Source: a virus. From it: DNA of 29,068 nt. A program made the position numbers and the translations under genes. Under the pieces are notes generated by a model. The model was given only the letters and a program-made list of their open reading frames with translations. It was not told the DNA's origin and did no database searches. The stretch lies in IMG/VR virus record IMGVR_UViG_3300042392_001069, positions 1 through 29,068 of that record; one strand, given 5' to 3'. This document shows positions 1-29,068 of this stretch, in pieces (the first letter of the stretch is position 1; every line of letters begins with the position of its first letter).

Positions 1-1239
1 GTGCTTGACTACTGGTACAAGCACCCTACCAAGCCGGGCAAGCCACCACTCGTGTGCAACGCGCTTATTGTGGGCAACACGATTGTTAAGGTATCCAAGC
101 ACCCAGAGCTAGCTGGTGTCCTGCCATACGTCACGTTGCGCAACAGCATGATCCCTGGCAGCCCATACGGCAAGTCGGAACTCTTTGACGTTGAGCAGCT
201 TCTCCGTGAGAAGGACGAGCGCATCACGGCGCAGGCGCAGATGATTCAGTCTGTTGTCGGTGGCCAGATGTGGCAGCTCGTTGGAGGCGACGCCCCAGAC
301 GAAGTTCCAGCCAACGCAATCCCTAAGCCGGGCCGCGTTGCTACGCCAGGACCTGGCAATGAGTTGCGTGCCATTACGCCATTCATTCCTCAGTTCCAGG
401 TTGAAGATTACAACAAGCGCATCGACCGCGAAATTGCGGTAGTCACAGGACTCAACGACCTGCTCCTTGGGCTGGCTCCGTCAAGCGTTCTTGGCTCAAG
501 CCGAGCAATCGCTTCTCTCGTTGCCAACTACGAACAGCGCATCGCCCCTAAGCGGAAGCTACTCTACTCCTGGATGAAGAAGGTCTGGGAGATGTCCGCC
601 CGAATGTGGGAGGCCAAGGATAAGGCCATCAGCGAGATCATCGGTGGCGAGTATCGACTAGAGATTACCCCTCCTGAGCTTACCCCACGAGACACGCTTG
701 AGCTTGCCCAGACTGCACTCAACCTTGTTCAGGGTCGCATCTGGAGCGCAGAGCGCGCAATGGACCGAGTTGGCGTGGAGGACCCAGAAGGCGAGAAGGA
801 GATCATCCGCGACGAGCAGACCGACGCAACCCTCAACCCAGCTGCAGTTCTCACAATGGGTCAGCTCATGATGATGTTCCAGCAGCTTCAGCAGCAGCAG
901 ATGGCAATGCAGCAGCAGCAGGCTATGATGCAGCAGCAACAGCCACAGCAACCGCAAGGAGACCCTCAGGCTATGGGCGGCCAAGGAGTCCCTCCTGGAA
1001 TCCAGCAGCAACTACAGGCGCAGCAGGCCTCTGCTGAGAATGCCTTCCGTCAGGTAGGACAGTCTCAGGGCACCGAGATGATGAATGGCGGAGAGATGGG
1101 TGAAGTTCCTCCGGAAATGCTTCCAGAGAACGCCCAGCCAGGCGCTGACCCACAAGCTGGAGTTGGCCAACCGGGTGACCTAGGGGCGCAGATTGCGGCT
1201 CTACGACAAAACAAAACCATCAATCGCCTAGCAAGATAA
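1..1239 (+). CDS. Portal protein, 3' part (5'-truncated by window)
   Basis: This is the C-terminal part of a phage portal protein, the dodecameric ring at the capsid vertex through which DNA is packaged and ejected. The frame is open from base 1; the GTG there is probably a chance internal codon, because portals are normally 450-700 aa and only 412 codons are present. Portal-like features are the VVTGLNDLLLGLAPSSVLGSSRA segment type (residues about 147-170) and the following long helix rich in charged residues. The last ~130 residues are low-complexity Gln/Met/Pro/Gly (poly-Q at nt 880-957), typical of disordered portal tails facing the capsid interior. It stops 12 nt before the next gene, which has its own RBS. 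The family assignment is from pattern memory, not a search. Confidence 0.8.
   Translation: MLDYWYKHPTKPGKPPLVCNALIVGNTIVKVSKHPELAGVLPYVTLRNSMIPGSPYGKSELFDVEQLLREKDERITAQAQMIQSVVGGQMWQLVGGDAPDEVPANAIPKPGRVATPGPGNELRAITPFIPQFQVEDYNKRIDREIAVVTGLNDLLLGLAPSSVLGSSRAIASLVANYEQRIAPKRKLLYSWMKKVWEMSARMWEAKDKAISEIIGGEYRLEITPPELTPRDTLELAQTALNLVQGRIWSAERAMDRVGVEDPEGEKEIIRDEQTDATLNPAAVLTMGQLMMMFQQLQQQQMAMQQQQAMMQQQQPQQPQGDPQAMGGQGVPPGIQQQLQAQQASAENAFRQVGQSQGTEMMNGGEMGEVPPEMLPENAQPGADPQAGVGQPGDLGAQIAALRQNKTINRLAR
880..957 (+). repeat. CAG/CAA-rich poly-glutamine tract in portal gene
   Basis: Runs of CAG, CAA and ATG codons encode a Gln/Met-rich low-complexity segment near the portal C-terminus. It is an in-frame coding simple-sequence tract without spacers, so it is not a CRISPR. 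The triplet run could vary in length between related phages without breaking the frame. Confidence 0.7.
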
Positions 1240-1251
1240 CGGAGGACTACA

Positions 1252-4080
1252 ATGGCACGACGAGGTAGGTTCGGACGTTCGGCATCGGGTTCACAGAACC
1301 TGTCGTCGCTTGTCTATTCTCTGCTAAAGGAAGAGCGCAACAATCAAGAGACCACGATGTTGACGGCATACAAGAACAATATGATGTCCGGAAGCGCAGC
1401 TGGGTTGTTTACCTCTGACGGTACGACTCGTCCAGCAACGGCGGCAACACTGGTTGACTGGTACAAGGCTCAGGCCTCCGCTGCCGACGCCGTTGGCGAC
1501 TCAACTGGGGCGGAGAGATTCCGAACCCAGGCTGAAGAGTTCCGGATTCAGTCCCTTCGAGACATTGAGACTGTCCTGGACAATGCCTACAAGGCTGGTA
1601 ACTCCATTGACCTTTCACTTATTGGTGGTTCTGGGTCCGCTAAGATTGATGGTGCAGCGTACGAGAAGTGGATGAATACCATCCTTGGGGACGAGGGCAT
1701 GACCGTATCTGACAGGGAGCGACTAAAGAGCAAGCTCTATACCGTTTCTTACAATTACGCTGCCGAGAATATGGTGAACGGGTTTAACGAGAAGAAGTAT
1801 ACGGCCAACCAGCTTGTCAAATTCTACGATGCCGAACTTGTTCGAGCCCGAGCCAACGGACTTACGGCGACAAGCCAAACGTACCGGGACATCGTTCAGG
1901 CACGTGCCTCGGCCATCTCAAGGGCAAAGACCGACGCAGAGAACGCACGAGGGGAGGCCATTGAGAATGGAATGCGAGACGAGACTGACGCCATGGCGTC
2001 AGCCATTCAGAGGTTGGTTAAGCCAATCCTTGGCAACTACGTCTCTTCAACAGACGTTGTTGAGTCTCTCTCCAAAGACTTTGGCAAGGGTAATGGTGAC
2101 GATTGGCTCACTAGGTTCTCCAACATCGTCCAGTCATCCGGCATGGACTACTCAGCTATGTTTGACGCTGGCGCAAGCGCAAACGGATTGTCCGTTGAGG
2201 AAATGCGCTCCATCGCAGGCATCTTTGGGGACCTTTCAACCCAACTTGAAGAGCTAAAGAGTCAAGGCTATGGCGCCGATATTGGCAAGTGGATTACGTT
2301 TGCCGACGAAGTTTCAACTAAGTATACAAACGGCGCATTCGCGGCGTCAACGCGCCCCTACGTCACCTCATTCAACGGGGAATACGCAAAGGTGGGAGGT
2401 AGCATTGGTGTTCAATTCTCAGGTGAGCCAGGAGCAACTAGGGACGCCCTAAACCAGCTAGTAGGAAGCGTTGCCGGGGCCGGGTTTGAATCCAACGTAA
2501 CGGATAGCTCCACGATTGCTCAAGTAAACCAATATGGGTCAGGCTACATTGAGGGTCTTGTCCCAGGTAATCCTGCAATTAAGACCATTGGAGATCTCGT
2601 AGATTTTCTTTCCGCAAACGGAGCTACCGCCGGAATGGACAAGACAGATATTGCAAACGGAATTGGAGAGTGGCTGTTTGTAATGAAGAATAACCCTAAC
2701 GCTGCTACAAGCGGAGCAATCCCAAACGAGCTATACAACCTAGGGATTGCAGGTACCATGTCAGCTCTGGACAACGCTCTTGGCGGAGCCGGAAGCGTGA
2801 CCACCGGAGATATCCTTAGACTTTATATTGAGTCAACATATATCCCAAAATCAATTACTGACACAGTAGATCCAAACGGCAACCCAACCAGAGCAATGGC
2901 TTACAAGATGAACCCAAAGACTGGAGAGTTTACGTTCAGTGTCGTACCAAGCGCAAACGTAGGCAGCAAAGACTACGTAATCTCTACCGGGAAGAACGGG
3001 GACATCTACTACACCCAGTCGATCCCATTCAAGGGAGAAGACGGGCTTGTCAATGGAAAAAAGATTAGGTTTGTTCCTGTGCCGGGTGGTGGAAACTACG
3101 CTGGAGGAAACGATGCAAATGATCTAATCATTCTTGACTTTACTGCCGGCATGGGAAAGCCAGTTGCATTTACCTCAGCTCAAATTGAGAGCTTTACTAC
3201 TTGGTATTCTTCTCAGCCAAATGCAACGACTGGAGACTTCTCTGGGTTTAGGCTTGAGCCAGACGCATCAACACCTGGGATTATGAATTTCACCGCAGGA
3301 AATGATTTGCTTAGGGCACTTACGGCTACTGGTCTCTTTGGAACACCTGCTATTACTGACTGGATGAAGGCCGCAGGAATTAATCTAAAAGACGTACAGG
3401 TAACTAATGTTGGTGGAACGCTACTTCTTGGAGAAGATTTTCTTAGCGATTATAGAATGGAAATCTTCACTTCTGGGGCACAAGGTACAGACGCAAGAAA
3501 CGCTGTATCAAACTGGCTTAGGAAGAACAAGGGAATTACCGACCCAGGAGGGAAGATTCTTAACATGATCCTCAATGGTCTTGAGCTCAGCGCGGATCAG
3601 GGTGACGGAGGTTTGACGTGGAATATCTTTAAGGATGGCATCAGGTACACAAATAGTACTGACAACACCAAGGACAACCTTCCACCAGCTCCTGCCGGAT
3701 CTAAGCCCGACCCTAACGCTTTCGCCTCAACAGATCCTTCGTTTGGGATTAATGGAAACCCACAGCCAACAGCTCCTCTGGTTCAAAATGGGGCTGGCAT
3801 GGGCGGAACAGCCGGAGTCAGAGGCACTCAGACTGGAAAGTTTATTCCTACCTCTGACCTTATGGAGCATACCTTTAGGAACATTGCCCCATCTCTAACT
3901 CCAGTTGATCCAATTGCCCCACCTCCTGGGGGAAGGGCTCCTATTATTGGCCCTGGCCTAAATCCAGATGGTCCAGGAGTCACCGCACCAGCGGTATCGC
4001 CTGGGATTCCTAACAGCAAAGCACCAGGAGGCCCAAGCATGAGGCCATCTGATACGACGCGCAGAATGAGGAACTTGTAA
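1252..4080 (+). CDS. Large virion-associated protein, 942 aa, unknown function
   Basis: I do not recognise a family. The ATG follows GGAGG with a 6-nt gap, and the gene ends by sharing one base with the next ATG (TAATG). The N-terminal ~270 residues are helical and rich in Ala, Glu and Arg (for example around residues 75-115 and 170-255), with coiled-coil character. The middle (about 270-800) is mixed, rich in Gly, Asn and Thr, and the last ~130 residues are Pro/Gly-rich and probably disordered, ending in a basic RRMRNL-type tail. Its place between portal and scaffold suggests a protein packed in the head or attached to the portal, possibly ejected with DNA; this is inference. The third quarter (about 2820-3500) is visibly more A+T-rich than the flanks. 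There is no signal peptide, membrane segment or recognisable catalytic motif. Confidence 0.75.
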   Translation: MARRGRFGRSASGSQNLSSLVYSLLKEERNNQETTMLTAYKNNMMSGSAAGLFTSDGTTRPATAATLVDWYKAQASAADAVGDSTGAERFRTQAEEFRIQSLRDIETVLDNAYKAGNSIDLSLIGGSGSAKIDGAAYEKWMNTILGDEGMTVSDRERLKSKLYTVSYNYAAENMVNGFNEKKYTANQLVKFYDAELVRARANGLTATSQTYRDIVQARASAISRAKTDAENARGEAIENGMRDETDAMASAIQRLVKPILGNYVSSTDVVESLSKDFGKGNGDDWLTRFSNIVQSSGMDYSAMFDAGASANGLSVEEMRSIAGIFGDLSTQLEELKSQGYGADIGKWITFADEVSTKYTNGAFAASTRPYVTSFNGEYAKVGGSIGVQFSGEPGATRDALNQLVGSVAGAGFESNVTDSSTIAQVNQYGSGYIEGLVPGNPAIKTIGDLVDFLSANGATAGMDKTDIANGIGEWLFVMKNNPNAATSGAIPNELYNLGIAGTMSALDNALGGAGSVTTGDILRLYIESTYIPKSITDTVDPNGNPTRAMAYKMNPKTGEFTFSVVPSANVGSKDYVISTGKNGDIYYTQSIPFKGEDGLVNGKKIRFVPVPGGGNYAGGNDANDLIILDFTAGMGKPVAFTSAQIESFTTWYSSQPNATTGDFSGFRLEPDASTPGIMNFTAGNDLLRALTATGLFGTPAITDWMKAAGINLKDVQVTNVGGTLLLGEDFLSDYRMEIFTSGAQGTDARNAVSNWLRKNKGITDPGGKILNMILNGLELSADQGDGGLTWNIFKDGIRYTNSTDNTKDNLPPAPAGSKPDPNAFASTDPSFGINGNPQPTAPLVQNGAGMGGTAGVRGTQTGKFIPTSDLMEHTFRNIAPSLTPVDPIAPPPGGRAPIIGPGLNPDGPGVTAPAVSPGIPNSKAPGGPSMRPSDTTRRMRNL

Positions 4081-7000
4081 TGGTCCAAATTGGCGGTAGC
4101 ATCATTGATCCAACTCCACCGTACGATACTAGTCCGCAAAGCGGAAATGGTATTACTTCTCGAGAGCTGAACATTAAGGTAGGGTCAGACGGGACACTTA
4201 ACACTGGTAGGCTGCTGGATGTACCTAACTCTCTTTCACAAGGGGGAGATTCTAGCAACCCGCTAGACTACGCCGCCTCACTGCCATTCCGAGGTCTCGG
4301 CATGGCCGGTCAGGCCCTAGGCGCAGGAATCAAGGTTGGAGCAGACGTCATTGGCGCAAGCCCCCTTGGCTTTATTGCTAGCCAAAGGATTGGAGACGGA
4401 AGCGTGGGGGACGTCGTAGGAAATATTGGTAAAATCTTCCTTGACATTCTTGCCAAGCCTGGAGAGATGGTGCAAGACTTTGGCGCCATGCTGCGAGTTA
4501 AAACCGCGAACGGAACACTCCCTGCCGACATCCAGGCCATGGTTGATAGCGGCGCATCAGAAGAGAGTGTTATCCAGTATATGCGACAGACCGGAAGGTC
4601 TTTGGCAAACGACAGAACAGTCAACCTGGGACTGTCGCTCCTCCTTGACCCTCTCAACCTGACACCGTTTGCTCTTGGCAAAGTTAACCTGCTAAAGTCA
4701 ATAGGAAGGCTTGGAACAACGGGTGCAGGTATCGCCGCAGGCAGCATTGCTGGTCCAGTAGGCGCCGTAGCTGGTGGCGCTGCTGGATATTTCCTTGGCG
4801 GGAAAGTCGGGACAAAGATTGCGCAGCTGGGGTGGAAGGCTGGGGCCAAGACAATCTCAAAGGAGAGCGGCCTTGATCTAAGCGCAAAGGCTCGTGCTAT
4901 ACAAACCTTTGAGAAGTCTGGGGATGCCCTTCCGCCAGACCTAAACAGGGGCAGGTACCTTATTTATAACGAGATTGACAAGGCTATCTTTCGCCCAATG
5001 CGCAATGTTGCAGCCGGGGTAAAGGAAGGACTTAAGTTTAAGTCTGGTCAACTTCTTCTTAAGGCGCACGGCGCAAGCACTGTTGACGATTTCCACAAAG
5101 CAGCAGAGAGGGGCTTTGGTGCGGAGGTGGCAAAGCTTGGGTTGCGAAGGTTTGCTATCGCAAAGGTAAACTCTGTAATCCAGTCTGTATCTCGATCTAG
5201 GATTGGTGAGGTTGAGGCAACAGTTGATAACGTTGTAGAAAACGTTGACGCTGACATTAACAAGGCGCTCCAGGACTATAAGGACGCTAGGTACAATAAC
5301 GTTGACGACGCTACGTTCAATATGCTAACCGAATCAAGCGGAGGATCTCTTAAGTTCCCAGGCACAACTGACTATGTTCTTGCAAAACTTGCGGACAGCG
5401 CTGGTGAACTTGGGCTTGAAGTTAAGTACGGCATGAGCCGAGAAGAAATCATTGCATTTATGCAGGACGCTTCTCCTGGTTACGGACCAAGAACGGACCC
5501 AGGAAGCGGCTTGCGTATTGTTGACGAAACAACGACCAAGCAGGCTGCAAAGAATCGTCTACGAAATAGGCTTTTGCAGTCCCGAATGGACACGGAGCTA
5601 GTTGGTTATGACCCAGTTCAGGATGCAGTTAGGGCAGCATCTACAAACATGGACATGATTGACAACGGTCTTCTTGACGAGATCGCCTTGGAGGTTAGGA
5701 AAGAGGCAGAGTACGTGGGAATTGCCGGCCCTACTCCAGGTACTAGCTCTAGGGCCGCCTCTAAGCGTGCCTTAATGTACGCAGAGAGGCTTGCCAATGA
5801 TCTTGCCAACGCCTCCTCTGACGATGTTGCTAGGTCTGCAGGGAGAATAGAGGCAACACCAGCCCAAATTGGTATTATTCTTGAGGAATTCTTCGGTGGC
5901 GCAAGGCTAACCGATGAGGGCTTGGTAGTAGGCGGAAAATACTTTGACGAGGCGGGTCAATTGTCGTCAGCTGCTAACATTTCACGGCAGCTTTCGCAGA
6001 AGTTTGCCTTTGCCCGGTCAACGTCGTATGGCTTCAACATCAACAGGATGGGGAACGTAAGGCGCGTACTCCACGTAGCGTCACTCTTTGAGAAGGCGAC
6101 GCTCCGCGAAAAAGACGGTTACGCAAAGGATATCAGCAAGGCTCTCGGTAAGCCCATCACTGTTAGGGAGTTGGAGCAGATAGTTCCAGTACTTAAAGAG
6201 CTTGGGGACCCAGCTGCTTATGCCAGGCCAACGTTTGTGAAGTCAACCAGCTTAATTGACACCAAGGTTGAGCAATGGCTTGCTATGTTTGACAATCTTG
6301 GTCAAGAGGGGGGACTAGTCGCCAGCCAGTACCCAGACGTCCCTCAGGCAGTTATTGCGCAACTTAATAAGGCCAGGGCTGGGAACCCAGCATCGGCGGC
6401 TGCTGAGACTAAGAAAGTTTGGGCAACCCAGGCCGCAGCGGCGTTTGAAGACGTCGCCGCGCATCAGCCAGGATACCAGCTATCGTCAGGGACTGTATCC
6501 GCACAGCAGGTAAAAGACTTCCTTACTGCTGCAAAGACATCTAGCTCAACTACGGCTAGGGCTACTCCTAAGGAGCTAGCGGCAATTAGGTCTGCTTGGA
6601 AGGCCTTAACCGGGAGTTCAGATGAGATTGACGGAATTATTGCGGCGGCAAGAAGGGACGGCTACGAGCTAGGGATTGCCCCAGCGGACAACGTTATTCG
6701 AGAGCCTAGACTTATTGCCACTGTTGAGAGGCAGGGACTTGCAGTTCCCGAGGTTGCGACAATTGATAGACCATTTATTGATATCACCTCAGAGTTTGTT
6801 GATGGTCTTCCAGATTTTTCCAACAGGCAGTCGTACAAGGTTGGCGGTATTAGGGGGGCAATTCAGTCCATGATGGCACCTCTGCCACAGTCTCTCGTAT
6901 CCTCATCTGCCGTGCAAAGGTTGCAGCTAACTCTTAGAAATAGATTTACCGTTGACGAGATTGACGAGTTTAACCGGAGGATCACAACTAGGGCGGTTGA

Positions 7001-9095
7001 GAAGCGCATTGGAACTAGGGGTCTTGATAAAGACACCCTTGAGGACATTATGGGCGGTATTTTGCAAGAAAGAAGTGGCGCACCTTCCGTTAGGGAGGCG
7101 TTTGCGGAACGAGTTCAGGCCCTTCAGAAGGCTGGAATCCGCACCCCAGACTTGCAAGGAGACGTTATCAAGGCCTTTAAGGGAGAGTACGACATCTCAG
7201 GCTATTCTCAATGGATCAGCGGCAGCATGAAGACTGCTCCTGGCATCGGAAAGTTCTTGACGCAGATTTCAGAAAACCTGTATCCTACACTCAAGTACAA
7301 AGTAAACCCAATGTTCTTTGCTCAAGAGTTGATTGAGTCTCCATTCTACGCAGAGCTGCGAGGAATGAACAGAGCAGACATGGAGGCTAGGCTTAAGGCA
7401 GCCGGACTTGACGCACGAGATTTGAGGCAGATGTACGGAGAGCGCGCATCCTCCCAGGCAATGCAAATCCATGAGCAGGCGTTCTTTACGTATAGTGCAA
7501 GGACACGAGGATCAGCTGACGCGGGTCTAAAGGCTGGACTTACTGGTAAGGGAGTTGGCGATACTATTCTTGGAGAAAACGGCATTCTTGCAAAGGGTTG
7601 GGACTTTACCTCAGACTTTAAAGAGCAGTATAGAGACCTTATGGCTGCCGCAGACCTGGCCCCAAAGTTCCAAAGGTTTGTGCAAGAGAATATGCCTCAC
7701 GAATACGCTGCCCTTCACTCTAAGTACGGCCCTGACGCATTTGACCAGCTTGCTGGGTGGACTACGGACTACAAGAAAATGCAGAATGCCAAGTTTGGTG
7801 GAGCCGCAGTAAACACTATGAAGGCTCCAGGGTTTGGGTTTGCGGTAAACCCATCGGCATCCCAGCTGGCTACAATTATTCAAGACATTAACGATGTGCT
7901 ACCAATGCATACCGCCGACAAGTTCGGTGCCCTTATCCAGGGCGGAGCCCGACCAAGGATCATTACGAGCACCTTCCGGGCGAAGTTCATTAACGCGGCT
8001 CAGGACGCAGGGTACGACGTATCTAGCGCCAGAACAGCCCTTGACCAGCTAGACAACGTGGCCCAGAGGTATGCGCTTGAGCTCAATAGGGTCGGTCCGA
8101 ACCTACAGTTCCTCCGGAAAGAGTATGATAGTGCCCTAAAGGCATTCGGAGTTGAGATGCGAGGCCTTACTTCGCAGCTACAGCTGGCGGATGTGCACAA
8201 GGCTATTGTAAGCGAGCTTATGGACGCCTACATCCCTGGGTTCTCATCAACTCCGGACGCAAGCAAGATCATTGAGGCTATTGGAAACGCTAGAAAGTAC
8301 GGAGCCAAGTTTGCCACCATGGGCAACCTTATTGAGCAGATCCGACTTGACGCCGGTGACCTTTCAACTCTCGGCGCAGGAGCGCGTGAGACTATTCGTG
8401 AAACAGTCAAGCGCTACGCAAACTTTGCTGGGGAGCGCGGGGCGGCTATTCGATCAACCCAAGACATTCTTACCGACACAACGAGCAACTTGCTTAAAGA
8501 TCACGCTGGTGAGCAGGCTATGTTTGAGGCTGTTAAGTGGTCATACGCAAAGTCAGTACAAGAGATGAACGCAGTAAACTACTTTAAGACAAACAGGTCT
8601 TGGTTTGAGCGCAGCATCAACCACCCGTTCCTTGGCCTTTACCCCTTCTCCTACATGTTTGGCAAGGCCCTTCCGGAGCTTGCGCGCTTCATGTTCCACA
8701 AGCCTTTTGGTGTAACCGCGCCAGGAGCTGGGTACGTCGCATACAGGAAAATGGCAGATTACATTTCTTACAACGACCTTCCTCCTGGCTGGGAGACGAC
8801 AGAAGAGAAGCCAGACTGGCAGTTCCTTCTGACGCAGCTAATCCCTGCGGTTCCTACGGACATGACGGTCGTCACCCCGCACTGGTTCCGTTCTGCAGTG
8901 TCAACAATCTCACGCCAAGGGTATGACCAATACAAGGCAACAGATCTTCTTGGAGAGTCCACTGACTGGGTGGCCAGGACTGGACTAGGAGGGTTTGCCC
9001 AGCTTGCGGCTAAGTCCGGTGCCGAGGTCCTTGGTGGGGCTGCGGACTTGCTCACAGATAAGTTTAACACAGACGTAGGTACATTTAGGAAATAA
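4080..9095 (+). CDS. Giant internal virion / ejection protein candidate, 1671 aa
   Basis: This is the largest gene of the window, overlapping the preceding stop by one base, with GAGG 9 nt upstream of ATG. Visible parts are a Gly/Pro-rich N-terminus, a segment at about 178-200 (NLGLSLLLDPLNLTPFALGK) seen in my memory of phage internal proteins, then a Gly/Ala-zipper hydrophobic stretch at about 213-241 that could insert in a membrane. A very long helical middle follows. Near residue 1509 there is an aromatic segment (ERSINHPFLGLYPFSYMFGK) that looks like a conserved C-terminal block. No T7-type RNA polymerase motifs, protease motif or lysozyme motif could be found by eye. Position between portal and scaffold and the amphipathic/hydrophobic make-up fit a head-internal protein ejected into the host; tape measure is the alternative. 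Function is inferred. Confidence 0.75.
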   Translation: MVQIGGSIIDPTPPYDTSPQSGNGITSRELNIKVGSDGTLNTGRLLDVPNSLSQGGDSSNPLDYAASLPFRGLGMAGQALGAGIKVGADVIGASPLGFIASQRIGDGSVGDVVGNIGKIFLDILAKPGEMVQDFGAMLRVKTANGTLPADIQAMVDSGASEESVIQYMRQTGRSLANDRTVNLGLSLLLDPLNLTPFALGKVNLLKSIGRLGTTGAGIAAGSIAGPVGAVAGGAAGYFLGGKVGTKIAQLGWKAGAKTISKESGLDLSAKARAIQTFEKSGDALPPDLNRGRYLIYNEIDKAIFRPMRNVAAGVKEGLKFKSGQLLLKAHGASTVDDFHKAAERGFGAEVAKLGLRRFAIAKVNSVIQSVSRSRIGEVEATVDNVVENVDADINKALQDYKDARYNNVDDATFNMLTESSGGSLKFPGTTDYVLAKLADSAGELGLEVKYGMSREEIIAFMQDASPGYGPRTDPGSGLRIVDETTTKQAAKNRLRNRLLQSRMDTELVGYDPVQDAVRAASTNMDMIDNGLLDEIALEVRKEAEYVGIAGPTPGTSSRAASKRALMYAERLANDLANASSDDVARSAGRIEATPAQIGIILEEFFGGARLTDEGLVVGGKYFDEAGQLSSAANISRQLSQKFAFARSTSYGFNINRMGNVRRVLHVASLFEKATLREKDGYAKDISKALGKPITVRELEQIVPVLKELGDPAAYARPTFVKSTSLIDTKVEQWLAMFDNLGQEGGLVASQYPDVPQAVIAQLNKARAGNPASAAAETKKVWATQAAAAFEDVAAHQPGYQLSSGTVSAQQVKDFLTAAKTSSSTTARATPKELAAIRSAWKALTGSSDEIDGIIAAARRDGYELGIAPADNVIREPRLIATVERQGLAVPEVATIDRPFIDITSEFVDGLPDFSNRQSYKVGGIRGAIQSMMAPLPQSLVSSSAVQRLQLTLRNRFTVDEIDEFNRRITTRAVEKRIGTRGLDKDTLEDIMGGILQERSGAPSVREAFAERVQALQKAGIRTPDLQGDVIKAFKGEYDISGYSQWISGSMKTAPGIGKFLTQISENLYPTLKYKVNPMFFAQELIESPFYAELRGMNRADMEARLKAAGLDARDLRQMYGERASSQAMQIHEQAFFTYSARTRGSADAGLKAGLTGKGVGDTILGENGILAKGWDFTSDFKEQYRDLMAAADLAPKFQRFVQENMPHEYAALHSKYGPDAFDQLAGWTTDYKKMQNAKFGGAAVNTMKAPGFGFAVNPSASQLATIIQDINDVLPMHTADKFGALIQGGARPRIITSTFRAKFINAAQDAGYDVSSARTALDQLDNVAQRYALELNRVGPNLQFLRKEYDSALKAFGVEMRGLTSQLQLADVHKAIVSELMDAYIPGFSSTPDASKIIEAIGNARKYGAKFATMGNLIEQIRLDAGDLSTLGAGARETIRETVKRYANFAGERGAAIRSTQDILTDTTSNLLKDHAGEQAMFEAVKWSYAKSVQEMNAVNYFKTNRSWFERSINHPFLGLYPFSYMFGKALPELARFMFHKPFGVTAPGAGYVAYRKMADYISYNDLPPGWETTEEKPDWQFLLTQLIPAVPTDMTVVTPHWFRSAVSTISRQGYDQYKATDLLGESTDWVARTGLGGFAQLAAKSGAEVLGGAADLLTDKFNTDVGTFRK

Positions 9096-9097
9096 CA

Positions 9098-9118
9098 CAG
9101 GTCAGAAATACTGACCTG
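9098..9118 (+). terminator. Hairpin just after the giant gene (possible attenuator)
   Basis: A perfect 8-bp stem, CAGGTCAG (9098-9105) and CTGACCTG (9111-9118), closes a 5-nt loop (AAATA). It starts 2 nt after the TAA stop. No U-tract follows, so it may be a weak terminator, an attenuator or a 3' stabiliser that sets the expression of the structural genes on its two sides. The scaffold gene RBS (AAAGGAG) follows about 14 nt later. Confidence 0.5.
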
Positions 9119-9143
9119 GGGATATATAAGAAAGGAGCCAGAG

Positions 9144-9683
9144 ATGGCAGACCTTGAAGTCGCGGCGGAGAATCCGCTTGAGTCGCAGCCAGAGGGTGTA
9201 AATCCTCCAGCAGCCACTGAGGCGGAGGATGATGTCGCCACTTGGAAGCGTCGTCTCTCAGGAAAGGACCAAGCTCTAACTGCAGCCCAAAAGGCAGCAG
9301 AGGAGTTTAAGTTCAAGTACGAAGAGCTCGCACAGTGGAAGGCCCTCCAAGAGGAAGCCTCCCTGTCGGAGTTTGAGAAGGCAGCACGCAAGATCAAGCA
9401 GCTCGAAGACGAGCTCAAGAACACGGAGACGCGGTACGAGTCGGAGAAGCTGAAAGCCAGCTTCCCTCAGTACTACAATTTCCAGGAGAAGGTGCGTAAC
9501 CTCTCTGAGGCAGAGCGTGCTGCGGAGTTTGAGAACTTCGTTAAGTCGCACATTGGTGGCGAGGCCGCCGGAGAAATTAACGACGCTAACGCTCCAAAGC
9601 GTAACGTCGCAACAGATAAACCAATGAAGACAGAGGACATCAAGGACGCAATTCGCGCCCTTGGCAACCCCTTTGCAGAGTAG
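9144..9683 (+). CDS. Capsid scaffold-like protein
   Basis: A 179-aa acidic, almost entirely helical protein directly upstream of the major capsid gene. Residues about 32-115 are a heptad-like run of Glu, Lys, Ala and Leu with coiled-coil character, and the C-terminus is short and mixed charge, as in scaffold proteins that bind coat subunits. Scaffolds guide procapsid assembly and are lost before DNA packaging. The start is ATG after AAGGAGCC with a 5-nt gap. The stop is 13 nt before the capsid ATG, so the two are co-transcribed. The assignment rests on composition, size and position; no catalytic Ser/His arrangement of a maturation protease was recognised. Confidence 0.75.
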   Translation: MADLEVAAENPLESQPEGVNPPAATEAEDDVATWKRRLSGKDQALTAAQKAAEEFKFKYEELAQWKALQEEASLSEFEKAARKIKQLEDELKNTETRYESEKLKASFPQYYNFQEKVRNLSEAERAAEFENFVKSHIGGEAAGEINDANAPKRNVATDKPMKTEDIKDAIRALGNPFAE

Positions 9684-9696
9684 AGGAGGTAGCTAA

Positions 9697-11019
9697 ATGG
9701 CTACTACATCAACCCTTTCGGGTCCTGCTCTGAACAACCTCAAGTCCTTTAACGGGACTGAGTCCAATGCGTTTCAGAAGCTCGTTCAGGAGCTTGTGTC
9801 GCAGAGTGTTCAGGTAGAACTCCGAAATCGCATGGTTCACGCCCTTCCGAGCAATTATATGCCGGGAACCTTTATCAAGGGCACCGATCGAATTCGTTAC
9901 GTACGCTATCCAGACATCAGCCACTCGTTGACTGAACTGTCGGAAGGCGTGACGCCTGACCCAGTGGTCAACCTCAGTGTTCGCACTGAGTACTTCTCGG
10001 TAAAGCAGTACGGTGCGTACACCAGCCTCAGCGACATTGTCCAGCAGGACTCGCCGCATGACTTGGTGTCCATCGCTTCCGAGCGCATCTCGTTCGCAGC
10101 GGCACAGTCGATGGATCGCATCGTCCGTGACGTCATGAACGCGGGTACGGCCCGTGTACACTACGCTCAGGGTCAGTCGTCTGGCGACAGCGCCATCACT
10201 ACCCGAGCCGGCCTTGCTGGCGCAACCCTTTCGGACATCGCCGACGGTGTTGCTCGCCAGAGCTACAAGCTCAACGGTCTTGAAGTTAAGAAGGCTGTTG
10301 CTCGTCTTAAGACGGCCAACATCCCTCCTTATGCTGACGGATACTACCGTTGCATCATTCACCCTAACCAGCAGTTCGACCTGTTGACGGATACTTCGAA
10401 TCATGGTTTCCTTGAAGCCACGAAGTACACTCAGTCCTTGGACCTCCTTAACGGTGAAATCGGCGCCTATTCTGGCGTACGCTTCCTCGTTTCGCCTGAG
10501 GCCAAGACCTTTGACGTCAGCGGTACGGCAGTGTACTCGGCACTCTTCTTCGGTCCTGACGCATTCGTCGTCGGCGACTCACAGACGATGCAGACGTACT
10601 TTGTTGCCCCTGGTGGCGACCACTCCGACCCACTCTCGCAGCGAGCGCTCCTTGGTTACAAGGTTCGCTTCGGTGCGATGATTGTCGGCGAGGCTGACAA
10701 GAGCGACTACAACGGCTCCGATAAGGCAGCTGTTGTGTCAAACGTTGCAAAGACCACCACGGCGGCGGTCATTACCACCAGCGCAAACCACGGTATGTTT
10801 GTTGGTGAGAAGATCAATGTCATTGGTGTCCACGCCAACGTTAACGGCAGCTGGACCGTAACTGCTCGTACCGACACGACGCTCACCTTCACGGTGACGC
10901 ACGACGGCACGATCTCCAGCACGGCAGTCTCGGACGGCTTCGTTACGAAGATCGTTCCGCAGACCAACACTGGTATCACGCGATACCTGCGTCTTGAGAC
11001 GCGAGCAACCGCTCTGTAA
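9697..11019 (+). CDS. Major capsid protein (N4-gp56-like, HK97 fold) with C-terminal inserted domain
   Basis: A 440-aa coat protein. Residues about 95-145 (YGAYTSLSDIV, then a helix ending in MDRIVRDV), about 215-232 (YRCIIHPNQQFDLL) and about 316-331 (RALLGYKVRFGAMIV) match my memory of the N4-gp56 family of HK97-fold capsids. Between these and the last residues (about 427-440, ITRYLRLETRATAL) sits a Thr/Val-rich beta segment (about 345-418; NHGMFVGEKINVIGV then VNGSWTVTA) that reads as an inserted Ig-like/decoration domain exposed on the capsid. The RBS is very strong (GAGGAGGT, 6 nt before ATG), as expected for the most abundant virion protein, and a GC-rich hairpin follows the stop. Confidence 0.87.
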   Translation: MATTSTLSGPALNNLKSFNGTESNAFQKLVQELVSQSVQVELRNRMVHALPSNYMPGTFIKGTDRIRYVRYPDISHSLTELSEGVTPDPVVNLSVRTEYFSVKQYGAYTSLSDIVQQDSPHDLVSIASERISFAAAQSMDRIVRDVMNAGTARVHYAQGQSSGDSAITTRAGLAGATLSDIADGVARQSYKLNGLEVKKAVARLKTANIPPYADGYYRCIIHPNQQFDLLTDTSNHGFLEATKYTQSLDLLNGEIGAYSGVRFLVSPEAKTFDVSGTAVYSALFFGPDAFVVGDSQTMQTYFVAPGGDHSDPLSQRALLGYKVRFGAMIVGEADKSDYNGSDKAAVVSNVAKTTTAAVITTSANHGMFVGEKINVIGVHANVNGSWTVTARTDTTLTFTVTHDGTISSTAVSDGFVTKIVPQTNTGITRYLRLETRATAL

Positions 11020-11033
11020 TCAGAGCTAATGGT

Positions 11034-11074
11034 GGAACACCCCCCAGCTGGTTTATGGCTAGCTGGGGGGTTCC
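11034..11074 (+). terminator. Strong GC-rich hairpin after the major capsid gene
   Basis: CCCCCCAGCT (11040-11049) pairs perfectly with AGCTGGGGGG (11061-11070), and GGAA (11034-11037) can extend the stem with TTCC (11071-11074) across a 2-nt bulge. No U-tract follows. It is likely a partial terminator or mRNA 3' stabiliser that keeps capsid mRNA above the connector and tail genes. The next RBS (AGGAG) lies just after it. Confidence 0.7.
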
Positions 11075-11088
11075 CCGACAGGAGATAA

Positions 11089-11751
11089 ATGGCAGCAATT
11101 GATACGCTTCTTCAGAAGGTACGTCGCGATTTGCGCGACACTGGGACGTCTGACGGCGTAGACCGAACATGGAGCAACCAGGAACTTATTGACCTGGTTA
11201 ACCTTGCTCTTGTTGACATCTCCCGGGCATACCCGAGAGAGGTTGCGTCTACCGTTGCAGTCCCACAGGTATACTCAAGCTCTCACCACACAAGCATTGC
11301 ACTACCAGAAGGCATGGAGACGGTCATTCGAATTGACGCCCTTGCCTACAAGATTGACAACAACGTAAGCCCAATTGCCTCATGGTACGAAGCCCTTGGC
11401 CCACTTGAGCCTGCCAACGGGTACGGCAACTACAGCGGCTGGGAAGCCCATGGCGGCACAGTCTACCTACAGCCCGGCATGTCTGACCTGATCAGCCACC
11501 TGCGACTTATCGGCTACGGTGACTGGACCGTGGATACCCTTGACGCACAGGCCGAAGAGGCGCTACGCTACCACATCCAAGCTGAAGCGTTCTTCAAGCT
11601 GATGGCAGACCGCACCATGTTCCAGCAGTGGCAGGTTAACTCTGGAGCTACTGACGTATCGGTGCCAATGATTAACCAGAACTACACAATTGCACGACAG
11701 CGCTACGAGCGTCTGCTTGCTAGAATCAGGAGAATCAGGAGAGTTTCCTAA
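11089..11751 (+). CDS. Head-tail connector / adaptor protein
   Basis: A 220-aa protein right after the capsid gene, where adaptor proteins that dock on the portal ring are usually encoded. The N-terminus (LLQKVRRDLRDTG, then WSNQELIDLVNLALVDISRAYP) has the typical adaptor start: a short helix, a Trp-Ser/Asp-Asn turn and a second helix. The C-terminal helix (about 150-215) is rich in Ala, Arg and aromatic residues. The start ATG follows AGGAG with a 5-nt gap; the stop shares one base with the next gene. A 9-bp tandem duplication (11722-11739) repeats Arg-Ile-Arg near the C-terminus. Family assignment is from pattern and position. Confidence 0.7.
   Translation: MAAIDTLLQKVRRDLRDTGTSDGVDRTWSNQELIDLVNLALVDISRAYPREVASTVAVPQVYSSSHHTSIALPEGMETVIRIDALAYKIDNNVSPIASWYEALGPLEPANGYGNYSGWEAHGGTVYLQPGMSDLISHLRLIGYGDWTVDTLDAQAEEALRYHIQAEAFFKLMADRTMFQQWQVNSGATDVSVPMINQNYTIARQRYERLLARIRRIRRVS
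11722..11739 (+). repeat. 9-bp tandem duplication at the connector gene end
   Basis: AGAATCAGG occurs twice in tandem, adding one Arg-Ile-Arg unit to the connector C-terminus. Each copy carries CAGGAGA, so it also doubles the Shine-Dalgarno-like sequence in front of the following gene (ATG at 11751). Confidence 0.6.
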
Positions 11752-12590
11752 TGGATTTCAACCGTCCTATTCGGATTCAGACTGGCACAACAACGTTTCT
11801 TGACCTGAACTCCTTGGCCGGTACTCGAGTTGGGTCCGCTCCTCTCTCAGGGTTTAAGGTTGAGTCTGCTAATTATGCAGCTGTTCCTGCGCAAGGGTTC
11901 ATTGACAAGGCCGCGCTACGAGACGGTTCAACCGTCACGGAGGCGTACCTAGGAGCCCGTGGGGTTGAGATGGTGGTGTCCGTATACGGAGAGACCATTG
12001 GGGACTTCTGGGACAACATTGACACCCTTACCGCAGCCCTACAGCCGATGCCGCTAGGATTTGACGCCACATACGGCGTTCGGGCATTGCGGTTCTTTCA
12101 GCCAACGTGGGACCTATCCGCTGACTTCCCTGGCGGTATTGAGCTTGACATGCTAGTGCGGCCAGCGAGCTTGCCAGTGTACAATGTCAACAGGCGCACC
12201 TCCGTAGGCAAGGCAAGCGAAGGCTTCGCTCAGCCTGCTCAGATCAGGTTTATTGCTCCCAATCCTAAGAAGTTCCTGACCACTACAAAGTCTGGCGCTG
12301 GAGAGCACAGGGGCTCGGCTCCGGTGTATCCAGTGCTGACAAAGGCCAGCTGCGCGGCTGGTGATACCGTGACGTTCTCATGGACAAGCGGCCTTCTTAC
12401 GAGCACGGTTGTTGCCGTAGCCATTGATGCTGGAGCGATATCCATTGACACAGACACTATGTCACAGACCAACTGCAGGATTAGCCACGTGGTCACCAGC
12501 GGTGACTTCCTGGTCCATCCGGGAACAGTTGTCATTGAGGGTAGCACTACGGCAGACGCTGTCGTTACGTACCGAGAGGCATGGCTTTGA
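11751..12590 (+). CDS. Distal tail (Dit)-like protein
   Basis: A 279-aa beta-rich protein. The N-terminal ~150 residues follow the Dit N-domain plan: short strands, then EMVVSVYGETIGDFWDNIDT leading to a helix (TLTAALQP) and an Arg-containing strand (YGVRALRFFQPTW). The C-terminal part (about 190-279) is a Val/Thr-rich beta sandwich reminiscent of galectin-like or Ig-like Dit C-domains. Dit proteins form the hexameric ring linking tail tube to hub in siphoviruses. It overlaps the upstream stop (TAATG) and, by 10 nt, the hub gene, so the three are translationally coupled. A siphovirus-type Dit directly after the connector is unusual; a general short-tail protein is the alternative. Confidence 0.6.
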   Translation: MDFNRPIRIQTGTTTFLDLNSLAGTRVGSAPLSGFKVESANYAAVPAQGFIDKAALRDGSTVTEAYLGARGVEMVVSVYGETIGDFWDNIDTLTAALQPMPLGFDATYGVRALRFFQPTWDLSADFPGGIELDMLVRPASLPVYNVNRRTSVGKASEGFAQPAQIRFIAPNPKKFLTTTKSGAGEHRGSAPVYPVLTKASCAAGDTVTFSWTSGLLTSTVVAVAIDAGAISIDTDTMSQTNCRISHVVTSGDFLVHPGTVVIEGSTTADAVVTYREAWL

Positions 12591-15454
12591 GCAGCAGCGT
12601 TAGAATCCGCATCTTTGATATCGGCGCTAACAGGGGCGTTGGCAACGAGAGGTGCGTCATCTACGACGCAAAGAACGTCGGCTCTGAGGTATACGCTAAC
12701 GACGTTGGCAGCGCCTTCTGGACCCTGCCGATTAACCATCCCCTTGTCCCAGAGCTTGTACCCCTTAAGCGACACTACAAGGTTGAGAGGCTGAGCGCTG
12801 GTAACTGGGTCTTGATTGGGGCCGGTCTACTGACCACGTACGACGCCACCAACGACGAGATTGTCTACGAGGGCATGGACTACATGACCATGCTAAGCAT
12901 GCACTTCACCAAACTGGTGGGGCCAGAGTCTGGCTCTGAAGACGCTATTAGGCGCCCAGAGCCAGCCAGTACCACCGAGACGGTCACTACCACCCTGACT
13001 GCAACTCGATCTGCCTCAACCCTGTATAACACCACATCTGACTGGAACTCAAACGACACAGAGCAGCACATGGTTATCGGGGCGTTTCCTCAGTCATTTA
13101 ACGTGAGCAACTATTACATTGTATCAACCGCTGCGTCGGTGTTCATTACTGGGAACACCTTTTCGCTCCTGGATGTTGGTGATGTAGTATACCTTAGCGG
13201 GACATCCTCAAGTAGAATTAATGGTCTCAGGACCCTTACTGGAAGGTTCCCTGCGGCAGGATCAACAACCAGTGGTTCAATCACATTTACCACAACCAGT
13301 GGTTCAAATGTTGGAACTGTATCCTCGCCAATATCAAGCACCGGGTATTGCTACTTTAAGAGATACACCTCCAGGGGACTCGTAAAGTTTACCTTGCCAT
13401 CTACACTTACTTCCGCAGCAACCGTAACAACCGCAAACCTAATCTTAACCCAGAGCAATACGTCAGCCGACCACTCTGTAACTGACAGCTCTCCGGGAGA
13501 CTTGCTGGTTAACGCCTCAGGTATTGACTGGACAACCGATAGCTCTACCGGATCAGAGGGCTCCTGGGGTAACTCAAGCAGCGCTAACTGTGACTGGGCA
13601 AGCGCCAGCTCGTCTACTTCTGGCGGACTTACTGACGTTACCTATACTGGCATTGCGGCAACGCACAACTCAACACACACATTTGCAATCTCAAGCATAG
13701 TAAACTACTGGAAGGCAAGCGCAGCCAACAACAACGGCATCCTGATGTACAACACAAACGAGACCGGGGTGACAGACAACTTTACAATCTACAGCACGGC
13801 AGCTAGCGCTTCGTATCGACCAAAGCTTTCTCTTGTCTACACATACCCTGTGAGCACGGCAAATAACATCAACGCCAACGGTTTGTCGCACGGGCCGGCA
13901 GCCACTAAGTCTTTCCTGAAAGAGAGAACTTCAAACAGCACAGCCCGAAGCTCTGGCAACGAGATTGCCGTCTACTCTAAGAATGAGGCTGGTGAGGCCA
14001 ACAAGATTGACATGTCTTACGACGAGGTCAATGGTTATTACACCCTTACCGGGTACACATATATTGAGCGATCTGCAATCAACGCCGACGAGAAGCTCTA
14101 CGACAGCAAGGAAGACGTCTACATCCCCAACAGGTTCAACATCAATAGGATTCGTGTAAGCATTATTGCTAGCCCTGGTGACGAGGTATGCACCTTCAAC
14201 GTATGGCCGGATTCCTATGCTGAGATTGGCCAACCTGAGACCCCTGCCGTTATAAAGTGGAGTCTCAAGCTTAGGCAGCACGACGCGGTTGATGCTGAGG
14301 TAATCGCACCTGCCGCTACTGCCCCGACGCTAAGCACAGTAGGGGGGGTATACGGAAACTTCACTGGCACAGCCCACAACATCACTAACTCCTACGAGAT
14401 CAACTGCCTTACCAGCGGTGTGTCCTATACGTTTGCTGCCTACACTACGGCTGAGCTTGTTAACGTATCTCCTCAAACCTCTTCAACTAGCCCAGACTAC
14501 GGCAGCGTCATGACGCATGACGTTAACGGTATCAGCGCAAGCACGTCGTCTTCGCAGACGGTGGTCATGGGCCTAGAGAAGAAGACGCTCCAGAACATCT
14601 TTGACAAACAGATCCCGTACGTGGTGTCTCAGGGTGGATCATTCAGCCGGTTTGGGTGGCTTACATACGCACTGGCATCCGGGCAGTCATGGAACTCAGA
14701 ACTGATTAGGTACTTTACCTCAGGTGAATCAATCCTGTCCTACCTACGCAGCATGTGCGACAAGGAGATGGCCGCCAACCTACTGACGCCAGACTCATCA
14801 GCTAGATGGGACGTAGTTGACGACATCAAGATCCCTTGGAGGTCAGTATTCAACTTTGTTGGCGTTCGAGGATCAGCCGCTCCAGGCACTAAGGTGTACG
14901 TATCCCCAGCGCTCTCTCAGGACGAGCCGGTGTTCGTACTTGACTACCCTGGGATTGTTGACCAGTTTAGATACCGACGCAACGGCAAGGACCTAAGGAA
15001 CTCTGTTAGGGTGGTTCCATCAACCGCATTCCTAACGGGATCAACGACCAGCTCTGGCGGGTCTAGGTCTCAGGGCAAGCTAGCCGAGAACGATTCCTCA
15101 ATCCAGGAGTACGGGTATGCTCCAATCCTTTCAACTCAGGCAAACTTTGCAGATGCTGCAGAGCTTGAGAAGTACGCGCAGTCACAGGTAATCAAGTCAA
15201 GCGACATCCTTAACGTGTCCATGGTTAGCGTTCAGCTGGCCCCGGACAGCGTCAGGCCTTTTGAAGACTTCTACCTTGGGGACATTGTGCGCATTGCAGT
15301 GAGAAGGCAGAATGTCAACTACACCAACACATTCAGCCCAGACTTTATCGCCGACACCTACATTGTCGGCGGGGTGCGGTTTGAGCTGCCAGCCGACGGA
15401 TCGGAACGTGTAACACTGGACCTGGTGAAGACGAGCGAATTCGGCAGAGGATAG
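12581..15454 (+). CDS. Tail hub protein (Gp37-like) with inserted DNRLRE-type domain
   Basis: A 957-aa tail-tip protein. Residues about 1-118 form a tail-hub first domain (RIRIFDIGANRG, then FWTLPINHPL, later YEGMDYMTMLS). The hub fold resumes at about 655 and ends in the usual hub C-terminus (PFEDFYLGDIVRIAVRRQ, then YIVGGVRFEL near 890-945). In between are a Ser/Thr-rich beta segment (about 170-245), a domain at about 250-425 matching the DNRLRE pattern (RGLVKFTLPSTL, ATVTTANLILTQ, a D..P.L site, final SYRPKLSLVY), and a further beta domain (about 440-580). DNRLRE domains are linked to carbohydrate binding, so the insertion may bind the host surface. ATG overlaps the previous TGA by 10 nt, with GAGAGG upstream. 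Confidence 0.78.
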   Translation: MALSSSVRIRIFDIGANRGVGNERCVIYDAKNVGSEVYANDVGSAFWTLPINHPLVPELVPLKRHYKVERLSAGNWVLIGAGLLTTYDATNDEIVYEGMDYMTMLSMHFTKLVGPESGSEDAIRRPEPASTTETVTTTLTATRSASTLYNTTSDWNSNDTEQHMVIGAFPQSFNVSNYYIVSTAASVFITGNTFSLLDVGDVVYLSGTSSSRINGLRTLTGRFPAAGSTTSGSITFTTTSGSNVGTVSSPISSTGYCYFKRYTSRGLVKFTLPSTLTSAATVTTANLILTQSNTSADHSVTDSSPGDLLVNASGIDWTTDSSTGSEGSWGNSSSANCDWASASSSTSGGLTDVTYTGIAATHNSTHTFAISSIVNYWKASAANNNGILMYNTNETGVTDNFTIYSTAASASYRPKLSLVYTYPVSTANNINANGLSHGPAATKSFLKERTSNSTARSSGNEIAVYSKNEAGEANKIDMSYDEVNGYYTLTGYTYIERSAINADEKLYDSKEDVYIPNRFNINRIRVSIIASPGDEVCTFNVWPDSYAEIGQPETPAVIKWSLKLRQHDAVDAEVIAPAATAPTLSTVGGVYGNFTGTAHNITNSYEINCLTSGVSYTFAAYTTAELVNVSPQTSSTSPDYGSVMTHDVNGISASTSSSQTVVMGLEKKTLQNIFDKQIPYVVSQGGSFSRFGWLTYALASGQSWNSELIRYFTSGESILSYLRSMCDKEMAANLLTPDSSARWDVVDDIKIPWRSVFNFVGVRGSAAPGTKVYVSPALSQDEPVFVLDYPGIVDQFRYRRNGKDLRNSVRVVPSTAFLTGSTTSSGGSRSQGKLAENDSSIQEYGYAPILSTQANFADAAELEKYAQSQVIKSSDILNVSMVSVQLAPDSVRPFEDFYLGDIVRIAVRRQNVNYTNTFSPDFIADTYIVGGVRFELPADGSERVTLDLVKTSEFGRG
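13265..13307 (+). repeat. 16-bp direct repeat inside the hub gene
   Basis: ACAACCAGTGGTTCAA occurs at 13265-13280 and again at 13292-13307. The 27-nt period keeps frame and repeats a Thr-Ser-Gly-Ser motif in the linker just before the DNRLRE-like insert. It may reflect local duplication or a recombination point for domain exchange. Confidence 0.7.
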
Positions 15455-15461
15455 CGTTCTG

Positions 15462-15470
15462 TGGTATAAT
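15462..15470 (+). promoter_or_regulatory. Extended -10 promoter opening the DNA-metabolism operon
   Basis: TGGTATAAT is a perfect extended -10 (TGn plus TATAAT) located 8 nt after the hub stop codon, where the virion module ends. There is no good -35 at 16-19 bp, as is common for extended -10 promoters. The expected start near 15477 gives a short leader with a GAGGG/CCCTC hairpin (15480-15494) before the RBS. GCAGAGG (15444-15450) and CCTCTGC (15491-15497) form an inverted repeat around the promoter, which might be an operator or chance. Confidence 0.6.
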
Positions 15471-15514
15471 TGCGGGTAGGAGGGGACTTCCCTCTGCAAG
15501 GTATGGAGGAAAAG

Positions 15515-16246
15515 ATGGCAAACGATGGAGCGATTGAGCGCATTGCTGTGCTCAAGGAAAAGGGGCTCTCCTTTCAGGAGATCGCTACCCAGTTAGACAT
15601 CAGTAAGGACCAGGCGCAGAAGCTGCATAAGCGTTACGCAGCAACGCACCCAGAGGCACCTAAGGACGTACAGGTGGTTAAGTCAGTGCCGAAGGGTGAC
15701 TACGCCGGCTTCCGGATGGCATTCTACGACCTCGAGACCACGTATTCGTCGTGGACTACGATCTTCTGCATGAGCGTTGCAGATGAGCACGGTAACGTTA
15801 AGACCCTTTCGCTAGAGACACACAAGGGTAAGACATGGATGGACGACAGCAAGCTTGTTAAGGCTATCGCCGACGAGCTGGCACAGTACGATATCCTGGT
15901 CGGTTGGAACTCAAAGATGTTTGACCTTCCGATCATCAATGCGCGACTGCTTGAGACTGGCCAGCGGCCAATCGGAACGCAGATGCATATTGACCTGATG
16001 TGGTACGCGACAGGACGACACATGCGTGCCGGGCGACGCAGCTTGGAGAACATCTCCAAGTATTTCCGCACCAACAATAGCAAGACGCCTCTTGACGTTC
16101 GCCTGTGGCAGGAAGCCGAGCGACGTCACACCAAGGAGGGCAAGCAGGCCTTCCGTACAATCGTTGAGCACTGCGAAGCGGACGTGCTTGTCTTGCGAGA
16201 CGTATTCGCCAAGATGAAGCCGCTCCTGAGCAGCATCCATCGATGA
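15515..16246 (+). CDS. HTH plus DnaQ-like (YprB/RNase_H_2) 3'-5' exonuclease
   Basis: A 243-aa protein starting at the ATG 5 nt after GGAGG (upstream in-frame starts lack an RBS). Residues about 4-40 form a helix-turn-helix like sigma region 4 (GLSFQEIATQLDISKDQAQK). From about 65 on it is a DEDD-superfamily nuclease: D72-x-E74 (YDLETT), WNSKMFDLP with D137, and a third motif HCEADV (H219, D223) near the end. Enzymes of this group remove nucleotides from DNA or RNA 3' ends using two metal ions. It is the first gene behind the promoter at 15462. The HTH fusion suggests targeting to a particular DNA site. The 3' end overlaps the next ATG by 4 nt (ATGA). Confidence 0.78.
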   Translation: MANDGAIERIAVLKEKGLSFQEIATQLDISKDQAQKLHKRYAATHPEAPKDVQVVKSVPKGDYAGFRMAFYDLETTYSSWTTIFCMSVADEHGNVKTLSLETHKGKTWMDDSKLVKAIADELAQYDILVGWNSKMFDLPIINARLLETGQRPIGTQMHIDLMWYATGRHMRAGRRSLENISKYFRTNNSKTPLDVRLWQEAERRHTKEGKQAFRTIVEHCEADVLVLRDVFAKMKPLLSSIHR

Positions 16247-16596
16247 TCAACGCAGACCTGGAAGGCGCACGTAACGTTTGCGTAGACTACGATGACACCA
16301 TCGCAGTACGCGTGTTCGGAACAACCGTCCCCGCATTGGGCGTCATAGAGGCGCTTGATAGGTTGCGAGCTAATGGTTACAAGATCATTATTCACTCTGC
16401 CAGGGCATGGGAGAAATTTGATGACAGGGCAGAGCGGGTAGACGAGATGCGCAAGCGTCTTGACGAGTGGGGAGTGCCTTATAACGAGATCTGGGTGGGA
16501 GCTGGTAAGCCAGTAGCCAAGGCCTACGTTGACGATAGGGCTATCCGATTTGACAATAACTGGGAGGCTATAGTAGACTCCATCCTGAACGGTTAA
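16243..16596 (+). CDS. HAD-superfamily phosphatase-like protein
   Basis: A 117-aa minimal HAD domain. Motif I is D15-Y-D17-D-T (nucleophile D15, acid/base D17), motif II is S52 in IIIHSARAW, motif III is probably K93 and motif IV D97-D98 (YVDDRA). There is almost no cap domain, as in small phage HAD phosphatases and the phosphatase part of polynucleotide kinases. The substrate cannot be told; nucleotide or DNA 3'-phosphate removal would suit the neighbourhood. ATG overlaps the exonuclease stop (ATGA), so the pair is translationally coupled, and a strong hairpin follows. Confidence 0.78.
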   Translation: MINADLEGARNVCVDYDDTIAVRVFGTTVPALGVIEALDRLRANGYKIIIHSARAWEKFDDRAERVDEMRKRLDEWGVPYNEIWVGAGKPVAKAYVDDRAIRFDNNWEAIVDSILNG

Positions 16597-16602
16597 GTTC
16601 TT

Positions 16603-16631
16603 CCCCAGGCCGGCGCCCCTCCGGCCTGGGG
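16603..16631 (+). terminator. Perfect GC-rich hairpin after the HAD gene
   Basis: CCCCAGGCCGG (16603-16613) pairs with CCGGCCTGGGG (16621-16631) in an 11-bp perfect stem with a 7-nt loop. Only a weak U-tract (GACTTATTT) follows. It is probably a terminator or attenuator closing the exonuclease-HAD unit. Confidence 0.72.
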
Positions 16632-16659
16632 GACTTATTTGGTGGGGCATAGGAGGGGT

Positions 16660-17355
16660 ATGGTTAACAAGATGATTGGAGACCTCTTTGACGAGGGACT
16701 CCGTAGCTCAAGGACAGATCGTCCGCCATCTGATAAGTGGCGAGGCTCTCTCTTGGGTAGCTGCCTCAGGCAGCAGTGGTACTACGCCAATGGCGAGACC
16801 CCTACGGACGACCGCGGCGACGAGGTCTTTCGTATTTTTGAGCGTGGTCACATTATCAACGATTCCTTCAACCGAAGGCTTCGGAACTCTGAGCACCTGA
16901 TCTCCTACGAGGAAGAGGTGCCGGTGTCAATTCCGGAGCTTAGATTTGCAGGAAACGCCGATGGTGTGGTACAATGGAAGGACGGTCAGCACGAGCTGAT
17001 TGAGTACAAGTCGGTGAAGGACTCCGCCTGGAAGTTCATTCCGAAGCCAGAGCACCAGATTCAGGCGGCTATCTACGCAGAGAGCTTGACCAGGATGCGC
17101 GGTCATAAGTACTCAGCGCGGCTAGTGTACATTCGAGCGAGCGACCTAGTCACTGAAGAGTTTATCGTGGACGAGAAGTGGCTAGACAAGTCACTGCGCA
17201 TCTTGAAGATCCTGAACAGTGATCGGTTCAAGGATACTCCGCCGTGGAAGCTACCGGAGGAGAAGTATCGGTCTAAGAAGACAGGAAACTGGCTGTTCCC
17301 ATGTGGGTACTGCCCGTTCCTGACGAAGTGCAGAGGAGGGGAAAATGGCGAGTAA
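16660..17355 (+). CDS. Cas4/RecB-like PD-(D/E)XK exonuclease with Fe-S cysteines
   Basis: A 231-aa PD-(D/E)XK nuclease. D101 (AGNADGVV), E115-x-K117 (LIEYKSVK) and a following Q/Y helix (HQIQAAIYA, 132-140) give the catalytic core. Cys35 (GSCLRQQW) with Cys215, Cys218 and Cys224 (CGYCPFLTKC) matches the four-cysteine iron-sulfur layout of Cas4 and AddB nucleases. It would resect double-strand DNA ends. The start is the ATG just after AGGAGGGG; the gap is short (3 nt), and an ATG at 16672 or a TTG at 16639 are alternatives. It overlaps the ERF annealing gene by 11 nt, so nuclease and annealase are made together, in the manner of lambda Red. There is no cas1/cas2 nearby, so a CRISPR role is not indicated. 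Confidence 0.82.
   Translation: MVNKMIGDLFDEGLRSSRTDRPPSDKWRGSLLGSCLRQQWYYANGETPTDDRGDEVFRIFERGHIINDSFNRRLRNSEHLISYEEEVPVSIPELRFAGNADGVVQWKDGQHELIEYKSVKDSAWKFIPKPEHQIQAAIYAESLTRMRGHKYSARLVYIRASDLVTEEFIVDEKWLDKSLRILKILNSDRFKDTPPWKLPEEKYRSKKTGNWLFPCGYCPFLTKCRGGENGE
16968..16975 (+). promoter_or_regulatory. Possible internal extended -10 promoter
   Basis: TGGTACAAT-type element (TACAAT at 16970-16975 preceded by TGTGG), with TTGCAG (16946-16951) 18 bp upstream. It resembles the promoter at 15462 and could add transcription of the ERF gene downstream. It lies inside a coding region, so chance is possible. Confidence 0.25.
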
Positions 17356-17854
17356 GACATTGGCAGGGAAGCTGGCCGAGATCATGGGAGAGATCGGCTA
17401 CATTTCCAAGGGCGGTACGAACAGCGCCCAGAACTACAAGTACGTGCTGGCATCGCAGGTGGCCGACGCCATCCGCGAGAAGCTTTCCGCGAAGGGTGTG
17501 GCGATCCTTCCTGGTGACATTGAGAAGATTAGCGAGGAGATGTCGCCATCCGGCAAGCAGAAGGTCTTCACGTTCAAGTACTCGTGGGTCTTGGTTGACG
17601 GCGAGACAGGTGAGAAGCTCACGATCTTCTCCCTTGGCTCTGGCGCCGACTCAGGCGACAAGCACGTGTACAAGGCGACCACAGGGGCTCTTAAGTATGC
17701 GCTCCTGACGACGTTCCTTATCCCAACCGGAGATGATCCTGAGAACGATACTGCTGACGCTGCAATCTCAAAGGCAGCTAAGGAGATCTTCAAGGACACG
17801 GTTCAACCGATGGAAGGTCAGTCAAAGAAGGCTGACGGAGAGTGGGGTTTCTAA
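17345..17854 (+). CDS. erf: ERF-family single-strand annealing protein
   Basis: A 169-aa recombinase of the ERF family (P22 Erf type). The family signature is clear: GYISKGGTN near residue 18-26, a following Y-x-Y, and GSGADSGDKHVYKATTGALK through IPTGDDPEND (about 98-136). ERF proteins form rings on ssDNA and anneal complementary strands, driving phage recombination and concatemer or circle formation. The C-terminal ~35 residues are charged and probably disordered, and may bind a partner such as SSB. It overlaps the upstream Cas4-like nuclease by 11 nt (RBS GAGGGG inside that gene), supporting a joint end-resection and annealing system. The next ATG shares one base with its stop. Confidence 0.9.
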   Translation: MASKTLAGKLAEIMGEIGYISKGGTNSAQNYKYVLASQVADAIREKLSAKGVAILPGDIEKISEEMSPSGKQKVFTFKYSWVLVDGETGEKLTIFSLGSGADSGDKHVYKATTGALKYALLTTFLIPTGDDPENDTADAAISKAAKEIFKDTVQPMEGQSKKADGEWGF

Positions 17855-18246
17855 TGGATAGGATTGATCTTTGGCTAACAGACAAGATTGCTCCAGTGAA
17901 GGAGCTGACCAAGGCTGGTCGAGACGTGTGGAAGTTCTTCGGAAGCTTGCAGTCGTTTGCATACGACGCATTCCTTTCTGCGGACAAGGCCACGCGAGAC
18001 AAGTCAACAGCTCCAAACCGATATGAGCGCGTCACTGTTCTCGTCTTTGATGAGGACTTGGCCGCCCACATCCAGAAGATTTATGATAGTACGGTAAACC
18101 GAGAGACAAACGATCCACGACAGCACCTGCACGTCATTGGCAAGCTTGAGGAGCGAGCTGACAAGGAGGGCAACCCTAAGGGGTACAGCCTTCTTGCTAA
18201 CGAGGCAAGCCCACTGATTTGGGGACCGCTTAAGAAGCGCTCGTGA
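17854..18246 (+). CDS. Unknown 130-aa protein following ERF
   Basis: I do not recognise a family. The chosen start is ATG overlapping the ERF stop by one base (TAATG); a GTG 12 nt upstream is less well spaced from GGAG. The N-terminal half is helical (GRDVWKFFGSLQSFAYDAF), the second half has strands separated by charged loops (YERVTVLVFDED, LHVIGKLEER, GYSLLANEA). The position next to the recombination pair suggests a DNA-binding accessory role, for instance an SSB-like partner, but there is no motif to prove it. It ends on the next GTG start (GTGA overlap). Confidence 0.7.
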   Translation: MDRIDLWLTDKIAPVKELTKAGRDVWKFFGSLQSFAYDAFLSADKATRDKSTAPNRYERVTVLVFDEDLAAHIQKIYDSTVNRETNDPRQHLHVIGKLEERADKEGNPKGYSLLANEASPLIWGPLKKRS

Positions 18247-18536
18247 CCGACGAAACAAAGCTTGTAGACGAAATCTCGGCTGGCCTTGCTGCCATTGGTA
18301 TTCAGTACCAGGCAGATGGCCGACCGAGGAAGGTCGCGATCTACAGCAAAGAGATGTTTATGGAGGCGTATCGCCAGAAGTCAATTTCGTTCATCTCAGC
18401 CCACTCCGGTGGACTGGCTGACGACGAGGTTAAGACCCTTGAGGAGGAAGGCGAGAAGCAGTTCTGGGCTGGGATCTTCTCAGCTGGCGTTGGTGAAGGG
18501 TCACCGATAGCTGTAGTGGAGGACGAGGATGATTGA
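18243..18536 (+). CDS. Unknown acidic 97-aa protein
   Basis: The gene starts with GTG overlapping the previous TGA by 4 nt. The protein has an acidic Glu/Asp-rich C-terminus (VVEDEDD), a common tail in proteins that mimic DNA or bind SSB-like partners. No family was recognised. It overlaps the next gene (resolvase-like) by 8 nt, so it is part of the recombination operon. Confidence 0.65.
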   Translation: MTDETKLVDEISAGLAAIGIQYQADGRPRKVAIYSKEMFMEAYRQKSISFISAHSGGLADDEVKTLEEEGEKQFWAGIFSAGVGEGSPIAVVEDEDD

Positions 18537-18885
18537 CAAGTCTCGTATGGGTCGCCTCAACCGCTCAAGGGGTAATGCCTTTGAGCGGGAGACGGCTAAG
18601 AAGCACGGAGGTCGACGCACCGGCATGTACGGTGGCCCAGACGACGTGACGGTTGACGGTAAGTTCAAGATCCAGACTAAGGTTGGGACTATGTTCTCCA
18701 ACAAGTACTGGGGATGGATTGAGAAGATTATTGTGAAGGCTGGGGAAATCCCCTACCTCGTGATCGGGGACGCTCCTGGGCCTGGCACCCAGAGGCGTGT
18801 CATGGTGATCATGGATGAGCGGGATTGGTTAGTGGTGAAGGAGAAGGCATATGGCAGTACCACAGAAGAAGAGCCGCAAGGGTAA
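18529..18885 (+). CDS. Holliday-junction-resolvase-like PD-(D/E)XK nuclease
   Basis: A 118-aa small nuclease of the archaeal Hjc/phage resolvase style: RGNAFERETAKKHGGRRTG with E19, then GGPDDV (D38/D39) and IQTKVG with K51 (QxK in place of the usual ExK). Such enzymes cut four-way junctions or other branched DNA during recombination and packaging. The Gln in the third motif is known in some PD-(D/E)XK variants, so activity is likely but not certain. ATG follows GGAGG with 6 nt. It completes the set exonuclease, annealing protein, resolvase. Confidence 0.7.
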   Translation: MIDKSRMGRLNRSRGNAFERETAKKHGGRRTGMYGGPDDVTVDGKFKIQTKVGTMFSNKYWGWIEKIIVKAGEIPYLVIGDAPGPGTQRRVMVIMDERDWLVVKEKAYGSTTEEEPQG

Positions 18886-19075
18886 CATTGCCCTTCTGTC
18901 TGCGCGATGGAACGTCGCGTTTGGCATCGTAGTGGCTACGTTCGTTGACAAGTATCTGGATTCTGTCCCTGAGGACAAGCGCAGTGAGGTCCAGATCCCG
19001 TTTGACAATGTGCTTCAATTGTCGGCCGGTGTTGCATTGAAGCTGGTGGAGCTTGAAGATGGCGACGACGCCTGA
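18851..19075 (+). CDS. Unknown 74-aa protein
   Basis: A small protein with a basic N-terminus (KKSRKGN), a central amphipathic helix and an acidic end (LVELEDGDDA). It starts within the end of the resolvase-like gene (35-nt overlap) after a GAAGGAGAAGG purine stretch, and its end overlaps the next gene by 17 nt. No family recognised. The tight coupling suggests a small accessory protein of the operon. Confidence 0.6.
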   Translation: MAVPQKKSRKGNIALLSARWNVAFGIVVATFVDKYLDSVPEDKRSEVQIPFDNVLQLSAGVALKLVELEDGDDA

Positions 19076-19271
19076 CGAGGAGCGACAGCAAGTCGCGTTC
19101 CTTAAGAACATAAGTTCAGCTGCAAGGGATGCGGTAGCGCACCCTAGGTTCCGGGACACGTTTGTCCCATCTATCGGACTCGGGGCGGTTGTTCTGGGCA
19201 CCACTGCGAACATCGCAGCGGCGCTTGGGGCATCTCTCCTGACGTTCGCACTGCTGGATAAGCGCAAGTGA
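19059..19271 (+). CDS. Small membrane protein (possible holin)
   Basis: A 70-aa protein starting at ATG 7 nt after GGTGGAG; a TTG 6 nt upstream is less likely. The first half is charged and soluble, the second half is a continuous hydrophobic stretch (about residues 38-66: Val, Leu, Ala, Gly rich) ending in a short basic tail (DKRK). It reads as one long or two short membrane helices with an N-in orientation. Single-gene holins have this size and shape, but no endolysin is adjacent, so holin is only one option. It is followed by a zinc-ribbon gene with a 4-nt overlap. Confidence 0.6.
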   Translation: MATTPDEERQQVAFLKNISSAARDAVAHPRFRDTFVPSIGLGAVVLGTTANIAAALGASLLTFALLDKRK

Positions 19272-19471
19272 AACACGGACTTGGGTGCCCGAAGTGCGGT
19301 GGTCTAAAGATTAGTCCGCACCGAGCAGGCGCTAAGCTCGCTGGTCCATACTCCGTTCGCGTAGCTATCTGTGCGAAGTGCGATGAGAAAGTCATCCTAG
19401 TTACGCAGGTAGCTACGCAGGAGTTGGCAGAGAAAATTATGGAGGAGATTGAGAATGAAGAAGGAGAATAA
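19268..19471 (+). CDS. Zinc-ribbon protein, 67 aa
   Basis: Two CxxC knuckles (CPKCG near residue 7 and CAKC near residue 35) form a typical zinc ribbon, followed by a helical acidic C-terminus. The start is GTG overlapping the previous TGA. Such proteins may bind nucleic acid or RNA polymerase; the target is unknown. The 3' end contains the RBS (GGAGGAG) of the next gene and overlaps it. Confidence 0.65.
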   Translation: MKHGLGCPKCGGLKISPHRAGAKLAGPYSVRVAICAKCDEKVILVTQVATQELAEKIMEEIENEEGE

Positions 19472-19859
19472 AGATGTCCCAAAAGCGTTTATTGAATACT
19501 TTCATGACCTCTCGATGGAAGCCCACGCGGTCATGGTACAACGGCAAGCTGGCTACGGACCGGGGAACATTGAAGCCCTCGGCCCATACGGGGTATTCTC
19601 TCGTCTCGCGGAAGACAAGTGCTCGCGAGTGGCCACGTCACTCAATGGATCTATCGTGGATGGAAAAGCTAAAGTCGGAGACGGCTGGTTCAACGAAGGC
19701 GTACGTGACGCGTTGGTTGACATCGCGAATTACGCGCTAATCCTGATTGCCCTGGGCGAGGGGAAGTGGTCATTCGTCAGCCGTGGCGTTCCACCTAAGA
19801 AGTGGGCAGCTCTTGACGAAATGATTGATGAAAATCTTACGGTAGATGAACTTCGTTGA
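19455..19859 (+). CDS. Nmad1 / DUF1599 nucleotide-modification-associated protein
   Basis: A 134-aa protein with the DUF1599/Nmad1 pattern: QAGYGPGNIEALGPYGVFSR (residues 31-50), then a conserved Asp-Lys and RVATSL, and RDALVDIANYALI (about 84-97). Nmad1 was defined in phage clusters for modified DNA bases. The fold is an all-alpha NTP-pyrophosphohydrolase-like one, so a role in removing or preparing nucleotides for base modification is plausible. ATG lies 8 nt after GGAGGA. Its presence with a C5-methyltransferase in this operon supports altered phage DNA. Confidence 0.72.
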   Translation: MKKENKDVPKAFIEYFHDLSMEAHAVMVQRQAGYGPGNIEALGPYGVFSRLAEDKCSRVATSLNGSIVDGKAKVGDGWFNEGVRDALVDIANYALILIALGEGKWSFVSRGVPPKKWAALDEMIDENLTVDELR

Positions 19860-20070
19860 CCTAAAGGGGATGGTTTGGCCAAATGGGCGTACCCGTGCCA
19901 TACTGTTCTACGGTCAATCTGGATGGAAAGCTAGGGTGTGGTATACTGCCAAGCAGGGAGAGGTCTTTAGCCTAGGTCAGGGACCTGAAGTATTCACACA
20001 CGATGAGGCAGAGAAGAAGCTACGGGAGGTAAACAATGTCTGGGCGTCAAAGCAAAAGAGCAAGCGTTAA
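19846..20070 (+). CDS. Unknown 74-aa protein
   Basis: A small basic protein with aromatic-rich strands in the first half (MVWPNGRTRAILFYGQSGWK, RVWYT) and a charged helical C-terminus ending KQKSKR. The ATG overlaps the Nmad1 stop by 14 nt and lacks a good RBS, suggesting translational coupling. No family recognised. Confidence 0.55.
   Translation: MNFVDLKGMVWPNGRTRAILFYGQSGWKARVWYTAKQGEVFSLGQGPEVFTHDEAEKKLREVNNVWASKQKSKR
19939..19947 (+). promoter_or_regulatory. Possible extended -10 promoter (TGGTATACT)
   Basis: TGG-TATACT preceded by TG gives TGTGGTATACT, nearly the same as the promoter at 15462. No convincing -35 is present. It is inside a small gene and would drive the metallopeptidase gene and those downstream. 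Confidence 0.3.
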
Positions 20071-20461
20071 GTTTTCCTTCTCTGCCGGCACGCCCCAGAA
20101 GGTGAAGACCTTCTGGGGCGAGTCTATCGAATGGATGAAAGAGGTCTTTGCTGCGGAGGACATAGCGGTAAAGCGTGTCCTCATCCACTTCCATGATAGT
20201 ACAAAGAAGAACAAGTGCCCACTGGGGGAGGCCGATGGTGAAGAGTTCATGCTGTGCACGAGCCCTTACGACAAGGACACCATCCTCCACGAGCTGGCGC
20301 ACGTTTGCACGCCTGGCACGCATAGCCGCGAGTGGGCTAACCAGTACTTAATGCTGGTAGATAAGTACCTTGACGGAGAGTCGTACAAGATCTCCATGTG
20401 GGCAGCTCACCGGGACTACCCGACCTGCCGAAGATTGATTGGTGACCTGTATGACCTTTAG
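20036..20461 (+). CDS. SprT/WSS1-like HExxH zinc metallopeptidase
   Basis: A 141-aa protein with the gluzincin signature HELAH at residues 85-89, a third ligand candidate H96 and Trp100 in the HELAHVCTPGTHSREW context, close to phage metallopeptidases and SprT-like domains. These proteases act on DNA-bound or DNA-crosslinked proteins; the phage substrate is unknown. ATG follows GGGAGG with 6 nt. The last bases contain the ATG of the next gene and, just after it, a promoter-like sequence. Confidence 0.78.
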   Translation: MSGRQSKRASVKFSFSAGTPQKVKTFWGESIEWMKEVFAAEDIAVKRVLIHFHDSTKKNKCPLGEADGEEFMLCTSPYDKDTILHELAHVCTPGTHSREWANQYLMLVDKYLDGESYKISMWAAHRDYPTCRRLIGDLYDL

Positions 20462-20666
20462 AGAGCGCTTGACAAAGCCAGACAAGGATGTGCTATACTT
20501 CTTTGTAGCAGACGCGAAGAAGGCGGGGGTATCACTCCGGGCGTACTGCAAGAAGCATGGGATTGACTACTACTTACTGACCGGGTTTCCCAGGCCAGAG
20601 GTAGAGATCCCACTAGAGGAGGCGCTACATGGCGAAAGCAAAGGAGACAACGGAGGAGAAGCTTAG
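20451..20666 (+). CDS. Unknown 71-aa protein, HTH-like
   Basis: The chosen start is ATG at 20451, overlapping the metallopeptidase stop by 11 nt; an upstream TTG has no RBS. The centre (KKAGVSLRAYCKKHGIDYYLL) is spaced like a helix-turn-helix, so a small DNA-binding protein is possible but unproven. A strong promoter-like element (20469-20499) lies within its first codons, so downstream genes can be transcribed without it. Confidence 0.55.
   Translation: MTFRERLTKPDKDVLYFFVADAKKAGVSLRAYCKKHGIDYYLLTGFPRPEVEIPLEEALHGESKGDNGGEA
20469..20499 (+). promoter_or_regulatory. Sigma70-type promoter upstream of the helicase genes
   Basis: TTGACA (20469-20474) is a consensus -35; TATACT (20494-20499) is the -10, with TG at 20491-20492 making it extended. 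The spacer is 19 bp, slightly long, which the extended -10 would offset. It sits at the start of a small gene and would drive the zinc-finger genes, DnaB helicase and methyltransferase. Confidence 0.6.
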
Positions 20667-20793
20667 TAGGGGGGATTACGTTAACGACGGCAGCTGTCCG
20701 ATCTGCGGCAAATACCGCAAGCGCATAGATGCTGGTAAGATGAAGCCATGCTTCATGTGGGAGCGAATCAAGAAGGAGGAAGAAGATGTCTGA
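20629..20793 (+). CDS. 54-aa mini zinc-finger protein
   Basis: A very short gene. ATG follows GAGGAGG with a 6-nt gap. The product has a charged N-terminus, CPIC (near residues 23-26) and a single later Cys (near 41), followed by Trp and an acidic-basic helix (ERIKKEEEDV). The Cys pair suggests metal binding, with the fourth ligand missing or supplied by Cys/His in a partner. It overlaps the upstream gene by 38 nt and the downstream zinc-ribbon gene by 8 nt, and its 3' end holds that gene's RBS. Confidence 0.6.
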   Translation: MAKAKETTEEKLSRGDYVNDGSCPICGKYRKRIDAGKMKPCFMWERIKKEEEDV

Positions 20794-20995
20794 GGATCCA
20801 TACGGCAACAAGGTGTATCGATGCGATGAGTGCGAGATGAGCTTCATTGAGGGATTTGAGATTGATCGCGGACTATGCGACGAATGCGCAGCGAGCATTG
20901 ACGAGCAGGGCCGGCAGGAGAACATTGGGGTAGAGAGCCTGCAAGAGGTTCTGGTAGCCGCTAAAGAGGCGTACCACACCAAGGAAGTGTTTTAA
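20786..20995 (+). CDS. Zinc-ribbon protein, 69 aa
   Basis: CDEC at residues 13-16 and CDEC at about 31-34 form a zinc ribbon with an identical knuckle repeated, followed by an acidic helical C-terminus. ATG follows AAGGAGGA with 6 nt. It ends one base inside the DnaB start (TAATG), so it is coupled to helicase translation and may be a helicase or polymerase partner. No family recognised. Confidence 0.65.
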   Translation: MSEDPYGNKVYRCDECEMSFIEGFEIDRGLCDECAASIDEQGRQENIGVESLQEVLVAAKEAYHTKEVF

Positions 20996-22287
20996 TGACC
21001 AGAACCAACAGGGAGGCAGAGAGGGCCCTGATCGGGGCGTGTCTGATCTCTGGAGACATTGCGGGTATGGTTGCCGAGAGAATCTCGGCGCAGGACTTTG
21101 ACGACATGCAATGCCGAACTATGTTCAATGGTATTAAGTCACTTCTCTCTAACGGCATGACGATTGACATCGTTACGCTAGCTGACAGGCTCAACAACGA
21201 CGGCAAGCTTGCTGATGCCGGAGGCGCATTAGCTATCGCTGAGGTCGTCTCAGATACGCCAACTAGCTACAACTATGAGGCGTACATTGACATCGTCGTT
21301 GACAACTCCATCCGTAGGGATGTCCACCAAGCAGCGGCGCACATTGCCGATGCCTCAAGGACATCCAAGACGGCGGACGAGGCACTGGCAGAGGCCGAGC
21401 GCAGCGTCATGTCAATCAGCCGCAGCCGTATCAAGGGCCGGTTCTCGTCAATGGATTCGGTGATGACCGAGACCATGGACAGGCTAGCCGTTATGCAGGC
21501 AGGCGGGGCGTCTGGGGTAGCTTCCGGAATTGCGGGTATTGATACCATCGTTGGCGGTTGGCAGAAGGGTGACCTAGTCATCATTGCAGCTCGCCCTAGC
21601 GTGGGTAAGACCGCACTAGCTACGACGATGGCAGCCAATGCTGCGTTCAGGAACTCCAAGTCTATCGCGATCTTCTCGCTAGAGATGAGCCGTGAGCAGA
21701 TTGGCAGCAGGCTTCTGTCGTCGGTGTCTGGCATCGCATTGCACGACATTCGACACGGCAAGCTTGACCTGGAGGAGCTGACTGAGGTCATGACGGCCTC
21801 GGACAGGATCAAGAAGAGCAAGATCTTTGTAGAGGACGCACCTGTCGCATCTCCTGGTGAGATGAAGGCCAAGTGCCGACGCCTGCAGAAGGAGCATGGA
21901 CTAGACTTGGTGGTCGTTGACTACCTGCAGCTCATGTCTCCAGACAGGGGCAACAAGGACAGCAACCGCGTCTATGACGTGGCAGAGATCAGCCGAGGGC
22001 TGAAGGCGCTAGCAAGGGAGCTAGACATCCCAGTGATCGCACTGAGCCAGCTCAGCCGGTCATCCGAGTACCGCGAGAACAACGAGCCAAGGCTCTCAGA
22101 CTTGCGAGACTCAGGTGCCATTGAGCAGGACGCAGACGTGGTAATCATGCTCTGGAGGTCCACAGATGTATCTCTAGACGTTGCCATTGAGACCGTTCAC
22201 TGTAAGATTGCCAAGCACCGCAACGGACCAACGGGTCGGACCGAGTTGATGTTCAACCGGACGACAGCTACATTTAAGGGGGCGTAA
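20995..22287 (+). CDS. dnaB: DnaB-family replicative helicase
   Basis: A 430-aa hexameric 5'-3' helicase that unwinds the fork. The N-terminal DnaB domain (residues 1-110: EAERALIGACL, DFDDMQCRTMF) is followed by a linker and the RecA-like C-domain with Walker A ARPSVGKT (199-206), SLEMS (228-232), Walker B VVVDYLQLM (306-314), the sensor IALSQLSR and the C-terminal KHRNGPTG loop with the arginine finger. Length is close to host DnaB (about 450 aa). No primase or polymerase gene lies in the window, so these are elsewhere or supplied by the host. It starts on the previous stop, and ends a base before the next start. Confidence 0.94.
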   Translation: MTRTNREAERALIGACLISGDIAGMVAERISAQDFDDMQCRTMFNGIKSLLSNGMTIDIVTLADRLNNDGKLADAGGALAIAEVVSDTPTSYNYEAYIDIVVDNSIRRDVHQAAAHIADASRTSKTADEALAEAERSVMSISRSRIKGRFSSMDSVMTETMDRLAVMQAGGASGVASGIAGIDTIVGGWQKGDLVIIAARPSVGKTALATTMAANAAFRNSKSIAIFSLEMSREQIGSRLLSSVSGIALHDIRHGKLDLEELTEVMTASDRIKKSKIFVEDAPVASPGEMKAKCRRLQKEHGLDLVVVDYLQLMSPDRGNKDSNRVYDVAEISRGLKALARELDIPVIALSQLSRSSEYRENNEPRLSDLRDSGAIEQDADVVIMLWRSTDVSLDVAIETVHCKIAKHRNGPTGRTELMFNRTTATFKGA

Positions 22288-22288
22288 T

Positions 22289-22537
22289 ATGAGCGCGAAG
22301 GTTACACAGGAAAGCAACGACACTCTGAGGGTAAACATTGAGGTCGACTGCCCATGCGAGGTGGGGATCTGCGAGCACTCCATGAAGGAGGTTAGCAAGG
22401 CCCTGCAGCAGGCGTACACTCGTGGCGTGCGAGATGGGGCTACTGGCGCGATGGAAAACGTCAAGCATTACCTCAAGAAGGAATACCCTAGCGAGTTCTC
22501 TCAGGCGGAGAAGGACTCTAAAAAGCTGGCAAATTGA
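22289..22537 (+). CDS. Unknown 82-aa protein with Cys pair
   Basis: A small gene right after the helicase, with AAGGGGG upstream of its ATG. The product has a CPCEVGICEH cluster (about residues 21-30; three Cys and one His), which could bind one zinc ion, then a helical, Lys-rich C-terminus (about 35-82). No family recognised. It could be a helicase accessory protein. It ends overlapping the next TTG start. Confidence 0.6.
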   Translation: MSAKVTQESNDTLRVNIEVDCPCEVGICEHSMKEVSKALQQAYTRGVRDGATGAMENVKHYLKKEYPSEFSQAEKDSKKLAN

Positions 22538-22923
22538 TTTCGCTACTACTCTCCCTGACTCTCTTTGTGACCCAGCCTAGCGGGTACCACGAGAGGGTTA
22601 GGGCGACGTGGTACGGCAACACGCACCCACACAGCCAGAAGTACTGCTACCAGGGGTACAGGAACACGTGCAACCCATACAGCAAGGGCGAGAAGGTTAT
22701 GTACGCGGCAGTTCCAGGGTTCAGGTGGGGCGACAAACCGTACAAGGCAAACGTGTGCTACAATGGCAAGTGCGTGACGGTCGTTGTACGCGACTGTCTG
22801 TGCAGCCGAACGGGAGAGTACATGGACCTCTCCCCGGCAGCATTCATTGCGCTAGGCGGAAAGCTGAGTAGGGGTGTGATATGGGTAACGGTGAACTACG
22901 ACACGAACCGTGGCGGACGCTAA
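22534..22923 (+). CDS. Exported RlpA-like double-psi beta-barrel protein
   Basis: A 129-aa protein with an N-terminal hydrophobic signal (MISLLLSLTLFVTQ). The rest matches an RlpA-like/expansin-type DPBB: ATWYG (24-28), MYAAVPGF (57-63), VVVRDCLC with R86-D87, YMDLSPAAF with D98, and a closing VIWVTV strand. RlpA proteins cleave or bind naked glycan strands of peptidoglycan. Six or seven Cys may form disulfides, consistent with export. The TTG start overlaps the previous TGA and the RBS is weak, so expression is probably low. It could assist lysis or modify the wall during infection. The end overlaps the methyltransferase start by 43 nt. Confidence 0.68.
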   Translation: MISLLLSLTLFVTQPSGYHERVRATWYGNTHPHSQKYCYQGYRNTCNPYSKGEKVMYAAVPGFRWGDKPYKANVCYNGKCVTVVVRDCLCSRTGEYMDLSPAAFIALGGKLSRGVIWVTVNYDTNRGGR

Positions 22924-23915
22924 CCAACGCATCGTTCTTCTCAGGGGTAGGAGGGATGGATCTTGGATTTGAAAGAGCAGGAATCAAAACAGTCAGCTTC
23001 AGCGAAATTGAGCCGTATCAGAGCGAAGTCCTCGCCAGAAACTGGCCAGGAGTACCGAACCTCGGAGACATCGTCGCTCTCGCAGATAGTGAGCTTTCCA
23101 AGCAGGTACAGCAGACAACCAACGAAGTTCAACGACGTGGCGGACACACTGACGATCAGTGCGGGACCTCCGGCTGTAGCAAGTGGCAGCATGCTGACAT
23201 CTTCTCCGGAGGATTCCCATGCCAAGACCTCAGCGCAGCTGGTGCCAGAAGGGGATTTGAAGGAGAGCGATCCGTCCTCGCCTTCACCTACCTTGACCTT
23301 GTGGAACTCTACAGACCTGCCTGGCTGGTGCTGGAAAACGTCCCAGGCCTACTCCATTCGTCTGGCGGACGTGACTTCGCCAGGCTCATTAGTGAAATGG
23401 AAGAACTCGGGTATGGCGTGGCGTGGAGAGTGCTGGACGCGCAATACTTCGGAGTCCCCCAAAGACGCCGTCGTGTCTTCATTGTGGCAAGTCTTGGATC
23501 AGACCGTGCCGGCGAAGTACTTTTTGAGTGCGAAGGCGGCTGCAGGCATACTGCGCAGGACGCTCAAGAGGAAGCAAGGGCAGAAGCTGCCGCCCATGTT
23601 GACCGACGTACTGTCTCAAATCTCAACGCAAGCAAATCAGGATGGCGTATCGGGGCCGAGGACGCCGCAGGGGGGCACCTCATCTTGGGCACGGAGGATG
23701 ACGCCAGTGGAATGCGAGCGTCTGATGGGGTGGCCGGACGGGTGGACAGTCAGCCCCCAGTGGCGGGGGAAACGCCGCTCTACGGGGCGGAAATAGGCCT
23801 CTACGACGATTCTACCGATGGGTTGGACACAAAAAGGTACACCTGCTGCGGAAACGGGGTCGTGTCTAGCGTTGCCGAGTGGGTCGCCCGGAGGATCGTA
23901 GCTTGCCAGGAGTAA
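22881..23915 (+). CDS. C5-cytosine DNA methyltransferase (motif IX missing from this frame)
   Basis: A 344-aa SAM-dependent enzyme that methylates cytosine C5. Motif I FSGVGGMDLGF (20-30), motif IV with catalytic Cys114 (GGFPCQDLS), motif VI ENV (152-154), motif VIII QRRRR (194-198) and motif X GNGVVSSVAEW (324-334) are all in this frame. A ~35-residue insert precedes motif IV. The expected motif IX (RR-M/L-TPxECExLMG) is not here; it is read in the +1 frame at 23692-23748, next to G6 (23670-23675), C5 (23754-23758) and G5 (23765-23769) runs. Either two indels have displaced it, or the second frame supplies it. The methylation may protect phage DNA from host restriction. It is the last + strand gene before the terminator. 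Confidence 0.82.
   Translation: MGNGELRHEPWRTLTNASFFSGVGGMDLGFERAGIKTVSFSEIEPYQSEVLARNWPGVPNLGDIVALADSELSKQVQQTTNEVQRRGGHTDDQCGTSGCSKWQHADIFSGGFPCQDLSAAGARRGFEGERSVLAFTYLDLVELYRPAWLVLENVPGLLHSSGGRDFARLISEMEELGYGVAWRVLDAQYFGVPQRRRRVFIVASLGSDRAGEVLFECEGGCRHTAQDAQEEARAEAAAHVDRRTVSNLNASKSGWRIGAEDAAGGHLILGTEDDASGMRASDGVAGRVDSQPPVAGETPLYGAEIGLYDDSTDGLDTKRYTCCGNGVVSSVAEWVARRIVACQE
22963..23796 (+). CDS. Overlapping +1-frame ORF inside the methyltransferase gene
   Basis: A 277-codon open frame lies entirely within the methyltransferase gene; an internal ATG at 23191 is an alternative start. Its product contains YFLSAKAAAGILRR (around nt 23520-23561), which I remember as recurring in phage proteins annotated as methyltransferase fragments, and a full C5-methyltransferase motif IX (RRMTPVECERLMGWPDGWT) at nt 23692-23748. 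An overlap this long with two meaningful segments is unlikely to be a chance shadow. It may be a dual-coding second protein, a C-terminal methyltransferase half, or the product of frameshift. No good RBS precedes either start. Confidence 0.4.
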   Translation: MDLKEQESKQSASAKLSRIRAKSSPETGQEYRTSETSSLSQIVSFPSRYSRQPTKFNDVADTLTISAGPPAVASGSMLTSSPEDSHAKTSAQLVPEGDLKESDPSSPSPTLTLWNSTDLPGWCWKTSQAYSIRLADVTSPGSLVKWKNSGMAWRGECWTRNTSESPKDAVVSSLWQVLDQTVPAKYFLSAKAAAGILRRTLKRKQGQKLPPMLTDVLSQISTQANQDGVSGPRTPQGGTSSWARRMTPVECERLMGWPDGWTVSPQWRGKRRSTGRK

Positions 23916-23927
23916 TATTTTTTCCCC

Positions 23928-23997
23928 CCGTCGGGCATGGCGTGATAGTACCGTAGGCTCGACCCCCGTCGGGCACGAGGCGCCCTCCGTCGGGCAT
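23928..23997 (+). repeat. Three-copy cluster of CCGTCGGGCAT repeats
   Basis: CCGTCGGGCAT occurs at 23928-23938 and 23987-23997, and CCGTCGGGCAC at 23966-23976, spaced 38 and 21 nt apart, all on the + strand. Two copies sit in CCCCCGTCGGG, a near-perfect CCCG-T-CGGG palindrome. They fill the gap between the methyltransferase stop and the convergent terminator. Matching copies stand beyond the other end of the - strand cassette (29018-29063). Confidence 0.75.
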
Positions 23998-24028
23998 AGG
24001 GGGCGCGTTTACTGGCCGGTTAATTAAT

Positions 24029-24068
24029 CTCCTCACCAGCCGCTATTAGCAGCTGGTGAGGAGTTTTT
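24029..24068 (+). terminator. Rho-independent terminator between convergent gene blocks
   Basis: CTCCTCACCAGC (24029-24040) pairs perfectly with GCTGGTGAGGAG (24052-24063), an 11-nt loop in between, followed by TTTTTG (24064-24069): a textbook intrinsic terminator for the + strand operon ending with the methyltransferase. On the - strand the hairpin also follows the last cassette gene, where it could slow convergent transcription. Confidence 0.9.
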
Positions 24069-24081
24069 GTTTAACTAATAT

Positions 24082-24507
24082 TTAAATTACTTTTACGGCT
24101 GGTTGAGCCCCTGGCATACCAATAGCCTTCATAATAGCCTTAGAAAGCTCTCTAGCTTGTGTTCCTCTGCCCATAATGGTGTCGTCATAGTCGACTCCAC
24201 CTTCTAGCCATAGAGCACTAGCTACTGCGTAATGAAAGGTAAGAGCTGCTATGCCAGTCATTGAGTCAACCATATTTCCCTGATTGTCAAAGATTGTAGT
24301 TTTGCCTGACGAGTAGTCAGACGTTAGAGTGCTTTCATATTTCTTGATGAAGGATTCTGGATACCCTGCGGCGATTAGGAAAGTACCATCGTAGATACTA
24401 TGCCCATCGCCATCGAGGAAGTCTCGTGCTTTCTCACTGTCTCTTAGCAGTTTAATAAGAAGATCACGAAGCTTGCTGTCTTCCCAGAAGTTATGCTCTG
24501 TTGCCAT
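24082..24507 (-). CDS. Unknown 141-aa cassette protein
   Basis: The last gene of the - strand block. The second of two tandem ATGs is chosen, 4 nt after GGAGG. The product is helical at both ends, with a DGDGHSIYDG-like acidic turn near residue 30-40 and a hydrophobic middle helix (IAALTFHYAVASALWLEGG) before the C-terminus. No family recognised. It overlaps the gene upstream in the operon by 17 nt. Its A+T-rich codons differ from the + strand genes. Confidence 0.65.
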   Translation of the reverse strand: MATEHNFWEDSKLRDLLIKLLRDSEKARDFLDGDGHSIYDGTFLIAAGYPESFIKKYESTLTSDYSSGKTTIFDNQGNMVDSMTGIAALTFHYAVASALWLEGGVDYDDTIMGRGTQARELSKAIMKAIGMPGAQPAVKVI

Positions 24508-25174
24508 CATTCCTCCTTGCGACCCATAGGATCGCTTGTAATTCGGCAGCATATAGACCTAGGTCATCAGCTGCTTTTTGGAACTTTGCCTGATACTTTT
24601 TGTAGCTGGTTACATTTAGATCTACTTCTTTCCAAACTTTCTTATTGCCTGACTTAATTTTCTTATTGTATGGTGGGAATTCTCTTGCGGCCCACCTGTC
24701 AATAGGACATCGATCAGTTTCTCCTTCACTAATGATGGAGTAGTAGAAGTCTCTTACTTTTTGGCCGGTTAGTAACCGAACATCGCCATTTTCTAGAATC
24801 TTATAGGCAGTTTTGATATTTGCTGGGTACGCCTGTAAAGCAGGCAATGGGGTGCCATTGTATTTGTTTTCTAGTATAGCTCTAATAACCTTGATGTTAG
24901 TCTCTGGTGAAGCCCCGGGTGACACTGCTGCGACTGCCGCAATGGCTGATGATTGATGCTTTAAGTCATAGTGTTTTGTTGATTGGTAAATCATTTGATT
25001 AAATTCAAAGTACCAGCTTGCTGAGTGTAAGAAATCTAGTCGGGCTTCTGGTGTGTCAACTTCTAGTATGATCTGATTGAGCCGCCTGATCAGAGGCTGT
25101 GCTAGCAGCTTTGGGTCATAAGACCTACTCGCTGCTAGCAACACCCTACCAATGCGGCTTTCGCCGCTGATCAT
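24491..25174 (-). CDS. HhH-GPD-like phage protein (DUF7178-type)
   Basis: A 227-aa all-helical protein. The order SAIAAVAAVSPGASPETN (about 76-93), KVRDFYYSI (139-147), PIDRWAARE with D159 (157-165) and the final GLYAAELQAILWVARR (about 205-221) matches my memory of a common actinophage hypothetical family whose fold resembles HhH-GPD DNA glycosylases; D159 would be the catalytic Asp position. A role in removing or sensing modified bases is therefore possible, but not shown. The ATG shares one base with the upstream gene's stop (TAATG). Confidence 0.6.
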   Translation of the reverse strand: MISGESRIGRVLLAASRSYDPKLLAQPLIRRLNQIILEVDTPEARLDFLHSASWYFEFNQMIYQSTKHYDLKHQSSAIAAVAAVSPGASPETNIKVIRAILENKYNGTPLPALQAYPANIKTAYKILENGDVRLLTGQKVRDFYYSIISEGETDRCPIDRWAAREFPPYNKKIKSGNKKVWKEVDLNVTSYKKYQAKFQKAADDLGLYAAELQAILWVARRNDGNRA

Positions 25175-25626
25175 TACTTAACGCCCTTGGAAGCAAGGAA
25201 CTTCTTGTCTTTGAGCTTCTTAGTAAACACAATATGTACTTCAGCTACTGTGTCTTCATACAACTCACTGGTTGAGAAGCTCTCTGTATAGTCAGTTCCA
25301 GGCCTGATTGCGCGCCACTCGCGAAGCAATCCAGCATCACTGAGGAATGCTCGAGTACCGTGGTACCCGTCCCAGTTCTCTGTGATATCGTCTGCCTTGA
25401 TGTTCAGTGAGGTAGCAACGTTCAATGCCTTGATTGCCTCATTGACGCTTCTGTTGTAGCCGTTGCCCTTAGTGACCTGCTTGGCCAACTCAGGCAATGA
25501 AGCTCTCAATAGAAGAGCAATGATGCTACCGGATCCAACTGATGCGCTTACCTGCTCGACGAACTCAGATGGGAGTTCCTTAAGCTTAGGCGCACCACAC
25601 TTGTTATCTACTTTCTTAGTTGCCAT
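25174..25626 (-). CDS. Unknown 150-aa cassette protein
   Basis: The ATG (MATKK) is 6-7 nt after GGAGGA; an upstream in-frame start is less well placed. The N-terminal part has a basic start, then helical segments with a GSGSIIALLLRASLPELA stretch (about residues 35-52), a DDITENWDGYHGTRAFL middle that looks like a conserved turn, and strands near the end (TVAEVHIVFTKK). No family recognised. Confidence 0.65.
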   Translation of the reverse strand: MATKKVDNKCGAPKLKELPSEFVEQVSASVGSGSIIALLLRASLPELAKQVTKGNGYNRSVNEAIKALNVATSLNIKADDITENWDGYHGTRAFLSDAGLLREWRAIRPGTDYTESFSTSELYEDTVAEVHIVFTKKLKDKKFLASKGVK

Positions 25627-26236
25627 TGTTGTTCTCCTCCATCTCATAGTTTCGCTTATGCTTTGCTAGATCGCGCTTGCTTTCTAGCTTGACTGTTACA
25701 ACGTAATCAGTGAGATCGTGGATCTCATTCTCCGCTGCCAACAGGTTCATCTTCTCAAACAACTCGATTAGTTGCTGTTCCAATGTACAGAGCATTAAAT
25801 AGAATTCATTGAATGTACCATTATGGGGTGCTGATGAGAATAGAATGTTTGCTGCTACAGTATTGACACCATTGACTACAGTTGAGTTAAGATAAGTCGT
25901 TGTCCTGGACAACATATTGTATCCATTAAGCATAGTTACTTTAGTTGGGCCGGTTGGATTGTTAGCTAGTTCATCAATGATTTCAGTTATCTTATCTTTA
26001 AGTTCAGCTGTTCGCTCAGAGATTTCTTCCATATCACTGGTGCTGACACGATCAACATCACCCGATAGGGTAATATCTTCTAGTGATCTTACTGCCTCAC
26101 CAATGGTGTCATTCATTTCTTCTACGTTAGGAAGATCTTGATTCTCAATCTCCCAAGTCTGACTTCTAACAAGTTCTTCGATCTTAGTGATCTCTTCAAG
26201 CATAGCCTTAACTCTGCTACTAATTTCACCACTCAT
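25616..26236 (-). CDS. Coiled-coil cassette protein, 206 aa
   Basis: An acidic, largely helical protein with heptad-like segments at about residues 1-55 and 65-92 (EEISERTAELKDKITEIIDE), a Thr/Asn-rich central linker, and a further helix (about 140-180: LEQQLIELFEKMNLLAAEN). There is no membrane segment or recognised motif. ATG follows AGAGGAGG with 4 nt. It overlaps the upstream gene by 4 nt (ATGA), so they are coupled. The composition fits an oligomeric inhibitor or adaptor, but this is a guess. Confidence 0.65.
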   Translation of the reverse strand: MSGEISSRVKAMLEEITKIEELVRSQTWEIENQDLPNVEEMNDTIGEAVRSLEDITLSGDVDRVSTSDMEEISERTAELKDKITEIIDELANNPTGPTKVTMLNGYNMLSRTTTYLNSTVVNGVNTVAANILFSSAPHNGTFNEFYLMLCTLEQQLIELFEKMNLLAAENEIHDLTDYVVTVKLESKRDLAKHKRNYEMEENNNGN

Positions 26237-26496
26237 ACGTCCTCCTCTATATTCTTGATTCCAGTTGCTGCCGCAGCTTTTCTACAACAGCTACTAGTTA
26301 CTGTTAACTGACTCTCTGTGCCAAACTCATTTGGCTTGATCTTGTTGCCAAGTTCAGTCAAATCTCCGTTGAGCACTAGCCACCTAGAACCCTTGTAGAC
26401 TGGTTCCAGCTCTAGTTCGTAGACTCTAACGACTACCTTATGTCGTCCAGATTTCTCACAGACTAGATCTGGTATTAGAACTACATCATCGCTCAT
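26233..26496 (-). CDS. Unknown 87-aa cassette protein
   Basis: A small protein rich in beta strands (VVLIPDLVCE, KVVVRVYELELEPVY, SRWLVLNGDL), with a Cys-Cys pair near residue 70 (TSSCCRKAAAA) and an acidic C-terminus. ATG follows AGGAGG with a 6-nt gap. It overlaps the next gene by 4 nt. No family recognised. Confidence 0.65.
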   Translation of the reverse strand: MSDDVVLIPDLVCEKSGRHKVVVRVYELELEPVYKGSRWLVLNGDLTELGNKIKPNEFGTESQLTVTSSCCRKAAAATGIKNIEEDV

Positions 26497-26749
26497 CTAT
26501 GGCCTCCTGATGTGCCAGCACATACTGACGTATACGCCCAATCAGCTGGTTGACTGTTCGTACCGTGGTCTTACCATATTGGTAATCCCATACGTTAATG
26601 ACGTCGACTGCTTGTCCATTGATAATAACTTCTATATATGGGCCACCGTGCCAGCTATAGACAATGCTGTCCATAGTGACGCTGATTTCCCAGTTAGCTA
26701 GAGAGTCCGGTATCACCCGACTCATTCTCTTCCGAACCGATGAAGTCAT
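26486..26749 (-). CDS. Unknown 87-aa cassette protein
   Basis: The ATG is 4 nt after GGAGG; an internal ATG (residue 9) would shorten the 56-nt overlap with the upstream gene but has a weaker RBS. A central beta region (NWEISVTMDSIVYSWHGGPYIEV style) is followed by a helix (VNQLIGRIRQYVLAHQEA). No family recognised. It overlaps the next gene by 11 nt. Confidence 0.6.
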   Translation of the reverse strand: MTSSVRKRMSRVIPDSLANWEISVTMDSIVYSWHGGPYIEVIINGQAVDVINVWDYQYGKTTVRTVNQLIGRIRQYVLAHQEAIDER

Positions 26750-27005
26750 GAAGCCTCCAATTGTCTACGATTTCAATGGCTGTAACCTTTAACCCTGTCT
26801 TATTGTCTGTAAGATTCTTCATCTCTCCGGCAAACTTAATTTCAACAACATCATCACCGGCCCCTGATGAGACCATACCAATCGCCTGTTTAGCAAACTC
26901 GTGAAAGCCTGGTTCGTTGATTGGTGGATACAAATTATTGGTAAGATGCCAATCTAATACTGCGTCTTTCTGAAGCTCGATTGCTCTGTCCTTGTTAAAA
27001 CCCAT
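26694..27005 (-). CDS. Unknown 103-aa cassette protein
   Basis: ATG follows AAGGAGGA with 5 nt. The N-terminus (MGFNKDRAIELQKDAVLDW) is helical, then a Pro-rich NNLYPPINEPGF loop, and beta strands (VVEIKFAGEMK, GLKVTAIEIVDNW). No family recognised. Its start overlaps the end of the RadC-like gene by 11 nt, so the two are made together. Confidence 0.65.
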   Translation of the reverse strand: MGFNKDRAIELQKDAVLDWHLTNNLYPPINEPGFHEFAKQAIGMVSSGAGDDVVEIKFAGEMKNLTDNKTGLKVTAIEIVDNWRLHDFIGSEENESGDTGLSS

Positions 27006-27471
27006 GAGCGTCCTCCTTCTGTAACATTGCCCAGATGTTTGGCTTTTGTGAACGAATGCTCACAAAGTTGTTGTCGCCAATTACTAGATGATCTAGCAAT
27101 GTAAGGTCATGATAACTACAAGCGCGCAATACTTCTTCAGTTAGATTAACGTCCTGATCAGATGGCTCTGCGTCACCTGATGGGTGATTATGTACCATAA
27201 TGAATCCTACTGCGCCGGTTAGCAAAGGTGGTCGCAACAGATCAGCAATAGATACTGATGTGCCTGTTGCTGTACCCTTGAACACCTGAGTGATACCAAT
27301 GATGTTATTGCGTCCATCAACTCCTAGTACCCATAGTGCCTCTTGGGTATAATCTTGTGCTATGTCTTTAAAGTATTTGTGAGCACTAGCTGGTGATTCA
27401 ATCCTTGGCCCTACTTTGTCAGACCAGGTACGAATTACCGTTAGCTCGTACGCTTTCCACGTGTGTTCCAT
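26995..27471 (-). CDS. radC: RadC-like JAMM/MPN-domain protein
   Basis: A 158-aa RadC-family JAB domain. The chosen start is ATG at 27471 after GGAGG with 4 nt; the longer frame would run into the upstream gene. The zinc site is H94-x-H96 in HNHPSGDAEPSDQD (94-107), ending in D107, with E45 as candidate general acid in QEALWVLGVD, and the usual LLDHLVIGDNNFVSIR C-terminus (125-140). The helix-hairpin-helix region of full-length RadC is absent, as in phage and plasmid versions. The real biochemical role of RadC is unclear; a JAMM protease or DNA-linked role are options. It is preceded by the largest gap in the cassette (59 nt), with a repeat copy and a promoter-like sequence. Confidence 0.85.
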   Translation of the reverse strand: MEHTWKAYELTVIRTWSDKVGPRIESPASAHKYFKDIAQDYTQEALWVLGVDGRNNIIGITQVFKGTATGTSVSIADLLRPPLLTGAVGFIMVHNHPSGDAEPSDQDVNLTEEVLRACSYHDLTLLDHLVIGDNNFVSIRSQKPNIWAMLQKEDAHGF

Positions 27472-27484
27472 AGATCCTCCTGCC

Positions 27485-27495
27485 CCGTTGGGCAT
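27485..27495 (+). repeat. Variant repeat CCGTTGGGCAT upstream of radC
   Basis: This is one mismatch from CCGTCGGGCAT, in the same orientation as the clusters at either end, in the only real intergenic gap of the cassette (27472-27530). A single copy could be chance, but its location supports a regulatory role. Confidence 0.4.
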
Positions 27496-27530
27496 ATCAT
27501 CGGTTGCTAATGAGCGCTTAGTTGCGCCCA

Positions 27531-28052
27531 TTAGTATACTCGATAGCCATCGAGCGTTAGGCAAATGTCACTGAATTCTAGGAATTCTACAACTAGATTA
27601 GTATTCCATTGAACTTCATCATCGACAGTGATATTTTGTAGAGTAGTATGTGATGGCTGGTCATTGACCCACTTTGCTACTACTGGCTTAATGGACTCTC
27701 GGATATCGTTGAACAAATCAGTTGTGTTTTCATACAGCTCTGGGTACAGGCCGGTGAACATACTGATGTGTGCTAGGTATTCCTTGATGCCATCGGGAGT
27801 ACACTGATTGCCGCTATTGTCCATAGTAGCTTTGGCAAACTCTTCCGGGTAGTCGCCATTGTTCATCTCAACAATGTATTGAAGAACCATTCGGATCATT
27901 GACATACCCCAGATATTGGCCCTGAAATAGATCGTATCTGAGCCCGTGTACTCTCCGGTTGTCTCATCAAATAGATAAGTATATTCATATTTCTTAGCAA
28001 ATGCTGCTGCTTTCTCTCGGTTTCCATCTACTGATTCAATGTCGTAACCCAT
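27531..28052 (-). CDS. Unknown 173-aa cassette protein
   Basis: The ATG (MGYDIESVDGN) follows GGAGGG with a gap of about 8 nt and shares a base with the upstream stop. The segment YFRANIWGM (about residues 42-50) recalls a family of small actinobacterial and phage hypothetical proteins that start MGYD/MGWD and contain YFR-N-xW, probably a conserved unknown domain. The rest is helical with an acidic middle and C-terminal strands. Function unknown. Confidence 0.65.
   Translation of the reverse strand: MGYDIESVDGNREKAAAFAKKYEYTYLFDETTGEYTGSDTIYFRANIWGMSMIRMVLQYIVEMNNGDYPEEFAKATMDNSGNQCTPDGIKEYLAHISMFTGLYPELYENTTDLFNDIRESIKPVVAKWVNDQPSHTTLQNITVDDEVQWNTNLVVEFLEFSDICLTLDGYRVY
27533..27538 (-). promoter_or_regulatory. 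Possible -10 (TATACT) for an internal radC promoter
   Basis: Read on the - strand, TATACT lies about 60 nt before the radC-like start, at the end of the preceding gene. There is no consensus -35; TTGCCT is 20 bp upstream. Together with the repeat copy it may give the rear half of the cassette its own transcription. Weak evidence. Confidence 0.25.
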
Positions 28053-28474
28053 TAGTTCAACCCTCCTAAGATCCTATGAAGCTCATCGAATACTTCTGAT
28101 TCGTCCAGCTTATCCATTGGTTCGCTCTCGTCAATGTCTTTCATCATAAGTTTATTCTCAATAGTGAACTCAAAGTGCTTTTCTGGCACATCATATTCGT
28201 CAATTACTTGATTGGCGATGTACTTAAAAATATAACTTACAACCATCAATGCTCGGCGGTTAGCAGTAACAAACTGATGCTTGATCTCATCTTGGCTCAG
28301 TCCGAACTCCTCCTCAGCCTCATCAAATTTATGCTTATTTGGATACAGTTTGTACAGAAGTTCTGGGTTAAGCTCAAAGTAGTTAAGCAATGTCATTGCC
28401 AGCTTGCCGCCGCTGATCATATTCTCAGCAGCATTAGCGTCCATACCAGGCAATACCGCACTGATCTTCCTCAT
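28052..28474 (-). CDS. Unknown 140-aa cassette protein
   Basis: ATG follows AAGGAGG with 4-5 nt and overlaps the first cassette gene by 4 nt (ATGA). The product is helical throughout, with an internal hydrophobic helix (RRALMVVSYIFKYIANQVI, about residues 73-91) that is probably a core helix, and an acidic C-terminal third. No family recognised. Confidence 0.65.
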   Translation of the reverse strand: MRKISAVLPGMDANAAENMISGGKLAMTLLNYFELNPELLYKLYPNKHKFDEAEEEFGLSQDEIKHQFVTANRRALMVVSYIFKYIANQVIDEYDVPEKHFEFTIENKLMMKDIDESEPMDKLDESEVFDELHRILGGLN

Positions 28475-28794
28475 ACAGCCTCCTTATGGAGCCTTAGCCC
28501 CTGCTCATCGATTAGTTCCAGCAAGTACTTCTCGCTGGCTATTAGTGACGCAATCAGGCTGGTGTGATCCCAGCTGAACCGCCATTCACGAGTCACTCTG
28601 TTAATGACTCCACTCTTGAAGTATCCATAAGATGTCTCATTAGGGGCTATATACTTACAGTAGAAGGTAAAGTCAGTTAGTCCAAACTCGCCGTTATTGT
28701 TCTTCTCATTGTTACAGTAGTATTTCCATAGTAAGCTACAGTTCTTGGCAATGTAATCACGAGCAACGTGGTTATCATCGCTGTAACCAGCCAC
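28471..28794 (-). CDS. Unknown 107-aa first cassette protein
   Basis: The first gene of the - strand block, with a GTG start 5 nt after AGGAGGT. The product has many aromatic residues (LLWKYYCNNE, DFTFYCKYI, REWRFSWDH) and a helical C-terminus (SLIASLIASEKYLLELID). No family recognised. The upstream region (28795-29068) is 274 nt long and holds the regulatory candidates for the whole block. Confidence 0.6.
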   Translation of the reverse strand: MAGYSDDNHVARDYIAKNCSLLWKYYCNNEKNNNGEFGLTDFTFYCKYIAPNETSYGYFKSGVINRVTREWRFSWDHTSLIASLIASEKYLLELIDEQGLRLHKEAV

Positions 28795-28921
28795 TTTACA
28801 CCTCCTATGCCGTTATTCACAGAACCCAAGCACGGCATCTAGATCTCGGGCCACGAAGCGGAAAGGGAGAATCCTGTCTAGTTCTGTTAGGGTATTACTA
28901 TAGCCTCCCAGCTGATATTTT

Positions 28922-28933
28922 CCTATCGATAGG
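28922..28933. promoter_or_regulatory. Perfect palindrome CCTATCGATAGG (possible operator)
   Basis: A 12-bp perfect palindrome in the cassette control region, about 20 nt upstream (on the - strand) of the TATAGT candidate -10. Its dyad symmetry and position fit a repressor or activator operator. The protein is not known. Confidence 0.4.
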
Positions 28934-29017
28934 TGATAATCTACCCAGCTCCTTGACTTTAAGCCCCGACTAGTATTGATTATTAAGTTTTATTAACAGT
29001 AATAGCCTCATTGACCT

Positions 29018-29063
29018 CCGTCGGGCATAGGGAAGCTCGTTGTTCGTACCCTCCGTAGGGCAT
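29018..29063 (+). repeat. Two-copy cluster of the CCGTCGGGCAT repeat
   Basis: CCGTCGGGCAT (29018-29028) and the variant CCGTAGGGCAT (29053-29063), 35 nt apart, lie on the + strand beyond the start of the cassette. The first copy shares CTCCGTCGGGCATAGGG with the copy at 23987, so these are clearly related repeats at the two ends of the block. Confidence 0.72.
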
Positions 29064-29068
29064 GATAG

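What the first reader, a model, noticed from the sequence alone, without database searches (positions are those of the whole stretch)
22963..23796. C5-methyltransferase motif IX is read in an overlapping +1 frame
Frame 0 (22881-23915) has motifs I, IV, VI, VIII and X, but motif IX (RRMTPVECERLMGWPDGWT) is encoded at 23692-23748 in the +1 frame. That frame is open for 277 codons inside the gene and also has a YFLSAKAAAGILRR block. Homopolymer runs (G6 at 23670-23675, C5 at 23754-23758, G5 at 23765-23769) flank the motif. Explanations: (a) two compensating indels, real or assembly errors; (b) genuine dual coding, which I recall as recurrent in phage C5-methyltransferases; (c) programmed frameshift yielding a complete enzyme.
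Basis: partly seen in the sequence, partly recalled or inferred. Interest (0 to 1): 0.85.

Follow-up and report, generated by a model that had tools for sequence, protein, structure and literature searches.

The report
Two-part phage methyltransferase, overlapping reading frames
One stretch of phage DNA encodes two different proteins in two overlapping reading frames, and together they probably make up one DNA-methylating enzyme; relatives show that pieces of the target-recognition part have moved from one reading frame to the other.

Summary
Frame 0 (22881-23915, "alpha") has C5-methyltransferase motifs I-VIII and X. Frame +1 (22963-23796, "beta") has motif IX and a conserved YFLSAKAAAGILRR domain. 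About 100 viral loci from many samples show the same split. Substitution patterns show selection on both frames, alternating along the gene. Frame 0 stays open across the motif IX region in 48 of 48 relatives, against 6% expected. Beta has its own start signal: AGGAGG at 22949-22954, 8 nt before TTG 22963, conserved in all 16 rows of this clade examined. So two proteins are made, not one frameshifted protein. The closest known case is M.EcoHK31I, whose small subunit carries only motif IX. New here: a ~31-aa segment lying at the target-recognition position of alpha in relatives is encoded in beta's frame in this clade, and alpha has lost that region. A second lineage has a different +1-frame segment at the same place. 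The YFLS ORF overlaps C5-methyltransferases in many bacterial phyla and named phages, usually unannotated. Activity and specificity are untested.

The parts
22881..23915 (+). alpha: C5-methyltransferase catalytic subunit, frame 0; motifs I-VIII and X; no motif IX
   Evidence: Pfam DNA_methylase 3.5e-50 over residues 17-208 only; alpha model aligns to M.HhaI 10-323 (Z 17.6, 175 residues), with 217-325 at pLDDT under 50
22963..23796 (+). beta: overlapping +1-frame ORF, 277 aa; N-terminal TRD-position segment, YFLS domain, motif IX
   Evidence: conserved full length in relatives; substitution classes; synonymous-shuffle control
22949..22954 (+). AGGAGG Shine-Dalgarno for beta, 8 nt before TTG; lies inside the motif I codons (FSGVGG)
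   Evidence: anti-SD duplex -10.7 kcal/mol; -9.3 or stronger in 16 of 16 rows of this clade
22963..22965 (+). TTG, most likely start codon of beta
   Evidence: SD spacing; the +1 frame downstream is under constraint from about 23055
23191..23193 (+). ATG, alternative or internal start of beta (201 aa); position of the SD-led ATG used in other lineages
   Evidence: weak SD here (-2.1); the equivalent ATG has -10.8 in most other lineages
22935..22955 (+). alpha motif I (FFSGVGG)
   Evidence: translation and alignment
23089..23181 (+). beta segment VSFPSRYSRQPTKFNDVADTLTISAGPPAVA; in relatives the same segment is in alpha's frame 0 downstream of the motif IX region
   Evidence: profile E 1e-15 to 1e-20 to frame-0 copies in a dozen relatives; SN 0.007 against NS 0.141
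23208..23225 (+). alpha motif IV (GGFPCQ, catalytic cysteine)
23329..23571 (+). beta YFLS domain (CWKTSQ ... KYFLSAKAAAGILRRTLKR)
23334..23342 (+). alpha motif VI (ENV)
23460..23474 (+). alpha motif VIII (QRRRR)
23692..23748 (+). motif IX (RRMTPVECERLMGWPDGWT), in beta
23850..23864 (+). motif X core (GNGVV), in alpha
   Evidence: helix 325-343 confidently modelled

Best explanation
The locus encodes a two-subunit C5-cytosine DNA methyltransferase by true dual coding. Alpha (frame 0) is the large catalytic lobe: AdoMet site, PCQ and ENV catalytic loops, motif VIII and the C-terminal motif X helix. Beta (+1 frame, TTG start with its own ribosome-binding site inside the motif I codons) supplies the missing small lobe: motif IX, the YFLS domain and, in this clade, a segment that sits at the target-recognition position. 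The two proteins are translated independently from one mRNA and are inferred to assemble into an enzyme that methylates the phage's own DNA. Shown from sequence: both frames under selection as proteins, motif partition, conserved start signal. Inferred: assembly, need for both subunits, methylation, and that the 31-aa segment contacts the target.
For: Same split in about 100 viral loci, none in the clade with IX in frame 0. Frame-0-synonymous changes that alter beta run at 0.28-0.29 per site outside the overlap, 0.08-0.16 inside and 0.009 in the motif IX segment, where beta-synonymous changes run at 0.14. The dominant frame alternates: 23055-23204 and 23505-23804 are mostly beta-led, the rest alpha-led. 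No stop-creating change in the +1 frame inside the overlap, but 29 just beyond beta's stop. Frame 0 open in 48 of 48 relatives against 6% in beta-preserving shuffles. Real YFLS and IX profile scores far above alpha-preserving shuffles in nearly all of 34 loci scored (L020 weakest). SD and start conserved: motif I AGGAGG-TTG in this clade, SD-ATG before motif IV in other lineages. The alpha model covers M.HhaI's large lobe and motif X, with 217-325 below pLDDT 50.
Against: No expression, mass-spectrometry or methylation data. Beta's model is poor (mean pLDDT 43.6), so its fit to the small lobe is not shown by structure. In most bacterial and cultured-phage relatives alpha keeps motif IX and the YFLS ORF still overlaps it, so the YFLS domain has a role that is not explained by motif IX alone. 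TTG is a less common start; ATG 23191 could be used as well.
Confidence: 0.87

Rival explanations
1. Programmed ribosomal frameshifting: a +1 shift after motif VIII and a shift back after motif IX give one full-length enzyme.
For: Motif order along the mRNA is I-VIII, IX, X, so a double shift would restore a canonical order.
Against: Frame 0 is kept open through the motif IX region (48 of 48 against 6%) and the +1 frame is kept open and constrained far upstream of any useful shift; beta has a conserved SD and start. Two opposite shifts in one pass would be inefficient. In L020/L021 the overlapping ORF carries motif X too, which fits subunits better.
Confidence: 0.05
2. Two compensating indels, as sequencing or assembly errors or a decayed gene.
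For: Homopolymers flank motif IX.
Against: The same frames recur in about 100 loci from many metagenomes, some below 50% beta identity, with purifying selection in both frames.
Confidence: 0.01
3. Only beta's C-terminal part (from ATG 23191) is a protein; the 22963-23190 part of the +1 frame is a by-product.
For: Most other lineages start beta at the equivalent ATG.
Against: In this clade that ATG has lost its SD, the motif I TTG has gained one, and 23055-23204 evolves as a +1-frame protein (SN 0.036-0.088 against NS 0.106-0.155).
Confidence: 0.1
4. Beta is not a methyltransferase subunit but a separate phage protein (for example an anti-restriction or host-interaction factor) that happens to overlap.
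For: The YFLS ORF also overlaps C5-methyltransferases that have all motifs in frame 0.
Against: Alpha lacks motif IX here, and motif IX, a methyltransferase motif, is in beta; a segment found in alpha of relatives is in beta here.
Confidence: 0.07

Closest known systems
M.EcoHK31I (YGGCCR; and, from memory, M.EaeI)
   Same: Two polypeptides; large one with motifs I-VIII and X, small one with motif IX only (PMC3404938; naturally split, PMC3439449). From memory (Lee, Kam and Shaw 1995, not held): the small subunit is encoded in another frame inside the large subunit's gene.
   Different: There the predicted target-recognition domain is in the large subunit. Here alpha's region between VIII and X is short, with no such segment left, and the segment that holds that place in relatives is in beta. 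Phage-borne; no restriction enzyme recognised near it.
M.AquI (CYCGRG)
   Same: Two-polypeptide C5-methyltransferase; large subunit with I-VIII.
   Different: In AquI the small subunit has IX and X and half of the variable region; here X stays in alpha. Relatives L020/L021 and probably L185 come closer to the AquI order.
Streptococcus phage MM1 orf13/orf14, annotated 'C5 methyltransferase alpha/beta subunit' (DQ113772)
   Same: Beta ORF with the YFLS domain inside alpha in the +1 frame.
   Different: In MM1 motif IX is in alpha's frame, and the beta ORF ends before it.
ShiLan-type out-of-frame HNH endonuclease in phage methylases (PMC11855218)
   Same: Alternative-frame ORF inside a phage methylase gene.
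   Different: That is a mobile insertion encoding an endonuclease; here both frames encode methyltransferase parts.

Membership tests
C5-cytosine DNA methyltransferase (PF00145) | Motifs I, IV (PCQ), VI (ENV), VIII, X with the large-domain fold | tested here: met
   Pfam 3.5e-50; M.HhaI alignment Z 17.6
C5-cytosine DNA methyltransferase (PF00145) | Motif IX | tested here: met
   Present, but in beta: residues 204-267 match the C-terminal part of PF00145, E 0.0004, just under the curated cut-off
M.EcoHK31I-type two-polypeptide methyltransferase | Large subunit I-VIII and X, small subunit motif IX only of the conserved motifs | tested here: met
M.EcoHK31I-type two-polypeptide methyltransferase | Small-subunit gene in another frame within the large-subunit gene (feature recalled) | tested here: met
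M.EcoHK31I-type two-polypeptide methyltransferase | Target-recognition domain in the large subunit (PMC3404938) | tested here: not met
   The VIII-X region of alpha is short and lacks the segment, which is in beta. Other relatives (L041, L049, L094) keep a long variable region in alpha.
M.EcoHK31I-type two-polypeptide methyltransferase | Sequence homology to EcoHK31I alpha and beta | not testable with these tools
   Its sequence was not found by name in the collections
M.EcoHK31I-type two-polypeptide methyltransferase | Both proteins needed for methylation in vitro | not testable with these tools
   Needs expression
M.AquI-type | Motifs IX and X in the small subunit | tested here: not met
   X is in alpha

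The most novel reading that the evidence does not exclude
DNA-target recognition is itself carried by the overprinted frame and is modular: pieces of the recognition region move between the two reading frames of one gene (alpha's variable region to beta's N-terminus), at least twice at the same insertion point between motifs III and IV, so that the overlapping frame serves as a docking place for specificity.
Probability: 0.45. Interest if true: 0.78.

Novelty: new variant of a known kind. Interest (0 to 1): 0.64.

Why it matters
It is a clear natural case of two halves of one enzyme encoded in overlapping frames, with enough relatives to read which frame leads at each place and how a motif and a recognition-position segment changed frame. 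Gene callers and annotators miss the second protein: of the annotated named-phage records examined here only MM1 annotates it, so these methyltransferases look defective or get wrong specificity predictions. Cloning alpha alone would probably give an inactive enzyme. The YFLS overlapping ORF, found in the +1 frame of C5-methyltransferases in many phyla, is an old overlapping gene that deserves a family name and a function.

Tried and rejected
Structure of beta: AlphaFold gave mean pLDDT 43.6, so no fold search was run on it. Pfam and NCBIfam see only motif IX in beta; PHROGs has a YFLS-like family (phrog_16143, 'DNA methyltransferase'). Openness of the +1 frame alone is weak evidence (shuffled runs up to 215 codons here and longer in other loci), so profile scores and substitution classes were used instead. 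The 1995 EcoHK31I paper is not held. Paper searches for earlier reports of phage methyltransferases with motif IX in an overlapping frame found only the EcoHK31I/AquI mentions; most subscription papers are not in that library, so an earlier report cannot be excluded. Plasmid search: mostly P1-like records annotated Dam-family. A combined alpha-beta complex could not be modelled with the tools.

Full report
What is there. The window is a 29-kb virus record. Frame 0 at 22881-23915 encodes a 344-aa C5-cytosine methyltransferase whose Pfam match stops after motif VIII (residues 17-208) and which has a motif X (CCGNGVV) at its end. The +1 frame is open at 22963-23796 and contains motif IX at 23692-23748 and a conserved YFLSAKAAAGILRR domain.

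Not an error. tblastn-confirmed relatives in viral contigs cover both frames. In 89 loci motif IX is in the +1 frame with the YFLS domain and motif X is in frame 0; in 11 more motif X was not scored or the contig ends (some contigs were fetched twice, so distinct contigs are fewer; 58 beta sequences remained after redundancy removal, three of them the MM1, Dove and Rctr41k comparison records). No member of the clade has motif IX in frame 0. The homopolymers therefore do not mark indels.

Two selected proteins. For eight close relatives I classified each single change as synonymous or not in each frame. Frame-0-synonymous, beta-altering changes (SN): 0.29 and 0.28 per site in the alpha-only flanks, 0.12, 0.16 and 0.08 in the overlap, 0.009 at 23681-23795 (motif IX and tail). 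There the reverse class (NS: alpha-altering, beta-synonymous) is 0.14. Sliding windows show the leading frame switching: alpha up to 23054, beta 23055-23204, alpha 23205-23504 (motifs IV-VIII), beta 23505-23654 and 23730-23804 with a mixed window between them, alpha beyond. Six sister pairs on separate paths give the same picture, though more weakly at motif IX (SN 0.049, NS 0.114). Pair counts in the larger set are not independent. With alpha held fixed and codons shuffled, the +1 frame loses the YFLS and IX profiles (156.5 to a maximum of 78; 59.5 to a maximum of 15.7).

Not a frameshift product. With beta held fixed and codons shuffled, frame 0 stays open from the YFLS motif to beta's stop in 6% of shuffles on average, yet it is open in 48 of 48 relatives (these relatives are not independent of one another). 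So ribosomes must be able to read frame 0 through the motif IX region. Conversely, +1 stops are absent inside the overlap and appear right after beta's end (SX 0 against 29 changes). Beta has its own start signal. In this clade it is AGGAGG 8 nt before TTG 22963, built into the motif I codons (GVGG), with anti-SD energy -9.3 or stronger in 16 of 16 rows. In other lineages motif I is mostly written with codons that give no such site, and an SD-led ATG lies before motif IV instead (GGAGGT...ATGAC, mostly -10.8).

How it likely works. [quoted passage not shown] PMC5944983). Alpha's model matches M.HhaI 10-323 over 175 residues (Z 17.6, rmsd 2.9) with the motif X helix in place, while residues 217-325 have pLDDT under 50. 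Alpha is thus a large lobe and beta is inferred to supply the small lobe. This partition is shown at sequence level only; assembly and activity are inferred.

A recognition-position segment changed frame. In a dozen relatives alpha carries, in frame 0 downstream of the motif IX region, (I/V)SFPSxYSRQPTKFNDxADPLTxSAGAPAV. In this clade the same segment is in beta at 23089-23181 (+1 frame, between alpha motifs III and IV), with profile E-values of 1e-15 to 1e-20 to the frame-0 copies, 60-70% nucleotide identity, and clear +1-frame evolution (SN 0.007, NS 0.141 in sister pairs). The window's alpha no longer has such a region. L057/L076, in another branch, carry a different +1-frame segment at the same place (SN 0 changes, NS 11). 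That these segments read the DNA target is an inference from position. The direction of the move (alpha to beta) is also inferred, from the wider spread of the frame-0 form.

Evolution. In genome and phage records the YFLS ORF lies in the +1 frame of a C5-methyltransferase in nearly every locus scored, across Proteobacteria, Firmicutes, Actinobacteria, spirochaetes and others, but alpha there mostly keeps motif IX in frame 0. On a tree of the catalytic core the +1 motif IX loci form one main group (33 rows, SH-aLRT 97, including L020, where the motif IX hit lies on another frame); a few others (such as L110) stand outside it. So an old overlapping ORF probably captured motif IX later. In this group motif IX lies upstream of alpha's variable region, not downstream as in ordinary enzymes. 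The genome scan used motif IX patterns, so frequencies are biased.

Comparison. It works like M.EcoHK31I, known since 1995, and differs in where the recognition segment lies; I therefore call it a variant, not a member. An AquI-like order (X, and in L185 IX, in the overlapping ORF) occurs in L020/L021 and L185. Phage MM1 is the only annotated record seen that names alpha and beta subunits.

Noticed in passing
L107-L184 and L186-L194 (bacterial genomes and named phages): The YFLS +1-frame ORF overlaps C5-methyltransferases that mostly already have all motifs in frame 0, across many phyla, and is usually unannotated; what it does there is unknown.
   Followed up: partly
L020/L021 (about 2922-4336); L185 (1190-3045): AquI-like order: alpha ends after motif VIII, the overlapping ORF runs on and carries motif X (L020/L021) or motif IX (L185).
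   Followed up: partly
L057 and L076, 5' part of beta: A different +1-frame segment (KAFEPASSMDENWTER...SLRANASKSFQVMIVGE) at the same place where this clade has the SFPS segment.
   Followed up: partly
23920-24066: After alpha: three copies of CCGTCGGGCA, then an inverted repeat (CTCCTCACCAGC...GCTGGTGAGGAG) followed by a T run between convergent genes, probably a terminator.
   Followed up: no
22534-22923: Gene with a weak DPBB (RlpA-like) Pfam match, TTG start, overlapping alpha's start by 43 nt, so three reading frames are used within about 90 bases at 22881-22965.
   Followed up: no
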